Source: Vulcanimicrobiota bacterium
GTDB taxonomy: Bacteria; Vulcanimicrobiota; Vulcanimicrobiia; Vulcanimicrobiales; Vulcanimicrobiaceae
Assembly (NCBI GenBank): GCA_027315245.1
Contig: DAHUYK010000129.1
Location: 1-53,776, forward strand
DNA: 53,776 nt
Direction: 5' to 3'
A program made the position numbers and the translations under genes. Of the stretch, positions 1 to 53,776 are shown piece after piece. Numbering within the stretch: position 1 is the stretch's first letter; every line of letters starts with the position of its first letter. Below the pieces are notes generated by a model. The model ran no database searches. It was not told where the DNA came from and worked only from the letters and a program-made list of their open reading frames with translations.

Positions 1-324
1 GCGAGGCGAAAACGGCTTGCACACGTAGTCGTCGGCACCGATCTCGAAGGCGAGGACCCGATCCACTTCTTCGCAGCGCGCGGTCAACACGACGATCGGT
101 ACGGTGCAGCCTTCGCGCCGCAGCTTGCGGGTTACATCGAGCCCGTCAAGTCCGGGAAGCCCGAGATCGAGGATGAGCGCGCTTGCGATTTCCCTTGCGG
201 CTCGCAGCGCCCCGGGTCCGTCGACGACCCCGACGACGCCATAGCCTTCGCGCCGCAGATGGTGTGCCACGAGTTCGCGGATTGCCGCATCATCCTCGGC
301 AACCACGACCTGCGAGGCGCTCAT
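1..324 (-). CDS. Response regulator receiver domain (OmpR-like), partial, cut by the left edge
   Basis: The ATG at 322-324 opens a frame that stays open to base 1, giving 108 residues of a CheY-like receiver domain. The acidic pocket is visible as E10-D11-D12, the phospho-acceptor as D53 in LILDLGLPGLDG, the switch threonine as T81 (VVLTAR) and the conserved lysine as K103 in CKPFSP. The KPFSPR ending is typical of OmpR/PhoB-type regulators, whose winged-helix output domain would lie outside the window. It should act in the cytoplasm downstream of a histidine kinase, which is not visible here. The domain call is secure; the output domain and the target genes are unknown. Confidence 0.9.
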   Translation of the reverse strand, partial: MSASQVVVAEDDAAIRELVAHHLRREGYGVVGVVDGPGALRAAREIASALILDLGLPGLDGLDVTRKLRREGCTVPIVVLTARCEEVDRVLAFEIGADDYVCKPFSPR

Positions 325-456
325 GTTACCCGAATGTGCCCCTCCTCGCCCTCAACGTGGACTGCGATGCCGTTTAGCAGGCACTGCAGATGGGCAGCCA
401 GAAAGAGCAGCCGCTCGGCGCCTGCCGCGTATGACGCTTACGAGAGGATGGAGTAC

Positions 457-1455
457 ATGCGGGATCTCCCGCGAGCAGCTTTCGCTGCTCTCTTCGCGGC
501 CCTCGCGACCTGCACGGTTGGCTGTAGCAGTAACGGCAGTGCAACGAATCCGCCGGCCGGCGGCATTGCGATCTCGAAGACCGTAACGAGCGGCATCACC
601 GCGAACGCGTCGCTCTATGAGGCGGTTGACGGCCCTGACGGGCGTATTTGGTTCACCGAGTTTCAGGGAGACAACCTTGCCGCTGTCACCACGCATGGGA
701 CGGTAAGTGAGTATCCAATGGGCGCGAGCACGCAACCGTGCGGAGTCGCTGTTGGACCCGACGGGAACATTTGGACGGGCGGCTTCGGCTCGTCGATCGA
801 GAGAGTAAGCACGAGCGGCTCGCTCATCAATACGTATTCAATCGCCGGCGCTCATATCTGCAGCATCGTCTCGGGCCCGGGCGGCCTGCTTTGGTTCGCC
901 GACTACGGCAACGACAAGGTCGGCACCATTTCGACCGGCGGCACCATCGTCGAACACAGCCTTCCAGCGGGAGCATCCCCTTCTGCGCTCGCCGTCGGCT
1001 CGGACGGTAACGTATGGATTGCCGATAGCGGCAATAACGTTATCGATAAGATCTCGCCTGCCGGCACGGTGTTGGCGACCTATTCGAGCGGCATCTCGGC
1101 GGGCGAACATCCGAACGCTATCATTGCCGCGCCTGACAATAACCTCTACGTAACGGAAGACGCATTCAGTGCGACGGTGAGCGACAAGATCGCTCGCGTC
1201 ACGACGGGCGGGACGATCACCGAGATCGGAACCCTGCCTCCCAGTACCTATCCCGATGAGCTTGCCGTCGGCAAGGACGGGAACGTCTACTTCACGGAGT
1301 ACAACGGAACGAAGATCGGCAAGATCACGCTTCCGTCTGCACTCGTCTCGACGTTTGCTCCCGGAATCGCGACCAACGGAAGCGGCATCGCTGCCGGACC
1401 GGATCAGCGCCTCTGGGTCGGAACCCGCCAGACGATCTACGCGCTCACGTACTAG
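457..1455 (+). CDS. Vgb/NHL-type beta-propeller lipoprotein
   Basis: A 332-residue protein with an N-terminal export signal ending in TVGC (Cys23), a probable lipoprotein cleavage site, followed by a Ser/Gly/Pro linker. The body is about seven repeats of the pattern (A/V)xGPDGxxWFTExxxxxIxxI, the blade signature of virginiamycin B lyase-like and NHL propellers. Family members include streptogramin lyases, but most environmental homologues are uncharacterised surface sensors or binding proteins; no catalytic claim is made. ATG 457 was chosen over ATG 448 because AGAGG lies nine bases before it. The stop codon TAG (1453-1455) lies inside the CTAG tip of the palindromic element A. It converges on recX. 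Confidence 0.85.
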   Translation: MRDLPRAAFAALFAALATCTVGCSSNGSATNPPAGGIAISKTVTSGITANASLYEAVDGPDGRIWFTEFQGDNLAAVTTHGTVSEYPMGASTQPCGVAVGPDGNIWTGGFGSSIERVSTSGSLINTYSIAGAHICSIVSGPGGLLWFADYGNDKVGTISTGGTIVEHSLPAGASPSALAVGSDGNVWIADSGNNVIDKISPAGTVLATYSSGISAGEHPNAIIAAPDNNLYVTEDAFSATVSDKIARVTTGGTITEIGTLPPSTYPDELAVGKDGNVYFTEYNGTKIGKITLPSALVSTFAPGIATNGSGIAAGPDQRLWVGTRQTIYALTY

Positions 1456-1620
1456 TGGCCTGTAACATCCGAATAAGAGGGTGCAATCGCGCTTGTCTTT
1501 TCGCCCGGCTCTTCGTCGCTCATCGGTCACGACGCTACGGCGTCGCTCCCTCTTCGCTCCTCGAGCCGAACGAAAATCCGTCGCGATCTTGCACCCCATC
1601 CGGGTGTTACAGGCCACTAG
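1452..1620. repeat. 169-bp palindromic element, copy A
   Basis: The outermost 16 bases (1452-1467) are a perfect inverted repeat of 1605-1620, both ending in CTAG. The arms continue imperfectly for about 25 more bases (GGGTGCAA and ATCGCG pair on both sides). The centre carries a hairpin, CGACGC-TACG-GCGTCG, within a roughly 50-base block shared with copy B at 4230-4398. The copy lies between convergent genes; its left CTAG holds the stop of the propeller lipoprotein and its right CTAG the stop of recX. No ORF in it looks coding. It may act as a bidirectional terminator, but there is no T-run. Confidence 0.85.
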
Positions 1621-2099
1621 AGACTTTCCGCGGCGATTCCGGCGAGCGGGCCGTGCAGTGCGGCGTGCTCGCGTAGAACGCCGTAGATCGTCGGCGACGG
1701 GAAGCCTAAGCGTTCGAGCGCGCGCGCGGCAATCGGATAGCTGACGCCGGGACGCCTGCGTAGGCATGTGTCGAGGGCGCACGTGCAGCGTGCGCGTTCG
1801 CAGACGTCCATCGCCGAGACCGCCGCCGCTGCGATTTGCGCATCGATACCCTTGCGCACGAGTTCTCCGACGTACCGGGCGTCACCGCAGAGTTTGCGGC
1901 GGCCCTCCACATATAAGCGGGCGAAGAGCGCATCGTCGAGCAGGCCGTCGGCCTTGCAGCGATCGACGGCCTTACGAATCTCGCCGTCCTCGTAGCCGTT
2001 GCGTTCGAGGCGCTGCCAGAGCTGCGCGACGGTGAGGCGCTTGCGCGCGAGCATGCGAAGGGCGGCGGCGAAGGCCCGCCGCTCGGGATGAGGACGCAT
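1617..2099 (-). CDS. recX: Regulatory protein RecX
   Basis: A 160-residue protein matching RecX in length, in its three-helix repeats (e.g. AALRMLARKRLTVAQLWQRL, then DGLLDDALFARLYVEGR) and in position directly after recA. RecX binds RecA filaments and limits their growth in homologous recombination and the SOS response. Its ATG (2097-2099) is seven bases downstream of the recA stop codon, so the two genes form one transcript. The TAG stop lies in the CTAG tip of element A. Sequence between residues 100 and 115 is unusually Cys-rich (VCERARCTCALDTC), which is not a family hallmark. Confidence 0.93.
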   Translation of the reverse strand: MRPHPERRAFAAALRMLARKRLTVAQLWQRLERNGYEDGEIRKAVDRCKADGLLDDALFARLYVEGRRKLCGDARYVGELVRKGIDAQIAAAAVSAMDVCERARCTCALDTCLRRRPGVSYPIAARALERLGFPSPTIYGVLREHAALHGPLAGIAAESL

Positions 2100-2105
2100 C
2101 GAGCA

Positions 2106-3149
2106 CTACTCCTGCGTCGTGCCGGCCGTTACGGTGGCGTGGCCGTTGCGAGAGACGCTCTTGCCGAGTTGTTCGCGAATCTTCGCCTCGATCTCGCTTG
2201 CCAGATCGGCGTGCTCTTCAAGAAAGGCTTTTGCGTTCTCGCGGCCCTGTCCGATACGCTGATCGCCGTAGGTGTACCAAGAGCCGCTCTTGCCGACGAC
2301 GTTCTGATCGAGAGCGACGTCGAGGATCGAGCCCATCTTTGAGATCCCGTGACCGTACGTGATGTCGAACTCGGCTTGGCGGAACGGCGGCGCGACTTTG
2401 TTCTTGACGACCTTCACACGCGTGCGCGAACCGACGACGTCTTGCCCGACTTTGATCTGCTCCAACTTGCGTACGTCGAGGCGCACCGTGGCATAGAACT
2501 TCAGCGCGCGTCCGCCCGAGGTGGTTTCGGGGTTGCCGAACATGACGCCGACCTTCTCGCGTAACTGGTTGATAAAAATCATAACCGTCTTACTTCGGGA
2601 GATTGCTGCCGTGAGCTTGCGGAGCGCCTGCGACATGAGACGCGCTTGCAAGCCGACGTGAGCATCGCCCATGTCGCCCTCGAGCTCGGCCTTCGTGACC
2701 AGCGCTGCAACGGAGTCGATGACGATGACGTCGACCGCATTGCTGCGCGTGAGCATCTCGGCGATCTCCAGTGCCTGCTCGCCGGTGTCGGGTTGCGAGA
2801 CGAGGAGGCTCTCGAGGTCGATGCCGAGTGCCGCTGCGTAGTTGGGGTCGAGCGCGTGTTCGACGTCGACGAAAGCGGCGGTCCCACCGTTCTTCTGCGC
2901 TTCGGCAATTGCGTGCAGCGCAAGCGTCGTTTTACCGCTCGACTCGGGACCGTAGATCTCGACGATGCGTCCGCGCGGAAAGCCTCCGACGCCGAGCGCG
3001 AGATCGAGTGCGATTGAACCGGTCGGCACGATCTCGACCGCCATCCGTTCTTGAAAATCTCCCATGCGCATGATCGAGCCTTTGCCGAACTGCCGCTCGA
3101 TCTGTGCGAGGGCGTTGGCAAGGGCTACTTGCCGTTCGTCTTGCGACAT
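2106..3149 (-). CDS. recA: Recombinase RecA
   Basis: A 347-residue, full-length RecA. Walker A is GPESSGKT (67-74), Walker B is [11 protein letters not shown], and the L2 DNA-binding loop with [19 protein letters not shown] is intact. It forms filaments on single-stranded DNA, drives strand exchange and triggers LexA cleavage. The start ATG is preceded by GGAG at a normal distance. A perfect 22-bp dyad (3172-3193) overlaps a good promoter just upstream, so repression by a DNA-binding protein is likely. recX follows in the same operon. Confidence 0.98.
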
Positions 3150-3171
3150 CGCTTCCTACTCCATTTCGTGT

Positions 3172-3193
3172 GCGTGATAGTGCACTATCACGC
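3172..3193. promoter_or_regulatory. Perfect 22-bp palindrome over the recA promoter (candidate SOS operator)
   Basis: The core GTGATAGTGCACTATCAC is flanked by one further matching base pair GC on each side pair, giving a perfect 22-base dyad. It begins 23 bases upstream of the recA ATG. It overlaps the -10 box, the usual place for a repressor site. It does not match the well-known LexA boxes (CTGT-N8-ACAG, or CGAAC-N4-GTTCG). The identity of the protein that binds it is inference. Confidence 0.7.
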
Positions 3194-3212
3194 TATCCGC
3201 ATGCGGTGCCAA
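3184..3212 (-). promoter_or_regulatory. Putative recA promoter
   Basis: Reading the minus strand, TTGGCA (3212-3207) is followed after 17 bases by GATAGT (3189-3184), a 4/6 match to the -10 consensus. The -10 box lies inside the 22-bp palindrome, so binding of a repressor there would block RNA polymerase. Confidence 0.5.
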
Positions 3213-3299
3213 CTGGCTGGCTCTTCCTTTTTCCTTGGAGGCACCACGTCTGAGGCGGCAGGTTCCCTTCCGTCGAATCGAACTCCTGTTCGCCCCGGA

Positions 3300-4220
3300 C
3301 TATTCCAAAGGGCTCTCCTCGAAGAGCATCGTGATAAACGGTCCGGGCTCAAACGGCTGCAGATCGTCCGGCCCCTCCCCGACGCCGATGAATTTGATCG
3401 GGATTTCGAGCTCCTCGACGATTGCGACGAGCACGCCCCCTTTTGCCGTGGAGTCGAGCTTTGTGACGATGGCGCCGGTGAGCGGAGCGGCTTCGTGAAA
3501 GAGCCGCGCTTGCGAGATGGCGTTCTGCCCCGTCGTGCCGTCGAGCACGAGCAGGGTCTCCGCCGGCGCGGTGCCCAGCTCCCGTTCGATGACGTGGCGA
3601 ATTTTCTTGAGCTCCTCCATGAGATTCGACTTTGTCTGCAGCCGCCCGGCCGTATCGACGATGACGACGTCGCATCCACGCGCTCTACCAGCCTTGACGC
3701 CGTCGAAGGCGACTGCGGCCGGATCGGCCCCCTCGGCACCGCGAACGAACTCGCTCCCCGTGCGATCCGCCCAGACTGCCAACTGCTCTGCCGCCGCGGC
3801 GCGAAACGTATCGCCTGCAACCAAAACGACGCGCTTGCGCTGCGCGCGCATACGTCGTGCCAGTTTGCCGATCGTCGTCGTCTTTCCGCTTCCGTTCACG
3901 CCGACGACGAGGATGACCGACGGGTTCGCTCGCACGTCGAGTGCGGCGCCATCGAGCGACAGAAAGTGCTCGACGTCTTTGCGAAAGCGCGCTATCGCCT
4001 GATCGCCGGTCGCCCAGGCTTCTTGCGTTGCTACGGTCTTGAGGCCTCGTACGATTTTCTCGGTCGTCGGAACGCCGAAATCAGCTGCGACGAGCGTGTC
4101 TTCGAGGTCCTCCCAAAAAGAAGAATCGAGCGGGCGCCCCTCGCGCCCCAGCGTACGCAGACCCGCAAAGCCGTCGCGAGCGCGATGCAGCGTCTGCTTC
4201 AGCCGCGAGAGAAAGCTCAC
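3300..4220 (-). CDS. ftsY: Signal recognition particle receptor FtsY
   Basis: A 306-residue SRP GTPase consisting of little more than the NG domain: G1 GVNGSGKT (107-114), DTFRAAA, DTAGR (189-193), TKLD (253-256) and the closing GVGEGPDDL. It docks SRP-ribosome complexes at the membrane for co-translational insertion. The long acidic A domain of E. coli FtsY is absent, as in many other bacteria. The start is GTG (4218-4220); the tip of palindromic element B ends only ten bases upstream, so the promoter must lie within or beyond that element. The 150 bases between its stop and recA hold the recA promoter and otherwise nothing recognised. Confidence 0.97.
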   Translation of the reverse strand: MSFLSRLKQTLHRARDGFAGLRTLGREGRPLDSSFWEDLEDTLVAADFGVPTTEKIVRGLKTVATQEAWATGDQAIARFRKDVEHFLSLDGAALDVRANPSVILVVGVNGSGKTTTIGKLARRMRAQRKRVVLVAGDTFRAAAAEQLAVWADRTGSEFVRGAEGADPAAVAFDGVKAGRARGCDVVIVDTAGRLQTKSNLMEELKKIRHVIERELGTAPAETLLVLDGTTGQNAISQARLFHEAAPLTGAIVTKLDSTAKGGVLVAIVEELEIPIKFIGVGEGPDDLQPFEPGPFITMLFEESPLE

Positions 4221-4229
4221 GCGGCTTCT

Positions 4230-4398
4230 CTAGGAGCCTTTAGGGTTATGGCACATTCCCGTCTTTGAGCCGCATTTTATCCGAATACTTCGTTGCTCAT
4301 CGGTCATGAAGCTACGGCTTCACTCCCTCTTCGCGCCTCGCCTCCGAATAAAATGCGGCACCAAATCCGAAAACGTCCATAACCCTACAGGCTCCTAG
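4230..4398. repeat. 169-bp palindromic element, copy B
   Basis: Exactly the same length as copy A. The outer arms pair over 22 bases with one mismatch (CTAGGAGCCT-T-TAGGGTTATGG versus its complement at 4377-4398), then again as GCCGCATTTTAT/ATAAAATGCGGC. The centre is TGAAGC-TACG-GCTTCA, which differs from copy A at both members of two base pairs, so pairing is kept. The surrounding block (CTCATCGGTCA ... CTCCCTCTTCGC) is nearly identical to copy A. The right CTAG supplies the TAG stop of the acyltransferase; the left CTAG lies ten bases before ftsY. Confidence 0.87.
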
Positions 4399-4997
4399 AT
4401 TACCGCGGTGTCTGAGCCCTTGTTCACGCGGTCGTATCGGTTGCTGTAGCGGATAACGCGGGCCGGACAGCCGACGGCGAGCGCGTACGGCGGTATATCT
4501 TCCACGACGACGGCGCCGGCACCGATCATCGCGTGGTGGCCGATGCGCACGCCGGGCACGATCTGGGCGCCCGAACAGACAAGGACGTGGTCCTCGATGA
4601 CGACCGGCGCAAAATTGAACTGCAGCGGGCCGAGCGCTTGCGTGCGAGCGGGATCGACTTGGCGCGCTTCGTGCGCCGTAACGCTCACGTGCACGCCGAG
4701 ATGGACGTTGTTGCCGATCGTGACGCCGCCTGCTCCCCAGATCACGGCGTACGGGCCGATCTCGACGTTGTCCCCCATACGAATGTAGCCGCGTCCTTCG
4801 TTCATATTGCCGGGGTTGAGGTAGGCGCGCCGATCGAGAAAGAGACCGCGCCCCGCTTGGATGCGCTCCGTGCCGTAAAGGAGGACGCCTTCACCGAGCA
4901 CTGCGTCTGGGTGCGCTCGCCGGAACCGCAGCTCCTCACGCGCCAGAGCGAGCTTGCTGCGAACGTGGCCGAGCAGGACGTGGGAGAGGCGAAGCAT
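4395..4997 (-). CDS. Hexapeptide-repeat (left-handed beta-helix) acyltransferase
   Basis: A 200-residue protein with about 55 N-terminal residues and then a left-handed parallel beta-helix built of hexapeptide turns (e.g. IRMGDNVEIGPYAVIWGAGG, VTIGNNVHLGVHVSV). The probable catalytic histidine is in VTAHE, and the C-terminal turns PGVRIGHHAMIGAGAVVVEDIPP and GCPARVI are typical of Maa/WcaF/NeuD-type O-acetyltransferases acting on sugars of surface polysaccharides. The acceptor cannot be told from sequence. It is not a CysE (that gene is at 38.4 kb). Its stop codon is part of element B. It is divergent from the following secreted protein with 138 bases between. Confidence 0.85.
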   Translation of the reverse strand: MLRLSHVLLGHVRSKLALAREELRFRRAHPDAVLGEGVLLYGTERIQAGRGLFLDRRAYLNPGNMNEGRGYIRMGDNVEIGPYAVIWGAGGVTIGNNVHLGVHVSVTAHEARQVDPARTQALGPLQFNFAPVVIEDHVLVCSGAQIVPGVRIGHHAMIGAGAVVVEDIPPYALAVGCPARVIRYSNRYDRVNKGSDTAVI

Positions 4998-5138
4998 GTG
5001 ACGCTATGAGCGTATTCCACCTGTCGCCGGCACGACAGGGGCACTTGTCCCAGCGAGGAGGCCTTTGTGGGGCGCTGCGTCCCGGCGCAGCCGGAAGCGG
5101 AGGCTCTGCTGCCTTGCTCACAGTATGAATGAGGAATG

Positions 5139-8096
5139 ATGAACCGAGCTTTGCGCGGCTGCGCGTTGCTGCTTCCCGTACTCATGGCCTTCGCGTTGCC
5201 GGCGAGAGCAGCGCTGGATTTTAGCGGGCTGACGTATCGCGGCATCGGACCTGCGATCGCAGGCGGCCGGACGACGTCAGTCGTCGGCAGTGATGCCGAC
5301 CCGAAGATCTACTATGCCGGGGGTGCGGGTGGCGGCGTCTTCAAGAGCGTTGACGGCGGTGCGAGCTGGACGCCGGTGTTCGATAGCGAGCCCGTGGCTC
5401 CGATTGGGGCGATCGCCGTCGCTCCGCATGACCCGGACGACGTGTGGGTGGGAACAGGCGAGGCCAATCCCCGCAACGACGTGGAGCAGGGTGACGGCAT
5501 GTGGCACTCGACCGACGGTGGAAAGACATGGCGGCACATGGGCTTGCGCGCTGCCGGGTCCATCTCCGCGATCTCCATCGATCCGCGCGATCCGCGGCGT
5601 ATTGTCGTCGCAGCGCTCGGGAACATCTTCCGCGACAATATGATGCGCGGCATTTTCGTTACGAACGATGCCGGCGCTCACTGGAAGCGCGCGCTCTATG
5701 TCAACTCCGGAATCGGCGCTTCGGACGTCGTACGCATGCCGGACCACCCGAGCACGCTCTTCGCCGGCATGTACTACCTGCGGCGCACGCCGTGGACGAT
5801 GATCAGCGGCGGATACGGCGGCGGCATTTGGCGCTCGGACGACAACGGCACGACTTGGCACAAACTCGCCGGCCACGGACTTCCGGGCGGCCCCATCGGT
5901 CGCATCGGCCTCGCCGCCGGAACGCACGGCCGGGTATACGCCGACATGCAGTCGCGTGCAGGCACGCTTTGGCGCTCCGACGACGGCGGCGCGACCTGGC
6001 GCATGATGCCGAACAACGCGCTCGTCGGCGCACGACGCTTCTACTTCTCGAGCATTACGGTCGATCCGGCGAACAACGACAAGCTCATCAGCGTCGGGCT
6101 CATCTTGTCGATGACGACGAACGGCGGTAAGAGCTTTCACGCGATCGCCCAGAATGCTGGCTGGGACTACCATGCGGTTTGGTGGTCGCACGACGGGACG
6201 CGCATCGCCGTCGGAAGCGACGAAGGCGCCGTCATGTCGAAAACGGGCGGCAAAACGTGGATTCAGCCGTACGATCTGCCCTTCGAGCAGCCGTATCATG
6301 TGGCGTTCGACGACATGCTGCCCAACTATCACGTTTGCATCGGTCTCCAAGACGACAACTCGTGGTGCGGCTGGGCGAACAGCCCGAGCGGCATCGGGGT
6401 ACTCGGTCGCGACTGGTTCCAATTCGCCGGCGGCGACGGGATGTGGGCGATGTACGATCCGCTCGATCATCACGACATTTGGACGACGTCCACCTCGAGC
6501 GACACGGGCCAGGTCTTTCTCTACAACACGCGATCGCACGAAGTGAGCGATGTCTCGCCCGACGCGGAGAGCAACGGCGACATGCCGGCCGACATGCTGC
6601 ACTATCGCTTCAACTGGGATACACCCCTGGCGTTCACGTCGAGCGGTGCCGCCCTCGTCGGAGGGAACGTCGTCTTCGAAAGCGCGGATCGCGGCGCGCA
6701 CTGGAGCGTCATCAGTCCGGACCTCACGCGTAACGTTCGCGCTCATCAACGCATTCCTGGTGGGCCGGTCGATGCCGACATGTCAGGGGCCGAGACAGCC
6801 GACAACATTCTCGACATCGAAACGTCGCCGATCGATTCGTCGCTCTACTGGGTGGGCACCGACGACGGCCTCGTGCAGATGACGCGCGACGCCGGTGCCC
6901 ACTGGGAGAACGTCACGCCGGCTATCTTTCCTCACTGGGGACGCGTCGCGACGGTATCGCCGGGTCGCTTCTCGGCGGGGACGGCTTTTGCGGCGGTCGA
7001 CGATCACATGCTCGGTGACGATGTCCCGCATCTCTTTGAGACGACGGATTACGGCGCGCACTGGCGCTCGATCGACGGAAATATGCCGCACGATCTCTAC
7101 GTGCGCGTCGTGAGGCAAGATATCGTCAATCCGAATCTGCTTTACGCGGGTACCCAGCGCGGTGTCTGGGCGTCGTGGGACGGCGGACGGCAATGGCAGT
7201 CGTTGCGACTCAACATGCCGGCAACGGCGATTTACGACATTGAGATTCAACCACACTTCGACGATCTTCTCGTTGCGGCTCATGGACGCGGCGTCTGGAT
7301 CCTCGACGACATCGTACCCCTGCAGCACCCTGCAAACCCGGCTCGCTTCACGATGTTCCCGATTCGTGATACGTACCGGTGGTATCCACTCGCTCCCGTC
7401 AACGCATTCAGTAAGGGAATGCCGGCCAACGAGTTCGTCGGCCCGAACGTCGACTACGGAGCGCTCATCACCTACTGGCTGCCGCGCAAGGAGCGCCACG
7501 TCGCGATCGAGATTCTCGATGCAAACGGGCATCCGATTCGTCACCTGAGCGGCAAAAACGTCACCGGCAAAGCCGGACTCAATCGCATCGCGTGGGATCT
7601 TACCGAAAACCCGCCGACCAAATGGCACGGTACGTACAAGCAGAACCAAGAGCCTGGTGGCGGCGTCGACGTCGTCCCCGGAACGTACACGGTGCGAGTG
7701 CGAGCTGGTGGGATGACGCAGCAGGCCGCCGTCGTCGTCAAGGAAGACCCGCGCGACGACCTGACGCTCGCGCAAGTTCAAGCGCATCACGACCTGCTCG
7801 TGCAGATCGTCGACGAGCTGAGCAGCGTCGACACGATGCTCAACTCGATCGACGGCCGCCTGAAGCACGCCTCACCATCGTTGCGTGCGCGCCTGCTCGC
7901 GTTCCGCCGGCTTCTCACCTACGATCCGCGCAACGTCGAAGATCTCGGCGGTCCCGCAGGCTTGCGGGAGAAGCTCTTGGATCTCTACGGTCGCGTTGGA
8001 ATGTCGTTCGAGCCGGCCTCACAGGCGGAAATCGACACCGCGGCGGCAGATCGCGCGGGCTACCTGCGGCTCGCAGCCGAGTGGAGGACCCTATGA
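5139..8096 (+). CDS. Large secreted BNR/sortilin-type propeller protein (glycosyl-hydrolase-like)
   Basis: A protein of about 985 residues starting with a cleavable signal peptide (LLLPVLMAFALPARA). It then shows many Asp-box/BNR turns of the type S-x-D-G-G-x-T-W (SVDGGASW, STDGGKTW, SDDNGTTW, SDDGGATW, TDYGAHW, SWDGGRQW), forming one or two beta-propellers as in VPS10/sortilin and sialidase folds. The last 300 residues contain an Ig-like segment (TYTVRVRAGG) and a helical tail. Close relatives are annotated as glycosyl hydrolases or exo-sialidases on weak grounds, so the substrate is unknown. ATG 5139 fits the GAGG spacing better than ATG 5136. Its stop overlaps the stop of the convergent sigma-factor gene by six bases. 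Confidence 0.85.
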   Translation: MNRALRGCALLLPVLMAFALPARAALDFSGLTYRGIGPAIAGGRTTSVVGSDADPKIYYAGGAGGGVFKSVDGGASWTPVFDSEPVAPIGAIAVAPHDPDDVWVGTGEANPRNDVEQGDGMWHSTDGGKTWRHMGLRAAGSISAISIDPRDPRRIVVAALGNIFRDNMMRGIFVTNDAGAHWKRALYVNSGIGASDVVRMPDHPSTLFAGMYYLRRTPWTMISGGYGGGIWRSDDNGTTWHKLAGHGLPGGPIGRIGLAAGTHGRVYADMQSRAGTLWRSDDGGATWRMMPNNALVGARRFYFSSITVDPANNDKLISVGLILSMTTNGGKSFHAIAQNAGWDYHAVWWSHDGTRIAVGSDEGAVMSKTGGKTWIQPYDLPFEQPYHVAFDDMLPNYHVCIGLQDDNSWCGWANSPSGIGVLGRDWFQFAGGDGMWAMYDPLDHHDIWTTSTSSDTGQVFLYNTRSHEVSDVSPDAESNGDMPADMLHYRFNWDTPLAFTSSGAALVGGNVVFESADRGAHWSVISPDLTRNVRAHQRIPGGPVDADMSGAETADNILDIETSPIDSSLYWVGTDDGLVQMTRDAGAHWENVTPAIFPHWGRVATVSPGRFSAGTAFAAVDDHMLGDDVPHLFETTDYGAHWRSIDGNMPHDLYVRVVRQDIVNPNLLYAGTQRGVWASWDGGRQWQSLRLNMPATAIYDIEIQPHFDDLLVAAHGRGVWILDDIVPLQHPANPARFTMFPIRDTYRWYPLAPVNAFSKGMPANEFVGPNVDYGALITYWLPRKERHVAIEILDANGHPIRHLSGKNVTGKAGLNRIAWDLTENPPTKWHGTYKQNQEPGGGVDVVPGTYTVRVRAGGMTQQAAVVVKEDPRDDLTLAQVQAHHDLLVQIVDELSSVDTMLNSIDGRLKHASPSLRARLLAFRRLLTYDPRNVEDLGGPAGLREKLLDLYGRVGMSFEPASQAEIDTAAADRAGYLRLAAEWRTL

Positions 8097-8882
8097 CCCG
8101 GTTTTGCGGGCGTATTTGCGGCGGACGGTCGGATCTTCTGCGCGGTAGCCGAGTTCGCGACGCAACTCTGCCAGCCGCTTGCGCAGATGAATGACGGCTT
8201 GTGCGTGAATCTGCGAAACGCGTGATTCCGAGACGCCGAGTACCTCTTTGATATCTTTGAGCGTCTTGCCCTCGAAGTAGTAGAGCCTCACGACCCGGCG
8301 CTCTTGTGACGGAAGGTCGTCGACGGCAACGCTGAGTTCTTTGCGCACTTCTTGTTGCTCGATCTCGCCGACGACGTCGCCCGTTTCGTCGCGCAGCGTG
8401 TCCGCGAGCGATATCTCATGACCTTTGTCCCCCGGAAGGGACTCCTCGAGCGAGACGATGGCCGTTCCGCGCACGCGGTGCACGAGCGCAGCGAACGCCT
8501 TCGCGTCCAGGCCCATACGTTCCGCGAGCTCTTCGTCCGTGGGCGCGCGTCCGAGCTCCGCCTCGAGCTCTTGATGCGCGCGCTCGAGTTCGCGCGCGCG
8601 CTGGCGAACGGCGCGCGGAACCCAATCGAGCGAGCGCAACGCGTCGAGTATCGCGCCGTTGATGCGCGTGATCGCGTACGTCTCGAACTTCACCCCGCGC
8701 GCATCGTCGTACTTTTCGATCGCGTCGAGCAGGCCGAGCACGCCGTCATTGATGAGATCGCTCAACTCCACGTTCGGTGGAAGACTCACGGAGATGCGGC
8801 CCGCAACATACTTCACAAGGTGCAGGTACTTGTGGACGATCTCTTCACGCGAGAGCTCGACCCCGCTAATTACGTACGGCAT
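8091..8882 (-). CDS. RNA polymerase sigma factor, FliA/WhiG/SigD type
   Basis: A 263-residue group 3 sigma-70 factor. Region 2 reads HLVKYVAGRISVSLPPNVELSDLINDG and GLLDAIEKYD, followed by VKFETYAITRINGAILDALR; region 3 by RELERAHQELEAELGRAPTDEELAERMG; region 4 is a helix-turn-helix LKDIKEVLGVSESRVSQIHAQA. Relatives control flagella and chemotaxis (FliA, SigD) or sporulation (WhiG); no flagellar gene is in the window, so the regulon is open. The ATG lies 13 bases inside the 3' end of cheB, indicating translational coupling. Confidence 0.9.
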   Translation of the reverse strand: MPYVISGVELSREEIVHKYLHLVKYVAGRISVSLPPNVELSDLINDGVLGLLDAIEKYDDARGVKFETYAITRINGAILDALRSLDWVPRAVRQRARELERAHQELEAELGRAPTDEELAERMGLDAKAFAALVHRVRGTAIVSLEESLPGDKGHEISLADTLRDETGDVVGEIEQQEVRKELSVAVDDLPSQERRVVRLYYFEGKTLKDIKEVLGVSESRVSQIHAQAVIHLRKRLAELRRELGYRAEDPTVRRKYARKTGS

Positions 8883-9922
8883 AGTCCGCAGAGTATCTCC
8901 GGTATCTCAGACAATGGAGCAACGCGGTCGACCAAACCGGCGAGGGCCGCGGCCCGAGGCATACCGTAGACGACCGAGGTCGCTTCGTCCTGCCCGACGA
9001 CGTAGCCGCCGCGCTCTTTGATCCGGCGTAGCCCGGCAGCTCCGTCTTGCCCCATGCCGGTGAGGATGACGCCGATGCTCGCGGCGCCGTAGGTCGCAGC
9101 CACTTCTCCAGCGAGCGCGTCGACGCTCGGCACGTGGAGTGATTCGCCGTCGGTACGAACGTGAAACGTCACGTCTGCGCCGTCGCGCCGAAGAACGAGT
9201 TGCTTACCGGCGGGCGCGACGGTCACAGCGCCCGGGTCGAGCCTCATACCGTCGGATCCCTCGCGGACCGGAATCTGTGACAGCCCGTTGAGTCGCGCCG
9301 CGAGCGCGCGCGTGAACCCCGCCGGCATGTGCTGAACGACGAGCACCGTCGCCGGAAATCCATGCGGAAGCGCAGGGAGTATCTGCGCGAGCGCAACCGG
9401 GCCGCCCGTCGACGCGCCGATCGCGACACACTCGTACGAAGCCGCCCCGAGCCCCTTATACGCCGCTTCCGCAAGCGTGACGCGGCTCGCAGGAACCGCG
9501 CTCGGTGCAACGCGTGGATGCGCGCGCCGCGCGCAGCCGCGCACCTTCGCCACGAGGTCTTGCGCGACGTCGTCGATGTTTGCGTATGCCGAGTGCGGTT
9601 TTGCGATGAAATCCACCGCACCGAGCTCGAGCGCTCGGAACGTCGTTTCCGCGCCCTCTTTCGTGAGCGCGCTCACCATGATGATCGGGATGTGGGCTCG
9701 CGCGACGATACGCCGAACAGCTTCCAGGCCGTCGACCCCGGGCATCTCCACGTCCATCGTCACGACGTCGGGCCGCAGCGCGAAAGCCTTGTTCACCGCC
9801 TCGTCGCCGTTGCGCGCCGTGGCCACGACAGCGATGTCAGCGTGCGCCACGAGCATAGCGGATAACGCACGCCGCATAAATGCGGAGTCGTCTACGACCA
9901 AGACCTGAATCGGATCGGCCAT
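8870..9922 (-). CDS. cheB: Chemotaxis response regulator protein-glutamate methylesterase CheB
   Basis: A 350-residue protein with a receiver domain (residues 5-125; phospho-acceptor D57 in TMDVEMPG; K108) joined by a linker to a methylesterase domain. The catalytic triad is present: S171 in GASTGG, H198 in VVQHMP and D293 in GMGQDG. It removes methyl or amide groups from chemoreceptor glutamates. No cheR, cheA or receptor gene is near; the only partner is the overlapping sigma factor. The fused pair recalls the distal end of the Bacillus fla/che operon (cheB...sigD) with the intervening genes lost, which is inference. Confidence 0.95.
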   Translation of the reverse strand: MADPIQVLVVDDSAFMRRALSAMLVAHADIAVVATARNGDEAVNKAFALRPDVVTMDVEMPGVDGLEAVRRIVARAHIPIIMVSALTKEGAETTFRALELGAVDFIAKPHSAYANIDDVAQDLVAKVRGCARRAHPRVAPSAVPASRVTLAEAAYKGLGAASYECVAIGASTGGPVALAQILPALPHGFPATVLVVQHMPAGFTRALAARLNGLSQIPVREGSDGMRLDPGAVTVAPAGKQLVLRRDGADVTFHVRTDGESLHVPSVDALAGEVAATYGAASIGVILTGMGQDGAAGLRRIKERGGYVVGQDEATSVVYGMPRAAALAGLVDRVAPLSEIPEILCGLCRT

Positions 9923-9968
9923 GACCTTGCCGCTCGTACTTGGCTACGGGCGAGAAAGCTGCCTGTCG

Positions 9969-10012
9969 TTAGGAGCCTACACGGGGAGCCTGGGCTTCTT
10001 AGAGGCTCTTAG
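9969..10012. repeat. Short inverted repeat resembling the tips of the palindromic element (copy D, internally deleted)
   Basis: TTAGGAGCCT at 9969-9978 is an inverted near-match of AGGCTCTTAG at 10003-10012, and both resemble the outer ends of copy B (CTAGGAGCCT). About 24 bases separate them, as if the interior had been lost. The right tip contains the TAA stop codon of the flavoprotein gene (10009-10011). It lies between cheB (start 9922) and that stop. Confidence 0.5.
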
Positions 10013-11202
10013 GCACTCTTTGCGAGGAAGCGCGCCATCTGTGCGTACAGAAAGACGCGGTCCCGCACCGTCCGCCGGTTCCCTTCGGCGTGCAGCACCT
10101 CTGGAAGATGCGGCGTCGCCGCAAGCTGCTCGAAGAGCACGCCGAAGCGCTCGGGCTTGCGCTCCAAGAAGTGCATGAGCTTCACACGATGCTGCAGACG
10201 CTTCACGAAACGCGAGCGAACCGCATGCGCGTAGCGCCTCGTCGCTGCCCGGGGGTCGTTCCGATGACGGTGCAGTGCGTCGGCGAAGAGTCTCCCGGAC
10301 AGAGCCGCTTCGTAGATACCTTCGCCGTTCGTGGCGTCGACGAAGCCTGCGGCGGTGCCGCCGACCGCAGCGCCCTCGTGCCTCAAAACGTCGCGCGGCG
10401 CCTCCATGTAGAGCAGGTGTCCTTCGGTCTTGACTGCGCGCACGGCCGATGCGGGATAGAGACGCGCAGCGACGCGCTGCGTGAACGCATCGAGCTCCTG
10501 CCGTAGGGAATGACCTTCCATCTTGCCGACGACGCCCAATCCGATCGCGAGGTGGTCTTTTTTGGGAAACATCCAGCCGACGACCTGACGGCCTTCCTGG
10601 CCGAGATAGTAGTGCATCTCGAGGCTCTCGTAGGCGATCGGTGCCGCAGGCTGCTCGAGGTAGACGCGGTACTGCAACGTCGTCATGAGGCCGCTACGCC
10701 AGCGCGCATAGCCAAGCGGCGTCGACTCCAATACGGCCGTGGAGCCCTGCGCAAAGAAAAGCGCGTGTGCCGCGATCTCCTTGCGCGTGCCTCCTGCGAG
10801 GTCGGCATACGTCGCGACGATGGAGTCTCGCTCGAACCGCACGTCTCGGAAGAGCATTCGCGTGCGAATGTCCGCGCCTTCCGCCAGCGCAAGCTGCGCG
10901 ATGGCGCCGTCGAGCTCTTCCCGCGTCGTCGTGTGCCCGGGTCCGAACCGCAGTGCGTGTTCGACGCCGCGCGCATCGAAGAGCGCCAGACGCGGCGTGT
11001 CACAGTGGACGATGTCGCGCGAAAGGTCGAAGTCGCTGCAGAATCCAGGCCGCAGACCTGCCGCGCAGACGCGCTTCGCCCCGATCACGGCATCCTTTTC
11101 CAACACGATCGTCTGCACGCCCGCCCGCGCCGCCTCGCGTGCGGCCGGGGCGCCCGCGGGCCCGCAGCCGATGACGAGCAGTTCCGTTCTCTCCACGCTC
11201 AC
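10009..11202 (-). CDS. Geranylgeranyl-reductase-family FAD-dependent oxidoreductase
   Basis: A 397-residue flavoprotein. The N-terminus has the dinucleotide-binding motif VIGCGPAGAPAARE and the KRVCAAGL segment typical of geranylgeranyl reductases; the second FAD motif is GGTAAGFVDATNGEGIYEAALSGR. Characterised members hydrogenate isoprenoid chains (chlorophyll phytyl tail, archaeal lipids, menaquinone side chains). Without a pathway neighbour the substrate here is unknown, though a quinone or membrane isoprenoid is reasonable. The start is GTG (11200-11202). It is divergent from the proton pyrophosphatase with only 49 bases between, so their promoters must be compact or overlap. Confidence 0.85.
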   Translation of the reverse strand: MSVERTELLVIGCGPAGAPAAREAARAGVQTIVLEKDAVIGAKRVCAAGLRPGFCSDFDLSRDIVHCDTPRLALFDARGVEHALRFGPGHTTTREELDGAIAQLALAEGADIRTRMLFRDVRFERDSIVATYADLAGGTRKEIAAHALFFAQGSTAVLESTPLGYARWRSGLMTTLQYRVYLEQPAAPIAYESLEMHYYLGQEGRQVVGWMFPKKDHLAIGLGVVGKMEGHSLRQELDAFTQRVAARLYPASAVRAVKTEGHLLYMEAPRDVLRHEGAAVGGTAAGFVDATNGEGIYEAALSGRLFADALHRHRNDPRAATRRYAHAVRSRFVKRLQHRVKLMHFLERKPERFGVLFEQLAATPHLPEVLHAEGNRRTVRDRVFLYAQMARFLAKSA

Positions 11203-11251
11203 GTTCTTTCTGCGAAAGGACTCCCTCTCCGGCCTATCGTAGGCACCGCCG

Positions 11252-13351
11252 GTGACTCCTGAACAAGCAATTCTTGCCGGGCTGGTCGGCGGTATTCTGG
11301 CCCTGGGCTATGGCATCGCGCTCATCTTTTGGGTTTTGCGCCAACCCGCCGGCGATACGCGGATGCAAGAGATCGCCGGCGCGATTCAAGAGGGCGCCAT
11401 GGCCTTCTTACAGCGCCAGTATCGTACCATCGGCATCGTTGCGCTCTGCCTTGCCGTCATCATCTACTTCATCCCCACGCTGGGATGGCAGCCGGCCGTT
11501 GGCTTTCTCATCGGCGCCGTGCTTTCGGGTGCAGCTGGCTTCATCGGTATGCTCATCTCCGTTCGTGCAAACGTACGCACTGCCCAGGCGGCGCGCTCCG
11601 GCTTGAAGTCAGCGCTCAGCGTTGCCTTCCGCGGCGGCGCCGTCACGGGGATGCTCGTCGTTGGACTCGGCCTTCTCGCAGTCTCGGGCTACTATTGGAT
11701 CTTACTTGGGGTCAATCACGGCGACACATCGGCATCGCTCGCGGCGATGGTCGGGCTTGCCTTCGGCTGTTCGTTGATTTCGGTCTTCGCGCGCCTGGGC
11801 GGCGGCATCTACACGAAGGCAGCCGACGTCGGAGCAGATCTCGTCGGCAAGGTCGAAGCAGGTATCCCCGAAGACGATCCACGCAATCCGGCAGTCATCG
11901 CCGACAACGTCGGCGACAACGTCGGCGACTGCGCCGGCATGGCGGCGGATCTTTTCGAGACCTACTGCGTGACGACGGTGGCCGCGATGCTGCTGGGCCA
12001 TCTCGTCTTCGGCAATCTTCCAGGCGCGACAACGTTCCCGCTTCTTCTCGGTGCGGTCTCCATCGTTGCCTCGATCATCGGGACGTTCTTCGTCGGCATC
12101 GGAAACGTGCGCAAGAGCACGATTATGGGAGCGCTGTACAGCGGCATGATCGTGGCAGGTCTCCTCGCACTCGCCGGTTTTTGGTTCGTCACGCGCAGCG
12201 TCTTCGACGGAACCGCTATCTCGCCTGAGAAGATATTCCTCTGCGCGCTCGTCGGCATCGCCGTCACCGGCGCGATCACATGGATCACCGAGTATTTCAC
12301 CGGCACACAGTTCAAACCAGTGCAGCTCATCGCAAAATCGTCGACAACCGGTCATGCAACGAACATCATTGCCGGGCTCGCCGTCTCGATGCAGGGCACC
12401 GCGCTCCCGGCAATCGTCATCGTCGCCGGAATCCTCGTCAGCTACGCGCTCGCTACAGTGTACGGCGTCGGCATTGCCGTCATGGCGATGCTTTCGATGG
12501 CCGGCATCATCGTTGCGATCGACTCGTTCGGCCCAATCACCGACAATGCCGGCGGTATCGCCGAGATGGCGAAGATGCCGCAAGAAGTGCGCGACGTCAC
12601 GGACCCGCTCGACGCGGTAGGCAATACCACGAAAGCGGTGACGAAGGGTTATGCCATCGGCTCTGCGGCGCTCGCGGCGATCGTGCTCTTCGCGTCCTTC
12701 ATCCAGGAACTCGTGCAGCGAGGCTGCCCGGGAGGCGGTGCCGCCTGCGCGCAGGCCGTCTCGAACCTCTTCGTCATCAACTATCCCTTCGTGCTCACGG
12801 GCCTCTTCATCGGAGGTCTGCTGCCCTATCTTTTTGCGTCGCTCGCCATGCTCGCCGTCGGTCGCGCGGGTGGTTCCGTCGTCGAAGAAGTGCGCCGGCA
12901 GTTCCGCGAGATTCCCGGCATCATGGAAGGCACCGCCAAGCCAGACTACGGCACAACCGTCGACATCGTGACGCGTGCCGCGCTGCGGGAAATGATCTTG
13001 CCTGCCCTCATTCCGGTCCTCGTCCCAGTGCTCGTGATCGCGCTCACCGCTCTCCATGTCCTTACGGCGGACGCCGGAAAACAGATGATGGGCGGCATCC
13101 TCGTCGGCGCGATCGTTACGGGCCTCTTCGTCGCGATCTCGATGACGACGGGCGGCGGCGCCTGGGACAATGCCAAGAAGTACATCGAAGACGGCAACTA
13201 CGGAGGAAAGGGCTCCGTTGCACATGCAGCAGCCGTAACGGGCGACACCGTGGGCGACCCCTACAAAGATACCGCAGGCCCCGCGATCAATCCGATGATC
13301 AAGGTGCTCAATATCGTCGCGCTCTTGCTCGTGGCGTTCCTAGCGCGCTAA
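11252..13351 (+). CDS. hppA: Membrane-bound proton-translocating pyrophosphatase (K+-independent)
   Basis: A 699-residue polytopic membrane protein with about 16 transmembrane helices. The pyrophosphate site is complete: [20 protein letters not shown] (183-202) and DNVGDNVGD (218-226), with [18 protein letters not shown] near the C-terminus. It couples pyrophosphate hydrolysis to ion pumping. The K+-dependence positions are Lys461 and Thr464 in GNTTKAVT, the combination of the K+-independent H+-pumping class (K+-dependent enzymes have Ala and Gly). The start is GTG with a weak ribosome-binding site; no better start is seen. Confidence 0.96.
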
Positions 13352-13364
13352 CGCCGCTGCGCGC

Positions 13365-13444
13365 GCGTTGTCATCCTTCAGCGTCGCGAGCGAAGCGCGT
13401 TGTCATCCTGAGCGTAGCGAGCGAAGCGAGCGGAGTCGAAGGAC
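13365..13444. repeat. Dispersed GTCATCC/GAGCGAAGCGAG intergenic repeat, copy 1
   Basis: GCGTTGTCATCC occurs twice in tandem (13365 and 13397), each followed by a run of GAGCG/AGCGA units and ending with GGAGTCGAAGGAC. This class of short GC-rich intergenic repeat, reading GTCATCCTGAGC...GTCGAAGGAC, is common in many environmental bacteria. It fills the space between the convergent hppA and TPM-protein genes and may help to end transcription. A related cluster is at 35247-35428. Confidence 0.7.
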
Positions 13445-13477
13445 GAAACACTCAAACCCATGCGCCGAGCAGATTTG

Positions 13478-14314
13478 TTACCAGCCGCCGGAGGCGCCGC
13501 CTCCGCCAAATCCCCCGCCGCCCGCTGAGAAGCCGCCGCCGAAACCCCCGCCACCAAAGCCGCCTCCGCCGAAACCGCCGAAGAACATCGGTGCAGCCCA
13601 CAACATGCTCCCATGTCGCGTTCCGGACGAGATCCAGGTGTTGTGCCACGCCTTGGCTGCAGCGGTAGGCCCTTTCGTGAAGAGCGTCGTGACGTAGCGC
13701 ACGCCGGCGATGAAAAAGAAGATGATGACGATCCAAAAGAAGCACAGAAACACGATGATCGGCATCCAGAAGCCCGAGAGCCCGCCGCTCGCGCCCTGTC
13801 CGCCGGCGCTCTCTTGCGGCCCCGTCACCGTGTGGCCGATCTGCGACGCATATGAAGGCGTGATCGTCGTAAGGATGTGATCGACACCGCTTTGGACGGC
13901 TGCGTCTACATCTCCGGCGCGCATCTGAGGCTCGATGTCGTTCTCAAGAATCCAGAACGACTGCGCGTCGGTGAGATACGGCTCCAGGCCATAGCCGACT
14001 TCGATCCGGAGCCGGTGATCCTTCATCATGATGAACAGCACTGCGCCGTCGTCGTGATGCGCTCGTCCGATGCCCCACCGCTCGGCCGTGTCGACGGTCC
14101 ACTGTTCGAAGGGCTCCCCGTTCGTGCTCGACCCAATATAGACGATGATTTGGTGGCCCGTCGCGCGCTCGTACTGCGCCAGTTCCGCATCGAGCGTCTG
14201 CACCGTCTGCGCAGAGAGCACGCCTTGCGTGTCGGTGACGAACGTCGTGGGAACCGGCGGACTCGGTACGGCAGTTGCCGTCGCTGCGGCAAGCAGAAGC
14301 GTTGCAAAGATCAT
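13478..14314 (-). CDS. TPM-domain (YgcG-type) membrane protein with Gly-rich tail
   Basis: A 278-residue protein: signal sequence, then a TPM domain (residues about 24-150; VTDTQGVLSAQTVQTLDAEL, GHQIIVYIGSS, DGAVLFIMMKDHRLRIEVGYGLE), a transmembrane helix near 180-205 (WMPIIVFLCFFWIVIIFFFIAG) and a C-terminal tail of FGGGGFGGG repeats. Such proteins accompany LemA in many bacteria and are thought to work in the envelope, possibly in photosystem-II-repair-like or stress roles; function is not established. Its ATG overlaps the stop of the small TPM gene upstream (ATGA), so it is the last gene of the ccdC-lemA-TPM-TPM unit. Confidence 0.85.
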   Translation of the reverse strand: MIFATLLLAAATATAVPSPPVPTTFVTDTQGVLSAQTVQTLDAELAQYERATGHQIIVYIGSSTNGEPFEQWTVDTAERWGIGRAHHDDGAVLFIMMKDHRLRIEVGYGLEPYLTDAQSFWILENDIEPQMRAGDVDAAVQSGVDHILTTITPSYASQIGHTVTGPQESAGGQGASGGLSGFWMPIIVFLCFFWIVIIFFFIAGVRYVTTLFTKGPTAAAKAWHNTWISSGTRHGSMLWAAPMFFGGFGGGGFGGGGFGGGFSAGGGGFGGGGASGGW

Positions 14315-14688
14315 GCGTGCGCCGGAAAGTGCGTGTGCAGTTCGCTTCCGATTCGTCCTACCGCGTAGAGGACGGCGTCGGTGACTTTTCCGCCGGCAAA
14401 GTACGGCTGCATCTCTGCGACGAGGTCCTGCCAGAACGCATCGCCGACGCGCTCGTGCAGCGCCTTATCACCCACTACGGCGTAGCGCCGAGCGCGCGGT
14501 GCAACGAGCACGAGCGCGACGTTACGCTCCTTGTGGCGATGGAGTCCCGCCTGCTCAAACTCTTCACGTGCACGCGCAAACGCATCGAGACCCCTATCGG
14601 GAACGACGCGCACGACGATGTGCCCGGTCGTATTCTCCTCGGCTTCGCGGATTGCGCGCTCTATGCGCGCGTGGGCCACACGTGTCAT
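14311..14688 (-). CDS. Small TPM-domain protein
   Basis: A 125-residue soluble protein. IREAEENTTGHIVVRVV, RNVALVLVAPRARRYAVVGD and VTDAVLYAVGRIG are the core strands of the TPM fold as seen in YgcG-family proteins. It has no signal peptide or membrane helix, unlike its downstream partner. The ATG (14686-14688) overlaps the TGA of lemA and its own TGA overlaps the ATG of the next gene; a tight three-gene coupling suggests the products work in one complex. A longer same-frame ORF running back to 15285 crosses lemA and is not real. Confidence 0.8.
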   Translation of the reverse strand: MTRVAHARIERAIREAEENTTGHIVVRVVPDRGLDAFARAREEFEQAGLHRHKERNVALVLVAPRARRYAVVGDKALHERVGDAFWQDLVAEMQPYFAGGKVTDAVLYAVGRIGSELHTHFPAHA

Positions 14689-15314
14689 GGTGTTGAGAAG
14701 TTGACGTTCGGCACGTTCTGCGCACCCGCGGATGCCTGGAAGTACGGCCTGGACGCGAAGCGCGATCCGAAGAGGCCGACGACGAAGACGGTGGGCGCCG
14801 TTTGGATCCGCGTGTCGAAAGCCTGCGCGAGCAAGTTGTAGCGCCGGCGCTCCACCGCGATACGGTTCTCCGTTCCTTCGAGCTGCGCCTGAAGCGTGAG
14901 AAAATCTTGGTTCGCCTGCAGCTGCGGGTAGTTCTCGGTGACGGCGAGCAAGTGCGTGAGCGCCGTGCCGAGCGTATCCTGCGCGTGTTGGTACTGCGCG
15001 AAGGCCTGCGGGTTGCGCAGCGCGTTCTGCACGACCGCGGGCGAGATCTGCCCCACTTGAGCGCGCGCCTGTGCCACTGCGATGTACGTAGATTTTTCGA
15101 AGTTCGCCGCGCCCTTGACGGTGTTGACGAGATTGGGGATGAGATCGGCTCGCCGCTGGTACTGCGTCTGGACGTTTGCCCACTGCGCTTGCACCGCTTG
15201 ATCCATTGCGACGAGCGAGTTGTACGTCCCTAAGATCCACAACACGACGATGACGGCGACCGCGAGAATCCCGACCCCGACCCAAAGCCCGTAAGAAGGG
15301 CGGCGCTGTTCCAT
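14685..15314 (-). CDS. lemA: LemA family protein
   Basis: A 209-residue protein with one N-terminal transmembrane helix (residues 9-30) followed by the LemA signature: YNSLVAMDQAVQAQWANVQTQYQRR and DLIPNLVNTVKG, then helices with YPQLQANQDFLTLQAQLEGTENRIAVERRRYN. LemA proteins are membrane-anchored helical bundles of unknown biochemical function, commonly coded next to TPM proteins, exactly as here. The last 30 residues (SASAGAQNVPNVNFS-like) match the usual FxxxxxxxxxPxVxF ending. Confidence 0.94.
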   Translation of the reverse strand: MEQRRPSYGLWVGVGILAVAVIVVLWILGTYNSLVAMDQAVQAQWANVQTQYQRRADLIPNLVNTVKGAANFEKSTYIAVAQARAQVGQISPAVVQNALRNPQAFAQYQHAQDTLGTALTHLLAVTENYPQLQANQDFLTLQAQLEGTENRIAVERRRYNLLAQAFDTRIQTAPTVFVVGLFGSRFASRPYFQASAGAQNVPNVNFSTP

Positions 15315-15336
15315 GAGTCCTTACATGTCAAGGCGC

Positions 15337-15357
15337 GCCGAGGAATCCTTCCTCGGC
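15337..15357. other. Perfect 9-bp stem-loop between the CcdC-like gene and lemA
   Basis: GCCGAGGAA-TCC-TTCCTCGGC forms a perfect nine-pair stem with a three-base loop, directly after the TAA of the upstream gene (15358-15360). There is no T-run, so it is more likely an mRNA processing or stability element than a strong terminator. Confidence 0.45.
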
Positions 15358-15864
15358 TTAGGCCTGTCCGGCGGTGTGCTCCAGGCCGAGATACTTCTTG
15401 TAGATGACGTAATATGACGTTACCAGCATTGCAACCGCGAGCATGAGCAGCCCATCGCCCACCGGCAACGCGTACGGCGTGCCGCTGAAGGCGACGCGGA
15501 GTGCCGCGCGGATGGCAAAAGCGCCGAGCCAAATTGCGGCGACGATCCACGAGGGGCCCAGATACATGACGCCGGGCTTATCGGTCGCGCGCACGTTCGT
15601 ATGCATACCGCGCAGGATTCCGAAGGGGATACCCGCGAGAGCGCCCGCGACGAGCGAAAGTGCAACGACGGACGGGGCCATCGCCGTTCCCGGATTCTGC
15701 TCCTCGCCCCAGATCGCGAAAGCCGTCATCGCGAGAAAGATGAGCGGCGCAAGCCACATGCGCGAGACGGTGATGCGCATGGGCCGCGAGTATCGAAAGA
15801 TGAGCACCGCCGCTATCGCTGCATAGATAGCGAGTGACGTTACGAGCGTCTGGTGCGATTGCAC
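15358..15864 (-). CDS. CcdC-like multi-pass membrane protein
   Basis: A 168-residue protein with about five hydrophobic helices (TLVTSLAIYAAIAAVLIF, MWLAPLIFLAMTAFAIW, VVALSLVAGALAGIPFGILRG, WIVAAIWLGAFAIRAAL, DGLLMLAVAMLVTSYYVIY). The RYSRPMRITVSRMWLAP and GIPFGILRG segments resemble the CcdC/DUF1453 family. Its role is unknown. The GTG start (15862-15864) follows the rplL stop by three bases with no terminator, so transcription from the ribosomal operon probably continues into this gene and lemA. In most bacteria rpoB would occupy this position. Confidence 0.6.
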   Translation of the reverse strand: MQSHQTLVTSLAIYAAIAAVLIFRYSRPMRITVSRMWLAPLIFLAMTAFAIWGEEQNPGTAMAPSVVALSLVAGALAGIPFGILRGMHTNVRATDKPGVMYLGPSWIVAAIWLGAFAIRAALRVAFSGTPYALPVGDGLLMLAVAMLVTSYYVIYKKYLGLEHTAGQA

Positions 15865-15867
15865 TAA

Positions 15868-16242
15868 CTAACGGATCTCGACCTTGGCGCCGGCTTCCTC
15901 GAGCTTCTTCTTGACGCTCTCGGCCTCGTCTTTGGCAACGCCTTCCTTCACCGGCTTGGGAGCGCTTTCGACGAACGCCTTGGCTTCGGTGAGGCCGAGA
16001 TTCGTGATCTCGCGCACGGCCTTGATGACCTTGATCTTCTCCGGGCCTGCCTCGGCAAGCACGACGTCGAACTCGGTCTTCTCCGGAGCCGGTGCGGCTG
16101 CGCCGGCGGCGCCGCCTGCGGCGACTACTGCGACCGGAGCGGCCGCCGAGACGCCATACTTCTCTTCCAGCTGCTTGACGAGATCCGCGAGCTCCAGGAC
16201 GGGGAGTTTGTCGATCTGTTCGATGAGATCTGCGAGTGCCAT
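15868..16242 (-). CDS. rplL: Ribosomal protein bL12 (L7/L12)
   Basis: A 124-residue protein of normal length: N-terminal dimerisation domain ([26 protein letters not shown]), an Ala/Gly/Pro-rich hinge, and the C-terminal factor-binding domain ([25 protein letters not shown]). It forms the ribosomal stalk that recruits translation GTPases, anchored through L10. It is 21 bases downstream of rplJ and shares its regulation by the L10 leader. Confidence 0.98.
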
Positions 16243-16263
16243 GTTCTTCCTTTTCTTTTGACG

Positions 16264-16791
16264 TTACGCTTCCGCGGCGAGCTTCTTCTCGCGCACGGCA
16301 GACAGGACGCGGACCAAACCGCTTTGATTGCCGGCCAGGACGGTCACGAGACCGCGCATCGGGCTTGCGAGCGAGCCAACGAGCTTGGCCAGCAGCTCGT
16401 GCCTCGAAGGGAGCGACGCGAGAACCCAGACCTGCTTCGCATCGACGAGGATCCCGTCGATGTACGCGACTTTCACGTTGACGTTTTTGACGGCGTCGCC
16501 AAACGACTTGAGGGCTTTTGCAGGCGAGACGGGATCGCCCGTTGCGAAAACGACACCGGTAGGACCGGCAAGAAACGCTCCGAGCTTTGAGGCAAGCTCG
16601 TCGCCGGCCGCAATGCGAAAGAGCGTATTCTTCACGACGGCGTACGCGCTTCCGTCTTTGCGCAACTCGCCGCGCAGCCGTGTGATCTCACCGACGGTGA
16701 GCCCGGTATAATCCGTGAGGATGAGATGCTTCGCACCGGCGATGCTCTCTCGCAAGTCGCTGATCGCGGCCTCTTTGCGTGCGGTCGGCAT
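16264..16791 (-). CDS. rplJ: Ribosomal protein uL10
   Basis: A 175-residue protein starting MPTARKEAAISDLRE; the motif LTDYTGLTVGEITRLRGELR and AYAVVKNTL identify uL10. It binds 23S rRNA and carries the L12 dimers through its C-terminal helix. ATG 16791 is preceded by GGGAGG at optimal spacing; an upstream in-frame ATG at 16875 lies inside the structured leader and is rejected. Expression is very likely autoregulated: excess L10-L12 binds the leader upstream. Confidence 0.97.
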   Translation of the reverse strand: MPTARKEAAISDLRESIAGAKHLILTDYTGLTVGEITRLRGELRKDGSAYAVVKNTLFRIAAGDELASKLGAFLAGPTGVVFATGDPVSPAKALKSFGDAVKNVNVKVAYIDGILVDAKQVWVLASLPSRHELLAKLVGSLASPMRGLVTVLAGNQSGLVRVLSAVREKKLAAEA

Positions 16792-16804
16792 GCTCGCCCT
16801 CCCT

Positions 16805-16940
16805 AGAAAGTAAAAAACGCCCCTCCGATTCATCGAGGGGGCGCGGATGGAGCACGCCACAACGGCATGCCTCATGCGCTTCCTCGGCAGGTTCCCAATG
16901 GATTACGGCTGACGCCACCTGCGGTCTTCGGAGCCTCGCC
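16805..16940 (-). promoter_or_regulatory. L10 (rplJ) ribosomal-protein leader
   Basis: The minus-strand transcript from about 16935 contains GACCGCAGGTGGCG ... TAATCC ... CCTGCCGAGGA, the conserved pairing and bulge pattern of the L10 leader family, in which L10(L12)4 mimics its rRNA binding site. It is followed by a terminator-like hairpin (16812-16843) and then the rplJ ribosome-binding site, so both termination and initiation could be controlled. Confidence 0.8.
16812..16843 (-). terminator. Attenuator terminator in the rplJ leader
   Basis: On the minus strand CGCCCCCTC-GATGAATCG-GAGGGGCG is followed directly by TTTTTT, a classical intrinsic terminator, about 20 bases before the rplJ start codon and after the L10 binding structure. 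Confidence 0.85.
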
Positions 16941-16941
16941 T

Positions 16942-16970
16942 ACGATAGGTTTTCCGTGTGCGTTTGTCAA
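16942..16970 (-). promoter_or_regulatory. Promoter of the rplJ-rplL leader
   Basis: On the minus strand a perfect TTGACA (16970-16965) is followed after exactly 17 bases by TATCGT (16947-16942). This places the start of transcription near 16935, at the beginning of the L10 leader. Confidence 0.8.
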
Positions 16971-17030
16971 GGCGTCCAGCCAAGGCTTCCAGCCAAGGCT
17001 CTTCGGAACAGCCGCTCGAAGCGTCCCGTC

Positions 17031-17627
17031 GTGCAGACGCTTCCTTCGCCTGCGGCCGAGGCATTGGAACGGCTCCTTGCCGGCAATGCCGTCGCCGTAG
17101 CCGGCTCTCCGCTGGCAGTACCGGACGAAGCGACGCGCGCCGCATTAGCGCAGCACCAAGAGCCCTTCGCGGTCATCGTCTCGTGCGTCGACTCTCGGGT
17201 CGTTCCCGAGTTGCTTTTCCATCAGAAACCCGGGAGTCTCATCGTCGCACGCGTCCCCGGCAACGGCCTCTACGATACCACCGTGGCGACCGTCGATTTC
17301 GCCGTCGGCGAGTTGCGCGTGCCGCTCGTCTTCGTGCTCGGTCACTCGCAATGCGGTGCCATGCAGCTCGCATTACGCACGATCGATCAACGGGGCGCCA
17401 TGCCTACGGGTCTGCGCGGCGTCGTGCGCGCGCTCGCTCCGGCAATCAAGCGAACCCGTCAGGAGCGCGACGCACTCTCCACGGCGATAGCCGAGAACGT
17501 TCGGCTCGTCGCACCGGCACTGGCCCGGCGGTCACTCGCCCTGCGCACCGCGCTCAAAGCAAACGCCGCCGGGATCGCCGGCGGCGTTTACGATATCGCA
17601 AGCGGGAGTGTTACGCGGGTGCTTTGA
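17031..17627 (+). CDS. Beta-class carbonic anhydrase
   Basis: With the GTG start at 17031 the protein has 198 residues. The zinc ligands are Cys52 (in SCVDSRVVPE), His105 and Cys108 (GHSQCGA), and the Asp54-Arg56 dyad is present, so it should interconvert carbon dioxide and bicarbonate. The N-terminus AEALERLLAGN matches the family start. Another in-frame GTG at 16956 lies between the rplJ -35 and -10 boxes and would add an atypical basic segment; it is less likely. No strong ribosome-binding site is seen. The 3' end overlaps convergent rplA by 17 bases. Confidence 0.88.
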   Translation: MQTLPSPAAEALERLLAGNAVAVAGSPLAVPDEATRAALAQHQEPFAVIVSCVDSRVVPELLFHQKPGSLIVARVPGNGLYDTTVATVDFAVGELRVPLVFVLGHSQCGAMQLALRTIDQRGAMPTGLRGVVRALAPAIKRTRQERDALSTAIAENVRLVAPALARRSLALRTALKANAAGIAGGVYDIASGSVTRVL

Positions 17628-18309
17628 GGCGGTTCGGGTCGACCTTTACGCCCGGTCCCATCGTCGACGTAAGCGTCACGCTGCGCAGGTAGGTCCCTTT
17701 TGCCGCGGCGGGCCGCGCACGTGCGATCGCGTCAAGCAGCGTCGTGACGTTCTCGAGCAACTGCTCTTCCTCGAAGCTTGCCTTACCGACGATCGTATGA
17801 ATGATCGCGCTCTTGTCGATGCGGAACTCGACCTTGCCCGCCTTGATGTCGCGAATCGCGGCACCGATATTCGCCGAGACCGTCCCCGCCTTGGGGTTTG
17901 GCATCTTCGTGGCGAGAATGCGGCCGAGCTCCTTGCCGACCGATGCCATCATGTCGGGTGTGGCGACCGCGATATCGAAGTCCGTGAAACCGCCCTTGAC
18001 CTTGTCGATGAGGTCCTGGTCGCCGATGATGTCGGCGCCGGCCTCCGTCGCCTCCTTCGCCTTGTCGCCTTTGGCAAAAGCAATCACCCGCACGACTTGG
18101 CCCGTGCCGTGCGGAAGCAGGACGGTGCCGCGAACGTTTTGATCGCTCTTCTTCGGATCGATGCCGAGGCGAATGTGCGCTTCAACGGTCTCGTTGAACT
18201 TCGCGTTCGCGTTCTTCTTCACGAGTGCAACCGCTTCGCCGGGCGGGAACTCCGTCTTGCGATCGTACTGCGTCACGAGGGTTCGCAGGCGCTTTCCATG
18301 CGTGCGCAT
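17611..18309 (-). CDS. rplA: Ribosomal protein uL1
   Basis: A 232-residue protein of standard length; FNETVEAHIRLGIDPKKSDQ, VRGTVLLPHGTG and the signature region with the MPNPKAGTVSANI segment are diagnostic. It forms the mobile L1 stalk of the 50S subunit and in many bacteria represses its own operon by binding the rplK-rplA message. It starts directly after the rplK stop codon (adjacent, no gap), consistent with coupled synthesis. Confidence 0.98.
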   Translation of the reverse strand: MRTHGKRLRTLVTQYDRKTEFPPGEAVALVKKNANAKFNETVEAHIRLGIDPKKSDQNVRGTVLLPHGTGQVVRVIAFAKGDKAKEATEAGADIIGDQDLIDKVKGGFTDFDIAVATPDMMASVGKELGRILATKMPNPKAGTVSANIGAAIRDIKAGKVEFRIDKSAIIHTIVGKASFEEEQLLENVTTLLDAIARARPAAAKGTYLRSVTLTSTMGPGVKVDPNRLKAPA

Positions 18310-18732
18310 CTATTCGACCTCAACGCCCATCGAACGCGCCGTACCGGCAATGATGTGCTTTGCAGCGTCGACGTCGTTCGCGTTGAGATCCGGCATCTTC
18401 ACTTTGGCAATCTCTTCGAGCTGACGGTTCGTCAACTTGCCGACTTTATTGCGGTTGGGCTCTTTGCTGCCGGACTCGATCTTCGCGGCCTGCTTGATGA
18501 GAAACGATGCGGGCGGCGTCTTCGTGATGAACGTGAACGTACGATCATCGAATACGGTGATCTCGACGGGAATGATCATGCCGGCTTGCGCCGCGGTTCG
18601 CTCGTTGTACTGCTTGCAAAAATCCATGATGTTGAGGCTGTACGGTCCGAGCGCCGGCCCAATAGGCGGCGCTGGCGTCGCTTTGCCGGCAGGGATTTGC
18701 AGCCCGATTTTTCCTACGACCTTCTTAGCCAT
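18310..18732 (-). CDS. rplK: Ribosomal protein uL11
   Basis: A 140-residue protein. The N-terminal domain [21 protein letters not shown] and the C-terminal rRNA-binding domain ending [16 protein letters not shown] are canonical. It binds the GTPase-associated centre of 23S rRNA. It lies four bases after nusG, in the universal nusG-rplK-rplA order. Confidence 0.98.
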
Positions 18733-18736
18733 CTCG

Positions 18737-19408
18737 TTACACCTTCTCGACTTGGAAGAACTCTAGTTCGACGGGCGTCTCGCGGCCAAAGATCGAGATA
18801 AGCGCGCGCAGACGCTCCTTCTCGGGCGCAATGTCATCGACGATGCCCGTGAAATCGAAGAACGGCCCTGACGTCACCTTGACGCGATCGCCCTTTTTGA
18901 AGTCGATCTTGAGCTTGGGCGCTTCGATACCCATCTGCTTGAGAATCGTCTTGACTTCTTTCTCTTGCAGCGCGACCGGCTTTTCTCCCGGACCGGGGCT
19001 GCCGACGAAACCGGTGACGCCCTGCGTGTTGCGCACGACGAACCACGACTGATCGTCCATGATCATCTCGACGAGCACGTATCCCGGAAAAACCTTCTTC
19101 GGCGTGATCTTGCGTTTGCCGTCTTTGAACTCAACCTCGTCTTCCATCGGCACGAGCACGCGGAAAATCTTATCCTGCATGTTCATCGAATGGATCCGGC
19201 GTTCGAGGTTCGCCTTGACCTTGTTCTCGTATCCGGAGTACGTGTGAACGACGAACCAGTTCCGCCCGTCTTTCGCGGACGGCTGTTCCTGCGGCTCGAG
19301 CGCTTCCTGTGGCTCGAGCGCTTCCTGCGAGTCGAGCGCTTCCTGCGGATGTGCCTCGGGCGCGAAGATCTCACCGAACGGCGTCGCTTCCGGAGCGATG
19401 TGTTCCAC
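18737..19408 (-). CDS. nusG: Transcription termination/antitermination protein NusG with acidic repeat extension
   Basis: With GTG 19408 the protein has 223 residues. The NGN domain starts at [17 protein letters not shown] and the KOW motif is [20 protein letters not shown]. NusG links RNA polymerase with Rho or the ribosome. The first 46 residues are an unusual acidic extension containing three to four QEAL(E/D)(P/S) units encoded by an 18-bp tandem repeat (19286-19348). The GTG is preceded by AGGAGG six bases upstream and shares its first base with the secE stop codon (TAGTG), so the start is well supported. A longer reading to 19534 overlaps secE and is rejected. Confidence 0.95.
19286..19348. 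repeat. 18-bp tandem repeat inside nusG
   Basis: Units beginning TTCCTG(C/T)G start at 19286, 19304, 19322 and 19340, exactly 18 bases apart; the fourth is partial. They encode the QEALxx hexapeptide repeat of the NusG N-terminal extension. Copy number at such a repeat is likely to vary between strains. Confidence 0.85.
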
Positions 19409-19671
19409 TAGAGCCCTCCTCCCGACATCGGACGAATCCAATGGAAGAGCACTCCAAATGCCTGGTCGAGCGCCCACGTAAAGAGCCCGATGCCGATGAC
19501 GAGCGCGATCGTCAGCACGGTCGCCGATATCCACTCTTCCCGAGTTGGCCAGGTGACGCGACGAAGTTCCGCCACGACTCCGCGAAAGAAGTCGCCGCCC
19601 CCAAGCGCGGACGCCCGCCGATTCGCGGTTGCGGCGCTCCGGCCCATCGCACTCTTCTTTTGTTCGCTCAT
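19408..19671 (-). CDS. secE: Preprotein translocase subunit SecE
   Basis: An 87-residue SecE with one transmembrane helix (about 51-72, VLTIALVIGIGLFTWALDQAF) preceded by the family motif FFRGVVAELRRVTWPTREEW. It clamps SecY in the translocon. The ATG at 19669-19671 is chosen because the upstream in-frame residues run into the tRNA-Trp gene. It is the standard neighbour between tRNA-Trp and nusG. Confidence 0.95.
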   Translation of the reverse strand: MSEQKKSAMGRSAATANRRASALGGGDFFRGVVAELRRVTWPTREEWISATVLTIALVIGIGLFTWALDQAFGVLFHWIRPMSGGGL

Positions 19672-19710
19672 ACCATCACTACGTTCACTACGTTCTTTGG
19701 AAATGTTCCC

Positions 19711-19786
19711 TGGCAGGGCGGGCAGGACTTGAACCCGCAACCCGTCGCTTTGGAGGCGACCGCTCTACCAATTGAGCTACCGCCCT
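19711..19786 (-). tRNA. tRNA-Trp (CCA)
   Basis: A 76-base cloverleaf on the minus strand with acceptor AGGGCGG/CCGCCCT, anticodon stem GTCGC/GCGAC and loop CTCCAAA, giving anticodon CCA. The 3' CCA end is encoded (19711-19713). Its place between rpmG and secE is a conserved bacterial arrangement. Confidence 0.97.
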
Positions 19787-19900
19787 ATAACCCCAAACGG
19801 CTTCGCCGTTCGTGGACCCCTTTGATGAAACAGCACTACGCCGCTTCGCGGCTCCGCGCCCCCACTGCGTGGGTCCCCAGAATCCGCAGCGTTTCCCCCT

Positions 19901-20065
19901 CTATCTCGTCTCGCGATGAGAACGGTGGCAACGGCAGAAGCGGCAATACTTGCTCAACTCGAGCCGATCTGTCGTCTTCTGCTTGTTCTTTTGCGTGTGG
20001 TAGTTCCGGCGCTTGCACTCCGTGCAGGCGAGGACGACCATCACTCGGTTTTCCTTCTTTGCCAT
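19901..20065 (-). CDS. rpmG: Ribosomal protein bL33 (zinc-binding form)
   Basis: A 54-residue protein, [20 protein letters not shown] followed by [25 protein letters not shown]..., clearly bL33. The two CxxC pairs (CTEC and CRFC) make it the C+ zinc-binding version. It sits just ahead of tRNA-Trp and secE, as in Firmicutes, and its start codon is the ATG at 20063-20065. The 114 bases between it and tRNA-Trp contain small hairpins only. Confidence 0.96.
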
Positions 20066-20091
20066 TCTCTACAGCCCCATCGCAGGACATG

Positions 20092-20112
20092 AAAAACGGA
20101 CCCCAGGTCCGT
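20092..20112 (-). terminator. Terminator-like hairpin upstream of rpmG
   Basis: On the minus strand ACGGACC-TGG-GGTCCGT is followed by TTTTT. It could end the tRNA-Arg transcript, but it also lies immediately downstream of a good promoter (20123-20151) and upstream of rpmG, so it may act as an attenuator of the rpmG-trnW-secE-nusG operon. Confidence 0.75.
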
Positions 20113-20122
20113 CCAGCACCCT

Positions 20123-20151
20123 ATGCTACCATGCCGCCCTCGTCAGTGCAA
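20123..20151 (-). promoter_or_regulatory. Putative promoter of rpmG-trnW-secE-nusG
   Basis: On the minus strand TTGCAC (20151-20146), a 17-base spacer and TAGCAT (20128-20123). Transcription would start near 20117, just before the terminator-like hairpin at 20092-20112. Confidence 0.6.
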
Positions 20152-20267
20152 GACAATGTTCCGGTTATGCCGGCGGCCCTCCGGAGGACCGGGTCGGCCC
20201 TGCTGAGCCGAAGCAGCCGCCAGAATCGCCGTACCCTTGCTTTCTTGGTTCTCGTCCCGTGGATTCA

Positions 20268-20342
20268 TGCGCCCGGGCGGAATCGAACCGCCAGCCTTGG
20301 GCTTAGGAGTCCCCTGCTCTATCCAGTTTGAGCTACGGGCGC
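20268..20342 (-). tRNA. tRNA-Arg (CCT) with a mismatched anticodon stem
   Basis: A 75-base cloverleaf: acceptor GCGCCCG/CGGGCGC with discriminator A and no encoded CCA, D arm GCTC/GAGC, T arm GGCGG-TTCGATT-CCGCC, anticodon loop CTCCTAA (anticodon CCT). The anticodon stem reads GGGGA against GCCCA, so only the three middle pairs form; positions 27-43 (G-A) and 31-39 (A-G) are mismatched. The rest is intact, so it is either a functional but odd tRNA or an early-decay copy. Confidence 0.85.
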
Positions 20343-20390
20343 GCGCTGGCCACTGTAGATTGTATGCGGGCTCACGGCACTCGTCCTTTT

Positions 20391-21041
20391 CTACGGACCG
20401 GGGCTGTCAAATCCAGCCGGCCCGGTCGCCTTCGTCCTCGTCGCAACTTGAACGTCGTGATCCACGAACACCGTAAAGACTTGCTGGGTGTTCAGAGTTA
20501 CGTCTCTTCCGCGCACGAAGTTATGGGCGAAAAGCCCAACTGGACCGAGCAAGACGTAACTCACTATGGTTGCCGTGCTGGCTGCGCCTCGCCGCTGACC
20601 GCTTTCGCTCGCATGGCTCGTGGGCGACAGCGCGATGCGGCCTCCGTCTTGACTGAAGACCCAATCGATGCTCAGTCCTAACTTTCCGCCATGACCGTTG
20701 CCGCCCGCATGATCGACCATCGTTACCGTCGCATGGCCTGGCGATCCCTCCGGGATCACGAGCCAGCCTCCGACATCGACCTCTCTGACGACACGCACCG
20801 CAACTTGATCGCCGACTTGAGCTGTGGCCGATGATATAGGCTCTGCAAGGGAGACCTGCACGATCGTTCCCCCGGGAACGAGTACGTCACCCGGCTGCGT
20901 TGCACGCGGCATGACCGGCCCGGTCGTCGCCGACCGAGCTGCCGGCGGCACAGGCGCCGCCGATGCGGGCGATGGCATGTGGAAGACGATACCGGCAACG
21001 CCAAGCACAAACGCAAGGCAACCGCACTTAAGAGCGAGCAT
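20391..21041 (-). CDS. Secreted protein of unknown function
   Basis: A 216-residue protein with a signal peptide (GCLAFVLGVAGIVFHMPSPASA) and a Pro/Ala/Thr-rich linker. The folded part begins at VLVPGGTIVQVSLAEPISSATAQVGDQVAVRVV and WLVIPEGSPGHATVTMVDHAG, a beta-rich pattern resembling periplasmic domains that start with xPxGTxVxVxLxxxxSSxxxxxGD. A moderately hydrophobic stretch (TIVSYVLLGPVGLFAHNFV) follows residue 160. No catalytic motif is seen. It is divergent from the methyltransferase with 154 bases between. Confidence 0.7.
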   Translation of the reverse strand: MLALKCGCLAFVLGVAGIVFHMPSPASAAPVPPAARSATTGPVMPRATQPGDVLVPGGTIVQVSLAEPISSATAQVGDQVAVRVVREVDVGGWLVIPEGSPGHATVTMVDHAGGNGHGGKLGLSIDWVFSQDGGRIALSPTSHASESGQRRGAASTATIVSYVLLGPVGLFAHNFVRGRDVTLNTQQVFTVFVDHDVQVATRTKATGPAGFDSPGP

Positions 21042-21195
21042 GGGGACCTCCGTATTGCTTTGTTCTCTCTATCTACCCGCCGCTCCCTAGGAGTGGCACG
21101 CTCCTACGGCTGCCTCATTGTTCGCCAAAGAGCCCTCCGGAGCAGTCCCGAGTGGCTCTGCGCAGACGGCGCCATTCAGTTGAACACTCGTATGC

Positions 21196-21981
21196 ATGAG
21201 CGATCGGACTTCGGTCCAGCAGTATTGGGAACGCCGGCTGCGGACGGGCGTCTCGCTCGCGACCGTCGGGTGGTGGAGCTTCGGCGAGGCTTTCAACCGC
21301 TGGATGTATCGTGTCAGGCGCCAGGTGTTCCTGCGCAACGTACGACCCCTCGTCGGACCTGAGGCGCGCGTGCTCGACGTCGGCTCGGGCAGCGGCTTCT
21401 ATTTAGAGCGGTGGCGCGAACTCGGCGTCGCCTCGATCACTGCGTCAGATATGACCGCCGCCGCCGTCGCGGCTCTGCGCGAACGGTTCGACATGTCCGT
21501 CGAACAGCTCGACATCGGTGATCCGGACCTTAGGGCACAGCAGCGCTTCGACGCGATCTCCGTGATGGACGTGCTCTTTCACATCGTCGATGACGAACGG
21601 TACCGCACGAGCTTTCGGAACGCCGCGTCGCTTTTGGTCCCGGGCGGCCTGCTCATCTTCAGCGATAACTTTCTTCACGGCTGCACGCTACGCAGCCAGT
21701 ATCAAGTGAGCCGCAGCATCAACGAGACGCTCTCGGCCCTCGACGATGCCGGCTTCGACGTCGTCACGCGCCGGCCGATCTTCGTCTTCATGAACACGCC
21801 GGTCGACAGCGATTCCACCGTCCTCCGAGCCTACTGGCGTGGGCTGCAGCGGGTGCTTCGCCGCGACCCGACGCACGGCAACGCGACGGGTGCTGCGCTC
21901 TACCTGCCCGAGTTGCTCATGGCCGCGCTTCTTCGCGAAGGCCCCTCGACGGAGCTCACGATCTGCAGGCGCCGCCGGTAG
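21196..21981 (+). CDS. Class I SAM-dependent methyltransferase
   Basis: A 261-residue protein. Motif I is VLDVGSGSGFYLERW, motif II region FDAISVMDVLFHIVDD, and motif III LVPGGLLIFSDNF, a standard Rossmann-fold methyltransferase. The N-terminal SVQQYWERRL is often seen in methyltransferases of polysaccharide or small-molecule pathways. The acceptor is unknown. It precedes the free-methionine sulfoxide reductase by 19 bases and may be cotranscribed with it. Confidence 0.85.
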   Translation: MSDRTSVQQYWERRLRTGVSLATVGWWSFGEAFNRWMYRVRRQVFLRNVRPLVGPEARVLDVGSGSGFYLERWRELGVASITASDMTAAAVAALRERFDMSVEQLDIGDPDLRAQQRFDAISVMDVLFHIVDDERYRTSFRNAASLLVPGGLLIFSDNFLHGCTLRSQYQVSRSINETLSALDDAGFDVVTRRPIFVFMNTPVDSDSTVLRAYWRGLQRVLRRDPTHGNATGAALYLPELLMAALLREGPSTELTICRRRR

Positions 21982-22000
21982 GCTGCCTAAATCGCGCTCG

Positions 22001-22462
22001 ATGGACTACGCGCTGCTCGATGCGCAGCTGCGCGAGTTGCTCGCGGGCGAGAGCGACGCTCTCGCGAATGCAGCGAACTTCGCCGCCTTCGTCTTCCACG
22101 AGGTTCCCGACGTGAGCTGGGCCGGCTTCTACTATGCGGCCCCGCCGGGCGAGCTCGTCCTCGGGCCGTTCCAAGGGCGTCCCGCATGCACGCGGCTCCC
22201 CGCCGGACGCGGCGTCTGCGGTCGTGCGCTCCAAGCGCGCGAGACGCTCGTGGTCGACGACGTCGGCGCTTTCCAGGATCACATCGTCTGCGATCCGTCG
22301 GCCCTCTCTGAAATCGTCGTGCCGGTCCTGTGGGCCGATAACCCCTACGGCGTTTTCGATGTCGATAGCGCCTTGCCGGCGCGGTTTGGGCCGCTCGACC
22401 GGATAGGGATCGAGCGCCTCGTCCACACCTTCATGGAACTGGTTCCTCCCGCGCGCTCCTAA
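22001..22462 (+). CDS. msrC: Free methionine-(R)-sulfoxide reductase (fRMsr), GAF fold
   Basis: A 153-residue single GAF domain. The fRMsr signature is complete: VSWAGFYY, LGPFQGRPACTRLPAGRGVCG and HIVCDPSALSEIVVPV, with the three conserved cysteines of the family. It reduces free L-methionine-(R)-sulfoxide, using thioredoxin. Start ATG 22001 matches the family length; the longer frame back to 21839 lies inside the methyltransferase gene. Confidence 0.92.
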   Translation: MDYALLDAQLRELLAGESDALANAANFAAFVFHEVPDVSWAGFYYAAPPGELVLGPFQGRPACTRLPAGRGVCGRALQARETLVVDDVGAFQDHIVCDPSALSEIVVPVLWADNPYGVFDVDSALPARFGPLDRIGIERLVHTFMELVPPARS

Positions 22463-22597
22463 AGGGCAGTAGGCCAGGGAGGACTGCCTCCGTTTGGTGA
22501 ACCGGCTCAACGGGAAATTATGACAACCTAAAGGTGCGGACGTACGCTTGCAGATAGCGAGCCGTAGGACGTTTGCATCGGAAAGCGGGGACCAGCG

Positions 22598-22906
22598 ATG
22601 CTTGCTACGGCCGACGAAGCGATGCTGCGACTGGAACTCTCGATCGAAATTGCAACCGATGCCCGGCGGGCGTCCGAAGCGTTTTGGAAAGCGTGGCTCT
22701 GGCAATCGCGCGAAACCGACGGTCGCCCGAGCACGGAGTTCTGCTCGATTCTTGCGCAGCGCTTTCGCATCTCCAACGGTGAGGTGTGCAGAGAGTGGCT
22801 GGAGTGGTACGGCCTTCTCACGAGTTGGGAGCTCGCCGCTGCGCTCGTGGGGCGCGACGTGCGCTCGGTACCTGCGGTCTACGGCACCTCGCATCGCAGA
22901 GCATAA
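22598..22906 (+). CDS. Small protein of unknown function
   Basis: A 102-residue protein with a good ribosome-binding site (GGGGACC before ATG) and codon use like its neighbours. It is predicted mainly helical and Trp-rich (FWKAWLWQ, REWLEWYGLLTSWEL), with a helix-turn-helix-like centre (ILAQRFRISNGEVCREWL). No family is recognised. Its last 28 bases overlap the 3' end of the convergent membrane glycosyltransferase. The 135 bases upstream hold no other gene. Confidence 0.5.
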   Translation: MLATADEAMLRLELSIEIATDARRASEAFWKAWLWQSRETDGRPSTEFCSILAQRFRISNGEVCREWLEWYGLLTSWELAAALVGRDVRSVPAVYGTSHRRA

Positions 22907-24060
22907 ACGACCGCGATCAGTGGCCAGTACAAGAAATAGCTGACGAGCGACCGCGGCGCAAAGAACAGCACGATCGCGGGAGCCACGAACGGAAGCCATG
23001 CGCTCTTGCGTGGATAGCGCACGTATGCATACAAGCACACGAGAAACGACGATGCCCAGAGAACGATCATCATGCCGCGTGACGCAGGAAGCAGACGGCT
23101 TGCCATGAGCTGCACGATGCCCACGCCGAGCGGCAGCGGATGCGCCGTCAGCGGAGCGAGGATGCCATCGATCCACGCGGCAGCGTTCCAGAGAGCGAAC
23201 GGAATGTTTGGCACGGCAAACGTCGCGACGAGGATTCCGATCGTTCTGCTGTAACGGCGAAGGTTCGATCTCGCATCCGTCATGCGCCACCAATGTACGA
23301 GCGCAAAGGGCACGACGAACCACGCGTCTTGCTTGAGCGCGCATGCCACGCCGAGCCAGAGCGCCGCCCACTCTGGCGACGACTCCCACAACGCGGCAAC
23401 GGCGATCATCGGAAGAACCCAGACGATGTCGGTTCCGCCGCCCATGACGAAATAGAGAAACTCAGGGACGACGAGGACGATCAAGCCGACCGCCAAGCGG
23501 CTCTCGGGCGGTACGAATGCGTAGGCGAGGAGCAGCGCGGCGAAGAGCAACGCGAGATTGACCCATAGCATGTTCGCCACGTGCGCAGCCACGAACGGGA
23601 CATAGACGAGAAACGCAAGCGCCGGATACGATTGCTCGGTGACGAGCGTCCCATGCCCCGTGACCGTGCGGTCCTTGGCCGGCACCGCAAACTGCGTCAG
23701 CGCGGGCCGCATGTCCGCAACGTAGGGATCGCGTTTCTGCAGCAAGAGTTGCGCCGAGTACTGGTCGTACGCCAGCGCGTCGTTCGAATAATGCTGCAGA
23801 ATGTCCGTCGACATGCCGAGCACCGCCGCGCCGGCAAACAAACCGGCGAGGCAGAGTGCGGGATAGACGGTGGTCAACCATGGCCGCTCGGTGGCGAAGA
23901 TGCCGCGCACGGCGACGAAGGCGATGACGTACGCGGCGACGCTCAGCAGCACGAGTGGGCGGTCGTGCGGCGCGCCGGCAATCCACGCTCGGTATCCGAT
24001 GTCGACGAAAATCGTCGCCAGCACCGCTCCGCCGAGTTGATGCAGGCGCACGTACGTCAC
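22879..24060 (-). CDS. Polytopic membrane glycosyltransferase (GT-C/GT87-like)
   Basis: A 393-residue membrane protein with about ten helices. The first outer loop contains DILQHYSNDALAYDQYSAQLLLQKRDPYV, the acidic loop typical of GT-C enzymes using polyprenyl-phosphate sugars, and the MRPALTQF...YPALAFLVYVPF and ALKQDAWFVVPFALVH segments fit DUF2029/GT87-type proteins. It probably adds mannose or a similar sugar to a lipid carrier or wall glycan on the outer face. GTG 24060 overlaps the TGA of the upstream paralogue, so the pair is translationally coupled. Confidence 0.75.
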   Translation of the reverse strand: MTYVRLHQLGGAVLATIFVDIGYRAWIAGAPHDRPLVLLSVAAYVIAFVAVRGIFATERPWLTTVYPALCLAGLFAGAAVLGMSTDILQHYSNDALAYDQYSAQLLLQKRDPYVADMRPALTQFAVPAKDRTVTGHGTLVTEQSYPALAFLVYVPFVAAHVANMLWVNLALLFAALLLAYAFVPPESRLAVGLIVLVVPEFLYFVMGGGTDIVWVLPMIAVAALWESSPEWAALWLGVACALKQDAWFVVPFALVHWWRMTDARSNLRRYSRTIGILVATFAVPNIPFALWNAAAWIDGILAPLTAHPLPLGVGIVQLMASRLLPASRGMMIVLWASSFLVCLYAYVRYPRKSAWLPFVAPAIVLFFAPRSLVSYFLYWPLIAVVYALRCEVP

Positions 24061-25502
24061 AGCACGGGCGCCGGCGCGCGGCGTGCGGCCTGCACGAGCG
24101 CCGCGGCCGTAGCGACCACGCCGAACCAGATCGGCGCTTTCACGAGCCAGATCGACCAGCCGTTCATGACCAAGTGCTTGCCGATGTATGCCGCCCACGA
24201 CGCCTGCGGGAGGCTCGCGGGCAATGGCACAAGCGGCGCGACCGCGATGCTGCCGGTTCCCGCTGCAACCGCGATCGCACCAATGATTGAGAGCACGATG
24301 ACGGCGACGAGGGCAACGCGCAATCCCCCGATCGTCTCGCGCGTCGTCGCGGCGCCGATCCAGCCCGAGACGAATGGTACGACGGCGAAGAAGCGCACGA
24401 TCGAGAAGACGTACAGTACTGGAACTGCGAGGCTCACCGCAGCGGCGACACGCACCGGCGAGGGTCGCTGCGTCGACAGCCACATCGCGGCTGGAATCGC
24501 AAGAGCGATGTGGTCGAGGTGCAAGAACGGGCCACCGACGACGGCGAACGCGGGCGCTGCAAGAAACGCAACCTCGGGCCGGGAGCGCGCAAATGCGCTT
24601 CGAGCGTAGAGGAACGCTACGCCCAGCATGACGATCCAGCAGATGCGGCCGCCGAGCACCGCAATGCTAGGCGTCGCTCCGATGCGGTAGAGTACCCAGG
24701 AAAGGCTGTACTGCAAGACGCTCGGTAACTCTGAGAGCAGGTGGGCGGGAAGCACGACACGGAGATACTCGACGTTCCCGGCCAAGCCGAGCACTGCGAA
24801 CGATAGCACGCCGAGCACGACTGCGGCCGCAATCGCCGGTATGGCGTAGCGGCGCCCGAGCGCGCACGCGGCGACGAAGACGGCGGCTCCGATCTGCGGC
24901 TCGGTGAACGTGAGCGCGACGCCAAGCGCGAGCGCCCACGGGATGCGCGAGCGCGCCGCCCACGCGCAGAGCGCGATGCCGAACAAAGCAATCGGTGGAA
25001 GTTCACCCACGGGGATGCAGACGGACAACAGCGTCAGCGAGAGCGCGACCCAGAGCACCCAGACGTCGCCTGCGCCCAGGCGCACGAAGAGCGCGACAGC
25101 GGCGGCAACGGCGGCGAGCAGCACCGCAAGCCACAGCGCACACGCTAGTGGAAACGGCAGCAACGAAAGCGGGACGAACGCCGCGATAACGTATCCGGGC
25201 AGCGGGGCAGGCAAGACTTCGCTGCGCTTCGTCACGAAAAGCGGGCGGGGCGCTCGTAAGGCTTCACACCGCGACATCGGCCCCGCTGCATACGGGTCGC
25301 CGCGTTGTGTGACTACGCGGCCGGCGCAGTAGAACGCTTTGAAGTCGCCCATGACGAAGTTGCCGTGCGCGCTGTTTGCGAAGGCGATGACGAGGGCGAG
25401 AACGACGAGCAGGAACGCCGCAGCCGGGCGAACCGCGTGTATCAGACGGTCTCCGGCGGGTGCGCGAACATCAAGCAGCGCCGGCAGTGAGCGTCGACGC
25501 AA
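24057..25502 (-). CDS. Polytopic membrane glycosyltransferase (GT87/DUF2029)
   Basis: A 481-residue protein with about 11-12 transmembrane helices. Near the N-terminus the acidic loop NFVMGDFKAFYCAGRVVTQRGDPYA is the classical GT87 signature (D-F-x-x-F-Y-x-A-G...G-x-x-x-Y), followed by PLPGYVIAAFVPLSLLPF. GT87 enzymes such as mycobacterial alpha-mannosyltransferases use polyprenyl-phosphate mannose. The best start is TTG 25502, inside the 3' end of the phosphatase gene; no ATG or GTG fits ahead of the first helix. Sugar and acceptor are unknown. Confidence 0.85.
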   Translation of the reverse strand: MRRRSLPALLDVRAPAGDRLIHAVRPAAAFLLVVLALVIAFANSAHGNFVMGDFKAFYCAGRVVTQRGDPYAAGPMSRCEALRAPRPLFVTKRSEVLPAPLPGYVIAAFVPLSLLPFPLACALWLAVLLAAVAAAVALFVRLGAGDVWVLWVALSLTLLSVCIPVGELPPIALFGIALCAWAARSRIPWALALGVALTFTEPQIGAAVFVAACALGRRYAIPAIAAAVVLGVLSFAVLGLAGNVEYLRVVLPAHLLSELPSVLQYSLSWVLYRIGATPSIAVLGGRICWIVMLGVAFLYARSAFARSRPEVAFLAAPAFAVVGGPFLHLDHIALAIPAAMWLSTQRPSPVRVAAAVSLAVPVLYVFSIVRFFAVVPFVSGWIGAATTRETIGGLRVALVAVIVLSIIGAIAVAAGTGSIAVAPLVPLPASLPQASWAAYIGKHLVMNGWSIWLVKAPIWFGVVATAAALVQAARRAPAPVL

Positions 25503-27420
25503 CGACGATGGGCAGCACGACGGTGACGCGGTTCCCCTCGCCGGTATGGACGACGTCGAAACGTTGGGCGAGCGCGCGAATCAAGAAGAGCCCGCGCCCG
25601 CTCTCCGCGAGCACGTCGGGCGGCTGAGAGCCGGTGCTCCGAAACGCCGCTCCACAATCATTCACGGTGAGCGTTGCCGCCTCCGCGCTCGTCTCGAGCA
25701 CGATCTCGGCACGTCCAGGCGTGTGACGCGCGACGTTACTGAGCAGCTCTCCGACGATCGCTTCGGCCGCGGCGAAATCGGACGACGGCATGGCGTGCTC
25801 GCCCAGATTCCAGAGCAGCGCCCGTCGAACGCGATGCGCGGCCGCCTCGTCCTTTGCATCGAGAATCCATCGCTGACGGCGAGGCTCGCCTCGCGCTGCG
25901 CTGAGATCGGTCACGCCGACGAACAGCACGGCGGCGTCGTCGCGCGGCGTGACTGTGGAGAAGACGGACGCTTGAATTTGCTCGGCAATGTTCCCGCCTG
26001 CCGAGAACGCCTCAGAGACGATCACGGATTCGAGCGTTGCCATGCCCATGTCGTAGTCGTGTTCCGCCTCCACCATGCCGTCCGTGTAGAGGACGAGCGC
26101 CGAACCAAGGCTTAAGGACGCCGTAAACGCCGTGAAGTCGAAGCGGCGGTTGATGCCCAGCGCAATGCCGCCGCCTGGAAGCAGCATCGCATCCCGCTCA
26201 GGCGACACGAGAAACGGTGGAGGGTGGCCCGCCATCGCATAACGCAGCTCGCCGCTGCTGCGGTCGAGCACGCCGAAGAATGCCGTGACCATACGATGAT
26301 TCTCCTGCGCACAGAGCGTGCGATTCACGCGGCGCAGAACCGACGCGGGGTCGGAGTCTTCTGCAGCGGCGATGCGAATCGCCTGACGAACGGCGCCCAT
26401 CGCGGTCGCGGCATCGAGGTCGTGCCCGGCGACGTCGCCTACCCCGATGGCAACCTTTCGGTCCGAGAGTGCAAAGACGTCGTACCAGTCGCCGCCGATT
26501 TCGGCGCTCTTGGCAGCCGGCGCATACGCCGCCTCGATGCGCAACCCCGGTATCACCGGCAGCTCCTGCGGCAAGAGCGCCTGCTGCAGCCTCGACGCGA
26601 CCTGGTGCTCGCGCTCGTATGCGCGCAGCAGTTCGTCTTTTTGCCCCAGCGCGCGACGGAGGCGCTGCGTCGTTTCGAAGAAGAGCCGATCCACGCGCCC
26701 GATCTCGTCGCCGCCCCCCATCGGTTCGACGTCGTCCCCGGCACCGAGCCGGCGCACGTTTGCAGCGAGGATCTCCAGACGCCGAACGAGGCGCATGCCA
26801 AAGCCCGTGATCGCGAGGAGCGTCGCTGCGATTCCCGCGACGCAGACGAGCAGCACCACGACGAGCGTCGCGCGCAGGCGGCGCGAGAACGGCGCAAGAT
26901 CGGCCAGTGCGAGCGTGCGCTCGTCCTGATCGAAAACTGCCTTCGTCGTTTCGATTTCAGTGCCGAGGCGCTTCACGGCCGGCGTCTGCGCGTAGGAACG
27001 CGCCGCTGCCTTGTCGCCACCGCGAACGAACGTGGCGTACCTTTCGATCACCGCCATCCCCTGCGCCATCGCAGCGGCGTAGCGTTGGGCTGGAGGCCGC
27101 AGCACCGGCTGGGTGTCGATCCCCGCCAAGAACCGCCGCTCCAGCGCCGGAAACCCATCAGCCGCTCGGCGATACGACGCGAGGCTCGCGCCGTCGTGCG
27201 ACTGCGTGTAATGCGTGATTTCGCGCGACGCGGCCGAAACCGTGGCGAGCAGCGCATCCGAGTTGCTCAGCGCCCGCGTCGCGACGCTCGACGCACTCGA
27301 GATGCGCTCCGCCTGACCCACGAGCCACGCGGAGAGCACCGCCAGGAGCACCAAGAAAAGGAGGGGCACCGCGCTCAGCAAGAGCGCCTGCATGCGAATC
27401 TGCGCGATTCGAGCCTGCAT
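25471..27420 (-). CDS. CHASE3-HAMP-PP2C(SpoIIE)-HATPase signalling phosphatase
   Basis: A 649-residue membrane protein: TM1 (11-34), a CHASE3-like sensor (40-180), TM2 (183-207), HAMP (208-262), a short coiled coil, a SpoIIE/RsbU PP2C domain (295-505; metal-site motifs GGDWYDVF and GVGDVAGHDLDAA, also LYTDGMVEA and TPRDDAAVL), and an RsbW-like histidine-kinase-type ATPase domain (525-640; GELLSNVARHTPG, ESGRGLFLI). Phosphatase and anti-sigma-like kinase in one chain suggests a self-contained partner-switch controlling an antagonist protein such as STAS. No STAS gene is near. The start is ATG 27420, divergent from the fatty-acid synthase gene 68 bases away. Confidence 0.88.
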   Translation of the reverse strand: MQARIAQIRMQALLLSAVPLLFLVLLAVLSAWLVGQAERISSASSVATRALSNSDALLATVSAASREITHYTQSHDGASLASYRRAADGFPALERRFLAGIDTQPVLRPPAQRYAAAMAQGMAVIERYATFVRGGDKAAARSYAQTPAVKRLGTEIETTKAVFDQDERTLALADLAPFSRRLRATLVVVLLVCVAGIAATLLAITGFGMRLVRRLEILAANVRRLGAGDDVEPMGGGDEIGRVDRLFFETTQRLRRALGQKDELLRAYEREHQVASRLQQALLPQELPVIPGLRIEAAYAPAAKSAEIGGDWYDVFALSDRKVAIGVGDVAGHDLDAATAMGAVRQAIRIAAAEDSDPASVLRRVNRTLCAQENHRMVTAFFGVLDRSSGELRYAMAGHPPPFLVSPERDAMLLPGGGIALGINRRFDFTAFTASLSLGSALVLYTDGMVEAEHDYDMGMATLESVIVSEAFSAGGNIAEQIQASVFSTVTPRDDAAVLFVGVTDLSAARGEPRRQRWILDAKDEAAAHRVRRALLWNLGEHAMPSSDFAAAEAIVGELLSNVARHTPGRAEIVLETSAEAATLTVNDCGAAFRSTGSQPPDVLAESGRGLFLIRALAQRFDVVHTGEGNRVTVVLPIVVASTLTAGAA

Positions 27421-27488
27421 GATTACGTGGCGCTTTTCGGCCAGCAAGGGAGGAGCGCCTTCGATGACTTCTAGGGAAGGAAGCAAGA

Positions 27489-28742
27489 ATGGATTCTTCG
27501 ATCTCAACTGCCAGAGAGGTCCTCGCTCAGCTCTTCGGCGCTCCGTCATCATGGAGCTTTGGGGTGCGCCTCTGGGACGGCACCCGCATCGAGGGCGGGG
27601 GCACCGCGTTTGTGCTCGTGGTTGCCGAGCCGAGTTCCCTGCGCGCGGCATTTTCGCGTCCGGTCGATCTCTCTGCGGGGCGTGCCTTTGCGGCCGGCCT
27701 GCTCGAATGCGAAGGCGACGTCGAGGCTGCCGTCGATACGCTGCTGCGAGCGACCCATGCGCTGGACGCGCAGCGCCTGCTCAAACTCTGGCTGCTGCTG
27801 CGCCGACTTCCGCGACCGCAGCCGCCGCACGTGCGGGAGGCACGGCTGCGCGGAAGCCTCCATTCGCGAGACCGCGATCTCGCAGCAATCGGCTTTCACT
27901 ACGATCAGCCGCTGTCATTCTACCGCGCGTTCCTCGACCGCAACCTCGTCTATTCGTGCGCGTACTACGATGACGGCGTCGATGCTCTGGAGGATGCGCA
28001 GACGGCAAAGCTCGACCACACGCTGCGCAAGCTGCGTCTGCGCGCGGGCGAACGGCTTCTCGACATCGGCTGCGGATGGGGTGCGCTCGTGATCCGCGCC
28101 GCGGAGCGTTTTGGTGCGCACGTCCTCGGCATCACGTTAAGCCGGACGCAATATGACGAAGGGAATCGCCGCATCGCGGCGGCCGGGCTCGAAGACCGCG
28201 CGCGTATCGAGTTGCGCGATTATCGCGACTTGGGTACCGAGGTCTTCGATAAGATTGCGAGCATCGGCATGTTCGAGCACGTCGGACGGTCGCGCTTCGC
28301 ACAGTATTTCAAGAGCGCCTATCGCGCGCTGCGGCCAGGCGGGCTCTTTCTCAATCATGCGATTGCCGCCGAAGGCAACGATTCGCGTGGCCGTATTCCG
28401 GGCTTCATGGAGCGCTTTGTCTTTCCTGACGGCGAACTCGTGCGGATCGCGGAGGCACTCGGAGCCGCTCAGGATGCCGGCTTCGAAGTGCGCGACGTCG
28501 AAAACCTGCGCGAACACTATGTGCGCACGCTGCGCGCGTGGGTCTCAAACCTCGAGCGCAACCGCGATATAGCGATTGCCGCCGCCGGGGAACAGAGCTA
28601 TCGAATATGGCGGCTCTACATGGCGGGCAGCGCGCAGGGATTTCGCACGCGACGCGTCGCCGTCTACCAATCACTGCTCACGCGAGAACGCGAAGCCGGT
28701 AGCGCAGGAGTTCCCGCCACGCGGCGGGACCTGTACGCGTGA
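27489..28742 (+). CDS. Cyclopropane-fatty-acyl-phospholipid synthase family methyltransferase
   Basis: A 417-residue protein. The SAM site is LLDIGCGWGALVI; GFHYDQPLSFYRAFLD, YSCAYYDDGVDALEDAQTAKLD and KIASIGMFEHVG are diagnostic of the CfaS family. It adds a methylene or methyl group across a lipid double bond at the membrane. The N-terminal lipid-binding domain (WSFGVRLWDGTRIE) is present. Its TGA overlaps the GTG start of the following oxidoreductase (GTGA), so the two are coupled. Confidence 0.92.
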   Translation: MDSSISTAREVLAQLFGAPSSWSFGVRLWDGTRIEGGGTAFVLVVAEPSSLRAAFSRPVDLSAGRAFAAGLLECEGDVEAAVDTLLRATHALDAQRLLKLWLLLRRLPRPQPPHVREARLRGSLHSRDRDLAAIGFHYDQPLSFYRAFLDRNLVYSCAYYDDGVDALEDAQTAKLDHTLRKLRLRAGERLLDIGCGWGALVIRAAERFGAHVLGITLSRTQYDEGNRRIAAAGLEDRARIELRDYRDLGTEVFDKIASIGMFEHVGRSRFAQYFKSAYRALRPGGLFLNHAIAAEGNDSRGRIPGFMERFVFPDGELVRIAEALGAAQDAGFEVRDVENLREHYVRTLRAWVSNLERNRDIAIAAAGEQSYRIWRLYMAGSAQGFRTRRVAVYQSLLTREREAGSAGVPATRRDLYA

Positions 28743-29839
28743 GTCATCTCTTCACTCCCATCACGCTACGCGACCTCACCGTCGAGAATCGTATCGTCGT
28801 CTCGCCGATGTGTCAGTACTCGTGTCAAGACGGCAGCGCAAACGACTGGCACCTCGTGAATCTGGGGCATCTCGCCCTCAGCGGGCCGGGCCTCGTATTC
28901 TTCGAAGCGACCCACGTCAGCCCAGAGGGGCGCATCACGGATCGCGACCTCGGGTTGTACAGCGACGAGAACGAAGCGGGGATGGAGCGAGTCGTGCGCT
29001 TTCTCCGGCAATGGACGCGCAGCAAGGTGGGCGTGCAGCTTGCGCACGCAGGGCGCAAGGGTTCCACGCTGCCGCCATGGGAGGGAGGCGGCCCGGCTGC
29101 GGCCGCGCGCGCGTACCCAACCGTAGCGCCGAGTGCGCTTGCGTACGACGACGGCTGGCAGATTCCGCATGCGCTCGACGAGGCGGGCTTAGAAAAGGTT
29201 CGGTCGGATTTCGTTGCCGCAACGCGGCGGGCACAACGGCTTGACGTCGACGTCATCGAACTGCACTTTGCGCACGGCTATCTGGCGCACCAGTTTCTCT
29301 CACCGCTTTCGAACCACCGCACCGACGTGTACGGCACGAGCCTCGAAGGCCGCTTGCGCTTTCCGCTCGAGCTCTTCGATGCGGTGCGCGCGGCGTGGCC
29401 GCAGTCCAAGCCCCTCGGCGTTCGCATCTCGGCAACCGACTGGGTCGACGGCGGTTGGGACATCGGCGCATCGATCTCCTTCGTCGCCGCCCTCGGAGAG
29501 CGCGGCTGCGACTTCGTCGACGTTTCGAGCGGTGGTCTTTCGCCAAAGCAGCGCATCGAAACCGGCCCGGGCTACCAGGTGCCGTTCTCGGCGCGCATCA
29601 AACGTGAAACGGCAATGCCGACGATCGCCATCGGCGCCATCACCGACGCGGAACACGCCGAGCGCATCGTCGCGCAGGGCGATGCAGACCTCGTAGCGCT
29701 CGCACGCGGCTTCCTTCGATTTCCGCGCTGGACGTGGGATGCAGCCGACGCACTCGGCGGCAACGGCTTTGTGCCGAATCAGTACCTGCGAGGACGGCGT
29801 ACGACGCGCGTCGGCGACGCAGCGAAGCGGGTAGGATAA
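28739..29839 (+). CDS. NADH:flavin oxidoreductase, old yellow enzyme (YqjM-like)
   Basis: A 366-residue TIM-barrel flavoprotein. The N-terminal VVSPMCQYSCQDG contains the YqjM-class cysteine near the flavin; the substrate-binding histidines are in IELHFAHGYLAHQFLSPLSN, followed by RTDVYGTSLEGR, and the FMN phosphate site is near GFLRFPRW. Such enzymes reduce activated C=C bonds with NAD(P)H. The physiological substrate is unknown; coupling to the CFA synthase suggests lipid or detoxification chemistry (inference). The start is GTG 28739. Confidence 0.92.
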   Translation: MSHLFTPITLRDLTVENRIVVSPMCQYSCQDGSANDWHLVNLGHLALSGPGLVFFEATHVSPEGRITDRDLGLYSDENEAGMERVVRFLRQWTRSKVGVQLAHAGRKGSTLPPWEGGGPAAAARAYPTVAPSALAYDDGWQIPHALDEAGLEKVRSDFVAATRRAQRLDVDVIELHFAHGYLAHQFLSPLSNHRTDVYGTSLEGRLRFPLELFDAVRAAWPQSKPLGVRISATDWVDGGWDIGASISFVAALGERGCDFVDVSSGGLSPKQRIETGPGYQVPFSARIKRETAMPTIAIGAITDAEHAERIVAQGDADLVALARGFLRFPRWTWDAADALGGNGFVPNQYLRGRRTTRVGDAAKRVG

Positions 29840-29842
29840 GCC

Positions 29843-31801
29843 GTGGCACAACAATCGCCCGGCGCTCCGCCCAAGCCTCCGACGGAGCCGCGCCCTCGTT
29901 CCCCCTGGGGATCACTGTGGTGGGTGATCTTTGCCGTTCTTCTCGCGTGGAACTTCTTCGTGTTCTTCACGCCGCACGTCCAGACGCCGGCAATCGCGTA
30001 CTCGACGTTTCTCGCACAAGTGCGCGCCGGCAACGTTGGCGCGGTGCACATCACGGGCGATCAGATCGCCGGAGCATACGTGCACCCGTACGCCCAACCC
30101 GTATCCGTCGTCCGTCACATCGATGCCATCTCGCAGCCTTCACCGGCTCCGAGCCCAAGCCCGCAGCCCAAGAGCGCAACGTTCCAGACGACGTTCCCCG
30201 CGACGCAAGGCGACCGCGGTCTTCTCCCGCTGCTCGAGCGCCATCGCGTGGTCGTCGAGGTTTCGACGACGACGACACCGTGGTTTTGGCAACTGCTCGG
30301 AAGTTGGGTCCCCGCGCTTCTCCTCTTCGGCGTCTTTTTCTGGCTCATCTCCAACGCAGCGCGAGGGCAGTCGGGGCTCATGAGCAGCTTCGGACGTGCC
30401 CGTGCTCGCCGGTATACGAGCGGATTGCAGAAGGTGACCTTCGACGATGTCGCATCCGCGAACGAAGCCAAGGCCGAGCTTCGAGAGGAGGTCGACTTTC
30501 TGCGTCATCCGCAGAAGTATCGAGAGATCGGTGCGCGCATTCCGCGTGGCGTGCTCCTCGTCGGGCCTCCGGGAACGGGCAAGACGCTCCTCGCGCGTGC
30601 GGTTGCGGGCGAAGCGGGCGCACCGTTTCTCAGCCTCAACGCTTCGGAGTTCGTCGAAATGTTCGTCGGCGTGGGAGCGAGCCGCGTGCGAGACCTCTTC
30701 AATCAAGCGAAAGCCGTCGCGCCGGCGATCGTCTTCATCGACGAACTCGACGCCGTCGGGCGCCGGCGCGGGGCGGGTATCGGAACCGTCAACGACGAGC
30801 GCGAACAGACACTCAATCAGCTTCTTGCGGAGCTCGACGGCTTCGATCCACGCTACGACATCATTATTCTCGCTGCGACAAACCGTCCCGACGTGCTCGA
30901 TCCCGCGTTGCTGCGCCCCGGCCGCTTCGATCGCGAAGTCGTCGTCGATCTGCCCGACCGGCCCGGGCGAGAAGGCATCCTACAGATTCACACGCGCGGC
31001 CTCAAACTGGCGCCGGACGTAGACCTCGCAGCGATAGCGGCAGCGACGATCGGACTCAGCGGAGCAGACCTAGCAAACCTCTGCAACGAAGCGGCGCTCA
31101 TCGCCGCGGGCAACGATCGGGGCACCGTCATGCAAGCAGACTTTGGGGAAGCGCACGACAAAATCCGACTTGGCGTCGCACATCCGCATCTCGTCGATGA
31201 ACAAGAGCGCCGCATCGTCGCGTATCACGAGTCGGGACACGCGCTCGTCGCGTGGAGCACGCCTGCGGCGGACTCGGTGCAAAAGGTCTCGATCGTGCCT
31301 CGCGGGCGCACGCTCGGGCAGACCGAGCAGATACCAGGCGAGGAGCGCCATAATCTGAGCCGCGCATACCTCAGTTCGAAACTCGACGTGCTCTTGGGCG
31401 GCCGAACCGCAGAGGAGGTTGCGCTCGCAGAGGTCTCGACCGGTGCGGAAAGTGACCTCGTGCAGGCGACCGCACTCGCGCGGCGGATGGTCACGCGCTG
31501 GGGTATGGGCGATGTTGGGCTCATGGCCTTTCGCGCCGACGAGCAGCAGCCGTTTCTCGGATACGAGATGTCGCAAGGCCGCGATTACAGTGAAGCGACG
31601 GCGGCTCGGATCGATGGCGAAGTCGAGCGCCTTCTCGCCGAAGCGCACGAGCGCGTCCACGCCATTCTCTCCGGCGCACGTCAGAAACTCGAAACGCTCG
31701 TAGAAGCGCTCCTGCGCGAGGAGACCCTCGATGCAACAGCGCTCACGACGATCTTGGGCCCCCCGGCAGAGCGCAAACCGTCACCTAACCTCGTGCAGTA
31801 G
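29843..31801 (+). CDS. ftsH: ATP-dependent zinc metalloprotease FtsH
   Basis: A 652-residue membrane protease: TM1 (25-43), an external domain (44-150) with a Pro/Ser-rich insert ([11 protein letters not shown]), TM2 (152-170), AAA+ domain with Walker A GPPGTGKT (241-248), Walker B IVFIDELD (296-303) and the [21 protein letters not shown], then the peptidase with HESGH (462-466) and third zinc ligand Asp538 in ESDLVQAT. It degrades unfolded and membrane proteins. HESGH instead of HEAGH and DELD instead of DEID are conservative changes. The GTG start follows the previous stop by three bases. Confidence 0.96.
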
Positions 31802-31911
31802 TCCGAACTCCGCGGCACGGCAACGACGCGAGGACTCTTTACGCACTCTTGATGCCTGAACGTTCTCGCGCTGTGGCCGCCTAACGAGCTCGCGCCGTAC
31901 ACTAGAGCGGG

Positions 31912-33885
31912 GTGGCAATGAAGAGACTCGCAACGCTCAACCGGCTCTTCACGACGTTGATTTTCGTCATCGTTGGGAGCCTCACGTGCTACGGTTACGG
32001 TTCGCTCGTCCTCGACGCGTCGGTCGGCCGGAATGTGCAAGAGCAGTTCGCGCTGTACGACACGTATCGCAATCTCGACGATCGTTCGTTGAGCGGCGAG
32101 GTCCATGCGAACGTCGCATGGGCCGCACAGCCGACGAATGCCGCCTGGGCGCGCGCGCTTGCCACGCAACGCGCGTTCGACGCCTCGATCGCCTCACTGC
32201 GTCTGCGGGCTCCGCGCGGCGATCGAACGGCGATTGCCGCGCTGACCGACGCGCACCGCCGCGCTGTTGCTGCGGCCCGGCGCGTCATGGCGCTGCTCGC
32301 AGCGAAGCAAAGCACCGCCGCCAAGCGCGTCTACGACGGCAGCGTCCTTCCGTCGTATGAAGCATTGAGTCTTCGCATTGAGGAAGCCGCACACGTGCAC
32401 GGCGCCCGGGCGAACGTGCTCGCGACGCGATGGGGCTCGCTTGAACGGCGTCTGCAGTTCGCAATGCTCGGTTTGGGCGTGCTCGGACTCGTCGTACTCA
32501 CAGGGCTGACGTTTACGCTGCGCGCCTATCGTGCGCGTGCCGATGAAGCGACGGAGCGCGAACTGGAGCGGCTCGAGCGCGCAGCGCTCACTGACAGCCT
32601 CACGTCGCTCGGGAATCATCGTGCGTTTCGCGAGGACTTGCTCAAGGAGATTGCGCGTGCGCGAAGATACGGGCAGGCGCTTACGCTCGTCTTATTCGAC
32701 GTCGACGATTTCAAGACACTCAACGATGCTCGGGGCCATGCCCACGGCGACGCCGTGCTCGTCGACACTGCAAACACGCTCGCACACACGCGCCGCGAAG
32801 ACCGGTCGTATCGCATCGGCGGTGACGAGTTCGCGACGCTTCTCGTCGCAGCCAGCCATCATCGCGCGAAGATCATTCTCGACCGGTTACGCGAACGGCT
32901 GCGCCAGCGGCTCGGCAATGCAACGGTCTCCATTGGGTTCTGCGAGCTCGAGGGTGGATTCGACGAGCACGACCTCTACGAGCGCGCTGATGCGGCGCTG
33001 TACGCCGCCAAGCGCAACGGGCGCGACATGACGGTGGACTTTGCTGCCATCCGCGAGCACACGACGATCTTTCCGGTTCGAAAGGCCATTGCGTTGCAAC
33101 ACCTCTTGGAGCAGCGGGGCGTTGCGGTCCATTTTCAACCGATCTGGAGTCTAGCCTCACACGAGGTTCTCGGGTTCGAGGCGCTTGCACGACCGAATCC
33201 CCGGTTCGGCTTGGCAGGGCCGCACGAAGCGTTCGACATCGCCGAACGGCAACGGCGCGTTGCCGACCTCGACCGTCTCTGCGTCGAGCGGGCGTTCGAA
33301 GCTGCTGCGGGGCTTTCCGACAGACACGCGCTCTTCGTCAATCTCACCCCGGAGACGCTGGGGCAGCCGGATTTTCAGGCGCGCCGCCTTGCCGCCGCCG
33401 CGCGAGAACACGGCATTGCACCGCAGCAACTCGTCATCGAACTCACCGAACGGCGTATTACGGACACGAACGAGATGCTGCACCACGTCGCCGAGCTGCG
33501 CGAACTGGGTATGCTCATCGCGCTCGACGACACCGGGGCAGGCTTCTCCGGGCTCGAGATTCTCACGAAGTTCAGTTTCGACTACGTCAAGATCGACCGC
33601 TCGGTGGTCGTCGAAGCGATGGTGCACCGGCGCGCTTCCGGCGTGCTCGCCGGCATTATCTCCATCGCGCAGCAAGCGGGAAGTTTCGTCATCGCAGAGG
33701 GTATCGAGACGCCGCAACAGCTCTCGTTCTTGCACCGGCTCGCGCAAGGCGGCCAGGGACCGAGCGGCGTGCAAGGCTTTCTCTTAGGACGCCCACAGGC
33801 CGTCGCACCTAAGGACACTGCATTCGCGAGCTACCGTCGCCTACTTACGAAGCCTCTCACGCAGAGCGAGAGCGCCGCGAGCTAA
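31912..33885 (+). CDS. Membrane GGDEF-EAL cyclic-di-GMP enzyme
   Basis: A 657-residue protein: TM1 (10-35), a helical extracytoplasmic sensor (40-178, four-helix-bundle type), TM2 (183-203), GGDEF domain (about 225-375) and EAL domain (about 390-640). The active-site GGDEF (303-307) is intact and an RxxD inhibitory site (R294-D297) is present. The EAL domain keeps EAL (423-425), VNLTPETL, IELTE, ALDDTGAG, VKIDRS and IAEGIE, so both synthesis and breakdown of c-di-GMP are possible. The start may be GTG 31912 or ATG 31918 (MKRLATL), the latter preceded by a purine-rich GCGGGGTGG. The 110 bases upstream hold no gene. Confidence 0.92.
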   Translation: MAMKRLATLNRLFTTLIFVIVGSLTCYGYGSLVLDASVGRNVQEQFALYDTYRNLDDRSLSGEVHANVAWAAQPTNAAWARALATQRAFDASIASLRLRAPRGDRTAIAALTDAHRRAVAAARRVMALLAAKQSTAAKRVYDGSVLPSYEALSLRIEEAAHVHGARANVLATRWGSLERRLQFAMLGLGVLGLVVLTGLTFTLRAYRARADEATERELERLERAALTDSLTSLGNHRAFREDLLKEIARARRYGQALTLVLFDVDDFKTLNDARGHAHGDAVLVDTANTLAHTRREDRSYRIGGDEFATLLVAASHHRAKIILDRLRERLRQRLGNATVSIGFCELEGGFDEHDLYERADAALYAAKRNGRDMTVDFAAIREHTTIFPVRKAIALQHLLEQRGVAVHFQPIWSLASHEVLGFEALARPNPRFGLAGPHEAFDIAERQRRVADLDRLCVERAFEAAAGLSDRHALFVNLTPETLGQPDFQARRLAAAAREHGIAPQQLVIELTERRITDTNEMLHHVAELRELGMLIALDDTGAGFSGLEILTKFSFDYVKIDRSVVVEAMVHRRASGVLAGIISIAQQAGSFVIAEGIETPQQLSFLHRLAQGGQGPSGVQGFLLGRPQAVAPKDTAFASYRRLLTKPLTQSESAAS

Positions 33886-33895
33886 CGAAGAGGCG

Positions 33896-33970
33896 TGGAG
33901 CCGTCGGCGGGGATTGAACCCGCGGTCTCGTCCTTACCAAGGACGTGCTTTACCACTAAGCTACGACGGC
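33896..33970 (-). tRNA. tRNA-Thr (GGT)
   Basis: A 75-base cloverleaf on the minus strand: acceptor GCCGTCG/CGACGGC, anticodon stem CGTCC/GGACG, loop TTGGTAA (anticodon GGT), T arm GCGGG-TTCAATC-CCCGC, encoded CCA. It is the last member of the Thr-Tyr-Gly-Thr series. Confidence 0.97.
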
Positions 33971-34083
33971 AGATCGCCACTTTTACGGGCGCAGCGCGCC
34001 CTTCGCCTCCTCGCGCCGCAGGCGGCCGGTTTGCCTTGCCGAACCCAAGCCATACGAGAACTCGCCTGTGGGGGCTTCGGGCC

Positions 34084-34494
34084 ATGCACCGTTTGCTTAC
34101 TTTTTGCTCGTTGTTGTTCGTTTGCACGCCGCTCCTGCAAGCGCAGGCGAGTTCGCGTCTTGCGCCCGCAGACGAATATTTCGGGCGCATGCGCATGAGC
34201 GTGCTCGGCATCCGCAACGGCATCCACGACACGGCCCTGCGTATTGCGTACGACCCCCGCCGCGCGGCATTACAGCTCGGTGAGTGCCGCTGGCTCGAAG
34301 ACGCAATCGAAGATTGGGGTACCAAGTATCCGCGCGACTCGTGGCTCGCGCAGAGCGCCCTCGACCTCGAGTATCTGTACGATCGTATTCATACGCACGC
34401 CAGCGCAACGCAAGCAAAGCAGTTTCTCGCGTGGGTGCACGCACACTACCGCGGCTCTCACCTCGAACGCGTCATGAGCGTCGCCGCACGATAG
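34084..34494 (+). CDS. Small secreted protein of unknown function, on the strand opposite to the tRNA cluster
   Basis: A 136-residue protein beginning with a signal peptide (LLTFCSLLFVCTPLLQAQA). The mature part is helical: DEYFGRMRMSVLGIRNGIHDTALRIA, CRWLEDAIEDWGTKYPRDSW, LAQSALDLEYLYDRIHT, with many aromatic and charged residues but no cysteine pair or known motif except one Cys. It lies between tRNA-Gly and tRNA-Thr(GGT), reading against them, and ends only three bases before the tRNA-Gly 3' end. A longer frame from 33895 passes through the tRNA-Thr and is rejected. Function unknown. Confidence 0.7.
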   Translation: MHRLLTFCSLLFVCTPLLQAQASSRLAPADEYFGRMRMSVLGIRNGIHDTALRIAYDPRRAALQLGECRWLEDAIEDWGTKYPRDSWLAQSALDLEYLYDRIHTHASATQAKQFLAWVHAHYRGSHLERVMSVAAR

Positions 34495-34497
34495 ACG

Positions 34498-34571
34498 TGG
34501 AGCGGGCGGCGGGAATCGAACCCGCGCTGTCTGCTTGGAAGGCAGAAGCACTACCACTATGCAACGCCCGC
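34498..34571 (-). tRNA. tRNA-Gly (TCC)
   Basis: A 74-base cloverleaf: acceptor GCGGGCG/CGCCCGC, anticodon stem TCTGC/GCAGA with loop CTTCCAA (anticodon TCC), encoded CCA. Confidence 0.96.
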
Positions 34572-34581
34572 ATGAAGAGTT

Positions 34582-34666
34582 TGGGCAGGGCTGGATTCGA
34601 ACCAGCGTAACGCTTTCGCGTGCCAGATTTACAGTCTGGTGCCATTAACCACTCGGCCACCTACCC
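34582..34666 (-). tRNA. tRNA-Tyr (GTA)
   Basis: An 85-base class II tRNA: acceptor GGGTAGG/CCTGCCC, anticodon stem CCAGA/TCTGG with loop CTGTAAA (anticodon GTA), long variable arm (ACGCGAAAGCGT), T arm GCTGG-TTCGAAT-CCAGC. CCA is not encoded. Confidence 0.96.
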
Positions 34667-34752
34667 ACGATGAGTGCAAAAGAGCTCCTATGGGTACGCT
34701 GCGCCCGCGAAGGAGTCCTCGCACACGGCGCGGCCGCGCGAACGAGGCAGCG

Positions 34753-34824
34753 AGCCGGCGGTGGGGGTCGAACCCACGGCCCTTCGATTACAAATCGAAA
34801 GCTCTACCACTGAGCTACGCCGGC
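34753..34824 (-). tRNA. tRNA-Thr (TGT)
   Basis: A 72-base cloverleaf: acceptor GCCGGCG/CGCCGGC, anticodon stem TTCGA/TCGAA with loop TTTGTAA (anticodon TGT), T arm GTGGG-TTCGACC-CCCAC. CCA is not encoded. It is the first gene of the tRNA series on the minus strand. Confidence 0.96.
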
Positions 34825-34909
34825 ACGAACGGCACGGTACGCTTCCTTCTTCACGCGCGCGAGGCTCCCCGTCAATGGCAGAGCCGGCCTGGCGGCGAAA
34901 GAGCGCTGC

Positions 34910-35242
34910 GTGAAAGCGGTCGAGCGGAAGTGGAAGTCGGGAGCGGTGCTTGTCTGCGAGAAGTGCTATACGACGCGCATCCCGGACGAGACACCCGAAA
35001 TCGCCGCTGCCATCGGCGATTTTCGGCTGCGCGATTGGCTCAAGGAACGCTGCCGTGAAGCGGGCTTTGGCAAGCGCGTGCGGGTCATGGGAACGACGTG
35101 CCAGGACGTCTGCGAAGTCGGGCGCGTGACCGTCACGATTCTTCCACTCTCAGACACTGCTCCGATGGAAACGTTCGCCGTCGACGCGCTGGAAGACCGA
35201 GAAGCGGTCTTCCAGCGCATCAGGGAGAGAGTATCGCCCTAG
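34910..35242 (+). CDS. Thioredoxin-like [2Fe-2S] ferredoxin-type protein
   Basis: A 110-residue protein with VCEKCYTTR near the N-terminus and TTCQDVCEVGRVTV in the middle, four cysteines spaced as C-x2-C...C-x3-C in a thioredoxin-fold [2Fe-2S] ferredoxin or (2Fe-2S)-NuoE-like domain. WLKERCREAGFGKRVRVM is a helix between. It probably carries electrons in the cytoplasm; no partner is visible. The start is GTG 34910 with a weak ribosome-binding site. It converges on sigH across a repeat-rich spacer. Confidence 0.7.
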   Translation: MKAVERKWKSGAVLVCEKCYTTRIPDETPEIAAAIGDFRLRDWLKERCREAGFGKRVRVMGTTCQDVCEVGRVTVTILPLSDTAPMETFAVDALEDREAVFQRIRERVSP

Positions 35243-35246
35243 CGCT

Positions 35247-35428
35247 CCCTCGACTCCGGCGCGCCTTGTCGTCTCGAGCGGAGCGAGCGGAGCGAGCGCA
35301 GTCGAGAGAAGCGCCTCGGTGCGTTGCCCGCCGCGATCTCTCGACTCCGGCGCTTTGGGGTCCCTCGACTTCGCTTCGCTACGCTCGGGATGACAAGCGC
35401 TAATGCGCCGGCGCTCGGGATGACAGGG
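35247..35428. repeat. Dispersed GTCATCC/GAGCG intergenic repeat cluster, copy 2
   Basis: This 217-base spacer contains several related units: CCCTCGACTCCGG (35248), GTCTCGAGCGGAGCGAGCG with GCAGTCGAGAGA, CTCTCGACTCCGG (about 35339), CCTCGACTTCGCTTCGCTACG followed by CTCGGGATGACA (two copies of CGCTCGGGATGACA, near 35384 and 35411). They belong to the same class as 13365-13444 and separate the convergent ferredoxin-like and sigH genes. Confidence 0.7.
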
Positions 35429-35459
35429 CTGTGCGCGGGGTCAACAACGCGAAAGAGCG

Positions 35460-36107
35460 TTATTGAAACTCGAACTCCGCGAGATTCTTTTCAATCTTGC
35501 GTTTGACGCGCTGCAGCGCGTTGTCGATCGACTTCACGTGACGGCCGAGGTCGCGCGCCATCTCCTGGTAACTTTTCCCCTCCAGGTACGATTCCAGCAC
35601 CTGTGACTCCAGGTCCGAGAGATTCTGGCGGATCCGCTTGCGGATGTCGTCCGAGACCTCTGTGGTGACGACGAGTTCCTCGGGATCCGAGGTCTTCTGC
35701 GATGCCATGACATCGAGAAGCGTCCGCTCGCTGTCCTCGTCGTAGATCGGTTTGTTGAGCGAGATGTACTGATTGAGTGGAATGTGCTTCTGGCGAGTCG
35801 CCGTCTTGATGGCGGTAATGATCTGCCGTGTGATGCAAAGCTCGGCAAACGCGCGGAAGCTCGAGAGCTTATCGGCCTTGAAGTCGCGCACTGCCTTGTA
35901 AAGGCCGATCATCCCCTCTTGGATGATGTCTTCGCGATCCGCTCCGATGAGAAAGTAACTCTTCGCCTTTATGCGGACGAAGTTCTTGTACTTGTTGAGC
36001 AGGTACTCCATTGCGAGGTTGTCGCCAGTCTTAGCGATCGCGACAAGGTCCTCGTCGACCCGCTGCTGGTACTCGATTCCATCCGAGACGGGATGGGTGA
36101 TTGCCAT
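35460..36107 (-). CDS. sigH: RNA polymerase sigma factor SigH (Spo0H-like)
   Basis: A 215-residue sigma factor strikingly like Firmicutes SigH: YLLNKYKNFVRIKAKSYFLI, GADREDIIQEGMIGLYKAVR, KLSSFRAFAELCITRQIITA and KHIPLNQYISLNKPIYDED form regions 2.1-2.4; region 4 is SYQEMARDLGRHVKSIDNAL. SigH directs transition-state and early sporulation genes in Bacillus; its regulon here is unknown. It follows rlmB's reverse position in the same order as Bacillus (rlmB-yacP-sigH), without yacP. ATG 36107 is preferred (AGGA close upstream); 36143 would add 12 residues. Confidence 0.95.
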   Translation of the reverse strand: MAITHPVSDGIEYQQRVDEDLVAIAKTGDNLAMEYLLNKYKNFVRIKAKSYFLIGADREDIIQEGMIGLYKAVRDFKADKLSSFRAFAELCITRQIITAIKTATRQKHIPLNQYISLNKPIYDEDSERTLLDVMASQKTSDPEELVVTTEVSDDIRKRIRQNLSDLESQVLESYLEGKSYQEMARDLGRHVKSIDNALQRVKRKIEKNLAEFEFQ

Positions 36108-36210
36108 GATTCCTGTGTTGCCTCGTGGGAGGACTTGCCGCAAAAACCTAGGCCGGAGCCAAACGGACGCGGCATGTCCTTCTCAGTATAGAAGGATGCC
36201 CCTCCCGCCG

Positions 36211-37020
36211 TCAATCCTTCCCTTCCGAACCGGTGCTTCGTTGGCGAAGTGCCTCATAGAGCAACACGGCGGCAGCAACGGAGGCGTTCAGCGAAGCGAG
36301 CTGCCCCCGCATCGGTATGCACACCAGCATATCGCACTCTCGCTTGACTAGGGGGGCAAGGCCAGAACCCTCTGCTCCAATGACGACTGCCGCACCGGGC
36401 CGCAGATCGGCGCCGCTCATCGGCAGGGCCCCCGCGTCGGCATCCGCACCGGCGACGCGAATGCCTTCTTCGCGCAGCCGGCGGATTGTCTGCGAGATAT
36501 TCGCCACGCGCACGATCGGAACGCGCGCCGCCGCGCCCGCCGCAGCCTTGCGCACCGTGGCGTTCACGCCCGCGGAGCGACGCTCCGGCAGAATGACCGC
36601 GTGTGCGCCCACGCATTCGGCCGTTCGTACAATTGCGCCGACATTGTGCGGGTCGGTCAGGTGATCGAGCAGCACGAAGAGCGCCGGCTCAGCCCGCCGT
36701 GCGTGCAACACCTCGTCGAGGCTCGCGTAGCCGAAGGGAGCTGCCATCGCCATGATCCCTTGATGTGCTTTGAACGGCAACCGTGCAAAGAACGCACGAT
36801 CCTCGAAGCGTACGGCGACGCCGCGCTCCTTCGCCAGATCGAGCACGCGCCGCAGTGGCGGATCCTTCTTGCGGTCCCGCGCGACGTGAATCGCGCGCAG
36901 CACTTCCCGCGCATCGAGAGCTTCGCCGACGGCGTGAATGCCGTAGACGACGTCGTCGAAATCGAGCGGCGGCCGGCGCGGCGGCCTGCGGCCCATCAGT
37001 GGCCGCCGGTTTTTCGCCAC
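36211..37020 (-). CDS. rlmB: 23S rRNA 2'-O-ribose methyltransferase RlmB (TrmH family, SpoU)
   Basis: A 269-residue SpoU methyltransferase. The N-terminal substrate-binding domain is VVYGIHAVGEALDAREV...; the catalytic knot has LDHLTDPHNVGAIVRTAECVGA, VVIGAEGSGLAPLV and MRGQLASLNASVAAAVLLYE, the three SpoU motifs. It methylates the ribose of G2251 (E. coli numbering) or a similar site. GTG 37020 is preceded by GGAGGGG six bases upstream and overlaps cysS by 25 bases; ATG 36996 is a weaker alternative. Confidence 0.93.
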   Translation of the reverse strand: MAKNRRPLMGRRPPRRPPLDFDDVVYGIHAVGEALDAREVLRAIHVARDRKKDPPLRRVLDLAKERGVAVRFEDRAFFARLPFKAHQGIMAMAAPFGYASLDEVLHARRAEPALFVLLDHLTDPHNVGAIVRTAECVGAHAVILPERRSAGVNATVRKAAAGAAARVPIVRVANISQTIRRLREEGIRVAGADADAGALPMSGADLRPGAAVVIGAEGSGLAPLVKRECDMLVCIPMRGQLASLNASVAAAVLLYEALRQRSTGSEGKD

Positions 37021-38429
37021 TTCGGCCCCTCCGCCGTGTCGATGAGTTCGATACCGCGCTGCGCGAGTTCACGCCGCAGCTCGTCTGCCGTGGCCCAATC
37101 CTTCTCGGCGCGCGCGCGCTGGCGGCGTGCCACCATCGCAGCGATGTCGTCGTCGGCGGATGCCGCGTGCTCGAACGACGCCCGCTCTTCGTGCCAAGAT
37201 TCGTTCGGCGCGATTCCCAGGATCGTCAGGGCTCGCGTGTAGTCGTCGAGCGCCGACGGTTGCATTGGGTTCACTGATATGCCGAGGCTGTCGGCAAACT
37301 GTATCACCCACCGTAGCGCCACGGCAGTGTGCATATCGTCGCCAAGCGCATTATCAACACGCGAGATGAGCCCCGTTTCGTCCTGAACAGACACGTTGAC
37401 GTTGCCATAAAGGTTGAGAAGCAGCCTATACGCCTTCTTCAGCCGTTCGAGCACGACTCCGGCCGCGGCGATCGAGTCCTCCGTGAAGTTCATCACTTTG
37501 CGATAACCGGTCTGCAGAAAGAGCAGGCGAATCGCTTGAGGATCGTGCCGTTCGAGCAGTGCGGAGAGCGGCTCGAAGTTTCCGAGCGATTTCGACATCT
37601 TCTTGCTATCGAAGAGCAGCAGTCCGCCGTGCAGCCAGAGCTTGGCCATCGGCGGATGCGCCATGAGCGGCTCGCTCTGCGCGATCTCGTTTTCATGATG
37701 CGGAAAGATGAGGTCCGCGCCGCCCCCGTGCACGTCGAATCCGCTGCCCTGCGGATCGAGCAGCGCACGTGACATCGCCGAGCATTCGATGTGCCAGCCT
37801 GGGCGGCCGGCGGCATATCCTTCGAACGGCCACGACGGCTCACCGGGTTTGGCAAACTTCCATAGCGCGAAGTCGAGCGGATCTCGCTTGTACTCGCCGA
37901 TTTCGATGCGCGCGCCCGCTTCGAGATCGTCGAGCCTCCGGCCGCTGAGCGCACCGTACGCCGGAAACGTGCGCACGGCGTAGTAGACGCCATCCTCGAC
38001 AGCGTACGCGTTGCCGCGCTGGACGAGTGCCCGAATCATCTCCTGAATCTTCGGGACGTAATGCGTCGCATACGGCTCTTCGTCGGGCTCGCGCACGCCC
38101 AGGAGCCGCATCGAGTGTTTGAACGATGCGTAATGGCCGTCGACGATGCTGCGATACGACGTTCCGCGCTCGCGCGCCGCGGCAATGCTACGATCGTCGA
38201 CGTCCGTCACGTTCTGCACGAACGTGACGTCGTATTCGCGGTACTCGAGATACCGCCGCAAGACGTCGAAAAACAGGAACGAGCGGGCATGCCCGAGGTG
38301 CGCCTCCCCCGATGGGGTCAGCCCGCAGACGTAGAGGCGCACCTCGCGCTCGCGCATCGGCTCGAGCGGCTCTACGGCGTGCGTCCGCGTGTTATACAGA
38401 CGTGGAGGGTTCAGATCACCCACGACCAC
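36996..38429 (-). CDS. cysS: Cysteinyl-tRNA synthetase
   Basis: A 477-residue class I synthetase. The HIGH motif is HLGHARS, KMSKS is present as KKMSKSLGNF, and the zinc ligands are Cys35 (VCGLTP), the Cys in WHIECSAMS and the His/Glu of FPHHENE. The C-terminal DALR/anticodon helices end in RGIELIDTAEGPKWRK. It starts with GTG 38429 (or GTG 38423), 19 bases inside the cysE 3' end, giving the conserved cysE-cysS pair. Confidence 0.97.
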   Translation of the reverse strand: MVVGDLNPPRLYNTRTHAVEPLEPMREREVRLYVCGLTPSGEAHLGHARSFLFFDVLRRYLEYREYDVTFVQNVTDVDDRSIAAARERGTSYRSIVDGHYASFKHSMRLLGVREPDEEPYATHYVPKIQEMIRALVQRGNAYAVEDGVYYAVRTFPAYGALSGRRLDDLEAGARIEIGEYKRDPLDFALWKFAKPGEPSWPFEGYAAGRPGWHIECSAMSRALLDPQGSGFDVHGGGADLIFPHHENEIAQSEPLMAHPPMAKLWLHGGLLLFDSKKMSKSLGNFEPLSALLERHDPQAIRLLFLQTGYRKVMNFTEDSIAAAGVVLERLKKAYRLLLNLYGNVNVSVQDETGLISRVDNALGDDMHTAVALRWVIQFADSLGISVNPMQPSALDDYTRALTILGIAPNESWHEERASFEHAASADDDIAAMVARRQRARAEKDWATADELRRELAQRGIELIDTAEGPKWRKTGGH

Positions 38430-38953
38430 GCCTCCGTACGCGCCACTTCACGCGCGGGGATGCCGACGACCGTCGCGTCAGCCGGAACGTCGCGCACGAC
38501 GACCGAACCCGCGCCGATGCGCGCACCGTCGCCCACGGAGATCGCTCCGAGTATTGCGGCCCCAACGCCCACGACGACGCTGCGCCCGAGCGTCGGATGA
38601 CGCTTGCCTCGTGACAGGCTCGTGCCGCCGAGCGTCACGCCTTGATAGAGCGTGCACCCGTCACCGATTTCTGCCGTTTCACCGATGACGACGCCCATCC
38701 CATGATCGATGAAGACGCCGGCGCCGATGCGGGCTGCAGGATGGATCTCAATCCCGGTGAGAAAGCGCATCCAGTTCGAGAACAGACGCGGCAGCAGCGG
38801 CAGCCCCGCATTGTGCAACGCATGGATGACGCGGTGCCCGACGAGGGCATGAAAACCAGGATACGAGAGCACGACGTCGAGCGCGCCACGTGCTGCCGGG
38901 TCGCGTTCGAGCGCACCGCGCAGGTCCGCCCTCATCGTGCTGAGCAGGCTCAC
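38411..38953 (-). CDS. cysE: Serine O-acetyltransferase
   Basis: A 180-residue short CysE. LFSNWMRFLTGIEIHPAARIGAG and IDHGMGVVIGETAEIGDGC with YQGVTLGG form the left-handed beta-helix active site (catalytic His in IDHGMG). It makes O-acetylserine, the precursor of cysteine. The GTG start (38951-38953) overlaps the ispF stop (GTGA). The order ispF-cysE-cysS matches Bacillus apart from the absence of gltX. Confidence 0.96.
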   Translation of the reverse strand: MSLLSTMRADLRGALERDPAARGALDVVLSYPGFHALVGHRVIHALHNAGLPLLPRLFSNWMRFLTGIEIHPAARIGAGVFIDHGMGVVIGETAEIGDGCTLYQGVTLGGTSLSRGKRHPTLGRSVVVGVGAAILGAISVGDGARIGAGSVVVRDVPADATVVGIPAREVARTEAWSWVI

Positions 38954-39432
38954 GCGTGCGCTTGCGACTCCACGAGTGCGACGGCATAGGCTGCGATGCC
39001 CGTGCCGTCGCCCGTGTATCCCATCTCTTCGCTCGTCTTCGCTTTGACGGAGACGCTCGCGAACGGGATCGCCAAACGCTGCGCCACGTTGCGCCGCATC
39101 CGCTCGATGTGCGGCGCAACCCGTGGGCGCTGCAGGACGATCGTCGCGTCGACGTTGGAGATTTCATAACCGGCGTCTCGCAACTCGGCCGCACAGCTCG
39201 CCAGCAGCATCATGGAGTCCGCGTTCTTCCAGCGTGCGTCGTCGTCGGGAAAGCGTCCGCCGAGATCGCCGAGCCCTGCCGCTCCCAGCAGCGCATCGGC
39301 AATCGCGTGAGCGAGCACGTCGGCATCGGAGTGTCCGAGCGGGCCTCGCTCGAACGGAATCGTGACGCCACCAAGGATGAAGCGCCTGCCCTCGACAAGA
39401 CGATGCGCGTCGAATCCGTGTCCGACCCGCAT
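38950..39432 (-). CDS. ispF: 2-C-methyl-D-erythritol 2,4-cyclodiphosphate synthase
   Basis: A 160-residue protein of normal size. Metal ligands are in GHGFDAHRL (Asp8, His10) and LGHSDADVLAHAIADALLGA; FPDDDARWKNADS and KAKTSEEMGYTGDGTGI complete the signature. It performs the fifth step of the MEP isoprenoid pathway. Its ATG overlaps the ispD TGA (ATGA). A longer frame back to 39891 runs through ispD and is rejected. Confidence 0.97.
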   Translation of the reverse strand: MRVGHGFDAHRLVEGRRFILGGVTIPFERGPLGHSDADVLAHAIADALLGAAGLGDLGGRFPDDDARWKNADSMMLLASCAAELRDAGYEISNVDATIVLQRPRVAPHIERMRRNVAQRLAIPFASVSVKAKTSEEMGYTGDGTGIAAYAVALVESQAHA

Positions 39433-40358
39433 CACAGCGCGCCGGCGCCTCCGGGGTCGTGTACGGTGATCGTCGCGGTTCCGTCCGCGAGCGGCACGAA
39501 CGACGACTCGAAGTCGTGAAGGTGCTCCGCCGCAACATACGCTCGCACGACGCCGCCTCGCGGCAGATCTCGCTCGATCGCGTCGACACGTCCCCCATGT
39601 GCCTCGACGGCGCGGCAGATCGAGTCGACGTGTTCGAGGGCGGCAAAGACTTCGACGAGCAACGCGTCGCTGTCGGAGTATCCTTGCTGCAGGCGTTCGC
39701 GAAGGAGCGTCTCGGCGGGTGCAAGATCCTCCGGCACCGTTACCTTGAAGTTCGCATGGCGCGAGGGAACGACGACGACCTCCACGCCGGCGCGCTCCAG
39801 GAGTGCAGTGTCGTCCGTGGCGGCTTGCGTGTTTTCGTACGCCCTGCGAAAGTCCGCGAGCATCGCGAACTGCGGCGTTTGCGCGGCCCAAAGCGTCGCG
39901 CGGTCGAGCGTTCGCTCGACGCGCATGCTCTCGCGGTGCACGACTTTGATCGTGTCGACGACCCGCGCCGCGAGAACCGATCCGCGCCCCGGAGCGACGG
40001 CGCGCATCCCGGCGCGCACGCTCTGCGCCCGCACGAGCGGGCGGGCCCCGTCGTGGACGAGTACCGCCTCGACCTCGTCGCCGACGGCGGTGATCCCGTT
40101 GCGCACCGAGTCCTGACGCGTCTGGCCCCCGAAGACGACACGTGACCGGCGCTCAGGCACGAGCACCGCGAGCAGTTCCTGCGCGCGTTCGACGAGCGCC
40201 GCATCGATGGCGATCACGATCTCCGTAACCTCGCCCATCGACGCAAAGGTTCGCAAAGACCATCCGAGCATCGGCAGGCCCGCGATATCGACGAACTGCT
40301 TCGGTCGGCCAAAGCGCTCTCCGCGGCCGCCCGCAGCGATCACTGCTGCCCAGCGCAT
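39432..40358 (-). CDS. ispD: 2-C-methyl-D-erythritol 4-phosphate cytidylyltransferase with C-terminal extension
   Basis: A 308-residue protein. The catalytic domain (1-221) is canonical: AAVIAAGGRGERFGRPKQF, FGGQTRQDSVRNGI, VLVHDGARPLV, LWAAQTPQ, FKVTVPEDL. It makes CDP-methylerythritol, two steps before IspF. Family members are about 230 residues; here about 87 extra residues follow (QGYSDSDALLVEVFAALEHV ... ADGTATITVHD), mixed alpha/beta and without a recognised motif. The frame is uninterrupted and the stop is coupled to ispF, so the extension is real coding sequence. Confidence 0.95.
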   Translation of the reverse strand: MRWAAVIAAGGRGERFGRPKQFVDIAGLPMLGWSLRTFASMGEVTEIVIAIDAALVERAQELLAVLVPERRSRVVFGGQTRQDSVRNGITAVGDEVEAVLVHDGARPLVRAQSVRAGMRAVAPGRGSVLAARVVDTIKVVHRESMRVERTLDRATLWAAQTPQFAMLADFRRAYENTQAATDDTALLERAGVEVVVVPSRHANFKVTVPEDLAPAETLLRERLQQGYSDSDALLVEVFAALEHVDSICRAVEAHGGRVDAIERDLPRGGVVRAYVAAEHLHDFESSFVPLADGTATITVHDPGGAGAL

Positions 40359-40364
40359 GCAGCT

Positions 40365-41468
40365 CTACTCCTTCTTCACGCGGGCGAAGATCATCCGTCC
40401 CGCAACGGTTTGCAGCACCGAGGTGACGACGGCGCAGATGCTCTCGCCCAAGAGGTGACGGCCGTGCTCGATGACGACCATCGTTCCGTCGTCGAGATAC
40501 GCGAGCCCCTGATGAGGCTCTTTCCCTTCCCGCACGACGGTGACGCGCAACTCCTCGCCTGGGAGAACGACCGCCTTTACGGCGTTGGCGAGTTCGTTGA
40601 CGTTGAGCACGGCCACCCCTTCGAGCTGCGCGATGCGATTGAGATTGTAGTCGTTCGTCAGTAGCCGCGCCCCCAGTTCGCGGGCAAAGCGCACGAGCTT
40701 TGCATCGACTGCAGCCGGCATGTCGTCGTAGTCACGCTCGCCGATCTCGATGGCAGAGAGCTCTTGCAGACGTCCCAGCACCTCGAGCCCCCGGCGGCCA
40801 CGCGTCCGTTTGAGCGGATCGCTGGAGTCGGCGATCAACTGCAGCTCGCGCAGCACGAAGCGCGGAACGACGAGCGTTCCTTCCAAGAAGCCGCTCTCGA
40901 CGATCTCGACGACGCGGCCGTCGACGATGATCGACGTGTCGACGACCTTCGCGAGCGCGGAGCCCGTCGCTGCGGCTAGCGGCATCGGCAGGATGCGCAT
41001 CTTCGCGCCAACACGCGCCCCCAGGTACGACGTGAAGATCACGACGAGGAGATACGCGACGATGACGACGTACGTCGCCGTCCTTCCGCCAAGCGTGATG
41101 AACTCGACGAGCACGCTCTTGATGAGGAACGCGACGATCAATCCGACGATGAGGCCGATTGCGCCGCCGGCAATCTCCGAGGGTGCGAGCCGCTCGATGG
41201 CATCCTCGACCGCGGCGAGTTGCTCCTCGAAGAGACTCTGTGCGAGCGGCGCGATGCCGACGCCGATAAGCGCACCCGCCACCGGAGCCAAGACGAGCAA
41301 CGCGATCTGCGTCCAGCGGTTGGCGAAGTGGAGCGAGAAGACGTTCAGGTACGCTTCGCGCCCGATGAGGAACCCAGCCGCGCCGAAGAGCAGTCCGAAG
41401 ACGGCCCTGAACACGACGTGCGAGCGCTCTCCTACGCGGGTTGTGGAGTTTCTAAGAATGCTGCGCAT
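40365..41468 (-). CDS. yacL: YacL-type PIN/TRAM membrane protein
   Basis: A 367-residue protein with four transmembrane helices in the first 160 residues, a PIN nuclease domain (about 175-290; KVVDTSIIVDGRVVEIVESG, FVLRELQ, DAKLVRFARELGARLLTNDYNLN) and a TRAM domain at the C-terminus (PGEELRVTVVREGKEPHQGLAYLDDGTMVVIE). The PIN acidic residues are present, so RNase activity is plausible. It is next to ispD as in Firmicutes. It overlaps the hemW 3' end by 37 bases. Confidence 0.92.
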   Translation of the reverse strand: MRSILRNSTTRVGERSHVVFRAVFGLLFGAAGFLIGREAYLNVFSLHFANRWTQIALLVLAPVAGALIGVGIAPLAQSLFEEQLAAVEDAIERLAPSEIAGGAIGLIVGLIVAFLIKSVLVEFITLGGRTATYVVIVAYLLVVIFTSYLGARVGAKMRILPMPLAAATGSALAKVVDTSIIVDGRVVEIVESGFLEGTLVVPRFVLRELQLIADSSDPLKRTRGRRGLEVLGRLQELSAIEIGERDYDDMPAAVDAKLVRFARELGARLLTNDYNLNRIAQLEGVAVLNVNELANAVKAVVLPGEELRVTVVREGKEPHQGLAYLDDGTMVVIEHGRHLLGESICAVVTSVLQTVAGRMIFARVKKE

Positions 41469-42574
41469 ACATCATTTGCCAAAAAGCGTCCGCGTCGCGT
41501 CAGCCGCACGAAGTCGTCACCCTGCTCGAGCAGACCCTTGGATGCGAACGCGTGCACGACGGACGCGTATCGCTCGCGCACGTCCACGCCGTACCGCTCT
41601 TTGAACGCGCGCAGCGCTACACCTTGCGACGTCCGTAATGCGAGCATGATCGCCTCCCCCGGCCGGCTCCGCTCGTCCAGACGTTCGCTCTCGCCAGGGA
41701 TGGGTTGCGAGGCGGCGGCTGCCTCGACGTACCGCTGGAGATCGCGCGTATGCACCGAGCGCACGCCATCTGCGTACGAGGCTGCGCCGACGCCGATTCC
41801 GAGATAGTCACCGTTGTCCCAGTAGTTCTCGTTGTGCACGCAGCGGTGCCCTTGCCGTGCGAAGTTGCTGATCTCGTACTGCTTGTACCCCGCCGCCTCG
41901 AGGCGCTCCATCGCCACGCCGTAGAACTCGGCTTCGGCAGCGTCGTCGAAGAAGCGCTCCGGCTCGCGCTCGCGCAGCGCGGCGTAGGGCGTGCCTTCTT
42001 CCACGGTGAGCCCGTACGTCGACACGTGATCGACACCGAGCGCAACCGCGTGATCGAGCGAACGCCGCCACGATTCAAGCGTCTGCCCGGGGATCGCAAA
42101 CATGAGGTCGACGCCAATGGAATGGATGCCCGCGGTGCGCGCGGCGGCGACGACGCGCTCGACGTCGCGCACGCTATGGTGCCGCCCGAGTGCACGCGAC
42201 TCCGCCGCGTCGAACGATTGCACGCCGATCGAGAGCCGCGTGATCCCTGCGTCGCGATACTGCAAAAGATCTTCGTCGCGCACGAGGTCGGGATTGATCT
42301 CGATGCTCACCTCGTGCGCTGCGTCATCGAGACGCGGAAAGCGCTCACGCAGCGACATGACGAGCGACGCGATGGTCGTGCCCGCGTAGGCGTTCGGCGT
42401 CCCGCCGCCGAGAAAGATGGTCGCGGCAGGTCGTGCGGGCAAGGATGCGATCTCGCGCCCAAGCGCTTGCAGATACCGTTCGCTTGCGCTGCGACGGTAC
42501 CGCCACTTCGCGAAATCGCAGTACGGACACAGATAAGGACAGAATGGAAGATGAACGTAGATGCCGAGGCCCAT
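41432..42574 (-). CDS. hemW: Radical SAM protein HemW (coproporphyrinogen III oxidase-like)
   Basis: A 380-residue radical SAM enzyme. The cluster motif is FCPYLCPYCDF (C-x3-C-x2-C) followed by GGGTPNAY and EINPDLV, SIGVQSFD and GVDLMFAIPGQT; the C-terminal HemN domain is present (LRTSQGVALRAFKERYGVD). HemW is thought to insert or carry heme rather than oxidise coproporphyrinogen; HemN and HemW are distinguished by the extra cysteine of HemN's CxxxCxxCxC, which is absent here. ATG 42574 gives the normal family N-terminus GIYVHLPFC. Confidence 0.93.
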   Translation of the reverse strand: MGLGIYVHLPFCPYLCPYCDFAKWRYRRSASERYLQALGREIASLPARPAATIFLGGGTPNAYAGTTIASLVMSLRERFPRLDDAAHEVSIEINPDLVRDEDLLQYRDAGITRLSIGVQSFDAAESRALGRHHSVRDVERVVAAARTAGIHSIGVDLMFAIPGQTLESWRRSLDHAVALGVDHVSTYGLTVEEGTPYAALREREPERFFDDAAEAEFYGVAMERLEAAGYKQYEISNFARQGHRCVHNENYWDNGDYLGIGVGAASYADGVRSVHTRDLQRYVEAAAASQPIPGESERLDERSRPGEAIMLALRTSQGVALRAFKERYGVDVRERYASVVHAFASKGLLEQGDDFVRLTRRGRFLANDVCAAFLETPQPA

Positions 42575-42579
42575 GCAGT

Positions 42580-43413
42580 CTAACCGACGCAGACGCCGAC
42601 GGCTCCGGGGCCTCCATGTGTCGCGATGACGGGACCGGCTTCCCACACTTCCAGCAGAGCGGCACTGCCGCGCAGACGTTCCACGAGGTGCTCCTTATTC
42701 GCCTCGGCCAACTCCGGAGCATTCGCGTGCATGATGACGAAGCGCGCGTTGGCCGGATCGTCGATCCCTTCGAGCACGAGATCGAGCATCGTCTCCTGAG
42801 CACGCGCAAACGTGCGAACCTGTGCTTTCGCGACGACCTGGCCCTCTTCGAGCGAGAGCACGGGGACGATGCGCATGAGGGTCCCGATCGCCGCTTGCGC
42901 GCGCCCGATACGGCCGGTGCGCTGTAAGTGCGACAGGTCCGGTATGCACGCGTAGAGACGCTGCGCCCGCCGCACTCGCTCTAGTGCCGCGACGATGGAA
43001 TCGATCGCCGCTCCCTGCGCTGCGAGTTCCGCGGCGCGCAGCACCATGAGCCCAAGGCCCCCCGAGGCGCTCTGCGAGTCAAAGATCTCGACACGGCGCT
43101 GTGTAAGCTTCGACGCGGCAATCCTAGCAGCGTTGATCGTGCCCGACAGGTGCGACGAGATCGTGATACAGAGCACGTCCCCGGTGCACGCCGCAAAGGC
43201 TTCCTCGAACATCGCGGCTGTCGGCTGCGACGTGCCCGGCAAAACGCTCTCGGAAAGAAGCTTGCGGTAGAAGTCGCCGCGCGACAGGTCTATGTGGTCC
43301 CGATAACTGCGTTCGCCGAACGTGACGAAGAGCGGTACAACACCGATTCCGAGGCGAGCCGCCCGGGACGGTTCGATATCGGACGTACTATCGGTGACGA
43401 TCGCGACGGACAA
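42580..43413 (-). CDS. DegV family fatty-acid-binding protein (FakB-like)
   Basis: A 277-residue protein with the DegV fold: AIVTDSTSDI, PLFVTFGERSYRDHID, LPGTSQPTAAMFEEAF, ITISSHLSGTINAARIA. DegV/FakB proteins bind a fatty acid and present it to the kinase FakA. With fakA and plsX directly upstream, a role in acyl-phosphate formation is strongly suggested. The start is most likely TTG 43413, five bases after the plsX stop, because the family begins at (x)VAIVTDST; the ORF back to 43512 lies within plsX. Confidence 0.9.
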   Translation of the reverse strand: MSVAIVTDSTSDIEPSRAARLGIGVVPLFVTFGERSYRDHIDLSRGDFYRKLLSESVLPGTSQPTAAMFEEAFAACTGDVLCITISSHLSGTINAARIAASKLTQRRVEIFDSQSASGGLGLMVLRAAELAAQGAAIDSIVAALERVRRAQRLYACIPDLSHLQRTGRIGRAQAAIGTLMRIVPVLSLEEGQVVAKAQVRTFARAQETMLDLVLEGIDDPANARFVIMHANAPELAEANKEHLVERLRGSAALLEVWEAGPVIATHGGPGAVGVCVG

Positions 43414-43417
43414 CGCT

Positions 43418-44449
43418 TCAGCGAGCCTGCGAGTCAGGCGCAACGTGCGGCGCGACGAGTTCGCTGATCTTTCCGACGACGTCGTGGCGCACTTCGGCGC
43501 TCGCCGCGGCAATCGCGGCTACGATCGCATTCCTGCTCGAGCGGCCGTGCGTCACCAAACAGTTGCCGCGCAAGCCGAGCAGCGGCGCAGCACCGTACGT
43601 TTCCCAGTCGAACCTGCGGCGCAGGCGGCGCAGCTCGGGGGCGAGCATCATCGCTCCGAGCTTCGTAAGCAGCGTCCCGCCCATGAGGGTCTCGCGCATC
43701 ACCTTTGCGAGGTCGGAGACGATGCCTTCGCCGGCCTTGAGCACGACATTGCCAACGAAACCATCCGTGACGACGACGTCGGCGACGTTGTGGAAGAGAT
43801 CCTTGCCTTCGATGTTGCCGATGAAGTCGACGGGCGCGCCGTCGAGAAGTCGTGCTGCATCGAGCACCTGAGCGTTGCCTTTCGTGCGTTCTTCGCCAAG
43901 CGACATGATCGCGACGCGTGGCGAGGCAATCGCGAGCACCTCGTGCGCGTACGCTGAGCCCATGATGCCGAACTGCATCAGCCACTCGGGGCGGCAATCC
44001 ACGTTCGCACCGGAGTCGATGAGCACCACGGGGCCGTTGAGCGCGGGCCAGACGGTCGCGATTGCGGGCCGGGCGATGCCTTCGATCGTTCGAAGTTTGA
44101 TGAGGGCGATTGCCAGGAACGCACCGCTGTTGCCCGCGGAGACGACCGCATCGCCTTCGCCGTTCTTGAGCATCGAGATCGCGACGCCGAGCGACGTGCG
44201 ATCCGCGGAGCGCAGCGCCGCGGAGGCGTGCTGGCCCATCGGAACGTTTTCGGGGGCGTGCCGGACCGCGATGCGAGCGGCGGCGCCCCCGCGAAGCAGC
44301 GGTCGTATCTTCGACTCGTCCCCCGTGAGAATGATCTCTGCGTCGGCGGTCGCGTCTGCAAGAAGGACGCCTGCGACGATCTCCTCCGGCGCATGGTCGC
44401 CTCCCATCGCATCGACGACGATGCGCGGCTTCACGGTTCGTTCATTCAT
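43418..44449 (-). CDS. plsX: Phosphate acyltransferase PlsX
   Basis: A 343-residue protein from ATG 44449 (TTG 44458 is an alternative): VVDAMGGDHAPEEIVAG, ALIKLRTIEGIARPAIA, MGSAYAHEVL, LSLGEE-like MSLGEERTKGNAQV and FVGNVVLKAGEGI are diagnostic. PlsX interconverts acyl-ACP and acyl-phosphate, feeding PlsY. Between fakA and degV it makes a complete unit: FakA/FakB phosphorylates free fatty acids and PlsX passes the acyl group to ACP. It overlaps the fakA 3' end by eight bases. Confidence 0.96.
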   Translation of the reverse strand: MNERTVKPRIVVDAMGGDHAPEEIVAGVLLADATADAEIILTGDESKIRPLLRGGAAARIAVRHAPENVPMGQHASAALRSADRTSLGVAISMLKNGEGDAVVSAGNSGAFLAIALIKLRTIEGIARPAIATVWPALNGPVVLIDSGANVDCRPEWLMQFGIMGSAYAHEVLAIASPRVAIMSLGEERTKGNAQVLDAARLLDGAPVDFIGNIEGKDLFHNVADVVVTDGFVGNVVLKAGEGIVSDLAKVMRETLMGGTLLTKLGAMMLAPELRRLRRRFDWETYGAAPLLGLRGNCLVTHGRSSRNAIVAAIAAASAEVRHDVVGKISELVAPHVAPDSQAR

Positions 44450-45992
44450 CGAAGGCAACCCAGTATTCAGCGTTCTTCATGCCACCGTAGTAGTACTCGA
44501 CCTCCGTACCCGCCTCGCCGCCACAGACCTCCTCGCTCAAGCGTTGCGCGTCCTTCTCGCGCTGCGAGCCGCCGTAGTAGAGGGTCACGAGGCCGCCGGC
44601 ATCCCGCTGGCGCATCGCATCGATCGCTGCCCGCGTCACGTCGGCGATCGACGCACCGGCGAACGAATGCTCGCCGACGACCGCTCTCGCGCTCTTGCCT
44701 TCGTAGAAGACGCGCGCGCTGAGCGTGCACTGCGCCGCGCCCAGGATCGCTTCGGGCGACCGCATCCCGTCAGCCCGGGCAGCGATGAGCCCGCTGATCC
44801 CTTCGACGGCGTTCCGTGTCGGGACCACCGCCACGACCTTGTCGCAGCGCGAGGCCGCTTCGCGAGCGGGTGCAATGGCATCGTCGCCGTTCGTGAAGAG
44901 ATAGACATTCGGGCTCACGCAGTTGTTGAGCGCAAGCACCAACTCGGCAACGCTCGGGTTGCCCATGCTGGAAAGCGTCACTTCCGCGCCCAGCTCCCTC
45001 GCGATCGTTTCGAAGCCCGGGCCGGGAACGACCGCGACGACGGAGCGCTGCTGCGCCGGCGGCTCGACGAGCAGCATGCGATGCTGCTGCGCCATGTCGT
45101 CGATCTTCACGCGCGTCACCGTTCCGAACCGTGCGGCGACGTTCGTTACCCGGTCGGGATCGTCGGTGTGAACGTGCACCTTGAGCGTCGGCCGATCACC
45201 GACAACGAGCAAGGACTCCGTGCGAGGCTCCAGCGCACGGCGCAGGTCGAGCGGACCGCAGGCTGCCTGCTCGAGCACCATCTCGGTGCAATACCGCATG
45301 ACGCCGACGCTCTGCTTCGGACTGAAGACCTCGGAACGCAGCGGCCTGCGCGGAAAGGCCGTGGACTGCAACCTGCCCTCCGGCAGAAACGCCAGCGCAC
45401 CCTCCAAGAGGTAGACGAAACCGGCTCCGCCCGCATCGACGACGCCCGCCTCTTTGAGTGAGGCAAGCTGTTCGGGCGTCCGATCGAGCGCAGCGTTTGC
45501 AAACCGAAGCACCCCGGAGAGGAAGCGGACGAGGTCGGGTTCGTGTAAGGCATATCGATAGGCCGCGTCGGCTGCGGCGTCGGCCACCGACACGATCGTA
45601 CCTTCGACGGGGTCTTGGAGCGCTTGGCGTGCGGCAACTGCCGCTTCACGGAGCGCCGTCGCGGCGACGAATGCATCGATCTCGCTGCGGTGCCGGACAT
45701 GATGGGCGAATCCCCGGAGCATCTGCGACAGAATGACGCCCGAGTTTCCCCGCGCGCCGACGAGGGCACCATGTGCCGCGGCTGCGGCGACAGCCGAGAC
45801 GGTGGAGGAGCGGCTCGCATACGCGGCTTGCGCGGCCGAGCGCACGGTGAAGTACATGTTCGTTCCCGTGTCGCCGTCGGGTACCGGGTAAACGTTGAGC
45901 CCGTTGAGAACGCCGCGATACTTCCTTAGGAAGTAGCTGCCAGCGGCCAGAAATCGTGCGAAGCCTCGGCCGCTAAGGCTGGTCACGTCCAC
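44442..45992 (-). CDS. fakA: Fatty acid kinase catalytic subunit FakA (DAK1/YloV family)
   Basis: A 516-residue protein. The N-terminal DhaL-like ATP domain has NVYPVPDGDTGTNM (33-46) and GARGNSGVILSQMLRGF; the middle part contains KEAGVVDAGGAGFVYLLEG and MRYCTEMVLE with VHVHTDDPDRV; the C-terminal domain ends YYYGGMKNAEYWVAFDE. It phosphorylates fatty acids bound to FakB. The order rpmB-fakA-plsX is as in Bacillus, except that rpmB is on the other strand and yloU is missing. The GTG start at 45992 touches the CTAG tip of repeat copy C. Confidence 0.94.
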   Translation of the reverse strand: MDVTSLSGRGFARFLAAGSYFLRKYRGVLNGLNVYPVPDGDTGTNMYFTVRSAAQAAYASRSSTVSAVAAAAAHGALVGARGNSGVILSQMLRGFAHHVRHRSEIDAFVAATALREAAVAARQALQDPVEGTIVSVADAAADAAYRYALHEPDLVRFLSGVLRFANAALDRTPEQLASLKEAGVVDAGGAGFVYLLEGALAFLPEGRLQSTAFPRRPLRSEVFSPKQSVGVMRYCTEMVLEQAACGPLDLRRALEPRTESLLVVGDRPTLKVHVHTDDPDRVTNVAARFGTVTRVKIDDMAQQHRMLLVEPPAQQRSVVAVVPGPGFETIARELGAEVTLSSMGNPSVAELVLALNNCVSPNVYLFTNGDDAIAPAREAASRCDKVVAVVPTRNAVEGISGLIAARADGMRSPEAILGAAQCTLSARVFYEGKSARAVVGEHSFAGASIADVTRAAIDAMRQRDAGGLVTLYYGGSQREKDAQRLSEEVCGGEAGTEVEYYYGGMKNAEYWVAFDE

Positions 45993-46038
45993 CTAGGAAC
46001 CTGCAGGGTCATGGCACATTTCCGTCGTTGGGCCGCCT
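45993..46038. repeat. Half copy (C) of the palindromic element's outer arm
   Basis: CTAGGAACCTGCAGGGTCATGG followed by CACATTTCCGTC and GGGCCGC matches the left arm of copy B (4230-4277) in order and spacing, with about one difference in seven. The partner arm is not found between here and rpmB. The CTAG is immediately adjacent to the fakA GTG start codon, so it forms the 5' leader of fakA. Confidence 0.65.
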
Positions 46039-46063
46039 TTGGGGATGGGAGGGTGAATCCTGG

Positions 46064-46093
46064 TTGCGCCGGTGCCGGAGAGCGTGCTATCAT
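46064..46093 (+). promoter_or_regulatory. Putative rpmB promoter
   Basis: TTGCGC (46064-46069), an 18-base spacer and TATCAT (46088-46093), about 60 bases before the rpmB ATG. It is the only promoter-like pair in this spacer on the plus strand. Confidence 0.5.
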
Positions 46094-46151
46094 CCCGTCG
46101 TTGCCCGGCGCCTCGGCGCCGGCCGACGCTTATTAGGGGGCAACGGTAGAG

Positions 46152-46343
46152 ATGGCAAAAGTCTGCGATGTGTGCGGTAAGGGGCCGATGGCCGGCAACC
46201 GCGTAAGCCACGCGATGAACAAGACGAAGCGGCGATGGCTTCCCAACCTGCAGTCGGTGAAGATCGACGACCGCGGGACGCACCGCACCGCCCGCGTCTG
46301 CACGTCCTGTCTGCGCTCAAAACGCGTCACGCGCTCCGTCTAA
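46152..46343 (+). CDS. rpmB: Ribosomal protein bL28
   Basis: A 63-residue protein starting [20 protein letters not shown], with [16 protein letters not shown] and the second cysteine pair CTSC; two CxxC pairs mark the zinc-binding form. It is the only plus-strand gene between yebC and yacL, and its 3' end overlaps that of thiL by four bases. Confidence 0.97.
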
Positions 46344-47338
46344 CCCGCACCTAGCCGAAGCTCCCACCCCGTTCGCCCGAGCGGTGTCTCGCCGTCCCCT
46401 GCGACGAGGCCCGGCTCACGGCGCAGCGTTCCGATTGCGCGAAGCTCGTCGCCAAAGCGCGTGCGGTAACGGCCCGCGAGGTAAGCGAAAGCGTGCGCAT
46501 CGATCGCAACGATGAGCTCGTACTCCTCACCTCCCGCAAGGGCGTAGGCGTGCGCCGGCTCACCGATCGCCGCAGCAGCAGCGCAGGCAGCAGGTGCCAC
46601 CGGTACGTGTTCGACGACGGCGCCCACACCGCTGGATTCGCAGAGGCGTGCGAGGTCGGTGGAGAGACCGTCGGAGCAATCGATCATCGCATGAACGTGT
46701 GCGCTCGCGGCGAGCCATTGGCCCTGGGCAACGCGCGCTCGCGGACGCCGGTGTGCGCAGGTTGCAGCCTCCGCCATCGGCGGATCGAGCGCGATCGCTC
46801 CACGTGCGACGTCGAGGCCAGCACGGCTCGCACCGAAGTCGCCGGTCGAAGCGATGACGTCGCCGGAGCGTCCTCCCGAACGCAGCGTCACGTGCGACGG
46901 CCGGACTTCGCCGATCGCCGTCATCGCAACGATGAGCGCGGGAGCTCGCGTCAGGTCTCCGCCGGCGACTGCAAGCCCATAGGTTTTTGCCGCGTCTGCG
47001 ATCCCGCGATAGAGGTCCAGGAGCTCGGTGACGTTCCATTGCGCGCCGATGCCGAGCGCGATCGTCACGAGCACGGGGCGCGCTCCCATCGCCGCAAGGT
47101 CGCTCACGTTCGCGACCGTCGAGCGCCAGCCGACGTCGTAGGCGCTCATCGTCTGCCGGGTAAAGTGTACGCCCTCGACGAGCGCGTCGGACGTGACGAC
47201 GCTGCGATGCGAACGCGACGGTTGCCACACTGCCGCGTCGTCGCCGATCCCAACGACCACTCGCGTCTCTCGCGTCCCTTCGACGATGCCGCGCAGCGCC
47301 GTGACGAGCTCGTCCTCGCGCAGCCCTGCGTGCGTCAC
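46340..47338 (-). CDS. thiL: Thiamine-monophosphate kinase
   Basis: A 332-residue PurM-like kinase: [33 protein letters not shown]-like [38 protein letters not shown] and AGGEEYELI are the family motifs. It makes thiamine diphosphate. The GTG start (47336-47338) overlaps the rpe stop (GTGA). Bacillus has the unrelated pyrophosphokinase thiN at the matching place, so this is a functional swap at the same locus. Confidence 0.95.
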
Positions 47339-47985
47339 AAGAGCGCGCGCAGCCGGCGCAAGGCGGCGCCGGCATCGCCACCGTCGAAGACGGCAGACCC
47401 CATGACGACGACGTCCGCACCTGCTTGAACGACGGCGTGGATGTTCGCTTCTCCCACTCCGCCGTCGACTTCGAGCTCGCAGTGGGGATGGCGGCGATCG
47501 ATGAGGGCGCGCGCCTGACGCAGTTTCTCCATGGCGTGCGGAATGAAGCGCTGACCCGAACGCCCCGGGTTCACCGACATCACCAACACGAGGTCACAGT
47601 CGTCGATCACGTCTTCCAGCATGGAGACCGGCGTCTGCGGGCAGAGTGCGACCCCCGCTTTCGTGCCCCTCGCGCGCAGTTCGGTCAGCAGACCTTGCGC
47701 GTGCGCCGTTGCCTCGAGATGAAACGTGACGAGCGCCGCGCCGGCATCACAGAACGCGCCTGCCGACCGCTCCGGCGCCGCGATCATCAAATGGCAGTCC
47801 AGCGGCAACGCCGTGAGCTTGCAGAGATCCTCCACGATCTTCGGTCCCCACGTGATGCTCGGCACGAAGTTTCCGTCCATGACGTCGACGTGAAGGTAGT
47901 CGGCACCCGCCTCTTCGACGGCGGCTATCTCGTGCTCGATGCGGCCGAAATCGGCGGAGAGCAGTGACGGCGCGAGCCTGATCAT
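47335..47985 (-). CDS. rpe: Ribulose-phosphate 3-epimerase
   Basis: A 216-residue TIM barrel. APSLLSADFGRIEHEI, HVDVMDGNFVPSITWGP, DCHLMI, VLVMSVNPGRSGQRF and ELEVDGGVGEANI are all canonical, with metal ligands in H-D-...-H-D. It interconverts ribulose-5-phosphate and xylulose-5-phosphate. Its ATG overlaps the TGA of the PASTA gene (ATGA). Confidence 0.97.
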   Translation of the reverse strand: MIRLAPSLLSADFGRIEHEIAAVEEAGADYLHVDVMDGNFVPSITWGPKIVEDLCKLTALPLDCHLMIAAPERSAGAFCDAGAALVTFHLEATAHAQGLLTELRARGTKAGVALCPQTPVSMLEDVIDDCDLVLVMSVNPGRSGQRFIPHAMEKLRQARALIDRRHPHCELEVDGGVGEANIHAVVQAGADVVVMGSAVFDGGDAGAALRRLRALL

Positions 47986-49052
47986 GCGCCCGGGCTTGGC
48001 TGCGTTGATGGGGACGCCTGCACGTTGTAGACGTGCGCCGGCTCGACGCCGAGGCGCGTCTGTCCGACGAGGACGCCGTCGGCGTACATATCAACGAGCG
48101 ACGTTCCGAGCGCCGTGACGGTGAAGTCGAGCTTCTGTCCGGGCTGCGCGTACGCATCGTAGAGATTCCATCGTCCCGTTGCGTCGCGCACGACGAGCCG
48201 CACGTGAATCTGCTGGCCCGGGCGAATCTGGTCCGGCACCGGCACCGATGCGAGCACGTGCACTTGGCGCAGGATGTATCCGGACTCGTTCGGTCCGGCG
48301 CTCACCTGCAGTGAGACGGTATCGAAGGAGGCGATCGTCGTGCCGGCGCCCGGCTTCTGACGTGCGACGATACCGTGCGGCGGCCCGGAGCGCCCGAGCG
48401 GCGTCCAGACGATCTGGCCGAACTTCACGCCCATTCGCGCAGCAAGCGCGCGAGCACGATCGATCGGCATGCCGATGAAGTCCGGCACCCGCAGGCTCGG
48501 CGCACCGCCGCGGCTCACGACGAGGTTGACGACCTCGCCCTCGACGACATTCGCGAGCGGCTGTGGATGCTGTGAGACAACGTGATCGCCGGGGACGAGA
48601 TCGCTGCGCCGATAGGTGATCTTTCCGAGCTGCAGGTGCGTGCGCGCAAGATCGAGCCCAACCTCACGCATCGACTGATAGCGCAGGTCAGGCATCGAGC
48701 GCTGCACGATGCCCGAGCTGACGACGAACGAGATTTGCCGTCCGGGGCGCACTTGCGTTCCGGCTGCGGGAGCTTGGTTGACGATCGTATCTGCCGGAAA
48801 ACGATCGCTCGTCAGATGTTCGACGACTTGCGACCCCAGCCGCAGGTGAACGAGCTCTTCGTTCGCGTCGGTGAGCGACGTGCCGACGAACGACGGGATC
48901 GTGATCGCATTTGCCGGCGGAAGGAGAAAATCGTGAATGGCATGGCCGAACCATACGACGACGCCGACGAAGCACGATAACACGATCGGAAAGACCCAAT
49001 CGCGTGGAAGAATCCCGGCGACGACACGCCGCCACCGTCTCTCTTCGCCCAT
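47982..49052 (-). CDS. Membrane-anchored PASTA-domain protein lacking a kinase domain
   Basis: A 356-residue protein: short basic cytoplasmic N-terminus (MGEERRWRRV), one transmembrane helix (19-40, WVFPIVLSCFVGVVVWFG), then three PASTA domains (about 47-112, 114-180, 182-255; e.g. IPSFVGTSLTDANEELVHLRL, MPDLRYQSMREVGLDLARTHL, VPDFIGMPIDRARALAARMGV) and a beta-rich C-terminal domain (IHVRLVVRDATGRWNLYDAYAQPG). PASTA domains bind peptidoglycan. In Firmicutes this locus carries PrkC, a Ser/Thr kinase with PASTA repeats, before rpe; here only the extracellular half exists, so the kinase has been lost or moved. Confidence 0.88.
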   Translation of the reverse strand: MGEERRWRRVVAGILPRDWVFPIVLSCFVGVVVWFGHAIHDFLLPPANAITIPSFVGTSLTDANEELVHLRLGSQVVEHLTSDRFPADTIVNQAPAAGTQVRPGRQISFVVSSGIVQRSMPDLRYQSMREVGLDLARTHLQLGKITYRRSDLVPGDHVVSQHPQPLANVVEGEVVNLVVSRGGAPSLRVPDFIGMPIDRARALAARMGVKFGQIVWTPLGRSGPPHGIVARQKPGAGTTIASFDTVSLQVSAGPNESGYILRQVHVLASVPVPDQIRPGQQIHVRLVVRDATGRWNLYDAYAQPGQKLDFTVTALGTSLVDMYADGVLVGQTRLGVEPAHVYNVQASPSTQPSPGA

Positions 49053-49056
49053 TTCC

Positions 49057-49806
49057 CTAGGCAAGCGCTTCGGCCACCGCCGCGTCCGAGAGATCGAGCG
49101 TGCTGAAGACACGCTGGACGTCTTCGTGATCGTCGAGCGCCTCGAGAAACGCGAACGCCTGCGAGAGCTGCGGGCCGTGAAGCTCGATTTTCGTCTTGGC
49201 GCGCATGCCGAGGTACGCATCTCGCACGTTCATGCCGCGCTGCGCGATCGCATCGCGTACGGCGGCGAGCGCCGTGGGCTGCGTGTACACGACCGCATCG
49301 TTGACGTCGAACTCGATATCCTCGACGCCGTCGACGAGCACGTCTTCCGTCAGACGATCCTCGGAGCGCCCGTGCGGATCGACTTCGACGAGCCCCAGTG
49401 GCTCGAACATCCACGCGACACTTCCGCTCTCCCCGAGCGTGCCGCCATGCTTCGAAAAGAGAAATCGCAACTCGCCCGCCGTCCGGTTACGATTGTCAGT
49501 CGCGGCGTCCGCAACGACGGCAACCCCATGCGGACCGTAGCCTTCATAACGCAGCTCCTCGATCGCGGCGGCATCGCTCTGGCCGGCGGCGCGTGAGATG
49601 GCGCGCTTGATGTTCTCTTGCGGCATGTTGTTCTCGCGCGCCTTTTCGACGGCAACCTTCAAACGGTAGTTCGCCTCCGGATCGCTCGAGCCGGAACGCA
49701 CCGCTACGATAATCTCTTTGCTGAGCTTCGTGAACAGCGCTCCGCGCTGCGCATCGGCCTTGCCCTTACGCAACTTGATGTTGTGAAACTTCGAGTGCCC
49801 CGACAT
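49057..49806 (-). CDS. yebC: YebC/PmpR-family (TACO1) protein
   Basis: A 249-residue protein: MSGHSKFHNIKLRKGKADAQ, FTKLSKEIIVAVRSG, ANYRLKVAVEKARENNMP and NIKRAISRA are the N-terminal signature; later TDNRNRTAGELRFLFSKHGG and GSVAWMFE. Members act as translation factors at proline-rich sites or as transcription regulators. The start is ATG 49806; it is four bases upstream of the PASTA gene start. Confidence 0.95.
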   Translation of the reverse strand: MSGHSKFHNIKLRKGKADAQRGALFTKLSKEIIVAVRSGSSDPEANYRLKVAVEKARENNMPQENIKRAISRAAGQSDAAAIEELRYEGYGPHGVAVVADAATDNRNRTAGELRFLFSKHGGTLGESGSVAWMFEPLGLVEVDPHGRSEDRLTEDVLVDGVEDIEFDVNDAVVYTQPTALAAVRDAIAQRGMNVRDAYLGMRAKTKIELHGPQLSQAFAFLEALDDHEDVQRVFSTLDLSDAAVAEALA

Positions 49807-49854
49807 ACCAAAAGGCCTTCGCCCCAGCGCGTGGGGAGCCTCTTCCAGCGCGCT

Positions 49855-52800
49855 TTAGCCCGGGCCGATGATCCAGGTCGGCAGCCACATGCGCGCGTGC
49901 CATGCATTGTACGAAAGCGGCCACGCTGAGAGTATCGGGAAGAAAAAGATGAACGCGCCGACGATAGCGCACGTCACGCCGACGACGGCGGCACGGCTGA
50001 GGTACATGACGAGCCGCGCATCCTTCGCGTTACCGGACTTTCCGTACGCGTCTGCCCACGCCCATACACGCTGCAGCACGATCGCGTTGCAGAGGCAGAT
50101 AAGCGGAATGTTGACGTAAAAGTGGTACTCCCAGGCGAGACGCGGCGATTTCGCCCACGGCAGCCACTGCAGGAGATACGTGATGATCAGCAGCGCGTAT
50201 CCCTTGTTCCGTTCGCGCCACGCCAAGACGCCGACGATCGGCACGCAGAGCAGGCCGAACCACAGCGTGAAGGGATTGGGCATCGAGGTTATTTCGTAGA
50301 TGCAGCACTTCTTGTTCGGGTCTGATTGCGTATGATCGGCGCTGCGATGGTCGACGTAGTAGTACGCGACCGGAACGTAGTCGAACGGCCACTCGAACCA
50401 CTTCGACGAGTACGGATGCGTCGCCCTGAGCGTGTAATGGTAGTCAAACATGCTGTACTGGCGAAAAACGACGTCGTTGACGTTGTGGATCTCGTTTGGA
50501 TCGGGGGCCTGACGCGCCATGTCCGGGACCCAGACCAAGCCGTAGATCGTCATCGACACGAGGATGATCGTCACGATGATGCCGTCGAGATAGAACGCGC
50601 GCGGATTCCCCCAGAGCAGCGGACGGCCTTTCGAAAGCCGCCCCTGCAGCCAGATGAGGAAGACGACGAGAAAGCTCACGCCGAAGCCCATGATGCCGTA
50701 CCACTTCGTGCTCACGAGGCATCCGAGCGCGAGCGAGAAAATAATGAGCCATCGCCGTGCGGTGCGGCCGTCTTCAACGTTACCGCCGGCGCGCGCAACA
50801 CCGCCGGCGTACGTGCCGGTGCCGGCCGCCGTTGCGTACGTGACGCTGTCGCGGCCGTAGGTAACTTCGAGATCGTCGTCGTCGTAGACGAGCGCGCCGC
50901 CCTTGCTCTGTGTGAAGGCGCCGCGCTTTGTCTTCCCTTTGCTCACGATGCCGCCGTCGATCGTGTGCATCTCGGATTCGGCGCCTTCTTGGAGCGCGAA
51001 CGAGCCTTCCGGAAAGGTCACCTCGCGCTTTCCGCTCGCGAAGAGTCTCGGTGCTACTTTGTACCGGAATATCCAATAGTAGACGAGCGCGAAGTAGACG
51101 CTGCAGATCTCGATGGCTCCGGGGCCGTGCGTGACGTCGAGCCCCATCCACCACACGAACCACGGCCAGTGCAGCACCGTATGTTGGAGCCAATCGAAAA
51201 CGAGCATCGTGACGATGCCGCAGGCCAGCGACGCCCCCGCACCTGCGGCGAGGGCGGGCCAGCGCACGTCGAGATGTGGGCGCACCCCCGTCTGCGAGGC
51301 GATCCAGAAGCGGTAGAACGCATAGACCGCCGTGAGCGAGAAGACGATGACGAACCCTTCGGGGGTCGCGAGGCGCGACTGCACGTAGTGCATGCCGTCG
51401 AAGAGAAAGAACCCGGCTGCAACCGCCGCCCAGATCGTCGACCCGGTGACGCGCTTGGCGAAGGCGTACAGCACCATGATCGCCACCGCGCCGAAGACGA
51501 CGTCCAAGAAACGCCAGCCCGCAGGATTGTCGCCATCGGGAAAGTGACCGATGATCGCGTTGAGAAACGTCCAGCCTCCGAGGCCGTGACCCTTCGGCAT
51601 CCCGCCGAAGAGCATCGTCGAGAACGTGATGAGAAGTTTCGAAAGCGGCGGGTGCGTATTTTCGTAGATGCGCAGGTTCTTGAGGTACTCTTCCGCCGCG
51701 CGGCCAAAGTACGTTTCGTCGAAGATGCCGCAGTGCGTCCCACCGCCGCCTTCGACCGTCCAGCACTCCGTGCCGGTTGGCTTCCAGTACCAGTGCGGGA
51801 TCGCAAGCGAGAGAACGAAGCTCGCTACGCCCAACGACCACATCACCGCAAGGTCGAGTGGCTTGCGGAGAACAGCAAGCCCTTCATGCGGATCGAACCA
51901 CGCGCGCATGCGCCCGAAGAAATCCGTCCCCAGTTCGCTCAGCGTACTGCGTGCCTTGACGGGCTCGTCGGCAGCGCTGCCGAGATACACGTAACCGAGG
52001 TAGAAGAACGTTGCAACGTTCACGAGCGCAAGGACCGTCGTCGCCGGCCCCCAGAGATTGTGCGGGTCGGCTCCCGACGGCGCATGCGACGTCATGAGCG
52101 CGATGTACTGATACGAGTAGATGAGGTTGAGCCAGAAGACGGTTGAGAGCGTAACCCCGGCCCACAAATAGCGTTTAGCGATCGGCAGGCACGCGATCGT
52201 GAAGACGACGCCGTCGTAGATGTACCGCTCGTGCATGCGCGTTGCCAGCGTGAAGAAAGCGAGCAAGGCGATGGCGCAGCCTTCGAGCAGCGCTTGCGGC
52301 GTCTGCACCTGAACGTACCGCCACACGAGCAGCGCGAGCGCGACGAGCACGAGCACGACGCCCCACGTCGCCTGCGCTAGGCCGAAAATCGCGGTGCCGT
52401 CGGGTTGCCAGAACGCTCCGCTCCCGGCGTTCCACGGCACGTGGAGCACCCAGATGTTGAACGCGTTCACCGAGTTGAACTGATAGACGTTCGTGCCGTA
52501 GGCCAAGCGCTCGAAGAGCCATGCGAGCGCGGCGATCGGGTTCGAGGGATGGAAGGGCTCAACGAGCAGGATGACGAGCGCGAGTGCGCCGAGCAGCGCG
52601 TACGCGGTAGCGCGCAAGCGCAGCGCGCGGCGCGCGGGGTTCGTGAAGGCGAACGCGAGCAGAAACGGCAGCATGACTGCGGCCTGCGGCTTGACGAGCA
52701 GCGAGTACGCAAACGAGAGCCAGCCGCACACGATCCATGCCGTCGCGGCGCCCGTTTCCTCGTCGTCGCTGCGCATCAGCGCGTAGACGGCGAAGAGCGC

Positions 52801-53776
52801 GAAGAAGCAGGCGACGGAATCGACCTGCCCCCAGAGGGCCGAAACGAAGATGATTGCGGGGTTTATGAGGTAGAGCGCCGCTGCCCAGAGCGCGAGCCGC
52901 TCGGAACCGAAGCGACGCGCGAGCGTGTAGACGAGCGCGCCGATGCCGAGATCGAAGAAGATCGCGGGAAGCTTCACGAGCATCGCGAGGATCCCGTAAC
53001 CGGGATCGTGTGCGCTTCCGACGACGTGCGTCCAGATCCATCCGATGAAGCCCAGAATGTAGAAGTATCCGGGCGGATAGTCCAGGAACGACGTGTTCGC
53101 GTAGAGCCCGCTCGGGCCATGTGCCACGAGCGTGAGCGCCCACGATTGGAACGCGGCGATGTCGTTGGGGAATCCCTGCGCACCGATGTATGCGAGGCGC
53201 AGTAAAAGGCCGACGAAGAGCATCACCGGCAATGCCCAGCGGTTCAGGCCCGAGACGCGCTGTGCGCTATCGGCCTTGCGGCCGAGCGTATCGATCTCTC
53301 CCATGACGGCGTCCGTGAACTTCGCCAAGTCGTCGCGCGTTGCTTTTCGGCCGGCCTCGAGCTGCATCGGACACCCGAAGACGACCTCGATGGAGCCGCA
53401 TCGCAGCGCGGACCGGCTGCCGACGATCGCTGCCGGCACGACCGGCGCATGGCTGAGCGAAGCCAGGAGCGCAACCCCCTGGCGTACCTGCGCCTCGCCG
53501 CGCGGATTACGCCCCCCTTCGGGAAAGATTCCGATCGCCTCGCCGGCGCGCAACACCTCGACGGAACGCTTGACGGCGCCCGCTGCGCTCCCCTCGCGGT
53601 CGACGGGGAAGGCGCCCAGCGCGCGGATGAGCGGGCCGAGGAGTGGAACTGCGAAGAGCTGACGCTTTGCCATGTAGCGAATCGTGCGCGGGCAGCACGC
53701 GCCGAGCACCGGAGGGTCGACGAGCGAGACGTGATTGCACGCGATGATGACCGGCCCATGCGCTGGAACGTTCTGC
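49855..53776 (-). CDS. PlsC-type acyltransferase / Gpi18-like GT-C / PMT (GT39) fusion, cut by the right edge
   Basis: One uninterrupted frame of about 1,306 visible residues; the true start is beyond the window. It opens with PlsC motif I, NHVSLVD (H-x4-D, codons 53716-53733), and motif III, FPEGGR (53509-53526). After a linker (ending near QRVSGLNRW) come about ten helices of a Gpi18-like glycosyltransferase (GFPNDIAAFQSWA, LDYPPGYFYILGF, ALWGQVDSVA). A second transmembrane set follows with the PMT signatures FDETYFGRAAEEYL and YENTHPPLSKLL, and a 90-residue hydrophilic insert (KREVTFPEGSF ... AGGNVEDG). It should use polyprenyl-phosphate mannose outside and acyl donors inside. No stop, frameshift or start lies between the modules. 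Confidence 0.88.
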   Translation of the reverse strand, partial: QNVPAHGPVIIACNHVSLVDPPVLGACCPRTIRYMAKRQLFAVPLLGPLIRALGAFPVDREGSAAGAVKRSVEVLRAGEAIGIFPEGGRNPRGEAQVRQGVALLASLSHAPVVPAAIVGSRSALRCGSIEVVFGCPMQLEAGRKATRDDLAKFTDAVMGEIDTLGRKADSAQRVSGLNRWALPVMLFVGLLLRLAYIGAQGFPNDIAAFQSWALTLVAHGPSGLYANTSFLDYPPGYFYILGFIGWIWTHVVGSAHDPGYGILAMLVKLPAIFFDLGIGALVYTLARRFGSERLALWAAALYLINPAIIFVSALWGQVDSVACFFALFAVYALMRSDDEETGAATAWIVCGWLSFAYSLLVKPQAAVMLPFLLAFAFTNPARRALRLRATAYALLGALALVILLVEPFHPSNPIAALAWLFERLAYGTNVYQFNSVNAFNIWVLHVPWNAGSGAFWQPDGTAIFGLAQATWGVVLVLVALALLVWRYVQVQTPQALLEGCAIALLAFFTLATRMHERYIYDGVVFTIACLPIAKRYLWAGVTLSTVFWLNLIYSYQYIALMTSHAPSGADPHNLWGPATTVLALVNVATFFYLGYVYLGSAADEPVKARSTLSELGTDFFGRMRAWFDPHEGLAVLRKPLDLAVMWSLGVASFVLSLAIPHWYWKPTGTECWTVEGGGGTHCGIFDETYFGRAAEEYLKNLRIYENTHPPLSKLLITFSTMLFGGMPKGHGLGGWTFLNAIIGHFPDGDNPAGWRFLDVVFGAVAIMVLYAFAKRVTGSTIWAAVAAGFFLFDGMHYVQSRLATPEGFVIVFSLTAVYAFYRFWIASQTGVRPHLDVRWPALAAGAGASLACGIVTMLVFDWLQHTVLHWPWFVWWMGLDVTHGPGAIEICSVYFALVYYWIFRYKVAPRLFASGKREVTFPEGSFALQEGAESEMHTIDGGIVSKGKTKRGAFTQSKGGALVYDDDDLEVTYGRDSVTYATAAGTGTYAGGVARAGGNVEDGRTARRWLIIFSLALGCLVSTKWYGIMGFGVSFLVVFLIWLQGRLSKGRPLLWGNPRAFYLDGIIVTIILVSMTIYGLVWVPDMARQAPDPNEIHNVNDVVFRQYSMFDYHYTLRATHPYSSKWFEWPFDYVPVAYYYVDHRSADHTQSDPNKKCCIYEITSMPNPFTLWFGLLCVPIVGVLAWRERNKGYALLIITYLLQWLPWAKSPRLAWEYHFYVNIPLICLCNAIVLQRVWAWADAYGKSGNAKDARLVMYLSRAAVVGVTCAIVGAFIFFFPILSAWPLSYNAWHARMWLPTWIIGPG

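Follow-up and report, generated by a model that had tools for sequence, protein, structure and literature searches.

Organization of the open reading frame

The window, which is the whole 53,776-nucleotide stretch of DNA that was analysed, was an entire contig (C47) of a MAG of 169 contigs and 2.12 Mb, 96% complete. As assembled, it contained a single uninterrupted frame of 1306 codons on the minus strand (49855-53775), as an earlier sequence-only reading had described, and a stop codon at 53250-53300 was absent from the assembly. The frame was composed of a PlsC part, a GT-C half resembling ALG3/ALG6/PimE, and a PMT half, in this order. The Pfam matches, all above cut-off, were Acyltransferase (PF01553; residues 1-117, 91.7 bits against a cut-off of 23), PMT_2 (267-402, 48.2 bits), PMT (684-876, 79.6 bits), and PMT_4TMC (1104-1301, 59.6 bits). 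The earlier reading had recognized these domains correctly, but its name 'Gpi18-like' for the first GT-C half was not supported, as Pfam gave PMT_2 and the fold was nearest to ALG3, ALG6, PIG-M, and PimE. The GTG at 53709, which had been taken as the start, was an internal codon because the frame remained open at the contig end; in the DNA alignment with the congeners, about 26 N-terminal PlsC residues were missing. The features were located as follows.

53260..53775, minus: PlsC-type acyltransferase (1-acylglycerol-3-phosphate acyltransferase), N-terminus lost at the contig end (Pfam PF01553, motifs)
53239..53283, minus: fusion junction (DNA alignment with six congeners)
53244..53247, minus: CTGA, remnant of the GTGA stop-start overlap of the congeners (DNA alignment)
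51958..53247, minus: N-terminal GT-C half with an ALG3/ALG6/PIG-M/PimE-like fold (PF13231, fold comparison)
51868..51957, minus: charged linker between the GT-C halves, probably cytosolic (pLDDT<50 at 427-443, charge count)
49858..51867, minus: C-terminal protein O-mannosyltransferase (PMT, GT39-like) half (PF02366 and PF16192, fold)
51040..51294, minus: class-specific insert part 1, two extra helices (663-692, 710-736), probably transmembrane (model)
50770..51039, minus: class-specific insert part 2, a 90-residue beta-meander domain, probably cytosolic (model)
49057..49806, minus: yebC/TACO1 gene, conserved downstream neighbour, followed by a PASTA protein, rpe, and thiL (Pfam of relatives, synteny)

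The PlsC part had the catalytic motifs NHVSLVD at residue 14 (NHX4D) and FPEG at residue 84, together with VPAA. The TIGR00530 AGP acyltransferase profile gave 86.9 bits against a cut-off of 102.95, with the N-terminus of the query cut by the contig end. Homology to the PlsC of a congener stopped near residue 172. The part therefore resembled PlsC/AGPAT enzymes in its Pfam match, its NHX4D and FPEG motifs, and the cmk gene found upstream in relatives, whereas it differed in the end of the gene: in this one assembly, the window PlsC continued without a stop into the next gene.

The junction and the separate genes of relatives

In each of the seven congeners, plsC stood apart as a gene ended by its own stop codon. 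This stop overlapped the GTG start of the transferase as GTGA in six of them, and in the seventh, G003, ispH was located between the two genes. When the junction was aligned with the six congeners with adjacent genes, the frames of PlsC and the transferase differed in all six. Relative to its closest congeners, the three genomes G006, G004, and G002, the window had an additional base in the last, unconserved codons of plsC, and this extra base brought PlsC into the frame of the transferase. The former TGA of plsC was still found at 53244-53246 but no longer in frame, and the former GTG start of the transferase was changed to CTG (53245-53247).

The first search covered 118 genomes, with residues 177-1306 as the transferase part. 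The transferase was one protein in most of these genomes, and the PlsC matches sat apart from it. The second search gave 80 loci, with plsC upstream on the same strand in 65 (including four of the seven congeners) and with its own stop in every one of the 65. At these loci, the spacing between the end of plsC and the double transferase ranged from an overlap up to 2.3 kb; outside the genus it was ~0.8-2.3 kb, and the gap was occupied by ispH and/or a PF00348 polyprenyl synthase. The arrangement that the sequence-only reading had named as refuting its proposal, with plsC and the mannosyltransferase as separate genes in close relatives, was thus observed in the seven congeners and at the 65 loci. 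Among the relatives checked, the triple fusion was present in this assembly only. Since every checked relative keeps the genes apart, it looks like a recent accident in one species. A second genome of this species was not found among the eight genomes of the genus, and a contig search, which may omit records near the window, gave nothing nearer than 73%; its closest matches were MAGs of Candidatus Eremiobacterota, in line with a source in that phylum.

Overall structure of the double GT-C protein

The double GT-C protein of ~1,030-1,150 residues was encoded in one frame in nearly all genomes of the family, order, and class. The conserved unit is this joined pair of GT-C transferases, a class-wide design that is probably functional. 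The predicted model had a pLDDT of 87.5 and a pTM of 0.73. When residues 1-430 of the model were compared with known structures, the VIA Z values were 29.1 for ALG3, 27.1 for ALG6, 25.0 for GPI mannosyltransferase I (PIG-M type), and 20.1 for PimE. The N-terminal half shared with ALG3, ALG6, GPI mannosyltransferase I (PIG-M/Gpi14), and PimE the fold over 348-397 residues (Z 20-29) and the loop-1 aspartate, whereas the sequence identity was 12-16% and the window half was fused to a PMT. In the alignment of 64 double GT-C proteins, the loop-1 residue Asp29 (53161-53163) and the motif D56-Y-P were invariant. Judged from its position, Asp29 would be the equivalent of the known catalytic residue. 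With the Gpi18/PIG-V profile, no Pfam match was obtained at E<=1, only PMT_2 being found, and such an absent match does not exclude Gpi18/PIG-V.

In the literature searched, no description was found of a protein that combines two GT-Cs with a class-specific beta-domain. The search for Eremiobacterota with a mannosyltransferase gave no paper, and that for two or tandem GT-C domains yielded a single one, which dealt with separate streptococcal enzymes.

The PMT half and its class-specific insert

Residues 461-1130 of the model were well matched to Pmt2 (VIA Z 32.4, rmsd 3.4, 435 residues) and Pmt4 (VIA Z 32.2). The acidic pair of loop 1, D510-E511 (51715-51720), was invariant in the alignment of 64 double GT-C proteins; in the same alignment, T531-H-P-P was kept and R1036 was nearly invariant. 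In the M. tuberculosis enzyme (MtPMT), the first Asp of the corresponding pair, D74-E75, is essential, and the order of the two residues is also important (PMC12331936). The PMT and PMT_4TMC profiles, above their cut-offs in the window protein, were matched by 20 of the 20 members of A1. The NCBIfam equivalog for bacterial PMT, NF058602, scored 42.4 bits, far below its cut-off of 800, and the half was therefore assigned as PMT-like rather than to that equivalog.

The PMT half was thus like the GT39 PMTs (yeast Pmt1, Pmt2, and Pmt4, and M. tuberculosis PMT) in its fold over 428-443 residues (Z 31-32), the loop-1 DE pair, the Pfam PMT and PMT_4TMC matches, and a conserved arginine near the C-terminal loop. 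Unlike these enzymes, it was joined to a second GT-C, had two additional helices together with a beta-domain that is probably cytosolic, and gave no MIR match in Pfam.

The beta-domain consisted of 12 strands at residues 737-826, with a pLDDT of about 95 in the full model and 90.2 when the domain was predicted alone. When the helices of the model were counted from a cytosolic N-terminus, the domain was placed probably on the cytosolic side. A stretch of 78-104 residues was present at the insert position in 64 of the 64 aligned sequences, and the stand-alone PMTs of other families in the phylum aligned straight across ~652-826 without it. The charged 90-residue insert pointed out by the earlier reading (residues 892-984, corresponding to 738-830 of the GT-C part) therefore exists, but it is class-wide and no special feature of this protein. 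The insert was rejected as a MIR domain because Pfam gave no MIR match and because it lies in another loop than the one preceding PMT_4TMC. Of 47 members, 11 gave a weak match of the beta-domain to the Tcp10_C profile (best E 5.5e-5), and comparison with the Tcp10/G-box sheet gave a Z of 6.9 over 53 residues, a range that possibly means only a common arrangement; no conclusion was based on this weak likeness.

Gene neighbourhood and proposed origin of the fusion

In most of the family, the operon order was cmk-plsC-ispH-polyprenyl synthase-double GT-C-yebC-PASTA-rpe-thiL. In G015, cmk and plsC were not beside the double GT-C gene, and G003 represented an intermediate that kept ispH but not the polyprenyl synthase between plsC and the double GT-C gene. 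The ispH gene was located on another contig in five congeners and in the operon in G003. In a profile search, IspH (PF02401) was not found in the genome of the window or in G006, which may reflect an assembly gap or a loss.

Outside the class, the GT-C and PMT halves were mostly separate genes. Other families of the phylum encoded homologues of the window halves as single PMTs and GT-Cs, in frames of 423-581 residues; these differed in being separate genes without the class-specific insert. The PMT half occurred alone in several of these families, so the halves are not obligatorily linked. GT-C and PMT formed a tandem gene pair in G094, and a fused GT-C/PMT protein of 1146 residues without the two helices and the beta-domain was encoded in G098, a genome of another family (L158:5473-8910); the latter may be an independent fusion or may have lost the insert. 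The first GT-C half also had a homologue that stood alone in G093 and carried a C-terminal NPCBM/NEW2 domain (L161:2587-4326).

These arrangements suggest a route to the triple fusion. In the genus, the space between plsC and the double GT-C gene has lost the polyprenyl synthase gene and, except in G003, ispH, which brought the two genes together with the GTGA stop-start overlap visible in six of the congeners. A change in length by one base in the unconserved tail of plsC would then have produced the single frame in this species, and the GTG start became CTG; both changes are seen in the assembly. Taken as a whole, this account of operon shrinkage, overlap, and a one-base change beside a conserved protein with two transferases is reasonably likely. 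The living intermediates illustrate these three steps, by which two genes can become fused by chance.

The genuineness of the junction depends on the one additional base. The base sequence there is quite likely correct. An assembly or sequencing error would mean that the plsC stop is masked by one spurious base close to the contig end and that the genes are in reality separate and overlapping as in the congeners. It would fit with the single MAG, with a junction that lies ~520 bases from the contig end and thus in the least reliable part of an assembly, and with the retention of the TGA at the homologous position. Such an error is nevertheless improbable, as the genuine genes that the contig shares with three congeners, over ~17 kb, all aligned in one frame with no other frameshift. 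Apparent multi-frame matches in this check were antisense shadow frames and were not counted as genes. Moreover, a one-base insertion does not explain the GTG to CTG change, which is independent of it and would be expected to follow when the start is no longer needed, and the length of the plsC tail varies among the congeners, so that a real length change would be easy there. If the frame is real, two proteins might still be produced, with the transferase also restarting internally beside the fusion, at CTG 53247 or at a TTG or GTG just downstream. The dependence of the congeners on stop-start coupling at this place and the TTG and GTG codons just inside the first helix are in line with such a restart, but the PlsC frame has no stop, so that every full translation gives the fusion, and no clear ribosome-binding site was seen at the junction; internal restart is therefore considered unlikely.

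Implications for function

The conserved loop-1 acids and the known GT-C folds make both halves of the double GT-C protein look like active GT-C transferases, and the prediction that both are transferases is likely to be right. Each half would probably move a sugar from a polyprenyl-phosphate-sugar donor on the extracytoplasmic side. The acceptor of the PMT half would most likely be an exported protein, and that of the ALG3/PimE-like half a glycan or lipid, perhaps by extension of the first sugar. Tentatively, the two halves may act in series in the glycosylation of an exported protein or an envelope glycan. The class consists largely of uncultured bacteria, and the retention of the double GT-C protein throughout it points to a pathway of envelope or protein glycosylation there.

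The PlsC was the sole PF01553 acyltransferase found in the genome, so that ordinary phosphatidate synthesis is its simplest role; most likely it performs this synthesis, whether tethered or not. If the fused product is translated, PlsC would be tethered to the transferase at the cytoplasmic face. As the N-terminus of the transferase would also be cytoplasmic, both could keep their old jobs.

The sequence-only reading had proposed a machine in which the acylation of a lipid is coupled with mannosylation, for instance in the synthesis of an acylated glycolipid anchor. In favour of such a trifunctional enzyme are the compatible topology and the gene neighbourhood, in which plsC, isoprenoid genes, and the double GT-C gene are kept together. 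The same neighbourhood also contains the unrelated housekeeping genes cmk, yebC, rpe, and thiL, the fusion occurs in one species only, and no acyltransferase of this kind other than this PlsC was found in the genome. With plsC a separate gene in the relatives described above, the proposed coupling was not supported, and an acylated-anchor enzyme of this kind is very improbable. The same very low probability applies to a single trifunctional chain with a real functional link, such as one that channels the synthesis of membrane lipids towards an anchor for glycolipids or glycoproteins.

Elsewhere in the window, the plus strand encoded a Sortilin/Vps10-like protein with BNR repeats (5136-8096, 986 residues) and a membrane H+-pumping pyrophosphatase (11252-13351, 699 residues).
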